NCBI GenBank assembly: GCA_013619125.1
Contig: JABXKS010000084.1
Span: 1-64,000 of the forward strand
DNA from: Clostridiales bacterium
GTDB lineage: Bacteria; Bacillota; Clostridia; Tissierellales; GPF-1
Length of the DNA stretch: 64,000 nt
Direction: 5' to 3'
Shown here piece by piece: positions 1 to 64,000 of the stretch. The position numbers and the translations under genes were made by a program. The notes below the pieces were generated by a model. That model was not told the origin of the DNA. It was given only the letters and a program-made list of their open reading frames with translations, and did no database searches. Within the stretch, counting starts at the first letter, position 1, and each line of letters starts with the position of its first letter.

Positions 1-13
1 ATTTGATATGATG

Positions 14-63
14 CCTCCAAAGTGGACACGGTAATTAATTAAATTGCCTAGTCGCTTTGGAGG
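14..63 (+). promoter_or_regulatory. Hairpin sequestering the transposase ribosome binding site
   Basis: CCTCCAAAG (14-22) pairs with CTTTGGAGG (55-63). The 3' arm contains the GGAGG that serves the GTG start at 72. A transcript entering from outside the element would form the stem and hide the ribosome binding site, while a promoter inside the loop would make a transcript lacking the 5' arm. This kind of protection against read-through is known in other IS families; here it is inferred from the fold. T6 follows at 65-70. Confidence 0.6.
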
Positions 64-71
64 TGTTTTTT

Positions 72-776
72 GTGGGAAGAAAATCTAAGTTCAGTAAGGA
101 AGTAAAAGTCAGAGCTTGTGAAAGCTATAATAATGGGCATGGAAGTTTTAAAAGTATAGCAAGGGAAGTCGGATGCAGTCGCGAACGGATTCGTCAATGG
201 ACGTTAGATTACCATATTCATGGTCCAATGGCATTTGAATCTAGACCTACAAATCGGTCTTATAGCAAGACGTTTAAAGTAGCTGTCGTCAAATCTTACC
301 TTGCTGGCGAGTATTCACTACCAGATTTAAGTGCAAAGCACATGATTTCTCATTCAATGGTTCGAAGATGGATTAATAAGTATAATGGTGGTATAGAGTT
401 GAAAACATACACTCCAAAAAGTGAGGCCTATACCATGAAATCAAGGAAAACAACCTATGAAGAACGCCTGGAAATCGTCAACTGGGTGATTTCGAATGAC
501 ATGAACTACAAGGAAGCTGCCATCAAGTTTCAAATCAGATATGCTCTGGTCTACAAATGGACTAAAGACTACCAGAAGGAAGGTGCTGAAGCCCTAAGAT
601 ATAAGAAACGTGGACCCAAAGCAAAATCAGCAGTTGATGAAAGTTCTCTAAGTGAAGTTGAAAAACTTAAGCTAGCCCTTGAACGAGAACAGGCACTGCG
701 CAAAAGAGCCGAGTTTGAATTGGAAGTTCTAAAAAAAAAGGAAGAATTCGAACGGAAAAATCGCTATCGAAAGTAA
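72..776 (+). CDS. IS3-family transposase OrfA
   Basis: DNA-binding subunit of the IS transposase. Several helix-turn-helix repeats lie in the first 170 residues (for example around CSRERIRQW and the segment ending LVYKWTKDY), followed by a leucine-rich coiled coil near the C-terminus (EKLKLALEREQALRKRAEFE) used for multimerisation. I chose GTG at 72 because GGAGG at 59-63 is 8 bases upstream; a TTG at 57 in the same frame lies inside that site. The 3' end contains A AAA AAG at 734-740, a classic -1 slippery heptamer, and the -1 frame is open from there into the DDE gene, so most catalytic product should be an OrfAB fusion. Confidence 0.9.
   Translation: MGRKSKFSKEVKVRACESYNNGHGSFKSIAREVGCSRERIRQWTLDYHIHGPMAFESRPTNRSYSKTFKVAVVKSYLAGEYSLPDLSAKHMISHSMVRRWINKYNGGIELKTYTPKSEAYTMKSRKTTYEERLEIVNWVISNDMNYKEAAIKFQIRYALVYKWTKDYQKEGAEALRYKKRGPKAKSAVDESSLSEVEKLKLALEREQALRKRAEFELEVLKKKEEFERKNRYRK
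734..740 (+). promoter_or_regulatory. Programmed -1 frameshift site A AAA AAG
   Basis: Within a run of nine A residues plus G (731-740), the heptamer A AAA AAG is in register with the OrfA codons. The -1 frame is open through the 60-base gap to the first ATG of OrfB at 836. This is the standard arrangement for IS3 elements making an OrfAB transposase. Confidence 0.82.
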
Positions 777-835
777 GAAAAACAGCATGCTATCAGACTG
801 TCGATTACTATCGTGATCAAGGTTACTCCGTCTCT

Positions 836-1654
836 ATGATTTGTGCAGTGCTAAAGATCGCAAGAAGCGCGTACTACAAGCACAAGAACAGGATAATACC
901 GCAGAAAGAAAAGATCGATGAGCAGTTGTGCACGTTGATTCAAGAGTATCACGCCACGTATGATGGGATTCTAGGTTACAGGCGGATGACTATGTTCATT
1001 AACCGCTTGAACCAGCAATCCTACTCCGAAGGGTACATTCACCGTTTAATGATTTACCTAGGGATTTCAGCAAGAATTCGAAGAAAGAAAGTGAACCGCA
1101 AAAGATCAAAGCCAGACTACGTGAAAGAAAATGTTTTGGCAAGAGATTTTTCTGCTGCAAAACCCAATGAAAAGTGGCTGACAGATGTGACGGAGTTCTC
1201 CATTTCGAACGATTCAAGAAAGCTTTATTTGAGTCCAATTATGGATTTGTACGACAATAGCATTGTTGAGTATGAACTTTCATTCAGAAACTCCAATCAT
1301 TTTGTTTTCAAGATGTTTGATCGAGCCGTGGCCAATAATCCAAGTGCAAAACCCATATTTCACAGCGATCGCGGGTTTTCGTATACTGGTCCTGCTTTTA
1401 AGCACAAGATTGAGAATGCAGAAATGACTCAAAGCATGTCACGCGTTGGCAAATGCATCGACAATGGACCGATGGAAGGATTTTTTGGAACATTAAAAAC
1501 AGAAATGTTCTATGGCAGGAAATTCGATTCCTTGGAAGATCTCAAGGACAAGATTAAAATGTATATCCATTTTTACAACAATAAAAGATTTCAAAAAAAA
1601 TTAGGATGCCTGGCTCCGATGGAATATCGGAATCAAACATCCTACTGTGCATAA
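836..1654 (+). CDS. IS3-family transposase OrfB (DDE catalytic part)
   Basis: Catalytic integrase-core part of the transposase. Counting from the ATG at 836, the acidic triad is D117 (WLTDVTEF), D178 (FHSDRGFSY) and E214 (NGPMEGFFGTLKTE), giving the DD(35)E spacing typical of IS3. The N-terminal 60 residues match the HTH_21-type region (YDGILGYRRM). The ATG is probably not the main start: the frame is open upstream to the slippery site at 734-740, so the protein is best seen as the C-terminal half of an OrfAB fusion. All catalytic residues are present, so the element may be active. Confidence 0.92.
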   Translation: MICAVLKIARSAYYKHKNRIIPQKEKIDEQLCTLIQEYHATYDGILGYRRMTMFINRLNQQSYSEGYIHRLMIYLGISARIRRKKVNRKRSKPDYVKENVLARDFSAAKPNEKWLTDVTEFSISNDSRKLYLSPIMDLYDNSIVEYELSFRNSNHFVFKMFDRAVANNPSAKPIFHSDRGFSYTGPAFKHKIENAEMTQSMSRVGKCIDNGPMEGFFGTLKTEMFYGRKFDSLEDLKDKIKMYIHFYNNKRFQKKLGCLAPMEYRNQTSYCA

Positions 1655-1711
1655 TTTTAATTAAATCACCTGTCTACTTGACAGGGGGCAGTTCAATTGG
1701 AAGGCTTTTTG

Positions 1712-3853
1712 TTATTCGCCATCTCGCATCAATTCATCCGGCAAAACCGGTCGTCCAAAGTAATATCCCTGAATCATGGGACATTCATGATCCAGTAAAA
1801 ACTGCCATTGCTCCTCGGTCTCGACCCCTTCGGCTATGGTCATCAAATTCAATCGTTTCGCCAAAATTAAGAGTTCCTCGATTAATATCTCAGATTCCCG
1901 ATCCCGTCCAATTTCAATAATAAAGGATCTGTCGAGTTTCATGGTATCGATCGGTAACTCCTTTAAGTAATTCATAGACGAGTAACCCATACCAAAATCA
2001 TCCAAGGAAATGCGATATCCCCTTCGCTTTAACAACTCCAAGGCAATTCGAGATTGGCCAATCTTTTCGATTTCTGCATTTTCCGTCACCTCGAAATGAA
2101 TCTTCGATTTACTGACTGCAAAGCTTTCTACCATCACATCCAAATGATCCGCAAATCCTTCATGATTCAATTGGACTGCCGACAAGTTGATACTCATAAA
2201 TTGCGGTGCGTTTTCACTGTCTTTCCATTTGGCCAATTGACCAACCGCCTCTTGAACGACCCAATCACCGATTTCATGAATCAAACCTGATTGTTCCGCT
2301 ATCGGAATAAAATCCTGCGGTGATATTACTTGACCCGCATGATTCCACCGAATCAACGCTTCCACGCCCACCATCTTTTGGCTCACCGTGTTTACGATCG
2401 GTTGATAGACCAAATAGAATTCCTTTTGTTCGATCGCGTCCCTTAAATATCGAAGATACCAATGGGTTTGCTGGAGCTTTTCTTCCATTTCTGCTTGAAA
2501 CCACTGTATTTTTCCATGGCCTTTCCCTTTGGCTTGATACATGGCCATTTCCGCATTCTTTGTTAGGGTTTCATAATCATTTCCATCCTCAGGAAAGCGT
2601 GCAAGCCCGATACTAATGCTCATTTCGAACTTCTCAGGATCCACCAGAATCGGGTCACGCATTGCCTCCTGCAATTTCTTTGCAATCTCATTTCCTTGAT
2701 TTTTCGGTAGCAAAATTGTGAATTCATCGCCGCTCAATCGACTGAAAATGGCAGCGCTCGGCAGATATGCTTTCACCAAGTCTGCGAAATTCAGCAACAA
2801 TCGGTCGCCCATTTCATGGCCGTATAAATCATTGATCCGTCGAAACTGGTCCAAATCGATCAATAAAAATTCATATTTCTCTTCTCCCTCATTTTTCTCA
2901 ATCATCTGAGTCATAGCCCTACGATTCGGCAAACCGGTCAAAGGATCATTATAGGCTAAAAAAGCCAATTCCTGTGTCTGTTTCGCCACCATCTTCCGTA
3001 AAAAATACACAAAAATCAAAGAACTGATACCCAATAGCGCAGCGACGGCCAATACCCAAAACAACCAATCTGGCACCACTTCATCCTGTACCTCTTCCCG
3101 AAGCCATCTGGACAAAATATTATAGTATTTGGAGCTCGAATCCTCTTGGACACCCAATAACCATCGATCAATCTGTGCAAGTTCATTTTCCAGTCCCGGT
3201 GCTCCAATGATTTTCACTTTGACAGGGCGAAGCGCCATAGTCGTCGCCTTCACCCAATGGTCATCCATATTCAAAAGACCAAAAGTTCGGCTAACCGCAC
3301 CCGCATCCGCTTCGCCCGCATCGATGGCTTTAAATACATCGGTAAATCCATCTACATAAAAAAAGTTCTTTTCAAGTCTCAAAAATTCGAAACTTTCTTC
3401 CAATTCTGACGAATATACACCTCCGCGAACCAACGCGATTCGATAATTCGCCAAGGAATCCAGGGTATCGATGGCCGTATAATCCTCTCCGACAAAGATC
3501 TGCCCCCAATTGGAATAGACCGTCTCTCCAAGAAAACGAACTTGCTTGGCTCGCGCGTCTGTATAAGCCACGGCAACCCCCAGGTCAACCTTCCCCTCGG
3601 CTACAAGATCGAGTTGTTCCGCCAAGGTGTGATATTCATATACCAGTTCCCAATGCTCCCGATTAGCCACCTCATCCAAAATATCAATGAAGACACCCTG
3701 CGGCAGTTTGTTCTCATCTTGAAAACACAAGGGGTAGTTGTCATAGTATGAAACTGTAATTGTCGTTTGTTCCGCCCAAACAACATTTCCCATCAGCAGG
3801 AACAAAAACAGAAATCCTGCCATTTGCCTGCAAATTCCTCGTACTCTTCCCAT
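1712..3853 (-). CDS. Periplasmic-binding sensor GGDEF-EAL protein
   Basis: Membrane c-di-GMP enzyme with an extracytoplasmic amino-acid-type solute-binding (SBP_bac_3) sensor. Order: signal peptide 1-27, sensor about 30-255, membrane segment 263-285, GGDEF about 297-455, EAL about 470-705. The GGDEF signature is SGDEF (374-378) without an RxxD inhibitory site just before it, so cyclase activity is uncertain. The EAL part keeps EAL (498-500), NLSA, the VTEN glutamate, DDFGMGYSS, KLDRSFI and AEGVETEEQ, so phosphodiesterase activity is likely. It starts 10 bases after the response regulator gene and is probably co-transcribed with it and folC. A soluble amino acid or similar ligand probably tunes c-di-GMP; the ligand cannot be read from sequence. 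Confidence 0.9.
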   Translation of the reverse strand: MGRVRGICRQMAGFLFLFLLMGNVVWAEQTTITVSYYDNYPLCFQDENKLPQGVFIDILDEVANREHWELVYEYHTLAEQLDLVAEGKVDLGVAVAYTDARAKQVRFLGETVYSNWGQIFVGEDYTAIDTLDSLANYRIALVRGGVYSSELEESFEFLRLEKNFFYVDGFTDVFKAIDAGEADAGAVSRTFGLLNMDDHWVKATTMALRPVKVKIIGAPGLENELAQIDRWLLGVQEDSSSKYYNILSRWLREEVQDEVVPDWLFWVLAVAALLGISSLIFVYFLRKMVAKQTQELAFLAYNDPLTGLPNRRAMTQMIEKNEGEEKYEFLLIDLDQFRRINDLYGHEMGDRLLLNFADLVKAYLPSAAIFSRLSGDEFTILLPKNQGNEIAKKLQEAMRDPILVDPEKFEMSISIGLARFPEDGNDYETLTKNAEMAMYQAKGKGHGKIQWFQAEMEEKLQQTHWYLRYLRDAIEQKEFYLVYQPIVNTVSQKMVGVEALIRWNHAGQVISPQDFIPIAEQSGLIHEIGDWVVQEAVGQLAKWKDSENAPQFMSINLSAVQLNHEGFADHLDVMVESFAVSKSKIHFEVTENAEIEKIGQSRIALELLKRRGYRISLDDFGMGYSSMNYLKELPIDTMKLDRSFIIEIGRDRESEILIEELLILAKRLNLMTIAEGVETEEQWQFLLDHECPMIQGYYFGRPVLPDELMRDGE

Positions 3854-3863
3854 CGAACCCTCT

Positions 3864-4508
3864 CTATAATTCCCGTATTGTGTAAATTGCCAATTGTGTC
3901 CGGTCTCGCAAGTTCAGTTTGTCCAGGATTCGTGTTATATGATTTTTCACAGTCCCCTCGCTCAGGAACAAAGTTTCCGCAATCTCTCGATTGTTGAGTC
4001 CTCGAGCAACCAAGGAACAAATCTCAATTTCTCTTTTTGTCAAATTGCCTGTGTCTCCCTGGACAAAAGCTGGGCGTTCATCCTGCATTTTATTGAATTG
4101 TCGAATCACCCTCGAAGCAATCTCCGGTTGAATCATCGCACCGCCGTCAAAAACGGCACGGATTGACTGGGCGATTGTCTCTGGTGGCGCATCCTTCAAC
4201 AAATAACCATTCGCCCCTTCCCGTAAGGACTCAAAGATATAAGCATCATCATGAAAAGTTGTCAGAATCACAACACGGATCTCCGGATTCAAACCCTTTA
4301 AAGCCCTCGTCGCCTTTACGCCATTCATCACCGGCATCTGAATATCCATCAGCACCACATCCGGTTGTTCCTGGTCCCGGCAAAAAGCAAAGGCTTCTTC
4401 TCCATTTCCCGCAGTTCCAACGATCTTCATATCCGGTTCTTGATTTAATATCATCGCAAGACCCTGTCGCATAATCTCTTGATCGTCAACGATTAAAACA
4501 CGAATCAT
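3864..4508 (-). CDS. NarL/LuxR-family response regulator
   Basis: Two-component transcription regulator of 214 residues. The receiver domain (about 1-120) has the acidic pair DD at 8-9, phosphoacceptor D55 (VVLMDIQMP), the conserved T (ILTTFHDD) and K (LLKDAPP). A LuxR-type HTH follows at about 148-210 (LTKREIEICSLVARGLNNRE then LSEGTVKNHI). Its start overlaps the end of folC by 23 bases and its stop lies 10 bases before the GGDEF-EAL gene. No kinase is adjacent. The NarL-type histidine kinase at 7525-8631 is the nearest candidate partner, three genes upstream on the same strand; that pairing is inference. Confidence 0.93.
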   Translation of the reverse strand: MIRVLIVDDQEIMRQGLAMILNQEPDMKIVGTAGNGEEAFAFCRDQEQPDVVLMDIQMPVMNGVKATRALKGLNPEIRVVILTTFHDDAYIFESLREGANGYLLKDAPPETIAQSIRAVFDGGAMIQPEIASRVIRQFNKMQDERPAFVQGDTGNLTKREIEICSLVARGLNNREIAETLFLSEGTVKNHITRILDKLNLRDRTQLAIYTIREL

Positions 4509-5778
4509 CTATGAGCCTCCTCTTCAGCGCATGACCCAATGGACCAATCAAATATAGCGATCCAAAAATCAAACAGGGGTCTGATTCCTTTACAATTAAA
4601 TCCACCAAGGCTTCAAAGTTTTCTTGTGCTTGATTTTCAATTCCGAGGTTAAGAAGCCTATCGGACAAAGCGCGCGCTTGCAAAGCCCGAGGATTATCAG
4701 GTGTTGCCGTCCAAACCGATTTGGCGTCTTTCAGAATTTCAATAAAATCAGTGCCCAATTCTTTCTCTCCTAAAACACCGACAATTGCGCGATAGTATCC
4801 CTTGAAAATCTGCTTGCGCGCGTGATTCAAAGCGCACATGCCATGGGCGTTATGCGCACCATCTAGCACCAGCAAAGGACTTTCACGCAAAATTTCAAAG
4901 CGCCCCGGCCAAGACGCATGCAAAACCCCATCCACCAAATTTTCCATTGTGACTTCCCAACCCATTCTCCCCAATTGCTTGGCTGATTCAATGGCCACTG
5001 CCGCATTGATCGCTTGGTGCCTACCCAACATCCCAGTTTGGTATTCTTGCCCTTGATAACAAAAACGAAGAATTTCCCCTTCTTCCAAAATCGTAACTTC
5101 TGACGATTCAATCAGATGAAGCGGCGCCTGCTTCAACTTTGATTCTTCCTGCAAAACCGCTCTTGCTTGTTTTTCTTGCGGGGCTGCCACGATGGGCACA
5201 GCAAAACGAAAAATCCCGGCCTTCTCTTTTGCAATCTCTTTGATATGATTGCCCAAAAATGCCTCATGATCCATTCCAATTGGCGTAATCATGCACAATT
5301 TTGGTTTCTCAACCACATTGGTTGCATCCAGTCTACCGCCCATTCCCGTTTCGATCAAAGCGAGGTCCGCCTTGCTTCTAAAATATAAAAAAGCAACCGC
5401 GGTCATCACTTCGAATGAAGTGGGATGTCGAAAGCCGCAAGCGACCATTTCTTCGCAGGCTATTTCTATCATCTCAAGTTTCTCTACGAGTTCAGCATCC
5501 GAAATCCCCACCCCGTTGAGAGTGATCATCTCGTTGCGCTCCATCATGGCTGGTGAGGTGAACCGCCCGATTCGAGCTCCTGTCGACTCCATGATCGAAG
5601 AAAGAAAGGCGAGGGTGCTCCCTTTCCCATTGGTTCCCGCCGCATGTACGACCGGGATCTGATTTTGCGGATTTCCCAAAAGCCGCAGTAATTCCAGAAT
5701 CGAGCGCAAGCCGGGATCCCATCCCAACTCATCGACTTTCTTAAAATACTCGTTAATTTTCAATCGCGAATCCATCAT
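4486..5778 (-). CDS. folC: Folylpolyglutamate synthase / dihydrofolate synthase
   Basis: Mur-ligase-family enzyme that adds glutamate to dihydropteroate or folates using ATP, in the cytoplasm. The 430-residue length is normal. The P-loop AAGTNGKGST is near residue 47, followed by RIGRFTSPAMMERNEMI, ETGMGGRLDATNVV and PIGMDHEAFLG, and the C-terminal domain carries LVLDGAHNAHG. The ATG at 5778 has AAAGGAG 9 bases upstream. It overlaps the response regulator gene at its 3' end. The upstream 236 bases contain only the orphan IS-like hairpin, so folC probably has its own promoter there. The standalone context says nothing more about its role. Confidence 0.95.
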   Translation of the reverse strand: MMDSRLKINEYFKKVDELGWDPGLRSILELLRLLGNPQNQIPVVHAAGTNGKGSTLAFLSSIMESTGARIGRFTSPAMMERNEMITLNGVGISDAELVEKLEMIEIACEEMVACGFRHPTSFEVMTAVAFLYFRSKADLALIETGMGGRLDATNVVEKPKLCMITPIGMDHEAFLGNHIKEIAKEKAGIFRFAVPIVAAPQEKQARAVLQEESKLKQAPLHLIESSEVTILEEGEILRFCYQGQEYQTGMLGRHQAINAAVAIESAKQLGRMGWEVTMENLVDGVLHASWPGRFEILRESPLLVLDGAHNAHGMCALNHARKQIFKGYYRAIVGVLGEKELGTDFIEILKDAKSVWTATPDNPRALQARALSDRLLNLGIENQAQENFEALVDLIVKESDPCLIFGSLYLIGPLGHALKRRLIDDSCFNR

Positions 5779-5953
5779 ACTCGTTCACTCCTTTTACTCC
5801 ACTTTCTATTATGGATGAGAAGGTTGTTGCTTGGCAAGAAAAAGAAAGACCCCGAAAAGTAAACTGGAATATTTTTCATGTTGTAATCGTTTTATTCATT
5901 TGTCAAAGTATTAACAAGTTGAGGCGTCTACGAAGCTTTCCTCCCCTAAAATA

Positions 5954-6004
5954 CCTCCCAAGCAGACACGGTAATTCATTAAATCATCGAATCTGCTTGG
6001 GAGG
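5954..6004 (+). repeat. Orphan copy of the IS3 left-end hairpin
   Basis: This 51-base segment aligns along its whole length with the left end of the IS at 14-63. It shares the AGACACGGTAATT(C/A)ATTAAAT core (GGACACGG in the IS), and ends in a ribosome-binding-like GGGAGG. CCTCCCAAGCAGA (5954-5966) pairs perfectly over 13 bp with TCTGCTTGGGAGG (5992-6004). No transposase sequence follows. It lies 10 bases beyond the stop of the minus-strand acetyltransferase gene and could now act as that gene's 3' stem-loop, although no strong T-run follows. Confidence 0.75.
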
Positions 6005-6014
6005 TTTCCTATCC

Positions 6015-6551
6015 TTATATCCGCGAGGGGTTCAATTTTTCCATTCGAATATCCGCCCACCATCGGCCCTGGTACCAGACAAAGTTTGGAATCCGTTCAA
6101 TTTCATGATAGCCCATCTTCAAATACAAGTGCAACGCGCGTTCATTGTATGAAAATACACCAAGTTCAATTCGTATCATTCCCAGATCCCAAGCAAAATT
6201 TTCGATAAATTGCATAGCCTGCTTTCCAACGCCCTTACCTCGATACGCGCCATCGCAGATACAAATTCCCAGCCATCCGCTGTGTGGAATACGCAAAAAT
6301 AGAAACTCCGGATCCACCATCAAAGAAAGGTCTCCAATAGGATGATCCCCATCCAAAATGAGGAATTGATGATTCACGATATGAGATGCCAAAATGCTGG
6401 TTCGATAATCTACCAAATTTGTAATCGGCAGCGATTTTTCCTCAAAGTTGGGCACCACCAGATGTTGAATCTCAGGATCGTTCATCCCCTTCAATATGAC
6501 CAATAGATCCTCGTCATTCAGAGGATCCACCTTTTTAAAGTTCAGTTTCAT
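6015..6551 (-). CDS. GNAT-family N-acetyltransferase
   Basis: Protein of 178 residues with one GNAT fold of the RimJ/RimL type. Acyl-CoA binding is indicated by GAYRGKGVGKQAMQFIENFA near residue 115, and the C-terminal part has the usual NERALHLYLKMGYHEIE (N plus YxxxGF-like segment). The acceptor (protein N-terminus, amino acid or small amine) is not predictable. The ATG at 6551 lies inside the last codons of the upstream isomerase-like gene (17-base overlap) with GGAG 6 bases upstream, so the two are translationally coupled. Confidence 0.88.
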   Translation of the reverse strand: MKLNFKKVDPLNDEDLLVILKGMNDPEIQHLVVPNFEEKSLPITNLVDYRTSILASHIVNHQFLILDGDHPIGDLSLMVDPEFLFLRIPHSGWLGICICDGAYRGKGVGKQAMQFIENFAWDLGMIRIELGVFSYNERALHLYLKMGYHEIERIPNFVWYQGRWWADIRMEKLNPSRI

Positions 6552-7326
6552 GTCCGGCTCCTTCCATCACCCATGTCAATCGGTTCCGTGCTTCTGTCAA
6601 AAATTCATTGGCGGCTCCTTTACTCTCTTGTGGAAAGACCTCCAATGACCATTGGCCCTCAAATCCCTGCTCCTTCAGAATTTGTTGAATCCGTTGAAAG
6701 GAAACAAGTCCCTTCCCCGGTAGCCAGTGCCGGTCAAACTGGCCATCGTTGTCCGAAAGATGCAGGCAGGCAAGTCCCTCGCCATATTCCGTTATCAATC
6801 GTGTCGGAAACTGACTGTAGATCCAGTCGTGAGAAGAATCATAACACCACTTCAACCCTTCGGGAATCAACGCTTTCAAAAGATGATCAAACCGAGGATC
6901 CTCAATGGTATTTTCCACAGCCAATATCACCCCGGCAGCCTTCGCATGCGCTAGAAGCGCCGCGAAACTTTCAAAGCCTTGGTAATCATCTTCTATGGGT
7001 TCCTGGGGCATTCCATGAATCACCATCATCGGGATTTGATACCGTTCGCATTCATCGATATATCGGCAATATTCCTGCTGTGCTTCCGCTGCTGTCTTTC
7101 GCTCCTTTGACCAAAGCTTCCAAATATGGGCATAGGGTGCATGAACATTTTCCACCACGAGGCCAGCCAGACGGACAGATGCAATCTGCTCCGCCTTGGA
7201 CAAAGGGATAAAATCCTCGTCTCCCCACCAGAGCATCGTCGATTCAAAACCCGCTTTACTGATCGCTTCCGTACGCTCTTCAAATGAGAGATCATATCCA
7301 AAATAGTGATAAATTCCCTGCCCCAT
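6535..7326 (-). CDS. Sugar phosphate isomerase/epimerase-like TIM barrel protein
   Basis: AP-endonuclease-2 / xylose-isomerase-like TIM barrel of 263 residues. Metal-ligand segments are visible in order: ENVHAPY, VIHGMP, AVENTIED, WCYDSSHDW, LHLSDNDGQFDRHWLPGKG and WSLEVFP, consistent with a divalent-metal sugar isomerase or epimerase or a related lyase. The substrate is unknown. AAAGGGCGGG precedes the ATG. It forms a two-gene unit with the acetyltransferase. The 198-base region upstream separates it from the histidine kinase and probably holds its promoter. Confidence 0.85.
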   Translation of the reverse strand: MGQGIYHYFGYDLSFEERTEAISKAGFESTMLWWGDEDFIPLSKAEQIASVRLAGLVVENVHAPYAHIWKLWSKERKTAAEAQQEYCRYIDECERYQIPMMVIHGMPQEPIEDDYQGFESFAALLAHAKAAGVILAVENTIEDPRFDHLLKALIPEGLKWCYDSSHDWIYSQFPTRLITEYGEGLACLHLSDNDGQFDRHWLPGKGLVSFQRIQQILKEQGFEGQWSLEVFPQESKGAANEFLTEARNRLTWVMEGAGHETEL

Positions 7327-7479
7327 TTTCCCGCCCTTTCAATAAATAATTATTGTTCGCTATATTTTATGAAATTTCTGATAGTTTTCAAAATAATGGG
7401 TAATAAACTAGTGAAGAGAAAGCTCTTCTAATTAGCTTTTCCCCCTATATTAAGCTGATTAATGTCCAATACTCCTCCG

Positions 7480-7502
7480 CCCCCTTGGAATTTCCAAGGG
7501 GG
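7480..7502. repeat. Perfect 10-bp inverted repeat in an intergenic region
   Basis: CCCCCTTGGA-ATT-TCCAAGGGGG between the 3' end of the histidine kinase gene and the isomerase-like gene. No T-run follows on the minus strand, so it is either a weak terminator of the kinase gene or an operator for the next gene. The rest of 7327-7524 shows nothing I can name. Confidence 0.5.
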
Positions 7503-7524
7503 TAACTCTTTGTCAAAGAATCCT

Positions 7525-8631
7525 TCATCTCGGGATCCGGATCCGAATAGAAAATCCATCATCTCCACTAAACCCAATTTCTCCCCGTAGTCTCTCCACA
7601 CGATCCTTCATGCCTTTCAAACCATTGCCCAAGGCAATAGATGTCGCTCCGTTCCCATCGTCTTGAATCTCTAGGAGTAAAAACGCCGCATCCAATGCCC
7701 AATGAATTTTGACCGTTGTCACATTGCCATGGCGTGCTGCATTTGTCAAAGACTCTTGAATGATTCGATACAAATCCAGAGCTTCCCGGGAAAGAAAAGC
7801 TGGCAAGCAATTCTCACCATCCATTTTTACTTGGATCCTCGTCTTTTCGGTATAGATTTTCAACAATTCCTTTAGCATATCTCGAAAATTCTTTTCACCC
7901 TCGTCTTCCTGCAGCGCATCTACCACGGAACGCACTTCGGTCAGGGTCTGTCTCGCAGTGCCAACAGCGTCTTCCAATCCCCGCTTCCCTGAATCTGAGA
8001 GCGTAGCTTCTGAACGTTTCACAATCTCAAGCTGCATAATTAAAGCCGTCAGGGAATGGCCGATGGAATCATGGAGTTCCCTCGCCAACCGCGCCCGTTC
8101 TCGATCCCGACTTAACGCTTCAATCTGGAGATTTGCTTCCTCGATTTTCTTTTTTTCCTCCAAATAGGAACGAGAAAACCATAATGTTGTTAGCACGAAT
8201 CCATGCACCATGCCGAAGAACAAAGTCTGTGATAGAATTAAAAAATTTGCTTCCAACGTAATCTGCTGCAGAAATTTCATCATACCGACAAAACTGATCC
8301 CAATGCCTGCCCGCAGAAATTTTTTCTTGTCCAAATACCGATAAGCGTCGACAATTAAAAGGATATAGATACCTTGAATAGCCAAGTTGATTGCAAATCG
8401 CGAATAGGATTCCAGTAAAATCAATAAGATTCCATCGATCAAATAGGACCACGCCAAGGTCCTTTCATTTTTTAACCGGCTCCGTACAACGCCCATCAAA
8501 AGCAACCCGCCACCTGCGAGCAGTAAAATCTCGCGTCGTGCAGGCGCCGCACGTTCAAAGACAAGCGCTAAGGCAAATATGGCAATCATTATCATGCTTT
8601 TTTGAAGCAGCCACCATTTTTTCGACTTCAT
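7525..8631 (-). CDS. NarL-type (HisKA_3) sensor histidine kinase
   Basis: Membrane sensor kinase of 368 residues. Five or six hydrophobic segments occupy residues 8-152, then a short coiled linker, then the HisKA_3 dimerisation box with phosphoacceptor H187 (ARELHDSIGHS). The HATPase has N-box NAARHGN, G1 DDGNGA and G2 GLKGMKDRVERL near the C-terminus. No separate extracytoplasmic domain is evident, so the stimulus is probably membrane-linked. There is no adjacent response regulator; the one at 3864-4508 is a plausible partner. It is transcribed divergently from the methyltransferase at 8723. Confidence 0.92.
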   Translation of the reverse strand: MKSKKWWLLQKSMIMIAIFALALVFERAAPARREILLLAGGGLLLMGVVRSRLKNERTLAWSYLIDGILLILLESYSRFAINLAIQGIYILLIVDAYRYLDKKKFLRAGIGISFVGMMKFLQQITLEANFLILSQTLFFGMVHGFVLTTLWFSRSYLEEKKKIEEANLQIEALSRDRERARLARELHDSIGHSLTALIMQLEIVKRSEATLSDSGKRGLEDAVGTARQTLTEVRSVVDALQEDEGEKNFRDMLKELLKIYTEKTRIQVKMDGENCLPAFLSREALDLYRIIQESLTNAARHGNVTTVKIHWALDAAFLLLEIQDDGNGATSIALGNGLKGMKDRVERLRGEIGFSGDDGFSIRIRIPR

Positions 8632-8722
8632 GTCTTCACCTCAATGTCTTTATTTTACCACAAAAAGATGGATCACCCCTGAAATTGGGTATCATTTCCA
8701 TGACCGTGAAAGGAGGTCTACT

Positions 8723-9436
8723 ATGAACTTTTATGAATCCATTTCCGTCTACTATGACGAAATTTTCCCACTCACCCAAAGCAAATGGAACTTTGCCAAG
8801 GAAGCGTTGACACCCAACAGCACTGTACTCGATATCGGCTGCTCGACCGGCACTTTAGCACAAGGCTTGGCTGCCGACGGCTATCAGGTCCATGCCATCG
8901 ACAAGGATCCAACGATGGTTCGGCTTGCGCGCTGCAACCATGCCCATGCAGGTGTCCACTATGCAACCATGGATATGATGGCTATTGATCAATACTTTCC
9001 AAAGAATCACTTTGAACGTATTCTCTGTTTGGGAAACACCTTGGTGCATCTTCCGGATGAACAAGCTCTTTTACGATTCTTGAAAAAAGTGAAATCACTT
9101 TTAAAACCCGAGGGAGAATTCCGCTTGCAGATGATCCACTACGATATGATCATGAAAAAAGAGACCCTGGATTTGCCCACGATCAAAACCCCCAGCCTGG
9201 AATTCACCCGTCGTTATACCAAACGAGAGGATGGACGCCTTGATTTTCAAACCACGTTGAAGCTTGAAACGGAAGACCGGATCCTAGAAAACTCGATTCC
9301 GTTGATTCCATTGCAAAAAGCGACCCTGGAGCAATTGCTAAAAGACGCTGGCTTCACCGAGATACAGACTTTTGGCGGATTTGACAAGTCGCCTCTCACT
9401 GAAAATTCTATTCCCTATGTCTGCATCGCACGATAA
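8723..9436 (+). CDS. Class I SAM-dependent methyltransferase
   Basis: Protein of 237 residues with a Rossmann methyltransferase fold. Motif I is VLDIGCSTGTLAQGL, the acidic loop is AIDKDPTMV and the post-motif segment is LCLGNTLVHLPDE. The C-terminal half carries a beta-rich insertion typical of the Methyltransf_11/25 group. The substrate is unknown. AGGAGG at 8711-8716 fixes the ATG at 8723; a longer in-frame extension upstream has no ribosome binding site. A bidirectional hairpin terminator follows. Confidence 0.88.
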   Translation: MNFYESISVYYDEIFPLTQSKWNFAKEALTPNSTVLDIGCSTGTLAQGLAADGYQVHAIDKDPTMVRLARCNHAHAGVHYATMDMMAIDQYFPKNHFERILCLGNTLVHLPDEQALLRFLKKVKSLLKPEGEFRLQMIHYDMIMKKETLDLPTIKTPSLEFTRRYTKREDGRLDFQTTLKLETEDRILENSIPLIPLQKATLEQLLKDAGFTEIQTFGGFDKSPLTENSIPYVCIAR

Positions 9437-9440
9437 ACAA

Positions 9441-9485
9441 AACCCACGATTTTCCTGTTACGTGAACAGGTTAGAATCGTGGGTT
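9441..9485. terminator. Bidirectional terminator between convergent genes
   Basis: AACCCACGATT (9441-9451) pairs with AATCGTGGGTT (9475-9485), with an inner stem CCTGTT/AACAGG. A T-rich tail follows on both strands. It separates the methyltransferase (plus) from the acetyltransferase (minus). Confidence 0.85.
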
Positions 9486-9489
9486 TCTT

Positions 9490-10371
9490 TTATAAGTTTT
9501 TCTCAAACCATTCGCTATATACTTTTTCCTCAAGAAAACCGGTCCCTTGATACAACCGGAAAGCCGGTTCATTGGCGTCTACCACCAAAAGGTGCAGGGA
9601 ATCCGCCATGGATATCGCTTGATTTTCAATATTTCGAACCAGAATCTTCCCCAATCCCTTTCTCTGATGAGATGGATTGATTGTGATGGCATCCGACCAC
9701 AACATATCTTTTTCCATAGACAAGAGATAGGTTCCGACAGCTTCCTTATCTTGAATAAGAAAACCCAATCGTGTTTCGCCCTTCTCCTGTCGCTCAAACA
9801 ACTCTTGTGCTTCTCCCAGAGACATCTCACTGCCATTGGGACTATTTCGAAATGCCCGATTGTGAAGCGCCACATACTGCTCCAAAGACTTCACAGCCAC
9901 GATTCCATCGTGAAACCCCGGCGGGAGACTTCTTTTCTCTTGAAGCGCTTTTCCCATTTGAACGATGCGGTACGTAGGGCGATATGCCAGTATCGGCAAG
10001 AGTCTATCCCCCAAGATCCGATTCTCCGCTCTTAGTCCAACTTTGGATAGCTTGGCCCCCCAATCGATGGCCATCTGCTCCAATGCTACAATTAATCTCT
10101 TTAAGCTGTCTTCCTCTCCCTCCGCACAATAACAGGTATTGAAATAGACAATTTGATCGCGTTCAATCGCCTCAACGATCATGGCTGCTACCGCAATTGT
10201 TTGACCGTCACGAAAGCTCGCCAGATAGGTTTCTCCATCCAGATACACCGATTGATAAAAGATATCTTCAATCGAGTCGGGGTCGATAAATGCATGCTCC
10301 CGGAATACCTCACGCAAGAATTCAACAACCTGCTGTTTTTCCGATTGGTCCCATTCAATGGCTGATTTCAT
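9490..10371 (-). CDS. GNAT-family acetyltransferase, two-domain size
   Basis: Protein of 293 residues whose C-terminal half is a clear GNAT domain: a beta strand ITINPSHQ, then QRKGLGKILVRNIE for acetyl-CoA binding, then NEPAFRLYQGTGF. The N-terminal half looks like a degenerate second GNAT-like domain (VAAMIVEAIERDQIV). The start is ATG 10371: GGGAGAAG lies upstream and the gene begins 4 bases after the stop of the nitroreductase gene, indicating coupling. An in-frame TTG 21 bases earlier falls inside that gene and is less likely. The acceptor is unknown. Confidence 0.85.
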   Translation of the reverse strand: MKSAIEWDQSEKQQVVEFLREVFREHAFIDPDSIEDIFYQSVYLDGETYLASFRDGQTIAVAAMIVEAIERDQIVYFNTCYCAEGEEDSLKRLIVALEQMAIDWGAKLSKVGLRAENRILGDRLLPILAYRPTYRIVQMGKALQEKRSLPPGFHDGIVAVKSLEQYVALHNRAFRNSPNGSEMSLGEAQELFERQEKGETRLGFLIQDKEAVGTYLLSMEKDMLWSDAITINPSHQRKGLGKILVRNIENQAISMADSLHLLVVDANEPAFRLYQGTGFLEEKVYSEWFEKNL

Positions 10372-10375
10372 CTCA

Positions 10376-11182
10376 TCACTTCTCCCGTACAAAGGTTATA
10401 AAGTATCGATATCTAGGATCTTCCAATGGACGCCTCACATGCCAGCTGCCCTCAATTTCCAATTCCAATCGTGCCAGATCAAAATGACAAATAGCAATCC
10501 CCATGTCAATCCGGTTCATTTCCGTCTCGTCTTTTGTCTCCAAATAAAAATGATAATAATTATATTCCTTTACAATTCGCCACGGTTGCGCATTTCTCGC
10601 GGAAGGTCCTCGTTGCACACAAGTGAAAACAGTCTCCCATTTCGAGTCCGGTTTGATTTTAAGCGGTTGCTGAAAGTCACGGTCAAAAATCAATTCCGTC
10701 AAGGGTTTGCGATCTGCCGGACGGGTCGCGATTTTCACAATCCGTTCTACAAAGGACTTTTCTTCATGAGGCATTCCAATGGCCAAAACAGCTGGAATTA
10801 CTCGCTGCCCCTTCATTAAATACAAGGCTTCCAACTTCTGTTTCTTAAACATTCCACCCAGCCAACAGGAACCGATTCCCTCTTTCCAAAGGGCAATTGC
10901 CGCCTTTTCTATTGCATATCCATAATTGACAAGACCTGCCCTCGTATCGGGAATAATGCCGAAGAGATAATTTGCAGATCCAGAAATGACGCCAAAAGTC
11001 GCCAATTGTCCGATTCCTCGCTTCTGCAATTCTTGAGGTGAAACTTGTAACAATTCAATCGAATGCCCCAAGGGTCCCTTGATGGACTCCCGACAAATTT
11101 GATCAATCAATTCGCGCTTCTTCTGCAAAGATTCGTTGGAAAATGATCGTATTGAATGTCTTGTCATCATTGCCTCAATCAT
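10376..11182 (-). CDS. Nitroreductase-family flavoprotein
   Basis: FMN-dependent nitroreductase-like protein of 268 residues, of the TM1586-type two-lobe group. TRHSIRSFSNESLQ near the start is the usual phosphate-binding segment, and the middle holds GIGSCWLGGMFKKQKL, typical of this family. Likely NAD(P)H-dependent reduction of an unidentified acceptor. GGAGGG lies 6 bases before ATG 11182 and decides the start over an in-frame codon at 11200. It is co-transcribed with the downstream acetyltransferase. Confidence 0.85.
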   Translation of the reverse strand: MIEAMMTRHSIRSFSNESLQKKRELIDQICRESIKGPLGHSIELLQVSPQELQKRGIGQLATFGVISGSANYLFGIIPDTRAGLVNYGYAIEKAAIALWKEGIGSCWLGGMFKKQKLEALYLMKGQRVIPAVLAIGMPHEEKSFVERIVKIATRPADRKPLTELIFDRDFQQPLKIKPDSKWETVFTCVQRGPSARNAQPWRIVKEYNYYHFYLETKDETEMNRIDMGIAICHFDLARLELEIEGSWHVRRPLEDPRYRYFITFVREK

Positions 11183-11274
11183 ATCGTTCCCTCCAAACAT
11201 CTTGATCTATATTCTGCTCTGCCTCTCTTTTTATTCTATCATATTCCGCTAAACAAAAAGAGTGATTGTTGCAA

Positions 11275-12285
11275 TCACTCCATTGCTTCAATCACACGTC
11301 TCGTCTCAACCCAGATGCCCTTATAGAATACCATCTCCCAAAGATCCGGCATTTGAAGGGCTTTCCATTCTGGATAGCCAAATCCGGGGTCAAAGGCATG
11401 AAACACCGCGCCCATCCAGGTTCCATGGGAAGCAATCAAAACAGTCTTGCCACGATGCCTGCTTTCTATCGCCAAGACCGCCTCTTTGCCTCTTGCTGTC
11501 ACTTCATCCAGAGATTCTCCTCCAGGCAAGTAAAAGGACTCGTCCAGCCACTGACAAGCAGCAAAGGCATCGAAATCCTCAATAGGCTCGTCCGCAACTT
11601 TTCGTTCCCGAAGCCGCATGTCTTGAAGAATTTCCAAATTTCGCTTTTCAGACAGAGGTCTTGCTGTATCCATCGCCCGCCTGTAGGGACTCGAATAGAT
11701 CGCATCCAACTGCAGATCGACCGGCAGGTTCTCAGCCAAATCCTTTGCAGCCGCCGCTCCCGCTTCGGACAATCCCCGGCCTTGGTCGTCTGTTGAAAAC
11801 ACGGATTTCGCATGGCGCAGCATCAAAATCCTGGTGCAAGCCGAAAGGAATTCCTTCCGCGCCTCTTCTTCGTTGATCACATCCATCCCGGACGCGCGAA
11901 GAACCCTAGCAGTCACTCCCATGCCGGAGATCAGCCTTCCTTGAAAACTTCCATCATAGATCCGTACTGATCCGCAAGATGGACTTTTCGATTTTAGAAT
12001 CGCCCGATTGGCGCCAATCGCCCGGGCAACATCAAGCGCTTGATTGGCACCGCTACTATATTCAGCCGTAACATTAATTCCCGCCTCTGTGCAAATCCAA
12101 AAGGGCTCCTCGGATACGATCTCCGCAGGGTCTCTGGGTGTTGCCAGTCCCCCCAATACCTCGGGACATACGGGAACCAAGTCACCCGCTTCGAACATCG
12201 CCCGAACCAGAGGGTCCGGCACCGATTTTCCATCATACCGGCAAGCGCAACCCGTCAAACAAGCGCTTACTATTGTCTTTTCCAT
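11275..12285 (-). CDS. DUF523 (TudS-like) / histidine phosphatase fusion
   Basis: Two domains in one 336-residue chain. Residues 1-145 are DUF523, the family of the thiouracil desulfidase TudS: SACLTGCACRYDGK with C9, C13 and C15, CPEVLGGLATPRDPAEI with C40, and LKSKSPSCGS with C104. These supply the cysteines expected to bind a 4Fe-4S cluster. Residues 152-330 are a phosphoglycerate-mutase-type histidine phosphatase with catalytic LRHAKS (H158), the arginine in SSPYRRAMDTA and the second histidine in IASHGTW. DUF523 usually occurs alone. GGGAGGG precedes the ATG. The fusion suggests desulfuration or nucleobase salvage linked to dephosphorylation, which is inference. Confidence 0.85.
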   Translation of the reverse strand: MEKTIVSACLTGCACRYDGKSVPDPLVRAMFEAGDLVPVCPEVLGGLATPRDPAEIVSEEPFWICTEAGINVTAEYSSGANQALDVARAIGANRAILKSKSPSCGSVRIYDGSFQGRLISGMGVTARVLRASGMDVINEEEARKEFLSACTRILMLRHAKSVFSTDDQGRGLSEAGAAAAKDLAENLPVDLQLDAIYSSPYRRAMDTARPLSEKRNLEILQDMRLRERKVADEPIEDFDAFAACQWLDESFYLPGGESLDEVTARGKEAVLAIESRHRGKTVLIASHGTWMGAVFHAFDPGFGYPEWKALQMPDLWEMVFYKGIWVETRRVIEAME

Positions 12286-12345
12286 TCTATTCCCTCCCTA
12301 CACTTCGTTTCCATTATAGGGAATCATAAAGGGATTGCCTATCCT

Positions 12346-13302
12346 TTATTTGTAAATAATGGTGCCGCTCTCGCCTTTAATCGCCAATGGCGCTTTTTCC
12401 AGAGACGCAATCACCGCTTTTCGGTCCTCACCACCATTAACAAATGCGATGGCCGCCTGTACTTTCGGCAGCATACTCCCAGGAGCAAATTGTCCTTCTT
12501 CGCAATAGCGAATAGCTTCCTCAACGGACATTTCCTTCAAGTCTTCCTGCTCCGGCGTGCCGAAATTGATGGCCACCCGGTCCACCGCTGTCAGAATAAA
12601 GAGATAGTCCGCATCCACAGCCTTGGCCAGTTCCGCCGATGCAAAATCCTTGTCAATCACAGCCGCCACACCGGAAAAACTGCCGTCTTCATTTTCCACA
12701 ACGGGAATTCCACCCCCGCCGCAAGTAATCACGATAAATCCATTGTCCAGCATATTGCAGATGGATTCCTTTTCCAAGATGCGTTGCGGAATCGGCGATG
12801 CCACCATGCGACGATAGCCTCTGCCCGCGTCTTCCTTCATCACCAACTCTGGATCCTTCGCCATCATGGCCTCGGCCTCTTCCTTTGAGTAGAAACCGCC
12901 GATGGGCTTGGTCGGATTTTCAAAAGCCGAATCATTGCGGTTCACCTCAATCTGCGTCACCACCGACGCGACAAACCATGGCTTGTTCTGCACCCGGATT
13001 TCCGCCTGCAAGGCGTTTTGCAGATGAAAGCCGATATAGCCCTGGCTCATGGCCGTGCATTCCGGCAAATCAAATTTAGCAATCTTGGCGTTGTTTTTGG
13101 AAGCCTCTTCGAAAGCCAGATTGATCATACCCACCTGCGGTCCATTACCATGACAGATAATAATTTCATTGCCCTGATTAATCAGATCAATCAGCGGCTT
13201 GACCGCCTGCCGCACCTTGATCTTCTGTTCCTCCGGATTCTTTCCCAAGGCATTTCCTCCTAAGGCGATCACAGCTCTCGGTATTGCATGCTTATGTGGC
13301 AT
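12346..13302 (-). CDS. arcC: Carbamate kinase
   Basis: Amino-acid-kinase-fold enzyme that makes ATP and ammonia plus CO2 from carbamoyl phosphate and ADP in arginine or purine fermentation. The 318-residue length is normal. VIALGGNALG at the N-terminus, CHGNGPQVGMINLAF, ITCGGGGIPV and VIDKDFASAELAKAVDADY are family hallmarks. Arginine deiminase and ornithine carbamoyltransferase are not nearby, so it stands alone here. A GGGGGGAAG ribosome binding site is present. The short gap to the DUF523 gene (60 bases) allows read-through but no functional link is evident. Confidence 0.95.
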   Translation of the reverse strand: MPHKHAIPRAVIALGGNALGKNPEEQKIKVRQAVKPLIDLINQGNEIIICHGNGPQVGMINLAFEEASKNNAKIAKFDLPECTAMSQGYIGFHLQNALQAEIRVQNKPWFVASVVTQIEVNRNDSAFENPTKPIGGFYSKEEAEAMMAKDPELVMKEDAGRGYRRMVASPIPQRILEKESICNMLDNGFIVITCGGGGIPVVENEDGSFSGVAAVIDKDFASAELAKAVDADYLFILTAVDRVAINFGTPEQEDLKEMSVEEAIRYCEEGQFAPGSMLPKVQAAIAFVNGGEDRKAVIASLEKAPLAIKGESGTIIYK

Positions 13303-13483
13303 TGTTTCTTCCCCCCTTCTTTGATTGAACCGATATCCGGTTCATGCACTTTCAAAAATCCATGACCCTTATTAAACCATTGAAATCTTAATACTTGATG
13401 AGTCAAAGGTTTCATCGGCGGCTGTATTTCTCTCTCTCTTTGAACCATATCGAAACCACTCAGCCTTGTCAATTATCTAAGGA

Positions 13484-13518
13484 ATAAAAAGAAAAACCCT
13501 CGAAGATCGAAGGTTTCT
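13484..13518 (-). terminator. Terminator of the efflux operon
   Basis: On the minus strand AACCTTCGA pairs with TCGAGGGTT (one mismatch, plus positions 13495-13515) and is followed by a T-rich tail. It lies just past the last gene of the efflux operon. The remaining bases of 13303-13531 show no gene. Confidence 0.75.
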
Positions 13519-13531
13519 CTTTTTCATTTAT

Positions 13532-14830
13532 TTATTCTTTATGGTCATCCAAAATACTCGGTGAAATACCATGGGAACTCAAGATCCAATCCGTATAGGC
13601 CCGGCCGATTCGATCCATGGTCGCTTCTGGATCATATCTCCAATTTGCGACATAGGCATTCAACTCCTGCGCCCAGACATCTTCTTCAATCAAGAGATTC
13701 TCTTTCCAATTTTTCAAATCTCGATTCCAAGCTTCCACAGCCTGCTCATATGCCAAACGATCCTGGTTGTAGCGAAGCGTAGCTTCAGCCGCCCCAATCT
13801 TCGCTTCTAAAACCTCTTTTTCACTACCTTGCCCGCTCAACAGTTTATCCTCAACAAAACCTCGTTCCTGCTCCCTGTTTTTCAGGGTCATCATGTCTTG
13901 TCGAATCGCAAGATTTAAGTTTTGCAAATTCGCGAACCGGTCCTTGATCGCGGCTTTGCTGTCGACCAAGGCATCCGCCACCTTGCCCACTTCCTCAATC
14001 TCACTCAAGAGATATTGCGGATAGGCGTTCGGACGATTTTCTTCAAACTTGGGTCCGCGAAATCCCTCTTCAATCGCTCGAATCTCCAATACCGTCTTTT
14101 GATACGCCTGGATTGCAGATCGGAATTGATCGGTCCCCAAGGCCAGTTGATCAATTTCTTCATTTGCCAGCGCTCTAGGCATCATTGGCAAAACGTCCCA
14201 AATGATTTCCAACGGCTGACCTTCTTGCATTGGTGTTTGTAACTTCTGATTAAATCTTTCCAATGCCTCATGCTGTTTCAATTGCGACTGAAATTGATTT
14301 CTCTCCTGGTTCAAAAAGACATAAGAGGCATCATGATACGCCATCAATGAAATACTCCCATTTGCATAACGAATTTTTGCCGAGGCTAGATTCATCTTTG
14401 CCAATTCCAATTGAAGACTTGCCAGATTCAATTCCGCCTGCGCATCCGCCAAGGCAAAGAATCTTGTCTCCACACGATTTTCTCCACTGGTTTTCAGATC
14501 TTCCAATTGTTGTTCAAGACCCTCTACTTGCTCCTTCAGATTCAAAGGCACCAGGTAGATTTCTCGCTGATTTTGGATCGAAAGACCGCTCCAATCGTCT
14601 TTGTTGGCATAATTGCGCTTTGCCGCCTTAACAGACTCTTCCATGGCTTCTTTCAGATTCTTTTCAGCCAATTTTATTTGCTCGTTTAAAATCGTCACTT
14701 GGTAGCTTGGCTCAGATTTTGCTTGATTTTGTGCCTGTTCCAATGTCACACCCGTCTCGCTAGCAAACCCGCTAGATGAAATTCCCAACATTAAGATCAG
14801 GCCGAAGGTTAACTCTTTTATTCGTTTCAT
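13532..14830 (-). CDS. TolC-like exported coiled-coil protein
   Basis: Last gene of an efflux operon, 432 residues. A signal peptide ends near SSSGFASE, then long amphipathic helices run through the protein (for example QIKLAEKNLKEAMEESVKAA and LQLELAKMNLASAKIRYANG), the heptad-rich pattern of TolC-family proteins. The start is ATG 14830 with GAGGAGG 7 bases upstream. TolC proteins form outer-membrane ducts in diderms; in a monoderm this more likely acts as a wall-side or extracellular partner of the HlyD-like protein. No beta-strand porin segments are obvious. Its reading frame begins inside the end of the permease gene. Confidence 0.72.
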   Translation of the reverse strand: MKRIKELTFGLILMLGISSSGFASETGVTLEQAQNQAKSEPSYQVTILNEQIKLAEKNLKEAMEESVKAAKRNYANKDDWSGLSIQNQREIYLVPLNLKEQVEGLEQQLEDLKTSGENRVETRFFALADAQAELNLASLQLELAKMNLASAKIRYANGSISLMAYHDASYVFLNQERNQFQSQLKQHEALERFNQKLQTPMQEGQPLEIIWDVLPMMPRALANEEIDQLALGTDQFRSAIQAYQKTVLEIRAIEEGFRGPKFEENRPNAYPQYLLSEIEEVGKVADALVDSKAAIKDRFANLQNLNLAIRQDMMTLKNREQERGFVEDKLLSGQGSEKEVLEAKIGAAEATLRYNQDRLAYEQAVEAWNRDLKNWKENLLIEEDVWAQELNAYVANWRYDPEATMDRIGRAYTDWILSSHGISPSILDDHKE

Positions 14831-14843
14831 CGTATTTCCTCCT

Positions 14844-16037
14844 CTATTCATGACGCAATGCTTCGATGGGACTCAGCTTTGCTGCTTGGCTGGCCGGATA
14901 GATCCCAAAGAAAAGACCAATGGCGATCGAAAAGGCTGAAGCATATAAAATAGCATCCGTTGATATCACCCGCGGCACCTTCATCGCGCTGCAGGCAATG
15001 GCAGCAAGTCCCATGCCCAAGACAGCCCCAATAATACCGCCTGTCAAGGTTAAAAGCACCGACTCAATCAAGAATTGAATCATAATGTGATGCCGTTTTG
15101 CGCCAATGGCTTTTCGAATGCCAATCTCTCGAATCCGCTCAGTCACCGATACCAGCATGATATTCATCACACCGATTCCGCCAACCAAAAGCGCGATGCC
15201 CGCAATGGCAGCAATCAATAAGGTTACCTTTCCTAGAACATCATTTACCGTGGCCAAGGCCGCTTCTGAACTGAATACCCTGTAGAAGTTCTGTCCTTCC
15301 GCATCATGTCGGCTTTCCAAAAACTTGACGACTCTTGTACTCAACACATCTGTGCTTTGTCCTTCCGCCGGATAAATATTTAAAGAACCGTATGCGTTCT
15401 GATTTAAAATCTTTTGTGCCGTTCCAATAGATATAAATCCGCCATAGGACTCCGACCGCTGATCTTCTTGGGTATAGACCCCGACAATCTGAAATCCAGT
15501 GCTGGTATCATCCATCTGCAAAAACATGGTTTGCCCAATTGCCGACATTCCTGGAAATAAATCTTTCGCCAATCGTTCGCCAACAACGACTACATTCTTC
15601 TTGTTCGCGCGTTCCTCATCCAACAGGTCTCGTCCTTCGATGATTGTCGCTTTTGACATTTTCAAAGTGCCCGATGACGAACCGCGAAAGGTTGCACCAG
15701 GTTGCTCAAGATTACCCACCACATCACCAGAAATACGGCTGTCTGGGGCAATCTCCAAGGTTTCCTTTTGAAACTTTGTCTGTAGGGCTGCGATATCTTC
15801 CGCTGTGATCATCGCCTTTTCATAGACCTCTGAATCCAAGTTGTAGTTCATATAGACCTGAAAACTGTTTCCACTTAAATTCGACAATTGATCGTTCATG
15901 CTGGCTTTTGTCCCATCACCAATGGATACAATGGTCACCACCGAAGAGATGCCGATAATAATTCCAAGCATCGTCAAAAGCGAACGCATTTTATTGGACC
16001 AAATAGCACTTAACGCGATCCTAAATAGCTCTTTCAT
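14844..16037 (-). CDS. MacB-type ABC transporter permease
   Basis: Permease of 397 residues with the MacB/FtsX architecture: an N-terminal membrane helix (SLLTMLGIIIGISSVVTIVSIG), a large extracytoplasmic MacB_PCD domain (about 45-250), and three C-terminal helices (about 270-385) ending SPIEALRHE. It works with the ATPase encoded directly upstream, whose stop overlaps this start by 4 bases. Such transporters use mechanotransmission to drive export of peptides, lipids or antibiotics via a periplasmic adaptor. The substrate is unknown. Confidence 0.92.
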   Translation of the reverse strand: MKELFRIALSAIWSNKMRSLLTMLGIIIGISSVVTIVSIGDGTKASMNDQLSNLSGNSFQVYMNYNLDSEVYEKAMITAEDIAALQTKFQKETLEIAPDSRISGDVVGNLEQPGATFRGSSSGTLKMSKATIIEGRDLLDEERANKKNVVVVGERLAKDLFPGMSAIGQTMFLQMDDTSTGFQIVGVYTQEDQRSESYGGFISIGTAQKILNQNAYGSLNIYPAEGQSTDVLSTRVVKFLESRHDAEGQNFYRVFSSEAALATVNDVLGKVTLLIAAIAGIALLVGGIGVMNIMLVSVTERIREIGIRKAIGAKRHHIMIQFLIESVLLTLTGGIIGAVLGMGLAAIACSAMKVPRVISTDAILYASAFSIAIGLFFGIYPASQAAKLSPIEALRHE

Positions 16038-16726
16038 ATGCGTTTTCCCTCCTTATTCCGGTAATCATCCACGATCTCGCCATCTTTGATCACAATGACT
16101 CGTGAACAATGCTTAGCAACTTCCGACTCATGGGTAACCATGATGATCGTGCGCCCCTCATGATGTAGTTCTTGGAATAATCGAAGGATTTCTTCCGTTG
16201 ATTTTGAATCCAAGTTCCCCGTGGGTTCATCGGCCAGAAGAATTGCCGGATCTGTCGCCAAAGCGCGGGCAATGGCAACCCGTTGCCGTTGCCCTCCCGA
16301 CATCTCGGACGGGCGATGTTTGCCGCGATCTCCAAGCCCCACTTGTTCTAGGGCTTTTTTCGCACGTTGATTTCGTTCCTTCGTTGATTTCCCCGCATAA
16401 ACCATGGGTAACTCTACATTTTGCTGCGCATTCAGTTTTGGCAAAAGATTAAAGGATTGAAAGATAAATCCAATCTTTTGATTCCGTACATCCGCCAATT
16501 CGTCTTCTGTCAATTCCTCAACATGAGTTCCATCAATCCAGTATGCGCCCGCAGTGGCCTGATCCAAACACCCCAGCACATTCATCAATGTGGATTTTCC
16601 AGAACCAGATGGTCCCATGATGGCCATAAAATCACCTTTTCTCACATGAAGATCAATATCTTTCAAGGCTTCCACTCGGATTTCGCCCTGCTCGTATACC
16701 TTTGTCAGTTTCTCCAGTTGAATCAT
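16034..16726 (-). CDS. ABC transporter ATPase, MacB/LolD type
   Basis: ATP-binding subunit of 230 residues. Walker A is GPSGSGKST, the Q-loop is [10 protein letters not shown], the signature is LSGGQ-like [16 protein letters not shown], Walker B is [13 protein letters not shown] and the switch histidine is in MVTHESEV. It pairs with the MacB-type permease downstream and the HlyD-like adaptor upstream, from which it is separated by 3 bases. High sequence conservation makes the family assignment secure. Confidence 0.96.
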
Positions 16727-16729
16727 CGG

Positions 16730-17953
16730 TTACCACCTCTCGATAAAGGCACCGGCATCTTCAACATAAATGCGAATCAAGTCTCCTTCTTGCAAGCCCT
16801 CGCCCGACACTTCCACATTGTAATCGCCGCGAACACCAAGTTCGACCGGAATTACCGTTTCAACACCGTCACGGTCCACAAACAAGACTTTCCGTCCCTC
16901 TTGGTCGCCTACTGCCTCAAACGGTACGGCCAGCACATTATCCTTTTCCTGTACAACAATCTCCATCTGTACGGAGTTGTTGATTTTAAAGAGGTCATCT
17001 TCATCATCCACTTGAACTTCCACTTCAAAAACCGTCTTTCCATTTAAGCGAACACCGGCAGGCGACAAATAAATAATCGTCCCGTGATAGTCTTTGCTTG
17101 GGTCGGCATTGCGGCGAATCGTTACTGGGTTCCCTTTCGTCAAATTGGCCGCATCAAATTCATTGATCGTAGAAAGTACCTTCAATGATCCAACATCTTT
17201 CACTTCAATCAAATTCGTACCAACCTGCACTTGATCACCGGCTTTACCATCAATGGTCGTTATGATCCCATCGATCGGCGATTTGATCTCGGCATTGCTC
17301 CATTCTTCCTTGGCATCAGCCAACTCACTCTCGGCTTGTTCTACGCCTAAAATTCGTTTTGCCCGTTCCTGATCCAAATCAAACGCCTCATATTGAATCT
17401 TCGCGTCCAAGTAACTTGATTTTGCTTGCATCAATGCCTCTTTTGCTTGACCCGCAGCTTGCGCCGAAATCGAACCCAATGATAAAAGTTGTTGCTGCTC
17501 CTCATTGGTTTGCATCGCGCGATCATAAGCCATTTTGGTTGATTCATAATTCATTCTGATTGTTTGACCCGCATCCTGATTAAAGTTCGCTACCTTTTCT
17601 TTTACTTCCTGCAAATTCAATTCAGCTTGCTTAACGGCTGCCAATGCTTTGGAATCTTCCATTCGAATCAACACTTGATTCTTTTCAACTGGATCACCTT
17701 CCGCTACCGCAATCTCGTTGATCTTTCCCGTAAATCCAGCTTGCATCATCTGCTCTTGCTCTGAAACCGCCAAACCAGAAATCAACACCTTTTCGCTTAC
17801 AGTTTTCTTTTCCAAGGGTATTGTTGAAAATGACGGCATCCCCGCTGCTTGTGCAGGCGCTTTCACTTTCAAGGCATAGAATCCCCCTACTGCAAGTACC
17901 AAAACCAGTAGTAGAATCCATCGTTTTTTTATTTTGAATCGCTTAGTTTTCAT
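16730..17953 (-). CDS. HlyD/MacA-like membrane fusion protein
   Basis: Adaptor of the efflux system, 407 residues, first gene of the operon. A single N-terminal membrane helix follows a basic stretch (KTKRFKIKKRWILLLVLVLA). A split biotinyl-lipoyl-like domain, a coiled-coil hairpin (about 95-205, EQQQLLSLGSISAQAAGQAK) and beta-barrel domains follow. GGGAGGA lies 5 bases before ATG 17953, which decides the start over longer in-frame options. It links the MacB-type permease to the TolC-like protein. No dedicated regulator is adjacent. Confidence 0.9.
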   Translation of the reverse strand: MKTKRFKIKKRWILLLVLVLAVGGFYALKVKAPAQAAGMPSFSTIPLEKKTVSEKVLISGLAVSEQEQMMQAGFTGKINEIAVAEGDPVEKNQVLIRMEDSKALAAVKQAELNLQEVKEKVANFNQDAGQTIRMNYESTKMAYDRAMQTNEEQQQLLSLGSISAQAAGQAKEALMQAKSSYLDAKIQYEAFDLDQERAKRILGVEQAESELADAKEEWSNAEIKSPIDGIITTIDGKAGDQVQVGTNLIEVKDVGSLKVLSTINEFDAANLTKGNPVTIRRNADPSKDYHGTIIYLSPAGVRLNGKTVFEVEVQVDDEDDLFKINNSVQMEIVVQEKDNVLAVPFEAVGDQEGRKVLFVDRDGVETVIPVELGVRGDYNVEVSGEGLQEGDLIRIYVEDAGAFIERW

Positions 17954-18034
17954 AAGTGTCCTCCCTTTCATGTCTTTACTTAGTATAGAATCCAATTCTT
18001 AACTAAACCTGAACGAGAGCCTTACCATTTCCTT

Positions 18035-18064
18035 AAAAAAAAGAAGAAGCTGAAAATCAGCTTC
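18035..18064 (-). terminator. Terminator of the HD-domain gene
   Basis: GAAGCTGA (18046-18053) pairs with TCAGCTTC (18057-18064). On the minus strand a run of Ts follows, matching the A-run at 18035-18042. The stop codon of the HD gene lies inside the stem. Confidence 0.82.
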
Positions 18065-18563
18065 CTTCCTTCCCTCTCTGCAATTCAAACTCTTCCAGCA
18101 CATTCAACAACCGCGCTTCCTTTTTAGGATGCGCACCGTACCGCAAGTCATCCAAGGAAAAGACCCGCTCAAAAAGATCCGCGTCCTTCAGCACCTCGGC
18201 ATAGGGACCATCCACCCGCTTCTTTTTGGAATGCAGCTGGATCGCTTCCAAAAGCATGACTTGCTCCGTATCTGTAAAATCGCCCCAGGCTTTTACCTGC
18301 TCTTTTAAAAGTTCCGCCCCGGTCTGCCCGTGTGTGGACGTAAAATCTTCCCCGTATATCCGACCCCAATCATGCAGCAACCCCATGCAATACGCAAGTT
18401 TCGTATTGAGTCCTCTCTTCTTGGCAATCATCACGCAAAAATAGGCAACCCCATGGGCATGCATTCGCTCATCAAAGGAACCGTCGGCAAAAGCAAATCC
18501 ACCTCGCGGCTTCATTCCATCCAATCCACTTCGAAGAAATTCTTCCCATTCATTCGTTTTCAT
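18057..18563 (-). CDS. HD-domain phosphohydrolase-like protein
   Basis: Protein of 168 residues with HD-family metal motifs: ERMHAHGVAYF supplies the first histidine, LLHDWGRIYG the HD pair, and QLHSKKK a later histidine. The family includes nucleotide and phosphate ester hydrolases; the substrate is unknown. ATG 18563 is preceded by GAGGAGG and is preferred to an in-frame codon 15 bases earlier. Divergent from the methyltransferase at 18658. Confidence 0.82.
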   Translation of the reverse strand: MKTNEWEEFLRSGLDGMKPRGGFAFADGSFDERMHAHGVAYFCVMIAKKRGLNTKLAYCMGLLHDWGRIYGEDFTSTHGQTGAELLKEQVKAWGDFTDTEQVMLLEAIQLHSKKKRVDGPYAEVLKDADLFERVFSLDDLRYGAHPKKEARLLNVLEEFELQRGKEGS

Positions 18564-18657
18564 CGCGAGCCTCCTCAAGATTCTTTCTCACTTTATTATA
18601 CTACAGCTTGCATCTTTTCTTCATTTTGGGATAGGATACATAAAAGGAGAATTTGCC

Positions 18658-19242
18658 ATGGAATACGGAAAAAGTTTCTATGATCACTTTATGCATCCAC
18701 TTGAAATGAATGGACTTGCCGAAGCGCGCGAAAAACTAATTCCCCAAGCAAAGGGAAAGGTCCTTGAAATTGGACCCGGTTCTGGAGTCAATCTCCGGTA
18801 CTATGTCTTTGATCAAATCGAAGCCTTGTCTTTATTTGACCAACGCATCCAGCCCACCATTCAATCCTTTGTCTTCCCCGAAGCCCTTCCCCTTGCACTT
18901 ACGACAGGGACTGTTGAATTGCTTCCCTATGAAGACGATTCCTTTGATACCGTCATTGCCTGTCTTGTTTTTTGCTCCGTCCCCGACGCGCAAAAGGGTC
19001 TCATGGAGATTCAACGGGTATTGAAACCAGGTGGCTCCTATTTGTTTATCGAGCATATTCTATCCGATGGACCGATCTTAGCGCCTGCCATGAATATGAT
19101 CACACCGCTTTGGAAACAAATCGCGAAGGGATGTCATTTAAATCGCAGAACCGATCAACGCATCGAAGAACTCGATCTAACCGTACTTGAAACGCACTAT
19201 TTTATGCGCCGAAGTTTTGTCTGGGGCATTGCAAACAAATAA
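18658..19242 (+). CDS. Class I SAM-dependent methyltransferase
   Basis: Protein of 194 residues. Motif I is VLEIGPGSGVNLRYY, followed by LPYEDDSFDTVIACLVFCSV (motif II region) and RVLKPGGSYLFIEHI (motif III). The size and the HLNRRT segment near the C-terminus resemble the methyltransferase-like 7 group. The substrate is unknown. GGAG lies 8 bases before the ATG. It is followed 23 bases later by the ketopantoate reductase-like gene, probably in one transcript. Confidence 0.88.
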   Translation: MEYGKSFYDHFMHPLEMNGLAEAREKLIPQAKGKVLEIGPGSGVNLRYYVFDQIEALSLFDQRIQPTIQSFVFPEALPLALTTGTVELLPYEDDSFDTVIACLVFCSVPDAQKGLMEIQRVLKPGGSYLFIEHILSDGPILAPAMNMITPLWKQIAKGCHLNRRTDQRIEELDLTVLETHYFMRRSFVWGIANK

Positions 19243-19265
19243 CACGATGATCTGGAGGTCACATT

Positions 19266-20195
19266 ATGGAACAAATCAACAAAGTCGGCTTAATTGGCCT
19301 TGGAGCCATTGGCGGGATTGTAGCCGAAAAACTCGCTCGCACAGAAGCCATTGCATTTTCGGTCCTTGCCGATGGAAAACGAATCGATCGATATTTAAAT
19401 AACCCTATCTCGATCAATGGAACGCCCTTGTATCTCGAGTATTTGGCGCCGGAAAATGCAGCTCATATGGATTTGATTCTTGTTGCAGTCAAACATCATC
19501 ACCTCGCTGCAACCATCGAAACCATGAAGTCATTTGTCGGTCCCAACACCATTATCCTTTCCCTGATGAACGGCATCGTCAGCGAAGAAATTCTAGGCCA
19601 GTCCTTTCCGACAGCTGCAATCCTGCCTGCCATGATCGTCAAGATTGACGCAGTTCGAGAAGCTGGCAATGTGCGATTCTCCTTGCCGGGCATTATCCAT
19701 TTCGGCCATGAAAATCCCAATCATCCTGCCATTGCACTTGTCTCCGATCTCTTTACAAAGTCTGGCATTGATTTTGTCGTGCCGGAAGATTTGGATCGAG
19801 ACATGTGGTGGAAGTTTATGATCAACGTCGGGATCAACCAGGTGTCTGCGGTCCTACAGGCGCCTTATCAGCTCTTTCAAACGGAAGTGCTGCCCAACAC
19901 CTTGGTCGATGCGGCAATGGTTGAGGTGATCGCTCTGGCGCAAGCTGAAGGCGTTAATCTGAAACAATCCGATATGGCGGAATGGAAAAAAGTGCTGATG
20001 AGTCTTCATCCCGCTATGAAAACCTCCATGTGCCAAGATATGGAGGCGAAGCGAAAAACAGAAGTGGAAGCCTTTGCGGGTGTTGTGATTGAACGCGCAA
20101 AAAAGGCCGGCATCAAAACACCGACCAATGAAATGCTATTTGCCGCCATTCGTTCCATGGAACTGAAAAATCAAATGATCGCCAAATCCCTATAA
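19266..20195 (+). CDS. 2-dehydropantoate 2-reductase (ketopantoate reductase) family
   Basis: NADPH-dependent reductase of 309 residues. The N-terminal Rossmann motif is IGLGAIGGIVAEKLA, followed by ILVAVKHHHLAATIETMKSF and LSLMNGIVSEE, and a C-terminal helical ApbA domain with MWWKFMINVGINQVSA (catalytic lysine and the serine/asparagine region) and an acidic KTSMCQDMEAKRKTEVEAF. It may make pantoate for coenzyme A or act on another 2-oxo acid; the family has many paralogues and no pan gene is nearby. Strong GGAGG before the ATG. Confidence 0.85.
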   Translation: MEQINKVGLIGLGAIGGIVAEKLARTEAIAFSVLADGKRIDRYLNNPISINGTPLYLEYLAPENAAHMDLILVAVKHHHLAATIETMKSFVGPNTIILSLMNGIVSEEILGQSFPTAAILPAMIVKIDAVREAGNVRFSLPGIIHFGHENPNHPAIALVSDLFTKSGIDFVVPEDLDRDMWWKFMINVGINQVSAVLQAPYQLFQTEVLPNTLVDAAMVEVIALAQAEGVNLKQSDMAEWKKVLMSLHPAMKTSMCQDMEAKRKTEVEAFAGVVIERAKKAGIKTPTNEMLFAAIRSMELKNQMIAKSL

Positions 20196-20196
20196 A

Positions 20197-21744
20197 TCAT
20201 GCACCCGCAGTTTTATTCGCGGGTGTTTTTGCGTCAAAAATCACCCCAGGGTTAAAAAGTCCTTCCGAATCAAATCGCACCTTAATAGCTTTCATTATTT
20301 GCAAATCTTTCGATGAGTACATGCGCTGAAAGGCTGAACGCTTGGAGCGACCCACGCCATGCTCGGCCGTGATGGTTCCCCGCCACGCAATGACTTGCGC
20401 TTCCCATTCCGCGATCAAGGATTGACTTTTTCCCGATTCTTCCCAGGTCTTTGGTAAAAAATTGACGTGAAGATGGTTATCCCCAATATGGCCAAAAATC
20501 AGAGAATCAATCCCCAGCTCCTTAACACCCTGTTGATACATCACCATCGATGCCATCAATTTTTCATTGGGAACAGCAAAGTCCGTGCCCAATTTTCTGA
20601 GTCTAGACTCCTTCGTCTTTCGCTCCACCATGCGAAGGTTTGCGCATTCCGGTATCGCATGCCGAAAAACCCGAATCTGTTCCAGGCTCTCTTCGTCAAA
20701 GGCACACCATTCCTGTCCCTCAACCATATTAAAATGACCATTCAATCGAAGCAATTGTTCCGCCACTTCTTCGATTTTTTGTTCCGAGTCTTCATGGAAC
20801 TCTACATAGATGCCCGCCTCAATTGCCTCTGGAATCTGCTGAAAGCGTTTCAACTCAGCTTTGACTTCACGAAATTCTTTCACAATCTGAAAAGCCGACC
20901 GATTCATATATTCGATCGCAATCGGGGTACCTACAGGTCTTTCCTCAAGCGAGACAACCAACTCTCCCCGCAACCAGCGAACAAAATCAATGGCAAGCCG
21001 ATTCTCTCGAAAAAAGAAAAGAATTCCCATTTTTTGCGCCGGTACCGGCAATAATCGCAATTCAAGCTCCGAAATAATCCCCAAGGTTCCTTCTGAACTC
21101 AGCAGCAAATCCACCGCGTCTCCCTCAGGTTGCCAGTCATAGCCGGCAACATTCTTCCCAAGAATTTTCTTTTCAAGCAGAAACGATCCGTCCGGCTCAC
21201 CCAATTCCTGCAAACACTCCTGTTGCGTTTTTTCTCCTCGCTTCAGGTGCAAAACGCCCTGCGCTGCGACCAAGCGAATTCCATTCACATAGTTGCGTGT
21301 TGCTCCGTAAAAGTAGGAACCCGCGCCCGAAGCATTGCATGCCGCCATACCCCCGATACTCGCCGAGGCTTCCGTTGGATCCGGCGGAAAGAAAAGCGCC
21401 TTCTCTCTTCGCTTTTGTCGGAGAACCTGATTCAAATCCTGCAAGAGAACCCCCGGCTCCACTCGCACCAAACCTTCCTCCAATTTGAGTTCAAGGATTC
21501 GATTCATCTTAGAAAGATTTATAATATGACCGCCTTGCGGTACCGCACCGCCGCAAATTCCAGTCAGATTCCCTTGAATCGTAAGAGAAAGATGACTCTC
21601 CTGACAAACCGTCACAACAGCTTCTATTTCTTCCTCAGTTTCGGGAAAAGAGATGGATTCCGCCCAACCTATGCATTTTGATTCATCTTGTAAAAAACCT
21701 TGAATCTGTTCGGGATCTGATCGCAACAACTCACCCGTCATCAT
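20197..21744 (-). CDS. GlcD-type FAD-linked oxidase (lactate/glycolate dehydrogenase-like)
   Basis: FAD-dependent 2-hydroxyacid dehydrogenase-like protein of 515 residues. The PCMH FAD-binding domain spans about 35-215 (LTIQGNLTGICGGAVPQGG; GGMAACNASGAGSYFYGATR) and the FAD-oxidase C-terminal domain carries FGHIGDNHLHVNFLP and TAEHGVGRSKR with flavin and substrate histidines. Start ATG 21744 has GGGGGAGGG upstream. It directly follows etfB and etfA in the same order as the lctBCD lactate dehydrogenase-Etf complex of Acetobacterium, where Etf links lactate oxidation to NAD and ferredoxin. Here the hydroxyacid is unknown because the operon also encodes a sugar kinase and GlpA-like enzyme. Confidence 0.88.
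   Translation of the reverse strand: MMTGELLRSDPEQIQGFLQDESKCIGWAESISFPETEEEIEAVVTVCQESHLSLTIQGNLTGICGGAVPQGGHIINLSKMNRILELKLEEGLVRVEPGVLLQDLNQVLRQKRREKALFFPPDPTEASASIGGMAACNASGAGSYFYGATRNYVNGIRLVAAQGVLHLKRGEKTQQECLQELGEPDGSFLLEKKILGKNVAGYDWQPEGDAVDLLLSSEGTLGIISELELRLLPVPAQKMGILFFFRENRLAIDFVRWLRGELVVSLEERPVGTPIAIEYMNRSAFQIVKEFREVKAELKRFQQIPEAIEAGIYVEFHEDSEQKIEEVAEQLLRLNGHFNMVEGQEWCAFDEESLEQIRVFRHAIPECANLRMVERKTKESRLRKLGTDFAVPNEKLMASMVMYQQGVKELGIDSLIFGHIGDNHLHVNFLPKTWEESGKSQSLIAEWEAQVIAWRGTITAEHGVGRSKRSAFQRMYSSKDLQIMKAIKVRFDSEGLFNPGVIFDAKTPANKTAGA
20202..20230 (+). terminator. Terminator embedded in the convergent gene's last codons
   Basis: CACCCGC pairs with GCGGGTG around an AGTTTTATTC loop, followed by T5. 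It ends the plus-strand methyltransferase-reductase transcript, yet it lies within the C-terminal codons (FDAKTPANKTAGA) of the minus-strand FAD oxidase gene whose stop is at 20197-20199. Confidence 0.8.
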
Positions 21745-21764
21745 TTTCCCTCCCCCCATACAAT

Positions 21765-22724
21765 TTAAACGAATTTCCTTTCCATCGCTTCAATGACCGA
21801 CTCGCAGTCATCTGCACTTCCCAAATCAGAAACTTCAAAAATCCTCGCCTCTTGATCTTTGTTTACGGACATGATTTTCTTTGCATTTTTCACGCCATGA
21901 ACAAAGGGCGTCGCGCCCGATGCACCTAGCACGACACACAGCTCTGGCGCCAGAATTTTTCCAGTCTGGCCAACCATGGTCTCCAAAGGCAACCATCCGT
22001 TTTCAATGGCTTTCTTTGTCCCTGCAACACCTGCACCAACTCGAGAAGCAATTGCTTCCACTCGCTTGATATTTTCTAGTTTTTGAAGGCCTCGCCCACA
22101 GACAAAGAGAATTTTCTTATCCTCCAGATCATATGTAGCGGCACTAAGCAATCGATGGCTGACAACAGCGACTTTTTCGTTTGTTTTTTCAATCATTCGC
22201 CATTGGATCGATATCGGCACTTCTTTCTTCACTTCGACCGCAATGGATTTCGCACGAAAACTCAGATAACAAGGAAAAGGCGCACTATACTCTCCGTACG
22301 CATTCCCCCCATATATAGGTTTTGTCACCAACAGTTCTTGATCTACTGGATCCACTTTAACTGCCGTGCAATCCACCAAACAAGACGCGCTCGTACGAGT
22401 CGCAAGTCTCGGCGCAAGTTCTTGACCCTGAATACTCCCCGCAAAAAGCAAAGCCAGAGGCTTCGTCACCCGCACATAGGCCTCAAGGGTTGAAAGCTTC
22501 GCCTCCATCTCCAACCGCTCAGAATGATCGCGTTCGTACACAATTACCCGGTCTGCTCCCCAGCGATCGATCCATGGAGAATCGAAATTCTCTCGCGACT
22601 CCATCAACACCAACTCAATCGTCATCTTCAATTGTTCTTTAACGTGAACCGCGCGACAAATCGCTTCTATTGTCTCTTGCGTCAGTTTCCCATCCCGCAT
22701 CTCACCGACTACACCGATTGTCAT
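21765..22724 (-). CDS. etfA: Electron transfer flavoprotein alpha subunit
   Basis: FAD-binding Etf subunit of 319 residues. The C-terminal FAD domain shows MVGQTGKILAPELCVVLGAS, then GATPFVHGVKNAKKIMSVNK and the acidic DLGSADD end. No N-terminal ferredoxin domain is present, unlike some bifurcating lactate dehydrogenase Etf alpha subunits. The start overlaps the etfB stop as ATGA (translational coupling). It should pass electrons between one of the two FAD oxidases or the GlpA-like enzyme and NAD or ferredoxin. Whether the pair bifurcates cannot be settled by eye. Confidence 0.93.
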   Translation of the reverse strand: MTIGVVGEMRDGKLTQETIEAICRAVHVKEQLKMTIELVLMESRENFDSPWIDRWGADRVIVYERDHSERLEMEAKLSTLEAYVRVTKPLALLFAGSIQGQELAPRLATRTSASCLVDCTAVKVDPVDQELLVTKPIYGGNAYGEYSAPFPCYLSFRAKSIAVEVKKEVPISIQWRMIEKTNEKVAVVSHRLLSAATYDLEDKKILFVCGRGLQKLENIKRVEAIASRVGAGVAGTKKAIENGWLPLETMVGQTGKILAPELCVVLGASGATPFVHGVKNAKKIMSVNKDQEARIFEVSDLGSADDCESVIEAMERKFV

Positions 22725-23527
22725 AGGCTGACTCCTTCGCTTTGATTCATTTTTTGAATCTCTTCGATCATGCGATCCACAAAAAATTCTGGATCATCCA
22801 CCATTGCACAATCATTGCTCTCTTCTACGGTGAAGATCCTAGACAGGCTAACACCTGCCGTCTCCTTCACCAATTTCCACTCTTCTAAATCCGAAAGTGA
22901 CCACTGCGTGATCGCCTTTTTCTTAGCATCCATCGTATTTCGAAGGGTTGCCATACGTAGAAAATGATCCGCTGATTGTGTCATCGTCAAGACGACAGGT
23001 CCACTCACCACCACTTCCTCAAGTCCATCATCCACCTGATGGATGATGACCCATCCCTCATTTCGTCGAACAACTTCTGTGACTAATGAGATACACGGCC
23101 AGCTTAGAAGCTCTGCCAAAATCAAACCTGTTTGCCCATAATCGCTTCCACTAGCCTGCCGACCGCAGAGCACCAAGTCAACATCACCAATTTTCCGAAT
23201 CCCCGCGCAAAGCATTCGCGCCACTGCTTGCGGCGTCTGAGACATGGACACTGCGTGATCGATGCGAATCGCTTCCTCTACCTGAAGGGCCAAAGCCTTC
23301 CTCAACATGGATTCGGTATCTTCCGTTCCCACGGTCAAGGAAATGGAATTGCACTTCGGATCTTCATCCTGCAGACGCAGCATCATCTCCAGCCCTAGTT
23401 CATCGTAGGTATTGATCACACGATTCGCATAGGAGAGATCAATCGTTTGATTTTCCTGTACGATCCAGTCCGAGGACAGCACTTGATCCAAATCCAAGAC
23501 CTGTTTCATACATGCTACAATTTTCAA
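22721..23527 (-). CDS. etfB: Electron transfer flavoprotein beta subunit
   Basis: Etf beta subunit of 268 residues. VACMKQVLD at the start, NTYDELGLEMMLRL, CGRQASGSDYGQTG (nucleotide-binding loop) and the late VVVSGPVVLTMTQS region are standard. The start is a TTG at 23527, preceded by GGGGTGAG; no better ATG exists nearby. It lies 18 bases after the upstream FAD oxidase gene and is coupled to etfA. It forms the heterodimer that holds the second cofactor (AMP or FAD). Confidence 0.92.
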   Translation of the reverse strand: MKIVACMKQVLDLDQVLSSDWIVQENQTIDLSYANRVINTYDELGLEMMLRLQDEDPKCNSISLTVGTEDTESMLRKALALQVEEAIRIDHAVSMSQTPQAVARMLCAGIRKIGDVDLVLCGRQASGSDYGQTGLILAELLSWPCISLVTEVVRRNEGWVIIHQVDDGLEEVVVSGPVVLTMTQSADHFLRMATLRNTMDAKKKAITQWSLSDLEEWKLVKETAGVSLSRIFTVEESNDCAMVDDPEFFVDRMIEEIQKMNQSEGVSL

Positions 23528-23545
23528 ATTCTCACCCCATTATTC

Positions 23546-24964
23546 TTACTCGACAGGCAACAATGCTCCCCGATTCATAATGCCATTGGGATCAAATGCT
23601 GTTTTGATTTTTTCTAGCATTGGATAAGCGGATCCCAATTCTTGCTTCATCCATTTCGCACGGTATCGGCCCACCCCATGGTGATGACAGATCGATCCAT
23701 TGTATTTAAGTGTCGTTTCCATAATTATACCAAAAAGTTGATCATAGGTCTTTTGCGCGGCTTCCACTTGTGGCGCGCACATCGCTCCCATCATGAAATA
23801 GATATTGGTTCCTTGCTCATAACTATGCGAAGAGTGACCTGTAATGGCAACCAAATGTGGCACTTCTTTTTTCGCTCGCTCTAAAACTTCCGTATAGATC
23901 TTTCCGATGTCCGACCACATTGCAGAAATTTCACAGGTATCAGCCACGGCGCCTTGCTTCGCGTACATATCCAAATGCTCGCAAATATCATTGCGATGTG
24001 CCAGCCATAACTCCAATGGTTTGCTTCCCAAGGCACGGGCGCCATGTTTCTCCACAACGGCTTGAATGGCTTCGCCTTCCAAGGCCGCATAGCCTTTCGG
24101 GCCTTCCGACAAGAAGAGCAAGATGGATTCTCCTGCTTGCATAAACGGTCCGTAGCTTTCCGCCGCTTCCGTTTCATCATGAAGACGGGTTACAGCCGGT
24201 TTCCATCCAGCCTGCATGATCTCTTTAATGATTGCGAGTCCCGTATGGAAAGAAGCGATGGCATAGGCTTGCATGCATCGATCTTCTGCCATTGGAAAAA
24301 TTTTCACCGTCACTTCCGTAATCACACCTAAGGTTCCTTCTGATCCCAACCAGATATGGCGAAGATCCGGGCCCGTTGATTTTCGTGGAATATTCTTGAT
24401 GCGCACCAGTTCACCATCCGGCAAGACGCCTTCAATGCCCACAAGCAGGTCTTCAATTCCGCCGTATCGTGTGGAAAATTGACCAATGCTTCGTGTCGCC
24501 ACCAAACCACCCATCTGTGCCAATGGCAAAGACTGTGGAAAATGACCCGTGGTGTAGCCCTTTTTATTGAGCACAGTCTCCAAACGCTCCAATGCAACCC
24601 CCGCTTGTGTTGTCACCGTCAAGTTTTCTTCGTTGATCTCCAGTATTTCATTCATTTCACTTAAGTCCAAAACGACCGATCCCTTGGGTGTTTCCAGTCC
24701 CAAACAAACACCAGAGCCCCCCGTGCGTGGCACGTTGACGATTTTTTCTTGATTCAAAAATCGAATTGCTTCTATTGCTTCTTCTTTCGTGTGGATCTTG
24801 ACAATGCACTGTGCCAAATTCTCCGATTTCCATCCAAAATGTTTTTGTACCATGCGAAGTCCTGTAATATCCGTTGCGTATTCCTGTAAAATTGCTTCCT
24901 CTGTTTGCACAAACTCTTTTCCTACCATTTGCTCAAATGTTTCAATAACCTTCTGATTTTCCAT
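23546..24964 (-). CDS. FAD-binding oxidase, alkyl-DHAP-synthase-like
   Basis: FAD-linked oxidase of 472 residues. PCMH domain about 40-220 (NVPRTGGSGVCLGLETPKGS; GGLVATRSIGQFSTRYGG), C-terminal FAD oxidase domain with TGHSSHSYEQGTNIYF and NGSICHHHGVGRYRAKWM. The HHHGVG(R/K) signature resembles alkyldihydroxyacetonephosphate synthase more than the EHG(I/V)G of GlcD, and differs from the paralogue at 20197-21744. It may therefore act on a phosphorylated polyol, fitting the kinase at the operon start; this is inference. Start ATG 24964 lies just after the DUF1667 stop; ATG 24973, which overlaps that gene, is the alternative. Confidence 0.85.
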   Translation of the reverse strand: MENQKVIETFEQMVGKEFVQTEEAILQEYATDITGLRMVQKHFGWKSENLAQCIVKIHTKEEAIEAIRFLNQEKIVNVPRTGGSGVCLGLETPKGSVVLDLSEMNEILEINEENLTVTTQAGVALERLETVLNKKGYTTGHFPQSLPLAQMGGLVATRSIGQFSTRYGGIEDLLVGIEGVLPDGELVRIKNIPRKSTGPDLRHIWLGSEGTLGVITEVTVKIFPMAEDRCMQAYAIASFHTGLAIIKEIMQAGWKPAVTRLHDETEAAESYGPFMQAGESILLFLSEGPKGYAALEGEAIQAVVEKHGARALGSKPLELWLAHRNDICEHLDMYAKQGAVADTCEISAMWSDIGKIYTEVLERAKKEVPHLVAITGHSSHSYEQGTNIYFMMGAMCAPQVEAAQKTYDQLFGIIMETTLKYNGSICHHHGVGRYRAKWMKQELGSAYPMLEKIKTAFDPNGIMNRGALLPVE

Positions 24965-24965
24965 C

Positions 24966-25346
24966 TTATGCATTCTCCTTTTTTAATTCAATTTGTTTAA
25001 GGCTCCGCGAAGCGACGATGTCCACTCCGCTGTTTCCAATGTTTTCAATAATGATTTGTCCCTTTTCAACAGGCGCTTCCAATACGACCTGATACAACTC
25101 ATGCATATACACAAAGAGATGATCGAGCGGCAACTCGTCGGTGCTGATCACCGGTAACCGCTTCAAATGGCTTCCCATCACCTTCACCGTTGTGGTAACC
25201 ATTCGTTTGGGGTCGGTGAATTCATTGATCCCAAACTCTTTTCCCCGCTTGCATCCGTTTCCCAAAACTATAATCTCGCCATTTTTCTCTTCCACGGTCA
25301 AAGCGCAACTCATGGGACAGACGATGCAGGTAAATTCTTTTTTCAT
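24966..25346 (-). CDS. DUF1667 Fe-S-type protein
   Basis: Small protein of 126 residues of the DUF1667 family, normally found beside a GlpA-like dehydrogenase and a FAD/NAD oxidoreductase. Four cysteines, CIVCPMSC (two, plus C in SCALTV) and NGCKRG, suggest a metal or Fe-S site at the N-terminus. It fills the place of GlpC-like electron carriers in anaerobic glycerol-3-phosphate dehydrogenase clusters. Its start is 3 bases after the previous gene's stop. The function is not established experimentally to my knowledge. Confidence 0.85.
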   Translation of the reverse strand: MKKEFTCIVCPMSCALTVEEKNGEIIVLGNGCKRGKEFGINEFTDPKRMVTTTVKVMGSHLKRLPVISTDELPLDHLFVYMHELYQVVLEAPVEKGQIIIENIGNSGVDIVASRSLKQIELKKENA

Positions 25347-25349
25347 TTT

Positions 25350-26612
25350 CTATCCCACCTTTACACTCACGCGAAGCTCCCGCGCGTCTTCATGAATTTT
25401 TTCCAATTGAATGGTCTCCACCATCATCTCTGGTGGCAAGGCAATAGGATGTTTTTTCCGCATACATACTTCTCCATCTACGGTTGCCGTGACTTCAACT
25501 TTTCTCATTTCCTCTTTGACTCGGAAGTAAATTGGAATGGAATCCTCTGCATTAACCGTGCGGATCCGCTGCGGAACCACAAAGTTCACTGCGTCGCCCG
25601 GCAAAACATCCTTTGCAGGCAAATCTAGATTCAGCTTGCCCTGCAAAAACTTAGCTGCTCCCCGGCCGGCAATCTCCCCGGTCAAAGACACATAATCCAC
25701 TAAATCAAAAACAGTGACCACATTGCCCGCCGCGAAAACGCCCGGGATTGAGGTCATAAAATGCTCATCAACAATGGGTCCCTTCGTTCTTGGATCCATC
25801 TCCACTTCCAATTGCCTAGACAATTCATTCTCCGGAATCAGTCCAACCGCAAGAACTAATAAGTCGCAAGGAATAAATCGTTCTGTCCCTTGAATGGGCT
25901 GACGCTTCTCATCCACTTGCGCTACGGTGACACCTTCCATTTTCTTGTTTCCATGAATGCGTACCACGGTTGTGGCTAGGTGCATCGGAATCTGAAAATC
26001 CTTCAGGCACTGGCTGATGTTTCTTGTCAGTCCGCCCGGCGTCTTCATCACCTCATAGACCCCTTCCACTTCAATGCCTTCCAAGGTCATTCGTCTCGCC
26101 ATAATCAATCCGATATCTCCGGATCCCAGGATCACAGCCTTCTCGCCCGGCAGATATCCTTCCATATTGATATAACGCTGAACGGTACCAGCCGTCAACA
26201 CGCCGCTGGGTCTCGTTCCCCAGATAAAGACCTGAGACCTTGTCCGTTCCCGACATCCCATGGCCAAGACAATCGCGCCGCATGTAATCTTCATCATTCC
26301 GTCAACTTCATTCATGGCATAAATAATTTTTTCATCCGTGATTTCCAACACAATGGTTTTCAACTTTACATCGATCGCTTTTTCTGCCACCGATTCAATA
26401 AAGTGATGAGCGTATCCACATCCTGAAAGCCGCTTTCCAAAGCGATGAAGCCCGAATCCATCATGGATGCATTGCTGCAAAATTCCACCGAGTTCAACAT
26501 CTCTCTCCAAAATCACCACATGGTCTACACCTTGTTCCTTCGCCTCGATTGCCGCAGCCAACCCAGCAGGACCGCCACCAATTACCGCAACATCAACGTT
26601 CAATTCTTTCAT
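25350..26612 (-). CDS. NAD(P)/FAD-dependent oxidoreductase (GlpB-like position)
   Basis: Pyridine nucleotide-disulfide oxidoreductase-fold flavoprotein of 420 residues. The FAD dinucleotide motif is VAVIGGGPAGLAAAIEA, the NAD motif AVILGSGDIGLIMARRM, and IPGVFAAGNVVTVFDLVD is the late FAD segment. Together with the GlpA-like and DUF1667 proteins it forms a three-gene set commonly annotated as anaerobic glycerol-3-phosphate dehydrogenase in Clostridia. It probably accepts electrons from the GlpA-like subunit and passes them to NAD. Overlaps the upstream gene by 4 bases; GGAGGAAGCC precedes the ATG. Confidence 0.9.
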   Translation of the reverse strand: MKELNVDVAVIGGGPAGLAAAIEAKEQGVDHVVILERDVELGGILQQCIHDGFGLHRFGKRLSGCGYAHHFIESVAEKAIDVKLKTIVLEITDEKIIYAMNEVDGMMKITCGAIVLAMGCRERTRSQVFIWGTRPSGVLTAGTVQRYINMEGYLPGEKAVILGSGDIGLIMARRMTLEGIEVEGVYEVMKTPGGLTRNISQCLKDFQIPMHLATTVVRIHGNKKMEGVTVAQVDEKRQPIQGTERFIPCDLLVLAVGLIPENELSRQLEVEMDPRTKGPIVDEHFMTSIPGVFAAGNVVTVFDLVDYVSLTGEIAGRGAAKFLQGKLNLDLPAKDVLPGDAVNFVVPQRIRTVNAEDSIPIYFRVKEEMRKVEVTATVDGEVCMRKKHPIALPPEMMVETIQLEKIHEDARELRVSVKVG

Positions 26613-28387
26613 GGCTTCCTCCTTCCTGCAACGATCGGTTGCCGACTATCGGCCTTTAGAATATAGGACTCGTTTCCTTTTAAGGTCACTTCCGTTGGTT
26701 CTTTTTCCAGCTCTCTGGCCAAAATTTCCAATACCCTCGGTCCACAGAATCCACCTTGGCATCGCCCCATTCCAGAACGGGTCCTACGTTTCACCGCATC
26801 AATCGTTGTTGCCGGAATGGTGGAATGGATCGCGTCTAAGATCTCGCCTTCCGTGATCAACTCACAACGGCAGATGATATTCCCATACTTTGCATTCTTT
26901 TGAATCAGATTATCCTGCGCTTCATGGGACAGATGACGAAATTGCGGCTTCGGTTCTCGAATCGGATTGAAATTTGGATTTTCTAAAAGTCCGCCTCTCT
27001 CTTCGTTTACAAGACCAGCTACCATTTCCGCGATCGCCGGTGCCGAGGCAAGCCCTGGCGATTGAATACCGGCAACATGGATCAAGCCGCCAACCTTTCG
27101 CGATCTTTCAATAATGAAATCCTCCATATAATCCGCCGCGCGAATTCCCGCAAAGAAGGTGATGATCTCAGAACGCTGAATCTCGTTGGTGACGGACATG
27201 CCAAGCTTGGTAATATAGTCCAGGTCCGAGGCTTCTACTGATTTATCCTCTTTCCAGGGAATCTCCACCGCCGTTGGTCCCCAAAGCAAATTCCCTTCTG
27301 GCGTAACGGAAGCTCCGCCACCCTTGGTATTGTTCTTTTTCGCTTCTTTTCCTCCACGAATTCCGGCGGGGGTCTTCAAAAATCCCTTTCGACTCTTGTC
27401 AATAATCGCAATGGCACCCCGTCTGGGGTGGATCGTAAAGAATCGATCGTTCGCCATTTCCGCGATGGTATCGGTATAGACCCCAGCCGCATTGATGACG
27501 ATCTCACTTCGAATGACTCCTTGATTCGTCACCACGCCAGCAGTTCGTCCATTTTCCACCAAAACATCCAACACCTCGGCATTCAGTCGAAACTCCGTGC
27601 CATTTTCCACTGCGTTTTCCGCCATGGCAATGCACACCTCGTAGGGTTCTACCAAGCCCATGGTCGTCATCCAAAATCCGCCAATAGGGTCTCCTTTCAG
27701 ATGCGGTTCCATTTGCTTAACCTCTTCCCCCGTGAGCCATTTCAGTCCTGGCACCTTCATTACCTGACGCATTGGCGGCACCAAATGCCCCAGACCCGTT
27801 TTCTTCATGACTTGAATTGCCTTCATTTTCCGCCATTCGCTCTTCTTATAAATCACATTCAAAGAACCCGGTCGCTGCAGTTCAAAATTCAGTTCCTTCG
27901 AAAGTTGGGTGTACATTTCATTTCCCTTCAGATTCAACTCCGCCTTCAAGGTACCCGGTTTCGCCAAGACACCGGGGTGAATATTGCCGTTGTTCGCTTT
28001 GGTTGCTTCCTCCGCTACATCACTGTTTTTTTCCACCACAATCGTTTTCACCTGATACTTGGCCAGTTCACGCGCGATGGCGCACCCAATCACCCCAGCA
28101 CCAATAACCACGATGTCACATGCTGTCTCTTTTCCATTCGCAATCGCTTGTTGAATCTCCTCGCTTCGATCTCTCTTAGGAATCACGATTCCCTTTGCCG
28201 TCAAATCATTAACGACATTTCGAACCCCTTTAACCTTTGCAGACAGATGACCGCAATCCACCACCTGTTGCCAATCATCCACCTCGCCTATCAGGGTTAC
28301 AATTCTGTCGGAAGAAACGCTCACCTCAATCTTGTACGCTGACAGACTTTCATTTTCCTGAATGGCCTGTATAATTTTTTTCTTCAT
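26609..28387 (-). CDS. BON domain-GlpA-like FAD oxidoreductase with BFD [2Fe-2S] domain
   Basis: Protein of 592 residues. Residues 1-67 form a BON-like domain (VTLIGEVDDWQQVVDC; VKGVRNVVNDL). Then comes a DAO-type FAD domain (CDIVVIGAGVIGCAIARELA; about 82-460) related to glycerol-3-phosphate dehydrogenase GlpA, with PRRGAIAI and GIRAADYMEDF. The C-terminus is a BFD-like domain with IICRCE and MGRCQGGFCGP (four cysteines for [2Fe-2S]). It likely oxidises the phosphorylated product of the FGGY kinase. BON domains usually bind membranes or phospholipid in exported proteins; here no signal peptide is seen, so its role is unclear. Confidence 0.88.
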   Translation of the reverse strand: MKKKIIQAIQENESLSAYKIEVSVSSDRIVTLIGEVDDWQQVVDCGHLSAKVKGVRNVVNDLTAKGIVIPKRDRSEEIQQAIANGKETACDIVVIGAGVIGCAIARELAKYQVKTIVVEKNSDVAEEATKANNGNIHPGVLAKPGTLKAELNLKGNEMYTQLSKELNFELQRPGSLNVIYKKSEWRKMKAIQVMKKTGLGHLVPPMRQVMKVPGLKWLTGEEVKQMEPHLKGDPIGGFWMTTMGLVEPYEVCIAMAENAVENGTEFRLNAEVLDVLVENGRTAGVVTNQGVIRSEIVINAAGVYTDTIAEMANDRFFTIHPRRGAIAIIDKSRKGFLKTPAGIRGGKEAKKNNTKGGGASVTPEGNLLWGPTAVEIPWKEDKSVEASDLDYITKLGMSVTNEIQRSEIITFFAGIRAADYMEDFIIERSRKVGGLIHVAGIQSPGLASAPAIAEMVAGLVNEERGGLLENPNFNPIREPKPQFRHLSHEAQDNLIQKNAKYGNIICRCELITEGEILDAIHSTIPATTIDAVKRRTRSGMGRCQGGFCGPRVLEILARELEKEPTEVTLKGNESYILKADSRQPIVAGRRKP

Positions 28388-28400
28388 CCTACCACCTCAT

Positions 28401-29948
28401 TTACTTGATGCATGCCAGTTCTGCCATCTTGCGGTAAACCGGCTTCAATCGTTGATATGTCAGTTGATATACTTCCTCGTAGAGTTGTTCATAGATGATG
28501 ACCTCATTTTTTTGCGGCTCATACACGTGCGTGACATGAACCATCTCATCGACCGCTTCTTCGATTGATAAGTAGATACCCAAATGCAAATACCCCAAGA
28601 TCGCCGCACCCAGTCCTGTTGTTTCATGTGACTGCACCACGTAAACAGGCCGATTAAAAATATTGGCCAACATCTGACAAAGAATTTCGCTTTGCGCACC
28701 ACCGCCTGATAAGGCAATTCGCTCAATCTTCTTTTTTGTCTTTTTCTCGATGCTCCGAATTCCTTCCTTGATGGAGTATCCCAATCCTTCCACAAGGGCT
28801 CGGTAAATATGGATCCGTGTATGAACATCTTTTAATCCAATCAAAGTCCCAGATGCGCCAGGATGCCGTACATCACTCATCCAATAAGGCTGCATCAGCA
28901 AGCCTTCCGATCCAGGAGGCACTGCATTAAGCTTTTCATTAAGCAGTTTTTCAATGCTGAGGTCTCGATCTTTGGACTCCTGCCGCTCTAACTCGGCAAA
29001 TTCGTCTACAAACCAAGAAATCAACCAAAAACCGCGAGTAATCCCCAGTTCCGGATTGTATTTTCCCTTCATTGCCGCTGGGAACACCGTCCCATACTTG
29101 TATAAGGGCAAATACTCTTCGGTTGTTGTCTGTACCGTTACCATGGACGCAAGGGATACACTGGCCGTTTTGGTGTCCAAGCACCCAACGCCAAGGGTTT
29201 CGCAAGCCTTGTCAGACCCAGCGGCAACAACAGGGATTCCCACAGGTAAGCGCAAAGCATCGGCCGCCTCTTGCGTAAGATTCCCGATTAATTTTCCTGG
29301 ATCAACCAAATCAAAAAGTTTCTCCGGCTCGACATGGAAGATTCGGCCCTCCAACTCATTTTTCCTCGCCCAATCCAGTCGCTTCCCGGAAAAAGGTAGA
29401 TACCCCGATGCCGAAGTAACGCTGTCTCGATACTCACCCGTCAGCTTATAGTTGATATATGTAGATAAAAACAAAACCTTGTGAATCTTTTCAAATATCT
29501 CTTTCTCATTTGCCTTCACCCAATGATACGGACAGCCTCGATTATAGCTGTCGACGATCTCCCACACCTTCATCGCCTTGTACATCTTCTTCATGGTTCC
29601 ACTAATCTGATCGTTCTCTTTTGTTTTCCGCGTGTCCATCCAGCTGATGGCATTGCGCAGAGGTTTTCCTGCTTCATCCACAAATACACTGGTGCTTCTT
29701 TGAGACGCTAGAGTAACCGCAACAACTCGTGCCATCAACTCCGGTTCATCCTCCCAAAACAGATCAACACTTCTGCAGGCGCTCTCCCAGAACACGTCTG
29801 GGTGCATCTCAATAAATCCATCTTCCGTCATATGGTACTTGGGATATTTCACCTTTTTCAAACCCAATAATTGTCCTTTGTCGTCATAAATAATGCTGCG
29901 AATACTCTGCGTTCCACAATCCAATACCAGTACGACTCCCTCTCCCAC
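28401..29948 (-). CDS. FGGY-family carbohydrate kinase
   Basis: ATP-dependent sugar or polyol kinase of 515 residues and the first gene of the redox operon. VLVLDCGTQSIRSIIYD is the N-terminal phosphate loop, SASGYLPFSGKRLDW and AGSDKACETLG mark the middle, and ALSGGGAQSEILCQMLANIF the C-terminal ATP site. It lacks the DQGTTSSR start of classic glycerol kinase, so the substrate is open (polyol, sugar or sugar acid). GTG 29948 is chosen because AAGGAGG sits 5 bases upstream; an earlier TTG at 29978 has no good site. It is followed 13 bases later by the GlpA-like gene. Confidence 0.88.
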   Translation of the reverse strand: MGEGVVLVLDCGTQSIRSIIYDDKGQLLGLKKVKYPKYHMTEDGFIEMHPDVFWESACRSVDLFWEDEPELMARVVAVTLASQRSTSVFVDEAGKPLRNAISWMDTRKTKENDQISGTMKKMYKAMKVWEIVDSYNRGCPYHWVKANEKEIFEKIHKVLFLSTYINYKLTGEYRDSVTSASGYLPFSGKRLDWARKNELEGRIFHVEPEKLFDLVDPGKLIGNLTQEAADALRLPVGIPVVAAGSDKACETLGVGCLDTKTASVSLASMVTVQTTTEEYLPLYKYGTVFPAAMKGKYNPELGITRGFWLISWFVDEFAELERQESKDRDLSIEKLLNEKLNAVPPGSEGLLMQPYWMSDVRHPGASGTLIGLKDVHTRIHIYRALVEGLGYSIKEGIRSIEKKTKKKIERIALSGGGAQSEILCQMLANIFNRPVYVVQSHETTGLGAAILGYLHLGIYLSIEEAVDEMVHVTHVYEPQKNEVIIYEQLYEEVYQLTYQRLKPVYRKMAELACIK

Positions 29949-30000
29949 ACGATCCTCCTTCTGCCGCAATTCATCCAAACGTCCGGATGTCTATACTTAT

Positions 30001-30029
30001 ATCCTAGCGAACGATTTCCCGTTCGTCAA
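30001..30029 (-). promoter_or_regulatory. Promoter with palindromic operator for the redox operon
   Basis: On the minus strand TTGACG (30029-30024), 17 bases, then TAGGAT (30006-30001). The spacer contains CGAACG-GGAAAT-CGTTCG (30025-30008), a perfect 6-bp inverted repeat. A protein bound there would block RNA polymerase. It sits 53 bases upstream of the kinase GTG. Confidence 0.6.
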
Positions 30030-30046
30030 GTGGGCAACCTTTCAAT

Positions 30047-30069
30047 CAAAAAGAGAGCCCTCAGGCTCC
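30047..30069 (-). terminator. Terminator after the lipoprotein gene
   Basis: GAGCC (30055-30059) pairs with GGCTC (30064-30068). On the minus strand a T5 run follows (A-run at 30048-30052). It separates the lipoprotein transcript from the kinase promoter. Confidence 0.65.
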
Positions 30070-30146
30070 CTTCGTCTTACTCGTTTCTTCAAGATGCAGT
30101 CATAACTCCAGACTTCGATAGTCCATTTTCCACAGGTCACTGAGAT

Positions 30147-31217
30147 CTACTCCATTTGCGTCCAATACAGGATGCCGAACTCATAGTAGCCTTTTAAAAC
30201 CTCCCGCAAGGCTTGATCCGTTTGTGCGACAATGGTCGCGGGCTGATGAAATTCCTTCAACAAGTAAAATAAATCAGCTTCCACAATGCCCCGTTCTTGC
30301 AAGGAGGCCCATTCCTCTTCGGAAAATCGGTCCAGTCGAGCCGTATCCACCTCTGCCATTTGACGTTCTTTCAGCTCCCCATAGGTCCATCTCGACACAT
30401 CTTCCATCGCGGTTTTCGGAAAATATTTCACAGCCAATTCCTGCATTTCTTCCGACAATAGCCAATGCGATTCCAACACTTTATATTCACCATAGGAAAT
30501 GGATGCAATCTCTTTATCGCTATATCCATGATCTTGCAGTTCAACTGTAAATTCTGGTATACGCTCCCTGATGGGCCGCATATTCATCATCTTATGTGAA
30601 TCAATTTTCGAAATTTCAATATTCATGGACCGTGGCAGCTCGATGGCAGCCATCACCCGTTTTGATGAATCAAGCTCCGGATGCGCCATGGCCAGTATCA
30701 AGTCATCAGCAAAAAACATGGCGACGTCATATAGGGAAGCCCCGTCTGGGTCCACAACCTCAATCCGATCATCGAACCGGTTTATTGCCGATCCAAAAGA
30801 CTCTTCCAGCCAGTCCACAGAGAAATAAAGCCTTTGATTCTCAAGGATGGGGACTTGGGGCATCACATCTACAATCTCGCCTTGTCGGGTTACATGCAGA
30901 GAGCCCACAACAAAATCCAATTGCATCTCCTCTTCCTGGAACATAAAGCTGTCCGCATCCCAGGCATAGTCCCAGTGCATCATGCGGGCAACATTCTCGC
31001 AAGAAACGTAAGCCGTCGCATATGACTTCCACAGAATCTCTACTTCGATCTCACTCAGTACCGGCTCGACTTGGCCCTCATCCTCATTGCCCGCCTCGCC
31101 CTGCACAACCTGCACAACCGGAACGTCAACACGAACCGCCTGTTCCTCGGGCTGACAAGCAACTAATATGCTTGCCATAATCAAGCAAACAAAAGTACAA
31201 AGTAATCGTTTCTTCAT
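30147..31217 (-). CDS. Lipoprotein with copper-amine-oxidase-N-like domain
   Basis: Predicted lipoprotein of 356 residues. A short signal peptide ends in the lipobox ILVACQ, and an acidic linker follows. Residues about 60-165 look like the copper amine oxidase N-terminal-like fold of Clostridial surface proteins (YVSCENVARMMHWDYAWDAD; LYFSVDWLEESFGSAINRFD). The C-terminal 190 residues are helical and have no family I recognise. GGAGG 6 bases before ATG 31217 fixes the start. It is the last gene of the small-membrane-protein array, 23 bases after its final member, so it may work with them at the cell surface; function unknown. Confidence 0.75.
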   Translation of the reverse strand: MKKRLLCTFVCLIMASILVACQPEEQAVRVDVPVVQVVQGEAGNEDEGQVEPVLSEIEVEILWKSYATAYVSCENVARMMHWDYAWDADSFMFQEEEMQLDFVVGSLHVTRQGEIVDVMPQVPILENQRLYFSVDWLEESFGSAINRFDDRIEVVDPDGASLYDVAMFFADDLILAMAHPELDSSKRVMAAIELPRSMNIEISKIDSHKMMNMRPIRERIPEFTVELQDHGYSDKEIASISYGEYKVLESHWLLSEEMQELAVKYFPKTAMEDVSRWTYGELKERQMAEVDTARLDRFSEEEWASLQERGIVEADLFYLLKEFHQPATIVAQTDQALREVLKGYYEFGILYWTQME

Positions 31218-31240
31218 TGCATCCTCCATACTCGTAAATT

Positions 31241-31519
31241 TCATAATAGATGGTTCACTCCAACAATTCCATAGTACGCGACGATACTCCCAATCCACAG
31301 ATGGATCGGACGAATTCTATGTTTCTCCATAAAGTTTTTTATTCTCTCTACCCTCATTCCTTTTTGGATCCAGACAAAAAAAAGACAACTCGGGATGCTT
31401 ATGGCGAACATCAGCAAGAAGAATTTATTGTTCCGTCGCCCTGCCAAACTAAGGATACAAACAGCCAACAAGATTAGGTAGAGAACCCAATATTCAATCT
31501 GTTTCTTCCATCGTTCCAT
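31241..31519 (-). CDS. Small membrane protein, family A (copy 2)
   Basis: Protein of 92 residues, not recognised. Three hydrophobic segments (about 10-27, 33-50, 72-90). It is a paralogue of the product of 32189-32473: both begin with WKKQ, have a basic amphipathic stretch, and end R-I-R-P-I-H-L-W followed by a hydrophobic segment with YYGIVG or YYAIVG. The ribosome binding region AGGAGGCATGA is also conserved between the copies, showing DNA-level duplication. GGAGG with ATG 31519 sets the start; a longer upstream extension is excluded. Confidence 0.78.
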   Translation of the reverse strand: MERWKKQIEYWVLYLILLAVCILSLAGRRNNKFFLLMFAISIPSCLFFVWIQKGMRVERIKNFMEKHRIRPIHLWIGSIVAYYGIVGVNHLL

Positions 31520-31530
31520 AATCATGCCTC

Positions 31531-31818
31531 CTATCGAAATCGAATCATCGACCAAACATACATAACAATCACAGTCACAACTAACGGCCAAACCGCCAAT
31601 TTTCTCTTCTTCATAAAAGATGCTAATCGGGTTCCCGAAATATGAAAGCACCAAAACACAATTACGAATGCACCGGCAATGATTGGTGCCGTATAAATAT
31701 TTAAAAACGCGACATTGAATTGAGAAATTTCCATTCGAAAGACATTGCCTATGATCAGCATCATAATGAGTGCTATAAATCGAAGATAACCATAATATGA
31801 CTTCATTTGTTCTTCCAT
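31531..31818 (-). CDS. Small membrane protein, family B (copy 3)
   Basis: Protein of 95 residues with three hydrophobic segments, not recognised. Shared features with copies at 31868-32152 and 32483-32770 are a short hydrophilic start, an (M/L)EIS(Q/R)F-type segment, a Y-x-A-P-I-I-A-G-A-like stretch in the second membrane segment, a basic FMKKRK(L/W)xVWP loop and a final helix ending (W)xxIRF. GGAG upstream of ATG 31818 sets the start. It lies 11 bases before family A copy 2. Confidence 0.78.
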   Translation of the reverse strand: MEEQMKSYYGYLRFIALIMMLIIGNVFRMEISQFNVAFLNIYTAPIIAGAFVIVFWCFHISGTRLASFMKKRKLAVWPLVVTVIVMYVWSMIRFR

Positions 31819-31867
31819 TCCTACTCCTTCCTTATACGCTTCCAACGTTCTATGATCATGTTTCCAA

Positions 31868-32152
31868 TCAAAATCGGATCACCGTCCAAGAATAAGCGAG
31901 CACCATAATCACAACCATCGGCCAAACTGGCCATCTTCTCTTCTTCATAAAGGATATGATCTGTTTTCCCAGTAAATAAAACAGTCCATACAGCAATAGT
32001 GAAGCACCTGCTATGACTGGTGCCATATATGTAGTAAAGTAGGCAGAAAAAAATCGAGAAATCTCTAACCCAAAAATCCTTCCCACCATCAGTAGTCCGA
32101 GTAAACTAAACAATTGAATAGAAATGCGATACGACTTCTCTTTGTCTTTCAT
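31868..32152 (-). CDS. Small membrane protein, family B (copy 2)
   Basis: Protein of 94 residues, closest to family B copy 3: LEISRFFSAYFTTYMAPVIA corresponds to MEISQFNVAFLNIYTAPIIA, and FMKKRRWPVWPMVV to FMKKRKLAVWPLVV. Three hydrophobic segments, no cysteines, no recognisable domain. It is separated by 49 bases from copy 3 and 36 bases from family A copy 1. Confidence 0.78.
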   Translation of the reverse strand: MKDKEKSYRISIQLFSLLGLLMVGRIFGLEISRFFSAYFTTYMAPVIAGASLLLYGLFYLLGKQIISFMKKRRWPVWPMVVIMVLAYSWTVIRF

Positions 32153-32188
32153 TCGCTCTCTCCCTTTATGCGCATCTTTAAGTGTCTA

Positions 32189-32473
32189 TTATGTCAACAG
32201 ATCAAACAACCCGACAATAGCGTAATAGATGCCGATGAGTCCACCCCAAAGATGAATCGGCCGGATGCCCCTTCGATCCAATATTGCTTTCACTTGCTCC
32301 GGCAATGGACCTCTTCGGTTCCATGCACTTATAGCAACTAATCCAAACAGAGATATCACTATGATCGGCCACGCCATCTTATTATCCCGTAGTATCAATG
32401 ATAGACTCAATAGAACCAAAACCATAACAAAGATCCAGAAGTCTTCCATCTGTTTTTTCCATTTTGTCATCAT
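32189..32473 (-). CDS. Small membrane protein, family A (copy 1)
   Basis: Protein of 94 residues with three hydrophobic segments. Starts MMTKWKKQMEDFW and ends with RRGIRPIHLWGGLIGIYYAI, matching family A copy 2. Its AGGAGGCATGA upstream region is also shared with that copy. No family recognised. Tight spacing (9 bases) to the upstream family B gene indicates one operon. Confidence 0.78.
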   Translation of the reverse strand: MMTKWKKQMEDFWIFVMVLVLLSLSLILRDNKMAWPIIVISLFGLVAISAWNRRGPLPEQVKAILDRRGIRPIHLWGGLIGIYYAIVGLFDLLT

Positions 32474-32482
32474 TCATGCCTC

Positions 32483-32770
32483 CTATATAAACCGGTTCGC
32501 CCACCAAAAATAAGCCACCAGCGTCGATGTGAATAAAAGCCAAGCAGGAATTCGCCAAGATCTTAACCGAACCGCAAACCGATCTCCAATTTCCACGGTA
32601 GACCGAATCACAAGCACGATCGCAAATGCAGCAATTGGGACTGTATAGGCAGTAATCCAGGTATGATAAAAACGGATGATAAATTCATGATTCACTCGCA
32701 TAAAGACCTGCAATGCCAGACAAGATGTAAAGAACAACCAATTCTGATGCGCATTTCTCTGCTTTTCCAT
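32483..32770 (-). CDS. Small membrane protein, family B (copy 1)
   Basis: First gene of the five-gene array, 95 residues. ATG 32770 is preceded by GGGGAGG. It aligns with copies 2 and 3 across the whole length (VNHEFIIRFYHTWITAYTVP with the EIS-F-YxAP region; SWRIPAWLLFTST with the VWP loop) but is the most diverged. The upstream 145 bases carry the array promoter and a terminator for the HD gene. Function unknown. Confidence 0.75.
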   Translation of the reverse strand: MEKQRNAHQNWLFFTSCLALQVFMRVNHEFIIRFYHTWITAYTVPIAAFAIVLVIRSTVEIGDRFAVRLRSWRIPAWLLFTSTLVAYFWWANRFI

Positions 32771-32883
32771 CACGACCTCCCCACGTCTATTTTCACTGTT
32801 ATTATACACCTTTCGCACATAACTCTATGTATTTTCTAAAATAATGCCAATTAATTCATAAATGTTTTGTGATTGATGCAAAT

Positions 32884-32908
32884 AAAAAAGATGACCCTAG
32901 GGATCATC
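32884..32908 (-). terminator. Terminator of the broken HD gene
   Basis: On the minus strand GATGATCCC pairs with GGGTCATC (one bulge), followed by T6. It lies 6 bases past the stop of the HD gene. Confidence 0.7.
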
Positions 32909-32914
32909 CTTGTT

Positions 32915-33411
32915 TCACTTTTCACTTCCAAACATTGTTTTGCAAATTTCTTTACCCGATTCCGTCTTAAAAATTCTTTGATAAGCCGAGATAATTCCCA
33001 CTTCTTTTGTTTCGTTTTCAAACAAATTCACTAGAAAATCCGCTTCCACCAAAATTTGATAATCCAATCCGTCGATATCACTGTAGGTATGGTGATGACC
33101 AACAATATAGCTTACCCGCTCAATCAATTTCTGATCATATCCCAGCTGCGTCAACAGCAGCTTCGCTGCCACAGCACCTTCCTCTTCCTGCAATTTCGCG
33201 GTGCAATGTCCATGTTTGACTTTGCGATCTTGATACCGATATCATGGACATAGGCCGTCACCTCCAGAATTTCTTGAGTGCGCTTGTCCAGCCCTTCTAA
33301 TTCCCCGATCAATTTGGCAAAGCTATGCACCTTTACAAAATGCTGAATGTGTTTCGGATCTCCCGCGTAAAAGGTAATCATACTCTGATATACTTCATTC
33401 ATTTTTCCCAT
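32915..33411 (-). pseudogene. HD-domain hydrolase gene with a frameshift
   Basis: Two overlapping frames together make a typical small HD phosphohydrolase of about 165 residues. The first (ATG 33411, GGAGG upstream) reads through HSFAKLIGELEGL and AYVHDIGIKIA and then goes out of register. The second frame picks up with KHGHCTAKLQEEEGAVAAK and continues through YIVGHHHTYSDIDGLDYQIL to the stop at 32915. The switch falls near 33218-33228 and needs a single-base change of register. Either the gene is inactivated or there is a sequencing error; both metal-binding halves are otherwise well conserved, which favours a recent event. Confidence 0.8.
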
Positions 33412-33477
33412 CGATATCCTCCTGTCTCTTCTCGTTATTTTTAGTATAACAATCTTTTCAGGTAAATGATGGATAAT

Positions 33478-33506
33478 AAAAAGCGATAACCGGATAGATT
33501 ATCGCT
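33478..33506 (-). terminator. Terminator of the EamA transporter gene
   Basis: AGCGATAA (33482-33489) pairs with TTATCGCT (33499-33506), with a T5 run after it on the minus strand. Confidence 0.82.
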
Positions 33507-33527
33507 CTTTGAAATCAATTTTTCGAT

Positions 33528-34409
33528 TTAGCTCTCAACCGATATGGCTGCCTGTACTTGTTCCCTGCGATTGTTATACAGATACGTCACAAGCGCTGCC
33601 ACAACAATCAAAACGCCACCAACCATGCTCATCCAATCCGGCATCTCGCCCCAGACAAGAAAACCAAGAATGGTTGAAAACAAAATGCTGAAATAATTAT
33701 AAATGGATATTTCTGCAGCTGGCGCGTACTTATAAGCATAGGTCAGAGCGAATTGACCAATCGCTGCAAAAACACCCGTTCCAATCAAAAAGAACAATTG
33801 CATCCCTGTCGGCACTTGAAAATTCGTCAGCACAAAGGGGATCATGCCCATGACGGAAACAAACGAAAAATAGAAAACGATCGTTGCCGGATTTTCTCGA
33901 TCCTTTAAAAATCGTACCAATGTATAGGAAGCGCCTGCCGTCATCGCCGAAGCCGCTCCTGCTAATGCCGGTACGATCGACAAGTCAAATTGCGGCTTAA
34001 TGACCAGCAAGGCACCCACAAAAACAGCGATCAATGCTGGAATTTGAATGGGTGATAACTTTTCCTTCAAAAACCAACAAGCAAAAAGTGTCACAAAAAA
34101 TGGCGACAATTTGTTGAGCATAGATGAATCCGCTAGAATTAAGTTGCTGATTGCATAGAAGTACAAGACAACCCCAATTAAGCCCAAAGTTGCTCTCGCT
34201 AATAAAAATTTACGATTTTCTCTCTTCCCCCAAAAGGAAGCTTGGCTGTTTTTAATCATCGCATATGCCATAATCAAGCTGATTAGATTTCGGAAGAACA
34301 CCTTTTCAAAAACGGGGATTGACCCCGACAATTTCACCATCGCTCCCATGACTGCAAAAGCAAAGGCGGAAATCAACATATACAAGACCGCTCTCGGTTT
34401 ATGATCCAT
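33528..34409 (-). CDS. EamA-family (DMT) membrane transporter
   Basis: Drug/metabolite transporter superfamily protein of 293 residues with ten hydrophobic segments in two EamA repeats (about 5-137 and 150-282). Family members export amino acids, nucleosides or other small metabolites. The substrate is unknown. It is monocistronic, ended by a hairpin at 33478-33506, and divergent from deoB. Confidence 0.9.
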   Translation of the reverse strand: MDHKPRAVLYMLISAFAFAVMGAMVKLSGSIPVFEKVFFRNLISLIMAYAMIKNSQASFWGKRENRKFLLARATLGLIGVVLYFYAISNLILADSSMLNKLSPFFVTLFACWFLKEKLSPIQIPALIAVFVGALLVIKPQFDLSIVPALAGAASAMTAGASYTLVRFLKDRENPATIVFYFSFVSVMGMIPFVLTNFQVPTGMQLFFLIGTGVFAAIGQFALTYAYKYAPAAEISIYNYFSILFSTILGFLVWGEMPDWMSMVGGVLIVVAALVTYLYNNRREQVQAAISVES

Positions 34410-34629
34410 TCAATACTCCTTTTTATTCACTCAAGTTCGTTTGTAGTATAAACCATTCCATCCTGAATCACAATGCAAATCATGAGGGTTCTGCCAGCTT
34501 TGTATCACCCGCCCACAGACAACGGTCCATTAAATAATAAAATGTGCCACGAGACATGTTTTTACTCAATCCAATTTGATATGATAAGAACAATTAGATA
34601 ACTGAAATGAATAATAGGAGGTCACAATT

Positions 34630-35823
34630 ATGAATTATAAAAAATATAAAAGAATTTTTACGGTTGTTATCGATTCTTTAGGGATCGGTGCTTTGCCTGA
34701 CTCTGAACAATACGGTGATCTGGGTGTCAATACCCTTGCTCATATTTCAGAAAGCGTTGAGCAATTTGAAATTCCCAATCTTCAAAAACTGGGTATGGCA
34801 AATCTCTGTGCGATGAAGCAAGTTCTTCCCGTAGAAAAGCCCTTGGCCGCAACTGCAAAGCTAGCTGAAACCAGCATTGGAAAAGACACCATGACAGGTC
34901 ACTGGGAAATGATGGGGCTGCGTATTACAACACCCTTTCAAACTTTTACAGAGACTGGATTCCCAAAGGAATTGATTGACGAGCTGGAGAAACGCACCGG
35001 ACACAAGGTCATCGGAAACAAAAGCTCAAGCGGCACAGTCATTTTGGATGAGTTTGCAGAGGAAGAAATTGCAACCGGCAATATGATCGTCTATACGTCT
35101 GCCGATTCCGTTTTGCAAATCTGTGGGCACGAAGAATCCTTTGGACTGGACGAATTGTATCGTTGCTGTGAGATCGCTCGCGAATTGACCATGAAAGAAG
35201 AATGGCGCGTCGGCCGCATCATCGCCCGCCCGTATCTTGGAAAGAAAATAGGCGAATTCAAGCGTACCAGCAATCGCCACGACTACGCCCTGAAGCCTTA
35301 CGGTACAACTTATTTGGACGCTTTGAAAGCGGAAAACTATGATGTGATTTCTGTAGGGAAGATCTCCGACATCTTCTGCGATGAAGGAATTACAGAATCC
35401 AACCGCTCTACAAGCTCCGTGCATGGCATGGAACAAACCATTGAAATAGCAAAGCGTGATTTCACAGGTCTTTGTTTCACAAACCTGGTAGACTTTGACG
35501 CCCTATGGGGACATCGTCGCAATCCGGTTGGCTACGCGGAAGAATTAGAACGTTTTGACGAGAAACTGGGACTGTTACTTGAAGCCTTGGGTGAAGAGGA
35601 CTTGTTAATCATCACAGCCGATCATGGCAATGATCCAACCTATGAAGGTTCGGACCACACTCGGGAATATGTTCCTTTCCTTGCTTACTCACCATCCATG
35701 ACAGAAACCAATCAACTTGAGACGCAAGAGACCTTCGCCGTAATCGGCGCGACCATTGCCGACAACTTCAATGTGGCGAAGCCGGAAGGCACCATTGGAT
35801 ACTCCTTGTTGCCTCAGCTTTAA
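34630..35823 (+). CDS. deoB: Phosphopentomutase
   Basis: Alkaline-phosphatase-superfamily enzyme interconverting ribose or deoxyribose 1- and 5-phosphates in nucleoside catabolism; 397 residues, the usual length. [13 protein letters not shown] (metal site), [13 protein letters not shown] (phosphothreonine region) and [20 protein letters not shown] (metal ligands) are all present. AGGAGG precedes the ATG. It stands alone without deoA, deoC or deoD nearby. The 220 bases upstream contain no other gene that I can support. Confidence 0.96.
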
Positions 35824-35871
35824 TTCCATCCAATTTAAATTTGAGCTTTAGAAATATAACTTGTAACGACA

Positions 35872-35918
35872 AACACCTCAACGATTCGCATGACTGGAAT
35901 CATTGAGGTGTTTTTTTT
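35872..35918 (+). terminator. Terminator of deoB
   Basis: AACACCTCAACGATT (35872-35886) pairs with AATCATTGAGGTGTT (35898-35912) and is followed by T8. Confidence 0.88.
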
Positions 35919-35922
35919 CGAC

Positions 35923-38070
35923 TTATTCGTCGAATTTAAAATTCTTCAAGGCATCCGCCAAAGCATTGTTCACCGGCTCGTCCTTTTCCTTTTTCATCTT
36001 CTGAATATATTTGGTAGCTTCTCGCTTGTTCATCTGCTGTTTTTTCTTTGCGTTTTTCTTTTCCCAAGACTTCAGGCTTTCCCGAAATCCACAGGTATTG
36101 CATTTGAAGAACTTCTGATCGCCTTCTCCCATCATGACCAACTTCTTATGGCATTCCGGGCACCTTGCATTGGTTACTTTCGAAACATTCTTTTTGTACC
36201 CACACTCCCGGTCAGGGCAAACCAGCCGTTCCCCATTCTTATTCTTCACCCGCAACAGTCGCTTTCCGCAGTCCGGGCAAGGGGTGTTCGTCTGATTGTC
36301 GTGGCGATAGATCGTATCCGACTGCTCGATTCCCTGGACCAGTTCCCTCGTTTTTTCCTTGATCTCACCGATAAATTCTTGTCGCTTTCGATTCTCATGC
36401 TGAATTCGATTAAACTCGCCTTCCCACTTCGCTGTAAGCGCAGGGGATTTCACCATCTCCGGCACCAACTCAATCAGTTGTTTGCCCTTTGATGTTGGAA
36501 AAATATGTCCCTGTTTTTCTTCAAAGTATCCAACCGCATAGAGCTTCTCCAAGATATCGGCTCGTGTTGCCACGGTGCCAATTCCCCCAGTTTGAGCCAG
36601 GGTCTTTTTCATTGCTTCCTCTTTGACAAATCGCTTTGGATTTTCCATATCTCGAAGCAGGGTCGCTTCGGTATACCGCTCTGGCGGTTGCGTTTTTTCC
36701 TCTTTGAGTCGAAGGGTAAAATGATCAAGGACCTCGCCTTCTTTCACCTTCGGCAGCTCATCAGATTGCGATTCTCCCGCTATAGCTTTCCAACCCAAGT
36801 TTAAACTCTTCGTTGTGGTTGCGGAAAAGACTTCTGACCCAACACCCACCTTGACCTTGAAGGTTTCCACTTTGGCAGGTTCGGCAATCGCCTCTAAGAA
36901 TCGAATCACAATCAAATCATAGATTCGTCGTTCATCCTTAGACAGATCCGAAAGGAAGACCGACTCCTCCGTTGGAATCAAGGCATGATGATCCGAAACC
37001 AGCTTGTCATTGACCAATCGTTTCGTTACCTGCACCCCTTTTTTCAAGCGTTGGTGGACCTCTTTTTTCATGGATCCGCCCATTAAGGCTTCCAAGCGTT
37101 CTGGCAAAGTTTCCACCAAATCACTCGTTAACACCCTGGAATCAGTTCGCGGATAGCTCACCAACTTATGACGCTCATACAAATTTTGAAGAGACCTGAG
37201 TGTTTGCTTCGCCCCCATTGCATACCGGCGATTCGCTTCAATCTGCAGGCTAGTCAAATCATACAATTGCGGCGCAGGGATCTCCTTTTGCTTTCGCTCG
37301 ATGAGCTTGACCACTGCCGTTTCCTTTTGACCTGCCGCCAAGCGTTTCTTGGCATCCTCCTGATCAAAAACTTGATGCGAATGGGCAGAAGCATATAGCA
37401 CCCCATTATGACTTCCCGTCAATCGCCAGAATGGACGACTTTGAAAGCTTTGAATCTCTTCTTCCTTTGCCACTACCATGGAAAGCGTCGGTGTCTGCAC
37501 CCGTCCTGCTGACAATTGAGCATTGTATTTGCAGGTCAAAGCGCGAGTTATATTCAATCCCAGATACCAGTCAGCCTCCGAGCGTGCTTGGGCCGCCTCA
37601 TACAAAGCGTCATAGTTTTTCCCCGGTTTCAGATTTTGGAATCCTTCCTTGATAGCGCGGTCTGTTTGCGAGGAAATCCACAATCGTTGCATCGGCTTTT
37701 TGCAACCCGCCAACTTCAAAATCCATCTGGCAACCAGCTCCCCTTCGCGACCCGCATCTGTGGCAATGACCACTTCTGTAACATCGGAACGAGTCAGCAT
37801 CTTCTTAATTTCAAAGAATTGTTTCTTCCCCTGGGGAATTAATTCGAGTTTTAAGGGCGTCGGTAACATGGGCAGATCGCTCATCTTCCAATGCTTGTAC
37901 TTCTCATCGTATTTCTCTGGCCCTGCCAGAGTCACCAAATGTCCAAATGCCCAGGTCACAATGGCATCATTACCTTCCAATCCGCCATTGATCGGCTTCT
38001 TGCAGCCCAATACGCGTGCTATCTCTTTTCCAACGGAGGGTTTCTCCGCCAATATCAATCTTTTTTCCAT
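35923..38070 (-). CDS. topB: DNA topoisomerase III
   Basis: Type IA topoisomerase of 715 residues. An N-terminal Toprim domain (RLILAEKPSVGKEIARVLG; VVIATDAGREGELVARWI), the catalytic tyrosine in KLVSYPRTDSRVL, and the gate domains are followed by C-terminal zinc-binding segments (CPDCGKRLL with CPDRECGY, and CPECHKKL with CNTCGF). It relaxes negative supercoils and decatenates DNA. Such stand-alone topB copies can be chromosomal or associated with integrative elements; no conjugation genes are near, so a chromosomal role is assumed. Confidence 0.95.
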   Translation of the reverse strand: MEKRLILAEKPSVGKEIARVLGCKKPINGGLEGNDAIVTWAFGHLVTLAGPEKYDEKYKHWKMSDLPMLPTPLKLELIPQGKKQFFEIKKMLTRSDVTEVVIATDAGREGELVARWILKLAGCKKPMQRLWISSQTDRAIKEGFQNLKPGKNYDALYEAAQARSEADWYLGLNITRALTCKYNAQLSAGRVQTPTLSMVVAKEEEIQSFQSRPFWRLTGSHNGVLYASAHSHQVFDQEDAKKRLAAGQKETAVVKLIERKQKEIPAPQLYDLTSLQIEANRRYAMGAKQTLRSLQNLYERHKLVSYPRTDSRVLTSDLVETLPERLEALMGGSMKKEVHQRLKKGVQVTKRLVNDKLVSDHHALIPTEESVFLSDLSKDERRIYDLIVIRFLEAIAEPAKVETFKVKVGVGSEVFSATTTKSLNLGWKAIAGESQSDELPKVKEGEVLDHFTLRLKEEKTQPPERYTEATLLRDMENPKRFVKEEAMKKTLAQTGGIGTVATRADILEKLYAVGYFEEKQGHIFPTSKGKQLIELVPEMVKSPALTAKWEGEFNRIQHENRKRQEFIGEIKEKTRELVQGIEQSDTIYRHDNQTNTPCPDCGKRLLRVKNKNGERLVCPDRECGYKKNVSKVTNARCPECHKKLVMMGEGDQKFFKCNTCGFRESLKSWEKKNAKKKQQMNKREATKYIQKMKKEKDEPVNNALADALKNFKFDE

Positions 38071-38236
38071 TTCGTCACCCTTTCTTCGCCCTTTATTCTA
38101 TCATGAGTCGAAACTCCTGAAAAGAATAGAGGGTAGCATGATAGTCAATGCCGAAAATCGCTTGTTTCCGTATGCTCCCCCCCCTATAATGAGGATACTA
38201 TCCATTGAAAATATTTCATTTAGAGAGGAGCAATCA

Positions 38237-38890
38237 ATGAAGCGAGTCTTTGCACCCGGATGCGGATTGATGATCTATCAACCCCATCTGGCTAAAAAAA
38301 TATCTAACTACCTGAAAAAGCAAGATCTCTGCCATGAAGAACTCCATATTTGCTGTAGGCATGAACCCTTACTGGAAGCAGGAACGGAAATCATCAATGT
38401 TTGTGCCGGCTGCCACAAACGATTCGCCACGCTTTATGAAGGCATTACAACGATATCATTGTGGGAAATTCTTGCCGAGGATCCAAACTTTCCATTCCCG
38501 GATTATCAGGGAATATCGATGTCCATTCAAGACGCCTGCCCGACGCGTCAAAATAAAAACGTGCATAAGGCACTACGTATTCTTATGGAAAAAATGAACA
38601 TCACCATTATCGAACCTGAAAAAGCACGCACAAAGAGTGTTTGTTGTGGCGATAGTTTTTATCCACTCATCCCCGATGATGAGATACAGAAGCTGATGGA
38701 ACATCGTGCCAATGAAATGCCTTGCGAGGATGTTGTTGTACATTGTACCTCTTGTGTGAAATCCATGATCAATGGTGGCAAGACGCCCCAATATATCATC
38801 TCTCTGCTCTTTGAAGAAGAAACCATTGGCGGTGTTGTGAGTACTAGAGAATGGCATGATGAATTAGATATTTATATCGCAGAACATTAA
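38237..38890 (+). CDS. CCG-domain (heterodisulfide-reductase-B-like) Fe-S protein
   Basis: Protein of 217 residues rich in cysteine motifs: FAPGCGL, HICCRHEP, VCAGCHKRF, QDACPTR, VCCGDSFY and VHCTSCVKS. This pattern is that of HdrB / GlpC / LutA-type cysteine-rich (CCG) domains that bind an Fe-S cluster for two-electron transfer. It is the sole such gene here, without an obvious partner dehydrogenase. ATG 38237 follows AGAGGAG; a longer upstream frame is the antisense of topB and is rejected. Partner and role unknown. Confidence 0.82.
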   Translation: MKRVFAPGCGLMIYQPHLAKKISNYLKKQDLCHEELHICCRHEPLLEAGTEIINVCAGCHKRFATLYEGITTISLWEILAEDPNFPFPDYQGISMSIQDACPTRQNKNVHKALRILMEKMNITIIEPEKARTKSVCCGDSFYPLIPDDEIQKLMEHRANEMPCEDVVVHCTSCVKSMINGGKTPQYIISLLFEEETIGGVVSTREWHDELDIYIAEH

Positions 38891-38931
38891 AAAAGACTAG
38901 GTTGTCAGTAATCTGACTACCTAGTCTTTTT
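38889..38931. terminator. Bidirectional terminator
   Basis: GACTAGGT (38895-38902) pairs with ACCTAGTC (38919-38926), with A-rich and T-rich flanks on the two sides, so it can act for both the plus-strand Fe-S gene and the minus-strand UPF0210 gene. Confidence 0.85.
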
Positions 38932-38950
38932 AAGGAGTGGGGCTTCGCCC

Positions 38951-40309
38951 CTAGTTTTTAAAACTATGCACCGGTGCTGGCATACGTCCGCCTCGATTAA
39001 TCAAGTCTGCGCTACTGAATTTATTGACCTTCATGATAGGCGCGCTTCCCAGCAATCCACCGAAGTGAACCTCATCACCAACCTGTTTACCAAACACGGG
39101 AATTACCCGCACTGCTGTTGTCTTGTGATTAATGACCCCAATGGCCGCCTCATCCGCGATCATGGCGGCAAGGGTTGTTGCCGGGGTATCCCCCGGCACA
39201 GCAATCATATCAAGGCCAACGGAACACACGCAGGTCATGGCTTCCAGTTTTTCAATATTAATTGCTCCAGCTTTGACCGCAGCGATCATGCCTTCATCCT
39301 CGCTAACCGGAATAAAAGCACCCGACAAACCACCGACATGGGAAGAGGCCATAATGCCACCTTTTTTCACTGCATCATTCAACATTGCCAATGCCATGGT
39401 TGTTCCATGGGTACCCACCATTTCAAGTCCAATCTCTTCCAAGATGCGGGCAACGCTATCGCCTTTAGCCGGTGTCGGTGCCAGGGAAAGATCGATAATC
39501 CCAAAAGGAACGCCCAAACGTTTTGCCGCCTCATTGGCAACCAATTGCCCGGCTCGGGTGATCTTAAATGCCATCTTCTTAATGGTTTGCGCCACCTCGT
39601 CCATGGGTTCTCCCTTCACCTTTTCCAGCGCGCATTTGATCACACCAGGACCACTGATCCCCACATGAATCACTTTTTCCGCTTCTCCGACCCCGTGAAA
39701 GGCACCTGCCATAAACGGATTATCCTCCACCGCATTGGCGAAGACCACCAGTTTCGCACAGCCAATCCCGTCGCGATCCGCTGTCCGTTTAGCTGTTTCC
39801 TGAATAATTTCACCCATCCATTTCACCGCATCCATATTAATACCGGATCGGGTGTCTCCCACATTCACGGAAGAACAGACCCTCTCCGTTACATCCAACG
39901 CTTCTGGAATGGCAGCAATCAGGTTTCGGTCGCCCACTGTAAATCCTTTTTGTACCAAGGCGGAAAATCCGCCAATAAAGTTTACGCCCACGGTTACTGC
40001 TGCGCGATCCAAGGTCTTTGCCATCTCCACCGCATCGGCAACAGTTCCATTCTGTACCAGCATTGCAACCGGAGTAATGGAAATTCTCGTATTAATAATC
40101 GGCACACCATATTCGATTTCGATCTGGCGAGCCGTTTCAACCAAGTCCTTGGCGGAATCCACAACCTTGTTATAGACCTTTTCCCTGGTTTCTTCCTGGG
40201 TGGAAGAAATGCAGTCCAAAAGAGAAATTCCCATGGTAATTGTTCGGATATCCAACTTCTCTTTCTCGATCATTTGATTAGTTTCAAATATACTTTTCGA
40301 ATCAATCAT
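38951..40309 (-). CDS. UPF0210 (PFL-like, DUF711-type) protein
   Basis: Protein of 452 residues of the UPF0210 family, sometimes called PFL-family because of a distant structural relation to pyruvate formate lyase. Family segments include [55 protein letters not shown] and [17 protein letters not shown]. The molecular function is unknown. It is 11 bases downstream of an ACT-domain gene and both lie behind a glycine riboswitch and terminator, which points to glycine sensing or metabolism. GGGAG precedes the ATG. Confidence 0.92.
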
Positions 40310-40320
40310 TGTACGCTCCC

Positions 40321-40590
40321 TTATAGTCGATGCATCGCGTGATAGATCTCTTCGTTCTGGATCTGTATCGATACATTCATTTTATCGCCAACCACTTTGA
40401 GTTCTTTTTGCACCTCTTCAAAACAAATCGCTGCATGGCTGACATCTACCATCATCATCATGGTAAAGAATTGCTGCATAATCGTCTGGCTAATATCCAA
40501 CACATTGACTTGCTGTTTCGCCAAAGTTGCGGTTACCTCCGCAATAATCCCAACTTGATCTTCTCCAATTACCGTTACAATTGCCTTCAT
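40321..40590 (-). CDS. ACT-domain protein (UPF0237 type)
   Basis: Single ACT domain pair in 89 residues: [20 protein letters not shown] (first strand, helix), [20 protein letters not shown] (second strand), and a C-terminal part. The UPF0237 group is often next to UPF0210, as here. ACT domains bind amino acids, so this is a plausible glycine-responsive regulator or subunit of the UPF0210 protein. A longer in-frame extension runs back through the riboswitch and is rejected: AAGGGAGG sits before ATG 40590. Confidence 0.9.
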
Positions 40591-40613
40591 ATCTTTTTCC
40601 TCCCTTAAATAAA

Positions 40614-40638
40614 CAAAAAACCGCGCTAATAAGCGCGG
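40614..40638 (-). terminator. Riboswitch-linked intrinsic terminator
   Basis: CCGCGCT (minus strand, 40638-40632) pairs with AGCGCGG (40627-40621) over a TATT loop, followed by T7 at 40620-40614. It lies between the glycine aptamer and the ACT gene start, so it is the probable expression platform. Confidence 0.85.
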
Positions 40639-40656
40639 AAAGATTCCATCTTCTGC

Positions 40657-40752
40657 GCCCTGTCCTTTTACCTGAGAGTTTCGCCTTTCGGCTTTCCCCT
40701 TCGGTGCTCCTTGGGTGTAGCAATCACCCGAGTCTCTCCAGAGTTCTGTCCA
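40657..40752 (-). ncRNA. Glycine riboswitch (single aptamer)
   Basis: The minus strand contains the conserved glycine aptamer core: CTCTGGAGAGACTC near 40747, then GGAGCACCGAAGGGG, a short CCGAAAGG hairpin, then ACTCTCAGGTAAAAGGACAG. These are the hallmark conserved blocks (ACCGAAGG and CTCAGGTAAAAGGACAG). Only one aptamer is evident. It precedes a terminator at 40614-40638 and the ACT-UPF0210 genes, so glycine should switch their transcription. Confidence 0.93.
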
Positions 40753-40876
40753 CAAGCGGTCACACATCGGCTTCCGCTTCTTTCATCCAGGGTATTCAAT
40801 TCTTTATCATGAATTTTGCCTTTCACCTTGTTCAAGCCAAACCATCTTCATCTTAATCGCATGCTAGCAGATTGGT

Positions 40877-42370
40877 TCATTCATCCGCTCGTTCAGACAC
40901 CTGCTCAAAGGATTCTTCCTGTCCAACAAAAGCAATCCCCAAAGAAACCGTCACATGAATTTTCCCCACCGAAGTTTCAATTGGATCCTTCATCCGATTG
41001 ATCAAGCGCCGTGCAACCACCGTTGCATCAATCCCCTTTCGCAATTTCAACAAGATGTTAAACTCATCCCCGTGAATCCTTGCTGAAAGATCTCGCTCCC
41101 GCAGAACTTCCTGCAGCCGCTTCCCCACCTCAATCAGAACTTCGTCTCCAGTAGCATGCCCAAATTGGTCATTCACCGACTTGAAATCATCAATATCAAA
41201 ATATCCAACCGCTAAAACTCCATCATTCCAACGCTTCCGTTCGCTCGGAATCATTGATAAAAATCCAGATTTATTGAACAATCCCGTCAATTCATCCCGA
41301 TTTACTCGCTTATGCAAGGACTCTAATCGTTCTTTTCTGACTTTGGCCGAGTTTTCTAAAAAATACGCCCCCAATAGTGCAAAGAATACCGATAATCCAA
41401 TCAAACTTATCCATTCCCTTTGCAGCTCCAGAAAGAACAGGCGATACTTCTCTTCTGGAAAAGAATAAGCAAAGTATCCTACTTCATAAGGTTCCGCTTC
41501 ATACGGCGGTTGTGGCTGAAGACCCGTGATTTTTTTCATATACACCAAACCCTTATCGACTTCTTCTCTTACCACCTCGGTTTGATTTTTCTTCGCCCAT
41601 ACGGAAGGAAATTGACTCGCAAAATTCGATTTGCCTCGTTCTGATAGTACAAATCCCCACGCCTCTTCAGGATCCTCATGTTTCAAATAATAGCCGTCTT
41701 GATTGATAATCTGCAAGGCTTGAAAATCGATCATATGCTTGTCCGTAGAAGAAAAGTATTGCGACTCCGTCTGCATCCAATTTGCTGCCAAGTAATTCAG
41801 CACAATAAATCCGATTGGATTTCCCTGCGCATCTTCCACTCGCATGCCCATTCGAATCATGGGTTTTAGGGGCCATTCCACTTCCCCATTCTCAATATTC
41901 AAATCCAATGGCGAAAAATAGATGCCTTCTCGCTTTAAATCCGTCATTTCAACAAAATAATAACGCTGTGATTTGTCTTGCAACTCGTCCCCCGCTACAA
42001 TTCTGGGATTCCCCGCCTCGAAATTGATCCGGACCTGTTCCTGGCCTTGCACGTCAAGATAGCGAATTTGATCATATAGTCCAAGTGATTTCGACAATTC
42101 ATAATAGAATTTGGAAATATGCTGAAAACTTCTACCGTCAGCCAGCAGCGACTCTGTCAATCCCCTCGTATAAATCAGATCACGAACGCGATCCTCATAG
42201 GTCAAGATCATCCGATTCTCCAGCAACTGAAAATAATCGTCCACATCATCATTGATGTGCGTGACAATCTTGTTGGTACTCGTTTGATACCAGATCCCCA
42301 CAAGAAGAAAAAGCATCATGAAAATCAAGATAAAATATCGAATAAATTGCTTTGAAAATCGCTTTTTCAT
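40877..42370 (-). CDS. Membrane sensor diguanylate cyclase-like protein, C-terminally short
   Basis: Protein of 497 residues: N-terminal membrane helix (YFILIFMMLFLLVGIWYQ), an extracytoplasmic dCACHE-like sensor (about 35-320), a second helix (LIGLSVFFALLGAYFL) and a GGDEF domain (about 350-497). The signature is HGDEF in place of GGDEF, with an inhibitory RERD site (RxxD) upstream of it and GYFDIDDFKSVND for metal binding. The domain stops at SERADE, without the ALYxAK-GRN helix that ends normal GGDEF domains. GGAGGGGCAC precedes the ATG. Cyclase activity is doubtful on both counts. Confidence 0.88.
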   Translation of the reverse strand: MKKRFSKQFIRYFILIFMMLFLLVGIWYQTSTNKIVTHINDDVDDYFQLLENRMILTYEDRVRDLIYTRGLTESLLADGRSFQHISKFYYELSKSLGLYDQIRYLDVQGQEQVRINFEAGNPRIVAGDELQDKSQRYYFVEMTDLKREGIYFSPLDLNIENGEVEWPLKPMIRMGMRVEDAQGNPIGFIVLNYLAANWMQTESQYFSSTDKHMIDFQALQIINQDGYYLKHEDPEEAWGFVLSERGKSNFASQFPSVWAKKNQTEVVREEVDKGLVYMKKITGLQPQPPYEAEPYEVGYFAYSFPEEKYRLFFLELQREWISLIGLSVFFALLGAYFLENSAKVRKERLESLHKRVNRDELTGLFNKSGFLSMIPSERKRWNDGVLAVGYFDIDDFKSVNDQFGHATGDEVLIEVGKRLQEVLRERDLSARIHGDEFNILLKLRKGIDATVVARRLINRMKDPIETSVGKIHVTVSLGIAFVGQEESFEQVSERADE

Positions 42371-42433
42371 GTGCCCCTCCGTTTATACATTCCTCTTATG
42401 GATATTATAACCAGTAGAGGGAGGAAAATCACG

Positions 42434-43645
42434 ATGAAACGAGGATTTTTGACAATTCTTTTGTTCTTTCTGATCGGCAGCGCTTGGTTTACAGGCTCTT
42501 GGAACACAGAAAAGCCCGTTGAACCACGCCCGACTATAGAAACGTTTCGTCCAATGATCCATTTTGGGCGTACTCGTTTTGTCCTTTCTTCTGAAACCCG
42601 ACCGTGGAAGGAAGTCGGACTTTTGTCCAATTCGATGATCATTTCTCCAGAACCTACTTTGATCGAAGTGACCTATTCTCGCAAAGGCGAGACTACTTGG
42701 CAATCAATCGTCGCGAATGCGTCGCATCTGCCGCTTCCCGATCAAGATGGGATCACAGAGGTCAAGCTCTCTCTTCATTATCCCAATCAAGCAGCACCCA
42801 TGGAGTCTCGCTTTATTGTCGCGCCATGTCGGGATGTTCAATTTCAAGTCAATAAAATCAGCTTTGCGCCAGGTGAACTCGTGATGATTCGGGCTGAATA
42901 TCTGGAAATCGGACAACTCCTGACTGCATCGGGCAGCTGGTTTGACTCTGACCCGCAATGGTTCCATCATGATGGAATTGCTCTGCTGCTCTATCCGATT
43001 CCTTCCAGTACCCAAGAAGGCAATTATCAACTAACCCTCACCGCTCAAAATGAGCAAAGCATTAACATTCCGATTACCGTCACACCACGGAATTTTGTTA
43101 TGCAACCCTTGATTGTTGATCCCGATGTGAATGCCACAACACGTACAGACAATTCCTATGAAGAGTTTCATGCAATGCTCATGGAATCTCGTACGGTGAC
43201 AGAATCGTTGCCTCTTTTCGAAGGCAGCTTTCAGCTCCCTTTAGACGGTCGAATGACCACCGAATATGGACAAGGACGCACCATTAATGGCGTCCCCAGT
43301 GGGTCCCGCCATTCCGGCTATGACTTGGCTGCACCAACCGGAACCGACATTTCCGCTACGCAAAAGGGGAAAGTGCGCTTTGCGGGCGAGATGATCCTAA
43401 CCGGAAATACCATCATTATCGAACATGGCATCGGCATTTTCAGCCAATACTACCATATGGACGACCTATCGGTTGAGACTGGCGAATTGGTTCAACAAGG
43501 CGAAATCATCGGTACAGTAGGAAGCACCGGTTTTTCCACCGGTCCGCACCTGCACTTCTGCATCTATGTCAATGGTGCTTATGTTGACCCAGCCGTTTTT
43601 CTGGAAGGCTCGACCTTTGAATGGTTTCAGCTTCTGCCCCAGTAG
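42434..43645 (+). CDS. M23-family metallopeptidase
   Basis: Exported or membrane-anchored peptidoglycan endopeptidase-like protein of 403 residues. The N-terminus has a signal or anchor (GFLTILLFFLIGSAWFTGSW). The middle is beta-rich (Ig-like, about 65-230). The C-terminus is a LytM domain with the zinc ligands in RHSGYDLAA (H, D) and PHLHFCIYV (H-x-H). GGGAGG lies 9 bases before ATG 42434. It is divergent from the GGDEF gene. The domain is complete; the substrate is likely cell-wall cross-links. Confidence 0.93.
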   Translation: MKRGFLTILLFFLIGSAWFTGSWNTEKPVEPRPTIETFRPMIHFGRTRFVLSSETRPWKEVGLLSNSMIISPEPTLIEVTYSRKGETTWQSIVANASHLPLPDQDGITEVKLSLHYPNQAAPMESRFIVAPCRDVQFQVNKISFAPGELVMIRAEYLEIGQLLTASGSWFDSDPQWFHHDGIALLLYPIPSSTQEGNYQLTLTAQNEQSINIPITVTPRNFVMQPLIVDPDVNATTRTDNSYEEFHAMLMESRTVTESLPLFEGSFQLPLDGRMTTEYGQGRTINGVPSGSRHSGYDLAAPTGTDISATQKGKVRFAGEMILTGNTIIIEHGIGIFSQYYHMDDLSVETGELVQQGEIIGTVGSTGFSTGPHLHFCIYVNGAYVDPAVFLEGSTFEWFQLLPQ

Positions 43646-43717
43646 CGGTTCACATGAATCAAATATTCTTGCTAAGTGAATCCATTTTCACGCAAGCACC
43701 ATCTTTTCTCCTTACAT

Positions 43718-43759
43718 TCAAAAAAAGACGAGGCATTCTCTGCTCCGTCTTTTTTTGAA
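43718..43759. terminator. Bidirectional terminator
   Basis: TTCAAAAAAAGACG (43718-43731) pairs with CGTCTTTTTTTGAA (43746-43759), a 14-bp stem with T-rich sequence on both sides, between the plus-strand peptidase and the minus-strand activase gene. Confidence 0.88.
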
Positions 43760-43770
43760 TGGCTTAATTG

Positions 43771-44610
43771 TTATCCACCGATTTGCACCCGGAATCCACG
43801 CTCTTCAAAGATCCCTCGAAACGATTCTACTTCCTCTTTTCCCATGGGATTTACCCCTTCCAATGCATATTCCCGTCCCAATGCTTGATACTTGCCTTCC
43901 CCATATTGATGAAAGGGCAAGAGATGAATTTCCTCAATATGCAGAGAACGAACACGATCTGCAATCTGAATCAAGTTCGCTTTAGTCGCCGTATACCCTG
44001 GAATTAAGGGAATCCGCACAACCACCTTAGCCTGCGCCTCCCTCAAAAGAACGAGTCGGCTGAACAATGCTTCGAAAGATGCACCTAACACCCGTTGTGC
44101 TTCCTGATCATCTGCGATCTTCAAGTCAAAAAGCCAAAGATCCACTTCCTGTTCCAAGGCCTCATAGGCTTCCAGGGGTCCGGCACCGCATGTTTCCACC
44201 GCTACATGAATCCCTTCCGCCTTCAGCTTCGGTATGGCTTCTCTTAAGAACGCAGCCCATTCCATGGGCTCTCCCCCTGAGAAGGTAACACCGCCACTCG
44301 TTGCTTCGTAAAAGATCGCATCTTTTGTTGCGATCCTCACCACTTGGTCAACATCCATCCACTCGCCAATCTCCGCCATGGCGCCCGTCGGACAAAACGC
44401 CGAGGATTGATTGCAGGCCTGGCAGCTGGGTGCGCTGCATTGAATGCAGAGGCTCTGCTTGCGCATCACCTCGATTTCTCTCTTTTGACTCTCGGGATTG
44501 GCGCACCATGGGCAGTGCAACGCGCATCCCTTTAAAAAAATCAGGGTGCGGATGCCGCCTCCATCATGGAGACTGAATTTTTGTGTATTCATTACAATCG
44601 CTTTTTCCAT
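43771..44610 (-). CDS. pflC: Glycyl radical enzyme activase (PflC-like, radical SAM)
   Basis: Radical SAM activase of 279 residues that installs the glycyl radical on the partner enzyme encoded upstream (10-base gap). The 4Fe-4S motif is KGCALHCPWCANPES (CxxxCxxC). A ferredoxin-like insert follows (CIQCSAPSCQACNQ and CPTGAM). TSGGVTFSGGEPMEW, the SAM-binding segment, and the DLKIAD helix are present. The adjacent gene is a PflD orthologue, so PflC-like is the best assignment, although the activase substrate is only inferred from position. The length is close to that of E. coli PflC. Confidence 0.88.
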   Translation of the reverse strand: MEKAIVMNTQKFSLHDGGGIRTLIFLKGCALHCPWCANPESQKREIEVMRKQSLCIQCSAPSCQACNQSSAFCPTGAMAEIGEWMDVDQVVRIATKDAIFYEATSGGVTFSGGEPMEWAAFLREAIPKLKAEGIHVAVETCGAGPLEAYEALEQEVDLWLFDLKIADDQEAQRVLGASFEALFSRLVLLREAQAKVVVRIPLIPGYTATKANLIQIADRVRSLHIEEIHLLPFHQYGEGKYQALGREYALEGVNPMGKEEVESFRGIFEERGFRVQIGG

Positions 44611-44620
44611 TGATCCATCC

Positions 44621-46897
44621 TTATAGTTGATGTTCCGTCCGAGCGATAATATCCTCTTGAATCCGCTTGTTCAACTCCACAAAGATCGCCGAGTATCCCG
44701 CGACTCGGATCACCAAATCGGAATACTTCTCCGGGTGTGCCTGGGCCGCTCGCAAGGTCTCTGCCGAAACAATATTAAACTGGATATGCTGGATTTTAAG
44801 ACGCATATACGCCTTCAAATATCCCACCATCCGTTTAATGCCCGCCTCCCCTTCCAATGTTGCGGGATGAAACTTCACATTCAAAAGCGAGCCATTCGTT
44901 AAAAGAGTATGATCCAACCGTGATACAGATTGTAAAACCGCCGTTGGTCCCTCTTTGTCTCGCCCAACCATAGGCGACAGGCCTCCGTCTGCCAATTGCT
45001 CTCTCGCCTTTCTACCATCAGGAGTAGCCCCTACAGCTTCACCCAAAGGTACATGGGCGGATACGGTATAGGACCCCGGCATAAATCGACCACCCCGTGT
45101 ATTCTCATATTGAACAACCTCTTCACAATAGAAGCGTAAAAACTCTGCCCCAATGGCATCCACTTCTTCTTGATCATTGCCGAACTTTTTATATCGATGA
45201 ATCAATCGCTGACGAAGAATCTCTTCCCCTTGATAGTCAACGGCTAAAATTTGTTGTAATTCTTCCAGACTCATCTGCTTTTCCTCGAAGACCAGGCGCT
45301 TAATCGCAAATAATGCATCGCTCAAGTTTGCTGTTCCAATCCCCTGAACCCCTGAAAAATTATATTTCATCCCTCCTGAAGTCACATCACGACTGGTTGC
45401 CACACATTCTTCCATCAAGGAGGAAAGCAGTGGAATCGGCGCGAATTTCGCGTGGGCTCCGTCCACTACATTCGATCCCTCCACCATTCGTTTCACATAA
45501 GTTTGAATGGTGGCCTTGATGGTATCAACCAAGCACCGATAGGAGGTGATCTTGGATGCATGCTCTTGTAAAACTACTTCTAAAACCTTCAAAAGGTTGA
45601 ATAACGCAATATCATGAAGCCCGTACAGCTTGCCTGGAAGACTCAGCTCTACGCAGCCAACTACCGCATAGTCCCGCGCATCGGTCAATGAAATGCCGCG
45701 ATTCAAGAAGCCGGGGATAATCACTTCATCATTGAAAACCTGTGGAATTCCCGTACCCAATCGAATTGTCTCTGCTGTTTTTCTAAAAAAGCTCTCCGGT
45801 GTTCGTTCATTCACTCGCACCCCTAGATTGGGTTGCGGCAATCGAATCTCCGCATAGGTTTCCAGAATCCATTCTGACAACAGATTAACCGCATCGCAGC
45901 CTTCAGCATCGATTCCGCCTAGGATAATCGTGTATCCCGTCGGAAAACCAGCAAAGTATTTCGCGCTCTCCTGGCTTCGAAGCAAGACAACATCATTCAT
46001 CTTGATCCACAACATTTTAAGAATTTCTTTCAATTTTTCCTCGGACAACCCCCGCTTCAAATCCCGCTCCAGATAGGGAACCATATACTGATCAAAACGT
46101 CCGCAAGAAATACTGGAGGCATTGGATTCATATTGAAGGGCAAGATTGATAAACCAGAACAATTGAACCGCTTCATAAAAGGTCTGAGGCGCTTCCGTAG
46201 CTACTCGAACAACAATATGTCGAAGCTCTTCCAACTCCTCCACCCGCTTTGGATCCATTCTCTTCGTCTTTTCAATTTCAATCATTTCACCATAGCGAAG
46301 AATATGACGGGAAACCGCCCGAAGGGTAATGGACATGGCTTGATGGATTTCTGTCTGCGGTGATTGACTTTCCACCTCTTCCAACAAACCAATGATGCCC
46401 AACTTCAATACACGTTCAAAATCAGGAATAATATGGCCTTGCCCCTTATCCGTCTGATTCAATTTAACTATCTTCGTATCCCGTGCCGCCTGCACTTCCG
46501 CTGGAATCAAGTCTTCTATTTTATCCTTTAAGCTCTTCTCTTTCCAATAAGGGTATAAATCCTCTTCAAACTCTTTCCGTTCTGTATCATTAAATACAAA
46601 GGGATCTTGTGGCCGTGAACCTAAGGAGTTTCGTTCCTCATAGATCCAATAGGGACTCATCTCTGGGGACATAATCCCACTTCGCGGCTTGACTGTTCGG
46701 TTCCCCGCTAAAATTTCCCCTTCCCGCAAAGAAATTTCGACCGAGTCCAGGATATGCGCCGTAGCCTTTGCGCGACGGAGATTCACTGATTCTCCCATCG
46801 TTAAACGATAGCTTTCCGTATAATAGCGTGCACGCTCGATGGAAATTTCCCTTGGGTGTGCAAGAAGCGATTGTTTCATTTTTTCAAATCGATTCAT
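44621..46897 (-). CDS. pflD: PflD-type glycyl radical enzyme (1,5-anhydrohexitol-6-phosphate lyase-like)
   Basis: Glycyl radical enzyme of 758 residues, very close in length and sequence landmarks to E. coli PflD as I remember it: GNRTVKPRSGIMSPEM, NQTDKGQGHIIPDFERVL, RFDQYMVPYLERDL, AGFPTGYTIILGGID and GIPQVFNDEVIIPGFLNRGI. The radical glycine is in RVAGYSAIFVELN and the catalytic cysteine and glutamate in VVGCVELSLPGKLYGLHD. E. coli PflD opens the ring of 1,5-anhydromannitol-6-phosphate to 1-deoxyfructose-6-phosphate. ATG 46897 is chosen because AAAGGA lies 8 bases upstream; GTG 46903 is the alternative. Divergent from the DeoR-PTS region. Confidence 0.93.
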   Translation of the reverse strand: MNRFEKMKQSLLAHPREISIERARYYTESYRLTMGESVNLRRAKATAHILDSVEISLREGEILAGNRTVKPRSGIMSPEMSPYWIYEERNSLGSRPQDPFVFNDTERKEFEEDLYPYWKEKSLKDKIEDLIPAEVQAARDTKIVKLNQTDKGQGHIIPDFERVLKLGIIGLLEEVESQSPQTEIHQAMSITLRAVSRHILRYGEMIEIEKTKRMDPKRVEELEELRHIVVRVATEAPQTFYEAVQLFWFINLALQYESNASSISCGRFDQYMVPYLERDLKRGLSEEKLKEILKMLWIKMNDVVLLRSQESAKYFAGFPTGYTIILGGIDAEGCDAVNLLSEWILETYAEIRLPQPNLGVRVNERTPESFFRKTAETIRLGTGIPQVFNDEVIIPGFLNRGISLTDARDYAVVGCVELSLPGKLYGLHDIALFNLLKVLEVVLQEHASKITSYRCLVDTIKATIQTYVKRMVEGSNVVDGAHAKFAPIPLLSSLMEECVATSRDVTSGGMKYNFSGVQGIGTANLSDALFAIKRLVFEEKQMSLEELQQILAVDYQGEEILRQRLIHRYKKFGNDQEEVDAIGAEFLRFYCEEVVQYENTRGGRFMPGSYTVSAHVPLGEAVGATPDGRKAREQLADGGLSPMVGRDKEGPTAVLQSVSRLDHTLLTNGSLLNVKFHPATLEGEAGIKRMVGYLKAYMRLKIQHIQFNIVSAETLRAAQAHPEKYSDLVIRVAGYSAIFVELNKRIQEDIIARTEHQL

Positions 46898-46912
46898 CTC
46901 CACGATCCTTTC

Positions 46913-46930
46913 ATTATTGTTTGTTATTAT
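46913..46930 (-). promoter_or_regulatory. Candidate DeoR operator at the glycyl radical operon
   Basis: The minus strand reads ATAATAACAAACAATAAT just downstream of the -10 box. Its AACAATAAT core is shared with the element on the other side of the divergent region (47071-47090). DeoR-family regulators bind such AT-rich direct repeats. It would block transcription of the pflD operon. Confidence 0.5.
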
Positions 46931-46942
46931 TTCCTCGCATTC

Positions 46943-46971
46943 ATTATAGTTGATTTGATTTACACCTGCAA
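46943..46971 (-). promoter_or_regulatory. Near-consensus promoter of the glycyl radical operon
   Basis: On the minus strand TTGCAG (46971-46966), 17 bases, TATAAT (46948-46943). Confidence 0.75.
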
Positions 46972-47032
46972 ATTGTTCATTTTTTTCCTGATTAATGTGT
47001 TCATTATCTTACTATATCTTGGTAATATCGCC

Positions 47033-47061
47033 TTGCAACTCACTTTCAGCTTCGATATAAT
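47033..47061 (+). promoter_or_regulatory. Near-consensus promoter of the DeoR-PTS transcript
   Basis: TTGCAA at 47033-47038, 17 bases, TATAAT at 47056-47061. Its mirror-image partner for the pflD operon lies 60 bases away on the other strand. Confidence 0.78.
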
Positions 47062-47070
47062 AAAATCACA

Positions 47071-47090
47071 AAACAATAAAAAACAATAAT
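47071..47090 (+). promoter_or_regulatory. Candidate DeoR operator at the deoR promoter
   Basis: Direct repeat AAACAATAAA AAACAATAAT, 10 bases downstream of the -10 box and ending 11 bases before the regulator's ATG. It shares AACAATAAT with 46913-46921 on the opposite strand, fitting autoregulation plus control of the divergent operon. Confidence 0.55.
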
Positions 47091-47101
47091 CGAGGTGAAA
47101 A

Positions 47102-47860
47102 ATGTTTCCTCAAGAACGCATGTCTCAAATTATTCAAATTCTAAAACAAGAAGGCCGAGTTCGGGTCAAAGACTTAAGCCAGCAATTCAACATGTCGGAA
47201 GACGCCATTCGAAAAGACCTTCAATCCTTGGAAAAGGAAGGCATCCTAGAACGGACTTATGGCGGTGGGATCCTGAAAACCTTACCGGTTGAAATTCAGC
47301 CCATCGACGCGCGACGTTCAACCCTGTCCTTAGGACAGCATCAAATTGCGAAAAAAGCAATGGCACTGATTGAACCCAAGGATGTGATCTTTATCGACAT
47401 TTCATCCACCACTCTTGCCTTGGCGGAAGAATTAGTTGGTTACAAGCATCCCCTTACGGTCGTCACCAACGATCTGGAGATTCTCTATCGACTCTGCCGC
47501 AATCCACATCTACGCATGGTTTGCCCCGGCGGTGTTTACAACCAGGATGAAGGCGGTTTCACTGGAACGGAAACCATGGAAAATCTCACCCGAATTCGGG
47601 TGAACAAGATCTTTATGAGCACCTGCGGCATTCCATCCGACCTTGGAATCATGACCTACAACATTGATGATGGAAATACCAAGCGCGTTTTAATGTCCAT
47701 TGCTCATCAAAAAATCCTCTTGGTAGAAACGAAGAAATTCCATTCATCTGGATTGTATCAATTTGCAAACCTAAAGGACTTTGATTACATTATTAGTGAA
47801 AAGCCCTTGGAACCGGAGATTCAAGCGCGCATTGCAGAATATCCGATCCATCTACTATAA
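47102..47860 (+). CDS. DeoR-family transcriptional regulator
   Basis: Sugar-phosphate-responsive repressor of 252 residues. HTH at about 5-58 (IIQILKQEGRVRVKDLSQQF), then the DeoR sensor domain (DVIFIDISSTTLALAEEL; CPGGVYNQDEGGFTGTETME; KRVLMSIAHQKILLVETKKF). First gene of the PTS-linked transcript, with its own promoter at 47033-47061. Candidate operators lie on both sides of the divergent region, so it likely represses itself with the downstream genes and the glycyl radical operon. GAGGTG precedes the ATG. Confidence 0.92.
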   Translation: MFPQERMSQIIQILKQEGRVRVKDLSQQFNMSEDAIRKDLQSLEKEGILERTYGGGILKTLPVEIQPIDARRSTLSLGQHQIAKKAMALIEPKDVIFIDISSTTLALAEELVGYKHPLTVVTNDLEILYRLCRNPHLRMVCPGGVYNQDEGGFTGTETMENLTRIRVNKIFMSTCGIPSDLGIMTYNIDDGNTKRVLMSIAHQKILLVETKKFHSSGLYQFANLKDFDYIISEKPLEPEIQARIAEYPIHLL

Positions 47861-47869
47861 GGAGGAATT

Positions 47870-48739
47870 ATGAAACGAGTATTGATAACAGGCGGAAAGG
47901 GATTTTTAATGTCCCGCACCACAAAAACCTACCAAGACCAATGGGAGATCTTAAGCCTAGACCGCACACAACTCGACATTACCGACCACGAAGCAGTCAG
48001 CCAAACCTTTGAAAGCTTTCAACCGACCCATGTCATTCATGCGGCCGCCATTGCCATGACACAGGTCTGCGAAGATCATCCAGACCTAGCCTATCGCGTC
48101 AACACGGAAGCCGCGGAGCATATCGCGAAAGAATGCAAAAAACATGGTGCGAAACTCTTGTTTTTCAGCACGGAACAAGTATTCAATGGCAACAAAGAGG
48201 CAGGACCTTACACTGTAGACACCGTCCCTGTTCCAGATACCGTCTATGGACAAACCAAATACGCGGCGGAAAAAGCCATTCAAACCATAGAAGCCGACGC
48301 CGTTATTTTACGTCTCAGCTGGCTGTTTGGCTTGCCGGAACGAAACCTCCCCAATGGCTACACCCTCTTTTGGGACGTTTTCTCGGCAGCACTTCGCCAT
48401 CAACCGACCCAGGCATCGCCCAACGAATTTCGGGGCGTCACCTGCGCTTACGACTTAATTGATCAATTCGATTCGATCTTCGCGCTTCCAGCGGGTATCT
48501 ATCACTTTGGAAGTGAAAACACCATGAGCCGCTATGAAACTGCTCGCTTGATCCTCAAAGAAATCAATATCAGCGAAGCCATCATCGATGAAACCATTCT
48601 TTGCGCAAGCGAAAAATTCAAGGATCATCCGCGCGATCTTCGTCTTGACTATACACAAACAAAAATAGCCGGCATTTCGATTCTTCCCACAGAAGAAAGC
48701 ATCCGTAAAGAACTTGCCGCTTTTCACTATTCTTTATAA
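47870..48739 (+). CDS. RmlD-like short-chain dehydrogenase/reductase
   Basis: Extended SDR of 289 residues related to dTDP-4-dehydrorhamnose reductase. The N-terminal motif is ITGGKGFLMS, in which the third glycine of the usual GxxGFLG is replaced by methionine. The catalytic pair is in VYGQTKYAAEK (YxxxK), preceded by STEQVFNG. The lack of sugar-nucleotide genes and the PTS context suggest it acts on a small sugar or hydroxycarbonyl compound rather than a nucleotide sugar; this is inference. AAGGAGG precedes the ATG and it begins 10 bases after deoR. Confidence 0.85.
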   Translation: MKRVLITGGKGFLMSRTTKTYQDQWEILSLDRTQLDITDHEAVSQTFESFQPTHVIHAAAIAMTQVCEDHPDLAYRVNTEAAEHIAKECKKHGAKLLFFSTEQVFNGNKEAGPYTVDTVPVPDTVYGQTKYAAEKAIQTIEADAVILRLSWLFGLPERNLPNGYTLFWDVFSAALRHQPTQASPNEFRGVTCAYDLIDQFDSIFALPAGIYHFGSENTMSRYETARLILKEINISEAIIDETILCASEKFKDHPRDLRLDYTQTKIAGISILPTEESIRKELAAFHYSL

Positions 48740-48753
48740 ATAGGAGGAAACTT

Positions 48754-49743
48754 ATGTATTATCCATTAACATTCAAATCCGTCTATAAGAAAAAGCCTTG
48801 GGGCTGCACCCATTTTTCCGACTTTCGTTCCGATGTTCCAGAGGGAATGATCGGTGAATCTTGGGATGTCTGCAACCACGCCAATGGCAGCAGCGTCGTT
48901 ACTAATGGACCTTTGACAGGCAAAAACTTGCAGGAACTGATCGACATGGACGCCAAAGGGTTTCTCGGCACAGAAATCCCAGCGGAGTGGTTCCCGCTTC
49001 TATATAAGCAGATTGCCACCAGCGAGTCCCTCTCTGTGCAGGTGCACCCCGATGATACCTACGCCATGGAGCATGAAGGGGAAATGGGAAAAACGGAAGC
49101 TTGGTACGTTGTTGACACCTATTCCAATGAAGCCTGCCTCTTTGTCGGACTTAATGATTGCAATGAAGCGCAATTCCGCCAAGCCATTGAAGAAAATCGA
49201 TTCGACGAATACCTGCATAAGATCCCCGTTGAAAAAGGCGATGTCGTGTATGTCGCGACCGGAACCATTCATGCAATCGGACCCGATGTCTTAGTCGCAG
49301 AAATCAACCAGAATTCCGATACCACCTATCGCGTATATGATTACGGCCGCGGCCGGGAACTCCATATCGAAAAAGCGTTAGCCGTAACGAATCTTGATTT
49401 AAAAGGCAATCTGATCAAGGGATTGAAAAATGAGCAAGAGACCTATGCTCATACTTATTATTGCTATGACCAAAACTTTTCTTTGGAACATTTGGATGTG
49501 CATCCTTACTATGAATCGGAAAGCGACAAAGAGCGATTCCATATCCTCTCTTGCATCGACGGGGAAGGCGCGATCACAACCAATGAGATGACGGTTCCCT
49601 TTCAATTGGGCGACAGTCTACTAATTCCCGCTGCTTTGGGCGCTTATGAAATCAGTGGCGATTGTCAATTGTTGAAAACCTATCAGCCGAATGTGGCAAA
49701 ACTGGATCAAGAAATTCTTGATCTAGTCAATCAGGAGGATTAA
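48754..49743 (+). CDS. manA: Class I mannose-6-phosphate isomerase
   Basis: Cupin-fold, zinc-dependent isomerase (mannose-6-P to fructose-6-P) of 329 residues. PWGCTHFSDF near the start, KQIATSESLSVQVHPDD (metal ligands), MGKTEAWYVVD, GTIHAIGPDVLVAEINQNSD and YRVYDYGR are all family motifs. In this operon it probably feeds a PTS-imported mannose- or anhydromannitol-like phosphate towards fructose-type intermediates, but the paralogue could have another substrate. AGGAGG before the ATG; the next gene starts 2 bases downstream of the stop. Confidence 0.93.
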   Translation: MYYPLTFKSVYKKKPWGCTHFSDFRSDVPEGMIGESWDVCNHANGSSVVTNGPLTGKNLQELIDMDAKGFLGTEIPAEWFPLLYKQIATSESLSVQVHPDDTYAMEHEGEMGKTEAWYVVDTYSNEACLFVGLNDCNEAQFRQAIEENRFDEYLHKIPVEKGDVVYVATGTIHAIGPDVLVAEINQNSDTTYRVYDYGRGRELHIEKALAVTNLDLKGNLIKGLKNEQETYAHTYYCYDQNFSLEHLDVHPYYESESDKERFHILSCIDGEGAITTNEMTVPFQLGDSLLIPAALGAYEISGDCQLLKTYQPNVAKLDQEILDLVNQED

Positions 49744-49744
49744 T

Positions 49745-50674
49745 ATGATCATCACGGTTACCCTGAACCCGGCTGTGGATCGCACTGTCTATCTACAGGA
49801 CTTGCATCCCGGCGAGGTCAACGTCATCGTAAAGGCTGTAAAAGATCCTGGAGGAAAAGGCATCAACGTCTCCCGCTTTATGAAGAAAAACGGGTTGGAA
49901 ACCTTAGCGATGGGAATGATGGCTGGTGTCAACGGTCATTGGATTCAATCAAAACTGGATCAACTGGATATTGCCACAAACTTTACCTGGATCGACGGCG
50001 AAACGCGAACCAATGAGAAGATCGTATCCCTTTCAACTGGAGAAACCACCGACCTAAATGAAAAAGGGCCCTCGATTCAAGAAGCCGAGATTCAACAGTT
50101 TCTAGAAACCTATTCAGCTGTCCTTCAACCCGATCAATGGGTTGTGCTTGCCGGCTCGCTGCCAAAAGGGATTCCGGCAAGTTTTTACACTACCTTGGTG
50201 GAAAAAGCAAAAGCAAAGGGCGCGAAGGTTGCGTTGGATATCAACGGTACCTTGCTGAAGGAAAATCTGAACGCTAAGCCCGATTTCATCAAACCCAACA
50301 AAGAAGAACTGGAAGCCCTTGTTGGTAAAACGCTCAACACCATAGAGGAAATCCGACTGGCGGTCCAGCCCCTTCTTTCCCGTGGGATTGAACGTGTTTG
50401 CGTCTCACTGGGCGCCGACGGTTCTCTTTTCTTCGACAAGGATCAGATGATCCAAGTTTGTGTACCGAAAGTTCAGGTGCTAAGCACTGTAGGCGCTGGG
50501 GATTCCTTGGTTGCCGGCTATGTCTGGGCCATGGATTCTCATCTGCCGGTAGAGGAATGCGTGAAAATTGCCTCGGCGGCATCTGTTATTGCGGTTACCA
50601 AAGAGGGAACCGATTTTGCCACAAATACGGAAATCAATAAAATCTTGCCACATTTGCACATTGAAAGTAAATAA
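49745..50674 (+). CDS. PfkB-family 1-phosphofructokinase / tagatose-6-P kinase
   Basis: PfkB kinase of 309 residues of the FruK/LacC group. ITVTLNPAVDRTVYL at the start, DPGGKGINVSRFMKKNG (substrate site), CVSLGADGSLFF and VGAGDSLVAGYVWAM (anion hole and catalytic D) are present. It should phosphorylate a hexose monophosphate to a bisphosphate. FruK (fructose-1-P) and LacC (tagatose-6-P) cannot be separated by eye; the GatZ-like gene downstream makes the latter possible. A terminator follows. Confidence 0.9.
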   Translation: MIITVTLNPAVDRTVYLQDLHPGEVNVIVKAVKDPGGKGINVSRFMKKNGLETLAMGMMAGVNGHWIQSKLDQLDIATNFTWIDGETRTNEKIVSLSTGETTDLNEKGPSIQEAEIQQFLETYSAVLQPDQWVVLAGSLPKGIPASFYTTLVEKAKAKGAKVALDINGTLLKENLNAKPDFIKPNKEELEALVGKTLNTIEEIRLAVQPLLSRGIERVCVSLGADGSLFFDKDQMIQVCVPKVQVLSTVGAGDSLVAGYVWAMDSHLPVEECVKIASAASVIAVTKEGTDFATNTEINKILPHLHIESK

Positions 50675-50689
50675 TGATAAAATTAACCC

Positions 50690-50719
50690 AATCCACCTTC
50701 CTCGAAAGGTGGATTTTTT
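50690..50719 (+). terminator. Terminator after the kinase gene
   Basis: AATCCACCTT (50690-50699) pairs with AAGGTGGATT (50706-50715), followed by T6. It divides the region into deoR-sdr-manA-kinase and regulator-PTS-gatZ transcripts. Confidence 0.85.
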
Positions 50720-50861
50720 GTGTTCTTGCGCCTTTAGTCAATCTTTGCCACATTATTTCGGTATGTATTATGAAGATAAACGCTTTCTTTCCATGATAAG
50801 ATGAGGCCACAGAAACATATAGTATGTTTTTGCCTCATAGGCCAAACAGAAAGGATGTTTC

Positions 50862-52898
50862 ATGAAAACCTTAAAGAACAAACGGAGCCGTGAGATACTG
50901 AAAATCCTTGCCGCTCAATCAAAACCCGTTACCATCAATACGATTGCCATGCGTTTGGATGTATCAAATCGCTCGATTCGAAATGATCTTACAGATCTCA
51001 GCGATTTTCTGATGAAGAAATATCCATCCATTCATCTGCACAAGAAACCCCGCATTGGGGTTTGGATAGAAACAGATGAGCTAGGAAAACGTAAACTCAA
51101 TCATTTAATTGAAGAATCTTCCCAATACGTTTCGCCATTCAATGCAGAAGACCGCCGATTCTTTTTGATCAAGCAGCTTCTATTGGCACAAGGATCCCTG
51201 ACGATGCAAAAACTAGCCGATGAATTATTCGTTAGCCGCGTTACCGTCTACAATGATCTGGAAGACGTTGAAGAATGGTTGTCTCACTACGATATCCTTT
51301 TAAGACGCAAGCAAAAGGAAGGGTTGAGCATTCGGGGCAATGAACAACAGATCCGCAACGCGATGGCCGATCTTCTGGACATCCTCAAAACGGATCAGGA
51401 TCTAGAGAGCATTCTTCAAGTCAGCGACGATCACAATTCAAGTCGCATCGACTATGTGAACTATCTTCAACTAAAAGAATTGTTTCCGGATACCGACTTG
51501 GAAGCCATCGAACGGATTTTAAAGGAAGCGGAACGGGACATGAAATTTCCACTGGCGGAAGACGCTTTCACATGTCTTTTGATTCATATCGCGATTAGCT
51601 TGGAGCGAATCAAAAAGAAAAAAGACATCAAAATGGAAAGTGATCAACTTCTTTCCGTTCAGCAAACACGAGAATATGAGATCGCCGAACAAATCACCAC
51701 TCAAATTGAGAGTCTTTACAATCTGAAAATACCAGAAGCGGAAGTCGGATATATCTCCCTTCACATTCTGGGATCAAAAATGCAACAAGGATTCACAATT
51801 GATCACTCTGAAGAAATCATCGAAAACTCCGATGACTTTGTCCGTGATTTGGCCAAAGAAATTATCAACTTAGTCGGGATTGTCTTATCAACAAACCTGC
51901 AAGACGATCAGCAATTATTGACCGGATTGATACTTCATCTTCGACCCACAATCAATCGATTGAAGTATGGACTTCGATTGAAGAACCCGCTTCTCGATGA
52001 AATCAAAAACAAATATCCGTCGGTATTTGGTGCAGCATGGTCTAGCAGTGTTCTCTTTGAGAAATACTATGGGATCAAGGTAACGGAAGAAGAGGTTGCT
52101 TACCTCGCTATGCACTTTGGTGCGGCGCTGGAAAGAAAGAAAACCCTCACTCGTGCCGTTATTGTATGTTCCAGTGGCATGGGCACCGCGCAATTGGCGG
52201 CCGTCCGATTGGAGCAATCCATTTCCGATCTGAAAATTATTGAAATCACATCCTACAACGATGTGAGAAAAATTCAAAGCCTCAACTATGACATCATTAT
52301 TTCGACCATCCCTATAAAGGGCTATGACAAACCCGTTATTCTGATCAATCCTTTGGTGGGCGATCGAGATATCCAAAATATCAGAAAATATATCCGCAAT
52401 ATAACAGAAACCAAAACCTTCCGAAGCAACGCCTTAGAAGGACCGCATCCAGAATTGTATCGCCGGGATCTGATCTTCCCGCAACAAACCTTCACCGACG
52501 CGGAATCCGCGATTCGCTTTCTCGGAAGTGAATTGGAAGCACATGGAGCCGTAACCAAAGGCTTCGTCCAAAGCTGTTTAGAACGAGAAAAGATTACCCA
52601 TACATCGATCGGATACGGGATTGCAATCCCTCATGGAGAACAACCCTTCGTATCTCGACCTGCCATTGCGGTCATGTCCTTGGACAAACCGATCAAATGG
52701 GGCGATGATTCTGTGGAACTCATCTTTATGCTTGCATTCAAGTTTGAAGACAGTCGCTATGTTCGACAATTCTTCAAACGCTTCTATGCCATGATCCGTA
52801 ACAAGTCTTTGGTTCATGCCATTCAATCGGCAAAAGACGCCGACTCTATTTATCAAATCGTTACAGGAAAGGAAGTAAACCATGAATTCAATTATTAA
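50862..52898 (+). CDS. PRD-containing PTS transcriptional activator (MtlR/LicR type)
   Basis: DNA-binding regulator of 678 residues controlled by PTS phosphorylation. HTH domains at about 8-60 and 105-145, PRD1 about 190-300 (H242, H301), PRD2 about 330-430 (H359, H418), EIIB-like domain with VIVCSSGMG (C436), and an EIIA-like domain about 540-678 with GIAIPHGEQP. All phosphorylatable histidines are in place. It should activate the EIIA-EIIC-EIIB genes that follow, depending on sugar flux. AAAGGATG precedes the ATG. Confidence 0.93.
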   Translation: MKTLKNKRSREILKILAAQSKPVTINTIAMRLDVSNRSIRNDLTDLSDFLMKKYPSIHLHKKPRIGVWIETDELGKRKLNHLIEESSQYVSPFNAEDRRFFLIKQLLLAQGSLTMQKLADELFVSRVTVYNDLEDVEEWLSHYDILLRRKQKEGLSIRGNEQQIRNAMADLLDILKTDQDLESILQVSDDHNSSRIDYVNYLQLKELFPDTDLEAIERILKEAERDMKFPLAEDAFTCLLIHIAISLERIKKKKDIKMESDQLLSVQQTREYEIAEQITTQIESLYNLKIPEAEVGYISLHILGSKMQQGFTIDHSEEIIENSDDFVRDLAKEIINLVGIVLSTNLQDDQQLLTGLILHLRPTINRLKYGLRLKNPLLDEIKNKYPSVFGAAWSSSVLFEKYYGIKVTEEEVAYLAMHFGAALERKKTLTRAVIVCSSGMGTAQLAAVRLEQSISDLKIIEITSYNDVRKIQSLNYDIIISTIPIKGYDKPVILINPLVGDRDIQNIRKYIRNITETKTFRSNALEGPHPELYRRDLIFPQQTFTDAESAIRFLGSELEAHGAVTKGFVQSCLEREKITHTSIGYGIAIPHGEQPFVSRPAIAVMSLDKPIKWGDDSVELIFMLAFKFEDSRYVRQFFKRFYAMIRNKSLVHAIQSAKDADSIYQIVTGKEVNHEFNY

Positions 52899-53349
52899 CG
52901 AATCACTAATTAATCTTACCCTCTCAGCAGATGATAAGAAAACCGCAATTACACAACTGGCCAAACAAATCCAACTAGACGAGCGCTTGAATGATTTTGA
53001 CGCCTATTTGGAAGAAGTCTTCCGCCGCGAAGCTCTTTCAACAACAGGCATCGGCTTCGGTGTCGGCATTCCCCACGGAAAAACGGACGCAGTAAAAATT
53101 CCAACTGTTGCCTTTGGCCGCAGTGTTGAAGGAATCGAATGGGAATCCCTTGATGAGAAACCCGTACATATGGTTTTTCTGATCGCCGTTCCTGAATCAG
53201 CCTCTTCCAATGCGCATTTGAAAATCCTTGCGGCACTTTCCCGCCGCTTAATGAAAGAAGAGTTCCGGCAAGAATTGATGCAATCGAAAGACGAAGCATC
53301 ACTTCTAAGTCAACTCAATGAAATCTTCGAACTCGCACTACAGAAATAA
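52882..53349 (+). CDS. PTS fructose-type EIIA component
   Basis: Phosphotransfer protein of 155 residues. H65 in VGIPHGKTDA accepts phosphate from HPr. DKKTAITQLAKQI at the start and MVFLIAVPE in the core are typical of EIIA-Fru. It overlaps the regulator gene by 17 bases, so the two are coupled. It phosphorylates the separate EIIB encoded at 54585. The EIIC gene follows 154 bases later, after a possible attenuator. Confidence 0.93.
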   Translation: MNSIINESLINLTLSADDKKTAITQLAKQIQLDERLNDFDAYLEEVFRREALSTTGIGFGVGIPHGKTDAVKIPTVAFGRSVEGIEWESLDEKPVHMVFLIAVPESASSNAHLKILAALSRRLMKEEFRQELMQSKDEASLLSQLNEIFELALQK

Positions 53350-53363
53350 ATCTTTGTTAGTTA

Positions 53364-53436
53364 CAGCTGCATGCCAGATGGGAATCAACCGATTCCCCCT
53401 TTCTCTGGTCTGCCGCTGAAACATAAATTTTTTTTT
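53364..53436 (+). promoter_or_regulatory. Possible attenuator or operator hairpin before EIIC
   Basis: GGGAATC (53380-53386) pairs with GATTCCC (53391-53397), with an outer CCAGA/TCTGG stem, and then a run of nine T at 53428-53436, about 9 to 19 bases after the stems depending on the outermost pairing. It may be a regulated terminator between EIIA and EIIC; the gap between stem and T-run weakens this. Confidence 0.35.
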
Positions 53437-53503
53437 GAATCACCGGGCCCGATTTGAAAGAAAACGCTATTATTCTAAAAAACCGATAGGAGGTTTCTCA
53501 AAA

Positions 53504-54556
53504 ATGAAAGAATTAATGAAAAACACGCGACAGCATCTGATGACAGGTGTATCGTACATGATCCCGTTCGTTGTAGCTGGTGGTGTATTACTTGCACTTG
53601 CTGTAATGATCTCAGGTAAAGCTGCCGTTCCAGATACTGGAATCTTGAAAGCAATGTCCGATATTGGTATTGCCGGTTTAACCTTATTTGTACCTGTACT
53701 TGGTGGATTCATTGCATTTTCTATGGTTGACCGTCCTGGTATCGCACCTGGTATGATTGGCGCGTACTTGGCAAACTCTGTTGGCGCTGGTTTCTTGGGC
53801 GGAATCGCTGCTGGTCTTCTTGCTGGTATCGTTGTTTTCTACTTGAAGAAAATTAAAGTTCCATCCGTAATGCGTTCTGTAATGCCAATCTTCGTTATTC
53901 CTCTAGTAGGTACTTTGGCAGTAGGTCTATTGATCACATATGTAATCGGTACGCCAATCGCCAACGTAATGGAAGGTTTGAATGGCTGGTTAGGCTCTAT
54001 GCAAGGATCTTCTAAGATCGTTCTAGGAATCATCTTGGGATCTATGATGGCATTCGACATGGGTGGCCCTGTTAATAAAACAGCGTACTTCTTCGCTTCA
54101 GGATTGATCTTAACTCATCCAGAATTGATGGGCGCTGTAGGTGTTGCAATCTGTACACCTCCACTCGGCATGGCTCTTGCAACTTTTATCGCACCAAAGA
54201 AATACCGTACAGAAGAACGAGAAGCTGGTAAAGCCGCTTTGATCATGGGCTTCATCGGAATCACAGAAGGCGCAATTCCATTCGCCGCTTCCGATCCACT
54301 TCGCGTAATTCCTGCGATTGTTCTAGGTGGTGCTGCCGGTTCTGTTACAGCATTCTTAGTTGGTGCAGCAAACCATGCTCCTTGGGGTGGTTGGATCGTA
54401 TTGCCAGTCGTTGAAAACCGTTTAGGTTACATGTTCGCAACTCTTGTTGGTGTTGTCGTAACAGCCGTAGTTGTTAACTTCTTGAAAAAAGAAGTATCTG
54501 ATGAAGCGACTGAAATAGGCGGAAATATGGACGAATTGGATATCACATTCGAATAA
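53504..54556 (+). CDS. PTS fructose-type EIIC membrane component
   Basis: Sugar permease of 350 residues with about nine hydrophobic segments. SYMIPFVVAGGVLLALAVM at the start, PGIAPGMIGAYL, MMAFDMGGPVNKTAYFFA (conserved FDMGGPVNKxA) and GITEGAIPFAASDP are landmarks of fructose-family EIIC. Codon choice (GGT-, GTT- and GCT-rich) differs from flanking genes, suggesting strong expression or selection. AGGAGG lies 10 bases before ATG 53504. It moves the sugar while EIIB phosphorylates it. Substrate not fixed by sequence. Confidence 0.95.
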   Translation: MKELMKNTRQHLMTGVSYMIPFVVAGGVLLALAVMISGKAAVPDTGILKAMSDIGIAGLTLFVPVLGGFIAFSMVDRPGIAPGMIGAYLANSVGAGFLGGIAAGLLAGIVVFYLKKIKVPSVMRSVMPIFVIPLVGTLAVGLLITYVIGTPIANVMEGLNGWLGSMQGSSKIVLGIILGSMMAFDMGGPVNKTAYFFASGLILTHPELMGAVGVAICTPPLGMALATFIAPKKYRTEEREAGKAALIMGFIGITEGAIPFAASDPLRVIPAIVLGGAAGSVTAFLVGAANHAPWGGWIVLPVVENRLGYMFATLVGVVVTAVVVNFLKKEVSDEATEIGGNMDELDITFE

Positions 54557-54584
54557 GTTAAAACCAGAGAAAGGAAGTGTCAAA

Positions 54585-54905
54585 ATGAAAGTTATAGCTG
54601 TAACTGCATGTCCTTCCGGCGTTGCACATACTTATATGGCTGCTGAAGCCATTGAAATGGCAGCAAAAGAAGCAGGATTCGATATAAAAGTGGAAACACA
54701 AGGATCAATTGGAATTGAAAACGCTTTGACAAAAGAGGATATTACCTCTGCAGATTATGTTGTCTTGACAAAAGATATGCAAATCAAAAACGAAACTCGT
54801 TTTTCAGGGAAAACGGTTGTCCGTGTTACTGTAGGCGATGCTATCAAGAAATCAAACGCGTTGATGAAAAAATTGCAACAACATTACGATTCTAAAAACA
54901 AGTAA
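54585..54905 (+). CDS. PTS fructose-type EIIB component
   Basis: Phosphotransfer domain of 106 residues. C9 in VTACPSGVAHTYMAAEAI carries the phosphate, and the domain is a stand-alone EIIB-Fru. VETQGSIGIENAL and ADYVVLTKDM are typical. It donates phosphate to the sugar at EIIC. Spaced 28 bases from EIIC with AAAGGAAG before the ATG. Confidence 0.95.
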   Translation: MKVIAVTACPSGVAHTYMAAEAIEMAAKEAGFDIKVETQGSIGIENALTKEDITSADYVVLTKDMQIKNETRFSGKTVVRVTVGDAIKKSNALMKKLQQHYDSKNK

Positions 54906-54967
54906 TTGACTGTTAGGCCGACGCATACGCTTCGGCCTTTGTCACGGCAGAAAAAGGAGAAATCATC

Positions 54968-56224
54968 ATGAATCAAAACAATCTAGCTAAATACGTCTCT
55001 TATTTACTTGAAAACCCAAATGATCAAGCAACCATGCTAGGCATTGGACCAATGTCCGATACCTTGATTACCGCTTGTTTTGAACTGGCTGAAGCAAACC
55101 GATTCCCACTCATGTTCATCGCCAGCCGAAATCAGGTTGACCTAGACGAACTTGGCGGCGGCTATGTTTGCGGCTGGGATCAGACACGCTTTGCTGCAGA
55201 TTTGCGTACCATTGCAGAAGAAGTCAAATTCACGGGTGATTACTTCCTTTGCCGCGATCACGGTGGACCTTGGCAACGAGACAAGGAGCGAAACGATCAT
55301 CTTCCAGAAGCAGAAGCGACGAAATTGGCACACCAGTCTTATGAGGCAGATTTGATGAATGGTTTCGATCTTTTACATATCGACCCAACCAAAGATCCGT
55401 ACATCACAGGCAAAGTCATCCCATTAGAAGTTGTTCTTGACCGTACCATCGACCTGATTCGCCATTGTGAGACTTTCAGAAAAGAAAACAACTTGCCTGA
55501 GGTAGCTTATGAAGTTGGCACCGAAGAAACCAATGGCGGTTTAACCTCTTCAGAAGTCTATGAGGGCTTTATCAAGACCTTAACAGAACGATTGGATGCT
55601 GAGAGTCTTCCTCGTCCCGCATTTATCGTTGGTCAAACTGGAACATTAACGCGCTTGACTGAAAATGTTGGACATTTCTCAGCAGAGAATGCAAAAGTTC
55701 TTTCCGCATTAGCAAAAAAATATGGTGTTGGCTTGAAGGAACATAATGGCGATTATCTGCCGGATACTATCTTGCTTCAACATCCAGCCGTTGGCATCAC
55801 AGCCATGAACGTTGCACCTTCTTATGGAACGGCCGAAACAAGGGCTTACCTGAATTTGATGGAAGTCGAGCGACGAGAATTCGAAGCAGGCCGTTTGGCA
55901 AAGCGCTCTTCTCTTCATGCAACCTTGCAAGATGAAGTTCTTGCTGGCGGACGATTCAAGAAATGGCTCGTCGGTGAGCAGCTTGCCATGAGCAACGAAG
56001 AATTAAAAGCGGATTCTGATCTGATGTTTACTATCATAGAGTTGGCCGGCCACTACACTTATAATAACGAAGTCATTAAAGTCGGTTTGAGTGAGCTTTT
56101 TGAAAATCTTTCAAATCTCGGTATTGATGGAAGACGTTATGCGATCAACCAAATCAAAAAGGTGATTCGAAACGAAGCAGAATGTTTCAACCTAGTCGGC
56201 TTGACGGATCGTGTCAATCTTTAA
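54968..56224 (+). CDS. GatZ/KbaZ-family protein (COG4573)
   Basis: TIM-barrel protein of 418 residues, class II tagatose-bisphosphate aldolase non-catalytic subunit family. LCRDHGGPWQRDKERND, FDLLHIDPTKD, YEVGTEETNGGLT, KEHNGDYLPD and MNVAPSYGTAETRAYL are family motifs. Relatives act either as the GatZ partner of GatY or, in other bacteria, as fructose-6-P/tagatose-6-P 4-epimerases. No GatY/KbaY homologue is in the window, favouring a stand-alone catalytic role. Last gene of the PTS transcript, followed by a strong terminator. Confidence 0.9.
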   Translation: MNQNNLAKYVSYLLENPNDQATMLGIGPMSDTLITACFELAEANRFPLMFIASRNQVDLDELGGGYVCGWDQTRFAADLRTIAEEVKFTGDYFLCRDHGGPWQRDKERNDHLPEAEATKLAHQSYEADLMNGFDLLHIDPTKDPYITGKVIPLEVVLDRTIDLIRHCETFRKENNLPEVAYEVGTEETNGGLTSSEVYEGFIKTLTERLDAESLPRPAFIVGQTGTLTRLTENVGHFSAENAKVLSALAKKYGVGLKEHNGDYLPDTILLQHPAVGITAMNVAPSYGTAETRAYLNLMEVERREFEAGRLAKRSSLHATLQDEVLAGGRFKKWLVGEQLAMSNEELKADSDLMFTIIELAGHYTYNNEVIKVGLSELFENLSNLGIDGRRYAINQIKKVIRNEAECFNLVGLTDRVNL

Positions 56225-56250
56225 GACTTGTTCAAAGTAATCGTAATTTC

Positions 56251-56292
56251 AAAAAGCGCAACCCCATAGTCATATAGGGTTGCGCTTTTTTT
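56251..56292. terminator. Bidirectional terminator
   Basis: AAAAGCGCAACCC (56252-56264) pairs with GGGTTGCGCTTTT (56277-56289), with T-rich tails on both strands, between the GatZ-like gene and the minus-strand flavodoxin gene. Confidence 0.9.
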
Positions 56293-56302
56293 CTTATTTG
56301 GT

Positions 56303-56803
56303 CTACACAATTTTCACGATTTCATCCACTTGCCGAATCAAGTCTTCTCGGTTTTTCGGTGGCTTTCCTGGCGCTGAACCTTGAAGAGAGAAGCAATTGA
56401 TAAACGTCCCGTTCGTCTCCTCAATCCTTTCTTTATAGAAACGTTTCTTTTCTTCTGTATCCTTTTCCGTTGGCATGGCTTGCGTCGTCACCACAACCAC
56501 TTCTTTCCCCTGAAAATCGACAGATTCCAAGATCGAATTAATTGCCGGTGTTGTTTTTCCCGCCCATACTGGCGTCGCCAAGATAATCCGATCATACTGG
56601 GCAATATCCTCATAAACTGATGGATCCAACTCTGCCATCTTTGCTTTTGACGCATTCATGCCTCCCTTAACGAAACCCATGAACCCCTTATAATTAGTCT
56701 TGTCATCAAGCCGAATCATTTTCGCCCCAATCTTATCCGCCAAATATTCAGCGACGATTGCTGTATTTCCTGCTTTTGAAAAATATGCAATACATGTTTT
56801 CAC
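56303..56803 (-). CDS. Flavodoxin-family protein
   Basis: FMN-binding electron carrier-like protein of 166 residues. The phosphate loop is YFSKAGNTAIVAEYLA, with the RIILATPVWAGKTTPAIN segment near the middle. It resembles flavodoxin-like NADPH-independent oxidoreductases (EmrE/WrbA-related short forms). The start is GTG 56803 with GGAGG 10 bases upstream. Monocistronic. The 228 bases upstream (56804-57031) contain the divergent promoters but nothing else I can name. Confidence 0.88.
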   Translation of the reverse strand: MKTCIAYFSKAGNTAIVAEYLADKIGAKMIRLDDKTNYKGFMGFVKGGMNASKAKMAELDPSVYEDIAQYDRIILATPVWAGKTTPAINSILESVDFQGKEVVVVTTQAMPTEKDTEEKKRFYKERIEETNGTFINCFSLQGSAPGKPPKNREDLIRQVDEIVKIV

Positions 56804-57031
56804 TCCACTTATTCCTCCTCGAAACTTTTCAACAAAGGTCCTTTCGAATCAACCCTTGATATCATCCCTGCTGATTAAAGCAGTCTACCCTTTCTATTAC
56901 CCTACAAATCGAGCATTCCATCAGAAATCGGTATAAATGGAAACTATCAACCCTTCATTAAATGACCGAACCCAGTGTCAAGCTTCAGAAACTCTGGTAC
57001 AATAATACCTGTAAGCCCACAGGAGGACCTG

Positions 57032-57823
57032 ATGCTGGATTATCACATTCATTCAAACTTTTCGTTTGATTCCAAAGCGAAGCCTCGTGAAATTTGCGAA
57101 GCTGCTTGTTTTTTGAACATCGATGAAATTGCTATTACCGATCACTTTTCCTTTGCGCCCTATAGCCCAAACTATCTTCACTTCGAGCCAGAGGCGTACT
57201 TCCAAATTTGGACTGAGATGCAGCGGGAATATGTCGATCAATTGACCGTTCGCATTGGAATCGAGCTCGATGAATTTGCCAACTATCCCGAAGCTTCCAA
57301 TCAAATGGCACGTCAATTCCCCTGGGATTTTGTCATCGGAAGCACCCACGACCTGGAAGGCGGCACCTTGCGCACCTACCTGAGAAAATTCGGTGATCAA
57401 GAAAAAACCATTCATTCGTATTACGACGCTCTTTTTCGGGCAATAGAGGTTGGTCATTTTGATGTTTTGGCTCATTTTGATTTAATCAAGCGATATACCG
57501 CCGATGAGGGCTATCCCTTATTGGACGAATTACTTTTCCACGATCAGATCGATGCAATTCTCAAACTGATCATCCAAAAGGGGATCGCACTGGAAGTGAA
57601 TACCTCAGGGCTTTTTCAAGCCTGCCAAGCACCCTTCCCTTCCCTTGAGCTGATCAAACGCTATTATCAGCTTGGCGGACGTTTCATTACAATTGGAAGC
57701 GATGCCCATCAGCCAAAAGATTTGACGCGCGGCTTCAGTACCGTCATTCCACAACTGAAGACCATCGGTTTTACTGGACTTACCATCTTTCAAAAACGCA
57801 AAAAAACAATTCAAACATGGTAA
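57032..57823 (+). CDS. PHP-family (histidinol phosphatase-like) phosphoesterase
   Basis: PHP-domain phosphoesterase of 263 residues. DYHIHSNFSFDSKA supplies the HxH motif, then AITDHFSF, IGIELDEF, FVIGSTHDLEG, VLAHFDLIKRY and TIGSDAHQPKD complete the metal ligands. It resembles HisK-type histidinol-phosphatase, but no his genes are near. ATG 57032 has AGGAGG upstream and is preferred over a longer frame. Terminated by a hairpin at 57822-57854. Confidence 0.88.
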   Translation: MLDYHIHSNFSFDSKAKPREICEAACFLNIDEIAITDHFSFAPYSPNYLHFEPEAYFQIWTEMQREYVDQLTVRIGIELDEFANYPEASNQMARQFPWDFVIGSTHDLEGGTLRTYLRKFGDQEKTIHSYYDALFRAIEVGHFDVLAHFDLIKRYTADEGYPLLDELLFHDQIDAILKLIIQKGIALEVNTSGLFQACQAPFPSLELIKRYYQLGGRFITIGSDAHQPKDLTRGFSTVIPQLKTIGFTGLTIFQKRKKTIQTW

Positions 57824-57854
57824 AAAGCACGCCTTGTCCAAGGGCGTGCTTTTT
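57822..57854. terminator. Bidirectional terminator
   Basis: AAAAAGCACGCC (57822-57833) pairs with GGCGTGCTTTTT (57843-57854), T-rich on both sides, between the PHP gene and the minus-strand ATPase operon. Confidence 0.88.
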
Positions 57855-57865
57855 AGAGGAGAACA

Positions 57866-58723
57866 TTATATATATTGCGTCAGCAACCTTTTCCAGATCG
57901 CGCGCAAGGCGCGATTCGCCGGAGAATTATCCATCTCCGTTACCGGCTTTGCTTGTCGCATAGCCGTGTATACCATAGTGTCAAAGGGAACAATGCCCGC
58001 CACAGGAATTCCTTCCTGCCCAGCGCGTTTGGCAATTTCCCGTTCAATTTTCTCATTTAAATTCCATTTATTTATAATCACGCAGGCCGGAACCTTCAAT
58101 TGTCGTACCAGTTCGATGGTTCGAAATCCATCAGAAACACCAGACAAACTCGGTTCCATCACAACAATTGCCAATTGACAGCCCGTTAGGGCCGCAATCA
58201 CAGGACAGCCGATTCCTGGCGGTCCATCGATTAATAAATTCAAAGCCTTCGGTTCTGCCACCTGACGCAATCGATGCACCAGTTTTCCGCTTCCGGCTTC
58301 ACCCGGAAATAGACGCGCATGTACCAAAGAACCTTGACCAATTTGTTCCTCGTAGATCTGGCCCGTTTGAACCGTTTCCATTTGAATCGCCGCATACTCG
58401 CAATACAAACTGCATAGTCCGCAACCTTCGCAAAACATCGGTTCTACAGTGAATCGGCCATTCTTAAGGATAATGGCTGACTGCGGACAAATGGTTTGAC
58501 ATGTCCCGCATCCCACACATCGATCTTGCTTAACAACCGCCTTTTCACCACCAATAAATTCTTGTTTCTTATTTCTCTTGCCTTGTGGAAATAGCAAAGC
58601 CAAATTTGCCGTATCGGTATCCGCATCCATCTTGCACCACGTTTCATCGCTTAAGGATGCAAAAGAAGAGGTAACCATCGTTTTTCCGGTACCGCCTTTT
58701 CCGCTGATCACGACCCATTTCAT
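57866..58723 (-). CDS. MinD-superfamily ATPase with two ferredoxin clusters (second copy)
   Basis: P-loop ATPase of the COG1149 group, 285 residues. The Walker A is ISGKGGTGKTMV, a 4Fe-4S pair follows (CVGCGTCQTICPQ; CEGCGLCSLYC), then the second NTPase half (LLIDGPPGIGCPVIAAL). Such proteins sit beside NifX-like and DUF134 genes and are thought to insert Fe-S or metal cofactors. ATG 58723 overlaps the upstream copy's stop; GGGGAG precedes it. It is the last gene of the nifX operon. Confidence 0.9.
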   Translation of the reverse strand: MKWVVISGKGGTGKTMVTSSFASLSDETWCKMDADTDTANLALLFPQGKRNKKQEFIGGEKAVVKQDRCVGCGTCQTICPQSAIILKNGRFTVEPMFCEGCGLCSLYCEYAAIQMETVQTGQIYEEQIGQGSLVHARLFPGEAGSGKLVHRLRQVAEPKALNLLIDGPPGIGCPVIAALTGCQLAIVVMEPSLSGVSDGFRTIELVRQLKVPACVIINKWNLNEKIEREIAKRAGQEGIPVAGIVPFDTMVYTAMRQAKPVTEMDNSPANRALRAIWKRLLTQYI

Positions 58724-59562
58724 CGTTTGCAGCACTCCCCTCTGTCCAAAATCTGGCCGCCCCATTCTTTCAGAGACGGTTGGAGTTCATTCAACAACAT
58801 CTGTAAATCACCTTGCCCGTAGGCCCGGGCTATAGATTCAGAGAAAGGAATCGACCCTAAAAGCGAAAGATTCTTTCTGCCTATATACGATCGGATCTCT
58901 TCCTCATCACCAAAGGAACGATTGATTACAACCCCTGCTGGAATCCCCAACCGCTGTAGCACCTCAACCGTCGCTTTAAAATCATGAATCCCAAACCGTG
59001 TAGGTTCCGCGACCAGCAATGCGTAATCAATCCCCTTAAGTGTTTCAATACAATTGCACGAGGCGCCTGGAGGACCATCCAACATCCGAATTCCGTCCCT
59101 TCGACTCAATGCTTTTACTTTATGAATCAACGGAGGTGCAATCTGCTCTTGAATATCAAGCCGACCCTCCCAGACAATTTGTTCCCCGGCTCTTCCTTGC
59201 TTCACGACCCCGATCTTTCTAGTCGATCGAGTAATGGCTTTTGCCTCGCAAACCACTTCACACCCCATGCAGCTATGGCACAGCTCGGGGGAAAACATAG
59301 GTCCCGACATGGTAAGCGCCAAAGCATGCGAACGACAGAATCGAATGCATGCGCCGCATTTCGTACATTTTTTTTGATCAATATCCGGAATCGTCACAGA
59401 TACATCGTATGATTCTTCCCAAACTGGTTCTAAAAATAAGGCGCCATTGGGTGCTTCTACATCACAATCTATGTAATCCCAGCCATAATATGCGGAAAGT
59501 GCTGTTGCTACCAAGGTTTTCCCCGTCCCTCCCTTTCCACTGATCACTGCGATATCATACAA
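58720..59562 (-). CDS. MinD-superfamily ATPase with two ferredoxin clusters (first copy)
   Basis: Paralogue of the next gene, 280 residues. Walker A VISGKGGTGKTLVATAL, ferredoxin segments CTKCGACIRFCRSHAL and CHSCMGCEVVCEAKAI, and the GPPGASCNCIETLKGID segment. The start is probably TTG 59562, overlapping the end of the NifX-like gene; no better codon exists. The two tandem ATPases and the NifX-like protein form a conserved set for Fe-S or Fe/Mo cofactor handling in anaerobes, but no nitrogenase gene is here. Confidence 0.9.
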   Translation of the reverse strand: MYDIAVISGKGGTGKTLVATALSAYYGWDYIDCDVEAPNGALFLEPVWEESYDVSVTIPDIDQKKCTKCGACIRFCRSHALALTMSGPMFSPELCHSCMGCEVVCEAKAITRSTRKIGVVKQGRAGEQIVWEGRLDIQEQIAPPLIHKVKALSRRDGIRMLDGPPGASCNCIETLKGIDYALLVAEPTRFGIHDFKATVEVLQRLGIPAGVVINRSFGDEEEIRSYIGRKNLSLLGSIPFSESIARAYGQGDLQMLLNELQPSLKEWGGQILDRGECCKR

Positions 59563-59887
59563 GTCGTGTTAACGTTCCTTTCTTAAAGGCATCCACAACG
59601 TCCTCCAAGGTACCTGCAGGAGATTCATAGACGGGTATTTGACTCTCTTGAATAATTCGTAAGGCTTTCGGTCCCAGCTTCTTGCAAATAATGGCGCCTA
59701 CTTTTTCATCCACTGCCAATTGAGCGATGGAAATTCCAGCACCACTCTCATGGTTGATTGACGAGTTTTTCAAAAAATCATAATGTTTCTGGATCTCTGA
59801 GTAAAATGCAAAATAGGGACTTCTTCCAAAATGTTCAGACACCATTGCATCTGCATTATTGTCAGATGCACTAATCATAATTCTCAT
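59555..59887 (-). CDS. NifX/NifB-C-terminal-like (dinitrogenase Fe-Mo cofactor) protein
   Basis: Cofactor-binding protein of 110 residues of the NifX/VnfX/NafY-like domain. MRIMISASDNNADAM starts the typical Rossmann-like fold, then SEHFGRSPYFAFY and KVGAIICKKLGPKALRIIQ. It probably holds an Fe-S or molybdenum-containing cofactor. AGGAGG lies 7 bases before ATG 59887. First gene of the operon with the ATPases. Its promoter has a perfect GGCATATGCC palindrome. Confidence 0.88.
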   Translation of the reverse strand: MRIMISASDNNADAMVSEHFGRSPYFAFYSEIQKHYDFLKNSSINHESGAGISIAQLAVDEKVGAIICKKLGPKALRIIQESQIPVYESPAGTLEDVVDAFKKGTLTRLV

Positions 59888-59904
59888 TTCAGCGACCTCC
59901 TTTA

Positions 59905-59920
59905 TTGGCATATGCCAATT
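59905..59920. promoter_or_regulatory. GGCATATGCC palindrome at the NifX promoter
   Basis: Perfect 16-bp palindrome ATTGGCATATGCCAAT, directly after a TATAAT-like -10 (minus strand, 59924-59919). The same core recurs at the promoter of the Gly/Met/Arg-rich protein (61019-61030 and imperfectly at 60981-60993), suggesting a common regulator, perhaps the DUF134 protein. Confidence 0.62.
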
Positions 59921-59994
59921 ATAGTGTACGCCTTATTTCAAAAAAGAACAAGAAAAAAGCCCGATTTTCATCAGACTTTTTTCATCTTTCTAAA

Positions 59995-60540
59995 CTATAA
60001 GTGTAATCCTTTCAATTCATTCATTCGCTTTTGAATTTTCACTGTTCCAAAGAACAGCATTCCCGAAACCGCAAGAATCAAAAGACGAAACAAATCCATT
60101 CCCCATGATCTCCAACTTGCCAGTCCCGAGCTAAGAAAACTAATATTCAAAAAGTTATACAAATTCAACAATCCTATCGCCAAGGAAACATTTCTCCAGT
60201 ATTTCAACGCATCCCATTTAGATTGATTGTCCGAAAGGATTTCATCAAATTTTCCCTCTTCATGCACTTTTCGAAAATATTGCCACGAAAGAATGCTCCC
60301 TACCCATTCCCAACCCATGTCTTCAAAAAGGCGATTACAGGTTTCTATATCCCTTCTACGACCCACATGAGAATATAATCGATATGTGATATCTTCCGGC
60401 TCTCCCTTCTCAAAGGTATATACGCAGAACCCAACCTTTCGAAGATGCCAACCTTCCGCAGCCATCTCTGTCAGCCATTTTTCTTCCAAATGCTCCTGCC
60501 ACACAAAAAATACCCGTCGTACTTTCTTCATCTCTCTCAT
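59995..60540 (-). CDS. DUF2812 membrane protein
   Basis: Protein of 181 residues of the DUF2812 family, co-transcribed with a PadR regulator. The soluble N-terminal half carries the characteristic FFVWQEHLEEKWLTEMAAEG and VGFCVYTFEKGEPED, and two hydrophobic segments lie at the C-terminus. The ATG at 60540 overlaps the PadR stop as ATGA. DUF2812-PadR pairs are widespread in Firmicutes; the function is unknown, perhaps envelope stress. Confidence 0.88.
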   Translation of the reverse strand: MREMKKVRRVFFVWQEHLEEKWLTEMAAEGWHLRKVGFCVYTFEKGEPEDITYRLYSHVGRRRDIETCNRLFEDMGWEWVGSILSWQYFRKVHEEGKFDEILSDNQSKWDALKYWRNVSLAIGLLNLYNFLNISFLSSGLASWRSWGMDLFRLLILAVSGMLFFGTVKIQKRMNELKGLHL

Positions 60541-60863
60541 TTCGCGTCCTCCTTCACACACTCAGACGAAATTGCAACCACCCGTTTCATTCTTTGGTAC
60601 TCCTCTACCAACAGGTTATGTCCCTCATCTGTTAGCACATAGCACTTTCTTCGTTCATCGGATGAATCCGGACACGTGGCAGTCTGAATCGCCCCCTGCT
60701 TTTCTAGTTTTCCCAGCGCGCCATACAAGGTACCCGGACCAATTTCCACTTCCCCTTCAGTGATCTTTTCGATCATCTGCATCATACCGTATCCGTGATT
60801 GGGTTCTTGCAAAGCCAATAAAATATAATAGGTTGATTCTGTTAATGGTCCTCTCTTTTTCAT
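60537..60863 (-). CDS. PadR-family transcriptional regulator
   Basis: Winged-helix regulator of 108 residues. The PadR core is STYYILLALQEPNHGYGMMQ, EIGPGTLYGALGKLEKQGAI and KCYVLTDEG. GGAAGG lies upstream of ATG 60863, which is preferred over longer in-frame starts because the region above is the promoter. It should repress itself and the DUF2812 gene through the inverted repeat at 60912-60930. Confidence 0.9.
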   Translation of the reverse strand: MKKRGPLTESTYYILLALQEPNHGYGMMQMIEKITEGEVEIGPGTLYGALGKLEKQGAIQTATCPDSSDERRKCYVLTDEGHNLLVEEYQRMKRVVAISSECVKEDAK

Positions 60864-60911
60864 AGTAATCATCCTTCCTTTTACATCGAGTCTCGATCTA
60901 TCGTCATTCGT

Positions 60912-60930
60912 TATATCGTCTATCGATATA
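60912..60930 (-). promoter_or_regulatory. Candidate PadR operator
   Basis: Inverted repeat TATATCG-TCTAT-CGATATA, upstream of the padR start. A related half-site TATCGTC occurs just downstream of it (towards padR, near 60898). PadR proteins bind this type of AT-rich palindrome. Confidence 0.5.
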
Positions 60931-60978
60931 GTACCCCGCACTTTGGCTTCTGTCAACAAATATTACGAATCTTTATTA

Positions 60979-61007
60979 TTGACATATGCCCATAATAGCT
61001 TTATACT
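60979..61007 (+). promoter_or_regulatory. Consensus promoter of the Gly/Met/Arg-rich protein operon
   Basis: TTGACA (60979-60984), 17 bases, TATACT (61002-61007). The spacer begins with an imperfect CATATGCCC element, and a full palindrome follows at 61019-61030. Confidence 0.78.
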
Positions 61008-61018
61008 ATGGTTGTAAA

Positions 61019-61030
61019 GGGCATATGCCC
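61019..61030. promoter_or_regulatory. GGGCATATGCCC palindrome in the leader
   Basis: Perfect 12-bp palindrome 12 bases after the -10 box and 22 bases before the ATG. It shares GGCATATGCC with the NifX-operon element at 59905-59920. Confidence 0.6.
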
Positions 61031-61051
61031 ATTAAGGAAGGAGGTGACTCT

Positions 61052-61360
61052 ATGAGATTGTATAGAAATTGTCGGTTCTGGGACCATCAAGGATATGGTA
61101 TGATGAGAGCACAGAGAGGTGCCGGCATGAGAGCTGGTCGTGGTAATGGAATGGGAGCCGGCATGCGTGTTGGACAAGGATACGGCCAAGGAATTGGCGT
61201 TCGCGAATATGTTGAACTGCCTGATGAAACAAGACCTTGCTACGGACGTTATGCCAATGTGCAGCAACGTACTCATGTCGAAGAAGCGATTGCATTCCAT
61301 GAAGAACGCTTGAACGAACTCAACGCACGCCTCTCAAGTATCCCTGCAAAGGATGAATAG
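61052..61360 (+). CDS. Gly/Met/Arg-rich small protein (DUF5320-like)
   Basis: Protein of 102 residues. The N-terminal 50 residues consist largely of G, M, R, A and Q (GYGMMRAQRGAGMRAGRGNG, then GMGAGMRVGQGYGQGIG), and the C-terminal part is a helical RTHVEEAIAFHEERLNELNA. The composition resembles DUF5320-type proteins that accompany NifX and DUF134 genes. It has no enzyme motif and could bind a metal cluster or nucleic acid through the arginine-rich part; function unknown. GGAAGGAGG precedes the ATG. Confidence 0.72.
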   Translation: MRLYRNCRFWDHQGYGMMRAQRGAGMRAGRGNGMGAGMRVGQGYGQGIGVREYVELPDETRPCYGRYANVQQRTHVEEAIAFHEERLNELNARLSSIPAKDE

Positions 61361-61362
61361 AC

Positions 61363-61677
61363 GTGCCAAGACCAAGAAAACATCGTAGAATCGGACAACG
61401 CCCTCGTTATGGTACTTTTGGACCCGAGGGCCATCCCGATGTAGAAAATGTGATTCTGCAATTGGAGGAAATGGAAAGCCTTCGGTTAATGGATCTAGAG
61501 CATTTGGATCAACAGGCATGCGCCGAACGTATGGGCATCAGCCGCACTACCTTTCAACGCATCTATAAAATGGCTCGGCAAAAGGTTGCCGAAAGCATCA
61601 TCGAGGGAAAACGACTCTTGATTGAAGAGGAGTGCTCTTGCCCCCAATGCCAAGGAAATAAAAAGGCTCGCCTCTAA
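61363..61677 (+). CDS. DUF134 regulator
   Basis: Protein of 104 residues of the DUF134 family. PRPRKHRRIGQRP, the FGPEG segment, EEMESLRLMDLEHLDQQAC and a sigma-factor-type HTH (ERMGISRTTFQRIYKMARQK) are standard, and a CPQC pair closes the chain. It is 2 bases after the previous gene. GTG 61363 is the start. It is a strong candidate for the regulator binding GGCATATGCC elements at both this operon and the nifX operon; inference. Confidence 0.9.
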   Translation: MPRPRKHRRIGQRPRYGTFGPEGHPDVENVILQLEEMESLRLMDLEHLDQQACAERMGISRTTFQRIYKMARQKVAESIIEGKRLLIEEECSCPQCQGNKKARL

Positions 61678-61690
61678 GGCGGGTCTTTTT
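61661..61690 (+). terminator. Terminator after the DUF134 gene
   Basis: AAAAGGCTCGCC (61661-61672) pairs with GGCGGGTCTTTT (61678-61689, with G-T pairs) and a T-run follows. The stop codon of the DUF134 gene lies in the loop. Confidence 0.8.
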
Positions 61691-61765
61691 GTGCCTTTTC
61701 TGCCACCCTTTCGACACATACCTGGAATATGATATAGACATCGAAGGTAACGAAAGGAGAAAAAA

Positions 61766-62335
61766 ATGAAAAAACTATTTGCAGTAAGCGTATTAATTTT
61801 AATGATTGGCACCACCGGATTTGCCTCTGAAGCACCAGGTGCAGCAGGCGCTCTGACACAGGAAACAACCACAATTGAAGACATGCTCCATTATGCCATT
61901 CAAGATGAATGGCTGGCAGAAGCTGAATATACCGCATTAATGGAAGAATTCGATGTCACTCGTCCATTCTCCAATATTCAACGCGCAGAACTCACTCACA
62001 TTGATTTGTTGCTACCACTGTTTGAATTCTATGGGATTGAATTGCCAGAGAAACCAGATCTGATTGTGATCCCTGAAACCTTGGAAGAAACATACCAAAT
62101 CGGTGTTGAAGCGGAAATCGCCAATATCGCCATGTATGAAAAATTTCTAGCTGATGAATCGCTTCCTGATGACATTGAATCTGTATTCACCCGGTTGATG
62201 AATGCTTCCAAAAGCCATCTCAATGCCTTTCAACGTCAAGTAGACCGCGGCATTGGCGGTTTTTCACAATCCGAAAATCGATTTGGCCGCGGAAGACAAA
62301 ATTCTTCTTTTCCCCCCTCTCTTTTGATACAATAA
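61766..62335 (+). CDS. Exported ferritin-like DUF2202 protein
   Basis: Protein of 189 residues with a signal peptide (LFAVSVLILMIGTTGFASEA) and a four-helix ferritin-like DUF2202 domain: DEWLAEAEYTALMEEF, RAELTHIDLLLPLFEFYG, GVEAEIANIAMYEKFL and ASKSHLNAFQRQ supply the E and H metal ligands. It may bind iron at the cell surface, fitting the cofactor-related neighbours. GGAG precedes the ATG. The C-terminal tail is G-, F- and S-rich. Confidence 0.85.
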   Translation: MKKLFAVSVLILMIGTTGFASEAPGAAGALTQETTTIEDMLHYAIQDEWLAEAEYTALMEEFDVTRPFSNIQRAELTHIDLLLPLFEFYGIELPEKPDLIVIPETLEETYQIGVEAEIANIAMYEKFLADESLPDDIESVFTRLMNASKSHLNAFQRQVDRGIGGFSQSENRFGRGRQNSSFPPSLLIQ

Positions 62336-62360
62336 AGAAAATGAAAGCCGGAGGGGAAAA

Positions 62361-63002
62361 ATGGATCAAAACACGGAATTTGTCATACAACGTCATATCG
62401 AACGAACCTTGGAAAACTTGAAAAAGAACCGAATGAATGGGTATTACGCGGTGAACCAAGAGGATTTGATGGAAATTCTTGATACACTTTGCGAAAGAAA
62501 AAGCACCGTATCCGTCGGCGGATCGATGACCCTGTTTGAAACCGGTGTGATCAACTGGCTGCGAGAAGAGGATTTTGAATTTTATGACCGTTACGCGGAA
62601 GGTTTGACCAAAGAAGATATTACAGAAATCTATCGAAAAAGTTTTGGCGCGAACTACTATTTCACTAGCACCAATGCTGTAACGGAAGATGGTGAACTGG
62701 TGAATATCGATGGAACCGGAAACCGTGTCGCTTCCATGATCTATGGCCCTGACAAAGTGATTGTTATTGTAGGCGTTAACAAATTGGTCAAGGATGAAGC
62801 AGCCGCTTGGGAGCGTCTTCGCAATTTTGCAGCCCCTACAAACAGTGTGCGCTTAAACAGAAAGACCCCCTGCGCCGTAACCGGTCAATGTAGCAATTGC
62901 AACAGCCCGGAACGTATTTGCGCATCCTACGTGACCATCAAAAGACAGATGAACCCTGATCGCATTCACGTGATCATCGTTGATGAAAGATTGGGATACT
63001 AA
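62361..63002 (+). CDS. LUD-domain protein (LutC-like)
   Basis: Protein of 213 residues with the LUD (DUF162) domain. MDILDTLC-like segment, TVSVGGSMTLFETGV, YFTSTNAVTEDGELVNIDGT and KVIVIVGVNKLVKD are conserved, and a C-terminal cysteine pattern (CAVTGQCSNCNSPERIC) looks like a metal site. LUD proteins belong to lactate-utilisation operons, but no LutA/B is adjacent. GGAGG lies just upstream of the ATG. A terminator follows. Confidence 0.88.
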   Translation: MDQNTEFVIQRHIERTLENLKKNRMNGYYAVNQEDLMEILDTLCERKSTVSVGGSMTLFETGVINWLREEDFEFYDRYAEGLTKEDITEIYRKSFGANYYFTSTNAVTEDGELVNIDGTGNRVASMIYGPDKVIVIVGVNKLVKDEAAAWERLRNFAAPTNSVRLNRKTPCAVTGQCSNCNSPERICASYVTIKRQMNPDRIHVIIVDERLGY

Positions 63003-63014
63003 AACACAACCATG

Positions 63015-63042
63015 AAAAAAAGCAGCCAGCGGCTGCTTTTTT
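63015..63042. terminator. Bidirectional terminator
   Basis: AAAAAAGCAGCC (63015-63026) pairs with GGCTGCTTTTTT (63031-63042), between the LUD gene and the minus-strand glucosaminidase gene. Confidence 0.88.
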
Positions 63043-63054
63043 ATTTGGCTTCAA

Positions 63055-64000
63055 TTAATGAATAGCCACTTCATCCAATTTTTCAAGATCGTACTGCTTG
63101 ATGATATTAATCAGTTTCATAGGATATTTGGGGTCCGTGGCATACCCCGCCCGGCGAATCGCCCAAGCTCCCTGGGTGGAATCATGCATCACTTCCCGAT
63201 ATGGCTCATAACGCGACAGCTCCAGCAAGATTCGCTTGTGGTCCGCCCAGGCTTCATCTACATTGTTGTATGCCCGGAAATCCGCATCCACCCGATAACT
63301 CATCCCACCGTAGACTTCCCAAGTGCTGCATGTCACCGAACCATTGTCCGCAGAACCCTTGATTCCAAAAAGGTTATAGGAGAATTTTCCATTATAGCGA
63401 TCGACCGGCAACCTCTGGCCTGAAGCTGTTTCCAAAATTGCCTGCGCTGTTTGAAGCGCGGCGGACATCCCTGTTTTTTCAAAGGAATTCAGCGCCATAT
63501 TGGACGCGAATGGCAAAAAATCGCTCTTTTCTACTATCGCTTCCGGTCCATATGTTGACTCGCGGTAAATCTTGAAATTCGTGTTACCCGACGTTATTGT
63601 TTTCCCATTATACACGGCTTCCGCATAAACCCTGACCAATCCCGCGTCGAAATCAGTGGCATTGTATCGATAGGTTTCCTCGGGGTTCATCGTCGCAAAA
63701 AGGGTTCTTTTTGCACCGGTCACCCGGTTTACCAAGATATATCGCACCTCGTCCAGTTCCACATTGCTGTCAACAGAAAGCTCCGTCCATTTTGTAATCA
63801 CCTCATCGGGTCCAACCCCATTCAGAATCACCTTCGGACTTCCATCCACCGTCACCCGCACGGGCTCGCTGGTGTGAACAACTCCCTGTACATCCTTTAC
63901 CTTGACAACCAATTCCTTTTCACCCGCCTGGTCCAACCCGGGGAACCATTTAATCTCTCCGTAAGGCAGAGTTTTCATCAACTCCGACTTGCCCGTTTTC
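63055..64000 (-). CDS. Glucosaminidase-domain cell-wall hydrolase (partial, 5' end outside window)
   Basis: C-terminal part of a surface autolysin. The reading frame continues without a stop to the window edge, so the start is missing; a TTG at 63981 is only an internal codon. After beta-rich repeats (VKVKDVQGVVHTSEPVRV and similar) the last 160 residues form a GH73-type N-acetylglucosaminidase domain: SDFLPFASNMALNSFEKTGM, AQAILETASGQRLPVDRYNG (catalytic glutamate in ETASG), NLFGIKGSADNG, then RAYNNVDEAWADH. The usual signal peptide and cell-wall repeats are expected upstream. Confidence 0.88.
   Translation of the reverse strand, partial: KTGKSELMKTLPYGEIKWFPGLDQAGEKELVVKVKDVQGVVHTSEPVRVTVDGSPKVILNGVGPDEVITKWTELSVDSNVELDEVRYILVNRVTGAKRTLFATMNPEETYRYNATDFDAGLVRVYAEAVYNGKTITSGNTNFKIYRESTYGPEAIVEKSDFLPFASNMALNSFEKTGMSAALQTAQAILETASGQRLPVDRYNGKFSYNLFGIKGSADNGSVTCSTWEVYGGMSYRVDADFRAYNNVDEAWADHKRILLELSRYEPYREVMHDSTQGAWAIRRAGYATDPKYPMKLINIIKQYDLEKLDEVAIH

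Follow-up and report, generated by a model that had tools for sequence, protein, structure and literature searches.

The window analysed here, a stretch of 64,000 nucleotides on contig C84 of the 3.4 Mb draft genome G000 (98% complete), carries a PflD-type glycyl radical enzyme and its activase on the minus strand, facing a plus-strand gene series led by a DeoR-family repressor. E. coli PflD opens 1,5-anhydromannitol-6-phosphate to 1-deoxyfructose-6-phosphate after import by a PTS (Ma et al. 2024, doi 10.1021/jacs.4c07718, as summarized in the review PMC12441222). The locus raises the question of how the opened sugar is degraded further, as a preliminary description found no FsaA/B-type aldolase (FSA) and no GldA there and concluded that a different route must follow ring opening. 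In E. coli, FsaA/B are said to catalyse the next step to glyceraldehyde-3-phosphate and hydroxyacetone, and GldA reportedly leads on to 1,2-propanediol. Statements on G000 beyond the window derive from searches of genome sequences.

All genes named in the preliminary description were recovered as intact open reading frames in their described places. On the minus strand lie the activase of the PflC type (43771-44610; TIGR02494, 271.2 against a cut-off of 174.35) and, next to it, PflD (44621-46903). The plus-strand series comprises, in this order, the DeoR protein (47102-47860; PF00455/PF08220), an RmlD-like short-chain dehydrogenase (SDR; 47870-48739; PF04321, 171.6), a class I mannose-6-phosphate isomerase (48754-49743; TIGR00218, 150.5 vs 116.2), a PfkB kinase of the 1-phosphofructokinase type (49745-50674; TIGR03828, 336 vs 292), a transcriptional regulator with PRD, EIIB and EIIA domains (50862-52898; PF00874, PF00359 and PF05043), a fructose-type EIIA (52882-53349; TIGR00848, 135.2 vs 103.5), EIIC (likely start at 53504; 53504-54556), EIIB (54585-54905) and a GatZ-like TIM-barrel protein with a zinc site (54968-56224).

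Judged by its sequence, the radical enzyme is a true PflD. It scores above the cut-off of the curated PflD equivalog model (NF007437, 1144.7 vs 1109 bits), shares 57% identity with E. coli PflD, which it matches closely along the whole sequence, and contains both the catalytic Cys-x-Glu motif (GCVE) and the glycyl-radical motif (RVAGYS). The solved structure most closely related to it is 8yjo, which is named PflD. A phylogenetic tree, proposed in the preliminary description as a check because a position outside PflD/YbiW would speak against its claim of a close PflD relative with activase, grouped the enzyme with E. coli PflD and ten further PflD sequences in a clade of 12 rows (SH-aLRT 100), which upholds that claim. 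The E. coli ybiW-ybiY-fsaA system of the 1,5-anhydroglucitol branch has an enzyme of the same superfamily and the same expected product, but YbiW is only 36% identical to the window enzyme and falls outside its clade. The activase is 73-81% identical in congeners and adjoins PflD in the relatives examined. From the 57% identity and the clade, ring opening of 1,5-anhydromannitol-6-phosphate is the predicted activity.

The transporter is of the type found beside E. coli pflD, as had been proposed. EIIC and EIIB exceed the cut-offs of models with the lengths of FrwC (NF007787, 485 vs 426; 359 positions) and FrwB (NF007783, 166.6 vs 135; 106 positions), respectively. In a tree of 101 EIIC rows, the window protein lies inside a grade of PflD-linked EIICs that includes FrwC; its sister is one of the groups formed by EIICs of GatZ-like modules. 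These data support a predicted role of the PTS as importer of 1,5-anhydromannitol, and the tree shows what would be an importer type common to PflD clusters and some GatZ-like modules. As PflD appears to be genuine, EIIB and EIIC are Frw-like and EIIC groups with PflD-linked homologs, this part of the locus is best read as serving import and ring opening of 1,5-anhydromannitol.

Neither an FSA nor a GldA gene is present in the window, as noted before. Elsewhere in the genome, however, an FSA-type gene adjoins nagB (G000:C81:68544-69215). It is the sole TAL/FSA-family gene found in G000, and its product may therefore double as transaldolase. In the congeners G001 and G002, as in G000, an FSA-type gene was the only family member detected, and a housekeeping TalC-type transaldolase was not found. 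The C81 protein, the congeners' copies and all PflD-linked copies contain the FSA signature APYVNR, while nearly all housekeeping copies of relatives have SPF.GR; the two groups are split in the tree with 100/100 support, and the C81 protein, although its score narrowly misses the curated FSA cut-off (TIGR00875, 232.9 vs 245.95 bits), belongs to the FSA clade.

Five relatives from the same order (G049, G028, G025, G048 and G007), with a PflD 58-63% identical to that of the window, have their FSA gene within the PflD cluster, and so does G846, which was found later. In G049 and G028 the gene lies between those for EIIA and EIIC; no FSA remnant was detected by tblastn in the corresponding spacer of the window. 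The PflD clusters of G172 and G277 are devoid of FSA, and both genomes have FSA-type copies elsewhere, that of G172 near an RmlD-like gene, a PRD gene and EIIA. In the genus of the window the FSA-type gene has been kept in all three genomes, unlinked to PflD. Among 60 relatives sampled, FSA-type genes were present in all eight PflD-positive genomes and in at least 6 of the 52 PflD-negative ones (G029, G013, G018, G057, G041 and G035; a lower bound, since weaker hits were only partly motif-checked). Fisher's test with 5/52 gave p = 5e-7 and the association stays strong with six, for genomes that are related and a sample with only eight PflD-positive members, three of them from one genus. With an FSA-type gene in this genome and in every PflD-positive relative sampled, the conclusion that a different route must follow ring opening is not warranted.

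As to the subsequent reduction of hydroxyacetone, no GldA ortholog was detected in G000 at E<=1e-20; orthologs are present in both congeners (57-59% identity), in G049 and in G846. As only 4 of 11 PflD-positive genomes have one, GldA was rejected as a general partner. The iron-dependent alcohol dehydrogenase (Fe-ADH) family has eleven matches in G000, one of them under the family cut-off. The RmlD-like SDR remains under the rmlD equivalog cut-off (TIGR01214, 157.2 vs 224.05). The survey of gene neighbourhoods called for in the preliminary description confirmed its link with PflD: it was found in seven of eight PflD-positive relatives versus 4 of 52 PflD-negative ones, and in G025 and G007 its gene is in line with those for PflD, activase and FSA. 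A link between PflD and the GatZ-like gene was not sustained (see below). Exclusive occurrence of the RmlD-like gene in PflD genomes was rejected in view of the four PflD-negative carriers, in three of which (G026, G010 and G040) it adjoins PRD/PTS genes of the same type. The protein is a candidate 1,5-anhydrofructose-6-phosphate reductase or hydroxyacetone reductase. Gfo/Idh/MocA oxidoreductases also recur in PflD clusters of relatives (L028 2935-4071, L029 13405-14448, L044 7454-8575 and L045 12785-13915); they are nearest to levoglucosan dehydrogenase, though far under its cut-off, and are candidate anhydrofructose reductases.

The GatZ-like protein resembles GatZ and KbaZ, subunits of tagatose-bisphosphate aldolases, in fold, zinc ligands and catalytic Asp. 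Its best structural match is 2fiq (Z 33.3, rmsd 3.6, 374 aligned residues), followed by 3txv, UxaE and class II aldolases. It differs from GatZ and KbaZ in its identity of about 25% to both, in its pocket and in the lack of a GatY partner here; it is recognized by PF08013 (48.8 vs 26.7) but is far under the KbaZ equivalog cut-off (NF012002, 34.5 vs 707). The GatZ zinc ligands and acid D87, H88, E171 and H257 correspond to D97, H98, E186 and H259 in all 84 rows of the subfamily, whereas C20, E44 and K279 are replaced by G27, I51 and N281, likewise in 84 of 84. The subfamily thus has kept the zinc site of GatZ-type C4 epimerases and not the surrounding pocket. GatZ and KbaZ epimerize fructose-6-phosphate and tagatose-6-phosphate at C4, for which a zinc-dependent retro-aldol/aldol mechanism via the four conserved residues was proposed (PMC11907403), and class II aldolases capable of both cleavage and epimerization are known (PMC5434028).

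A scan of species genomes yielded 232 loci related to the GatZ-like gene, the best 80 of which were examined. Fructose-like PTS genes adjoin it in all 80; within 6 kb, transketolase genes occur in 38 and transaldolase or FSA-like genes in 34 of these best 80. PflD is nearby in a single locus of the 80, that of the window genus, and the GatZ-like gene was rejected as PflD-specific. The nearest relatives are found in PTS-transketolase-transaldolase modules of Tolumonas and enterobacteria. We therefore regard the GatZ-like protein as an enzyme of a PTS module that adjoins PflD here, most likely a ketose-phosphate epimerase or aldolase. Its earlier nomination for the route after ring opening is favoured by the retained zinc site and weakened by the missing tie to PflD and by the FSA-type gene in the genome.

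Modules of this kind (L051-L130, e.g. L055, L060, L101 and L110) occur in enterobacteria, streptococci, C. difficile, Collinsella and Listeria, often with transaldolase, a full or split transketolase and a phosphatase of the HAD or PHP type, and represent a widespread putative sugar pathway. Mannoheptulose-7-phosphate is the C4 epimer of sedoheptulose-7-phosphate; that it might be the substrate of such modules is only an idea, for which no paper was found. A gene for a PHP-family, HisJ-like phosphatase (56975-57823) is located 3' of the GatZ-like gene in all three congeners, separated from it in the window by a terminator and an oppositely oriented flavodoxin gene. PHP homologs adjoin GatZ-like genes in L060, L074, L076 and L081.

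Regulation of the locus was described before as apparently resting on one DeoR protein. The divergent region (46904-47101) contains the two near-consensus promoters of that description: TTGCAA-17-TATAAT on the plus strand (47033-47061; 10 of 12 matches in a promoter scan) and TTGCAG-17-TATAAT on the minus strand, read from the sequence with its -10 element ending at 46943; the scan reported the same -10 element with a spacer of 18. Also confirmed were elements downstream of each start, with a pair of AACAATAA at 47072-47089 (0.00 expected by chance in shuffles) and one more copy at 46914-46921 on the minus strand. The element is thus common to the DeoR and PflD sides, and it is conserved in the genus. 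Two congeners share 92% identity with the window across the intergenic region, and the DeoR gene is divergent to PflD in the relatives examined. DeoR may plausibly control both the PflD side and the unit that it heads. The idea of a single DeoR regulator for the entire locus fails, however, because an intrinsic terminator (50690-50715; -13.2 kcal/mol, z -3.4) right after the PfkB gene splits the plus-strand series into two units, because the unit with the PTS and GatZ-like genes brings a PRD regulator of its own, and because no exact AACAATAA, the putative operator, is present near 50.7-50.9 kb upstream of that unit. That this DeoR also governs the PTS unit finds no support in these data. A strong terminator follows the GatZ-like gene (56251-56290, plus strand; -23.6 kcal/mol, z -8.7).

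The EIIA-EIIC spacer (53350-53503, plus strand) is 93% identical in congeners. It folds as a long hairpin followed by a T run (-42.1 kcal/mol, z -3.5). An Rfam search gave no match of the spacer to a known RNA family. The hairpin is possibly an attenuator or a processing site.

Taken together, the cluster probably allows 1,5-anhydro-D-mannitol to be used anaerobically through radical anhydroglycolysis, a known route, with PflD and the PTS in place, FSA unlinked, separate DeoR and PRD units and a side role for the GatZ-like protein. The Frw-type PTS would import 1,5-anhydromannitol as the 6-phosphate, and PflD, activated by its partner, would open the ring to 1-deoxyfructose-6-phosphate. The C81 aldolase is predicted to split this product into glyceraldehyde-3-phosphate and hydroxyacetone; the latter could perhaps be reduced by an alcohol dehydrogenase of the genome or by the RmlD-like SDR. 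Mannose-6-phosphate isomerase and PfkB would most likely handle mannose and fructose phosphates from the same PTS. DeoR would control the divergent PflD and DeoR-SDR-isomerase-PfkB units and the PRD protein the PTS/GatZ-like unit, and the GatZ-like protein may be linked to the PTS as a C4 epimerase or aldolase of ketose phosphates and broaden the sugar range, rather than act in an obligatory step after PflD.

The pathway is thus real and mostly known, while the arrangement is new and the partner enzymes differ. With the E. coli frwCB-pflD-pflC / fsaB-gldA locus it has in common PflD and activase, a FrwC/FrwB-type PTS and an FSA-type aldolase in the genome; unlike there, the cluster is without FSA and no GldA was found in G000, and DeoR, the RmlD-like SDR, mannose-6-phosphate isomerase, PfkB, the PRD regulator and the GatZ-like protein are added. 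The PflD clusters of G049, G028, G025, G007 and G277 share PflD, activase and DeoR with the window and contain mannose-6-phosphate isomerase, PfkB, RmlD-like or Gfo/Idh proteins, PRD and EIIABC in combinations and orders that vary, but mostly include FSA and have no GatZ-like gene. This recently described sugar-ring-opening route therefore sits in differing gene sets among anaerobes.

Three other readings were weighed. The terminator and the separate regulator could mean two systems side by side, a DeoR-SDR-isomerase-PfkB/PflD system for an anhydrosugar and a PRD-PTS-GatZ-like system for a ketose such as tagatose, with conversion of tagatose-6-phosphate to fructose-6-phosphate. G351, C. difficile and Priestia indeed have the complete PRD-EIIA-EIIC-EIIB-GatZ-like set in the absence of PflD, and a kinase of the 1-phosphofructokinase type could serve ketose phosphates. 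Yet the PflD unit would then have no transporter in the cluster, and the window PRD and EIIC proteins are 43-50% and 70-75% identical, respectively, to those of the PflD-linked clusters of G049, G028 and G277, while most GatZ-like modules are less close (PRD mostly 21-31%, 36% in L060; EIIC 35-63%, 67-72% in Leptotrichiaceae). We consider this arrangement unlikely. Replacement of FSA by the GatZ-like protein in this genus, as a zinc aldolase cleaving 1-deoxyfructose-6-phosphate by the retro-aldol half of the C4-epimerase reaction, is in line with the proposed GatZ/KbaZ mechanism, with the dual activities of class II aldolases, with the conserved zinc and acid residues in an altered pocket, and with the presence of FSA in the PflD clusters of the five relatives where the three genomes of this genus have the GatZ-like gene instead. 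The protein could take over this cleavage, but that is less likely because the FSA-type gene is retained in all three genomes. Moreover, the neighbourhoods described above, with PTS genes and no PflD in 79 of the best 80 loci, indicate that the ancestral job of the protein was not deoxyfructose-6-phosphate cleavage, and we regard the replacement as quite unlikely.

That a different anhydro- or deoxy-sugar phosphate is the substrate of PflD, or that the RmlD-like SDR makes the PflD substrate in the cell from 1,5-anhydrofructose-6-phosphate, is improbable. The recurrence of the SDR with PflD and with PRD-PTS genes speaks for such a source, as do Gfo/Idh/MocA oxidoreductases in the PflD clusters of G028, G025, G277 and G172 and the reduction of 1,5-anhydrofructose to 1,5-anhydromannitol by Rhizobiaceae (PMC12441222). 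A different substrate is at odds with the match to E. coli PflD, and an additional reductase would supply the same 1,5-anhydromannitol substrate, so that this proposal refines the use of 1,5-anhydro-D-mannitol by anhydroglycolysis and does not replace it.

Two orphans emerge from the comparison, namely the RmlD-like reductase, a recurrent companion of PflD, and a widespread PTS-linked GatZ-like enzyme, found in C. difficile, Collinsella, streptococci and Klebsiella oxytoca. It is a doubtful conjecture that the latter subfamily consists of active zinc aldolases or C4 epimerases of deoxy- or higher ketose phosphates, recruited in this genus to 1-deoxyfructose-6-phosphate as a second solution for the aldol step; no assay of the subfamily on such substrates was found in the literature. 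If the protein does cleave or epimerize deoxyketose phosphates, this activity would account for a PTS module that more than two hundred genomes carry.

Two further observations were made. In two genomes of another family (L134 8126-14539 and L135 8672-15241), a PflD-like enzyme (48-49% identical to E. coli PflD) and a YbiW-like enzyme are encoded in one series with sugar kinase and ABC transporter genes and no PTS. In the window, a glycine riboswitch aptamer (RF00504, 63.4 bits) is located at 40650-40751 on the minus strand, within or upstream of the open reading frame at 40321-40767 on the same strand.
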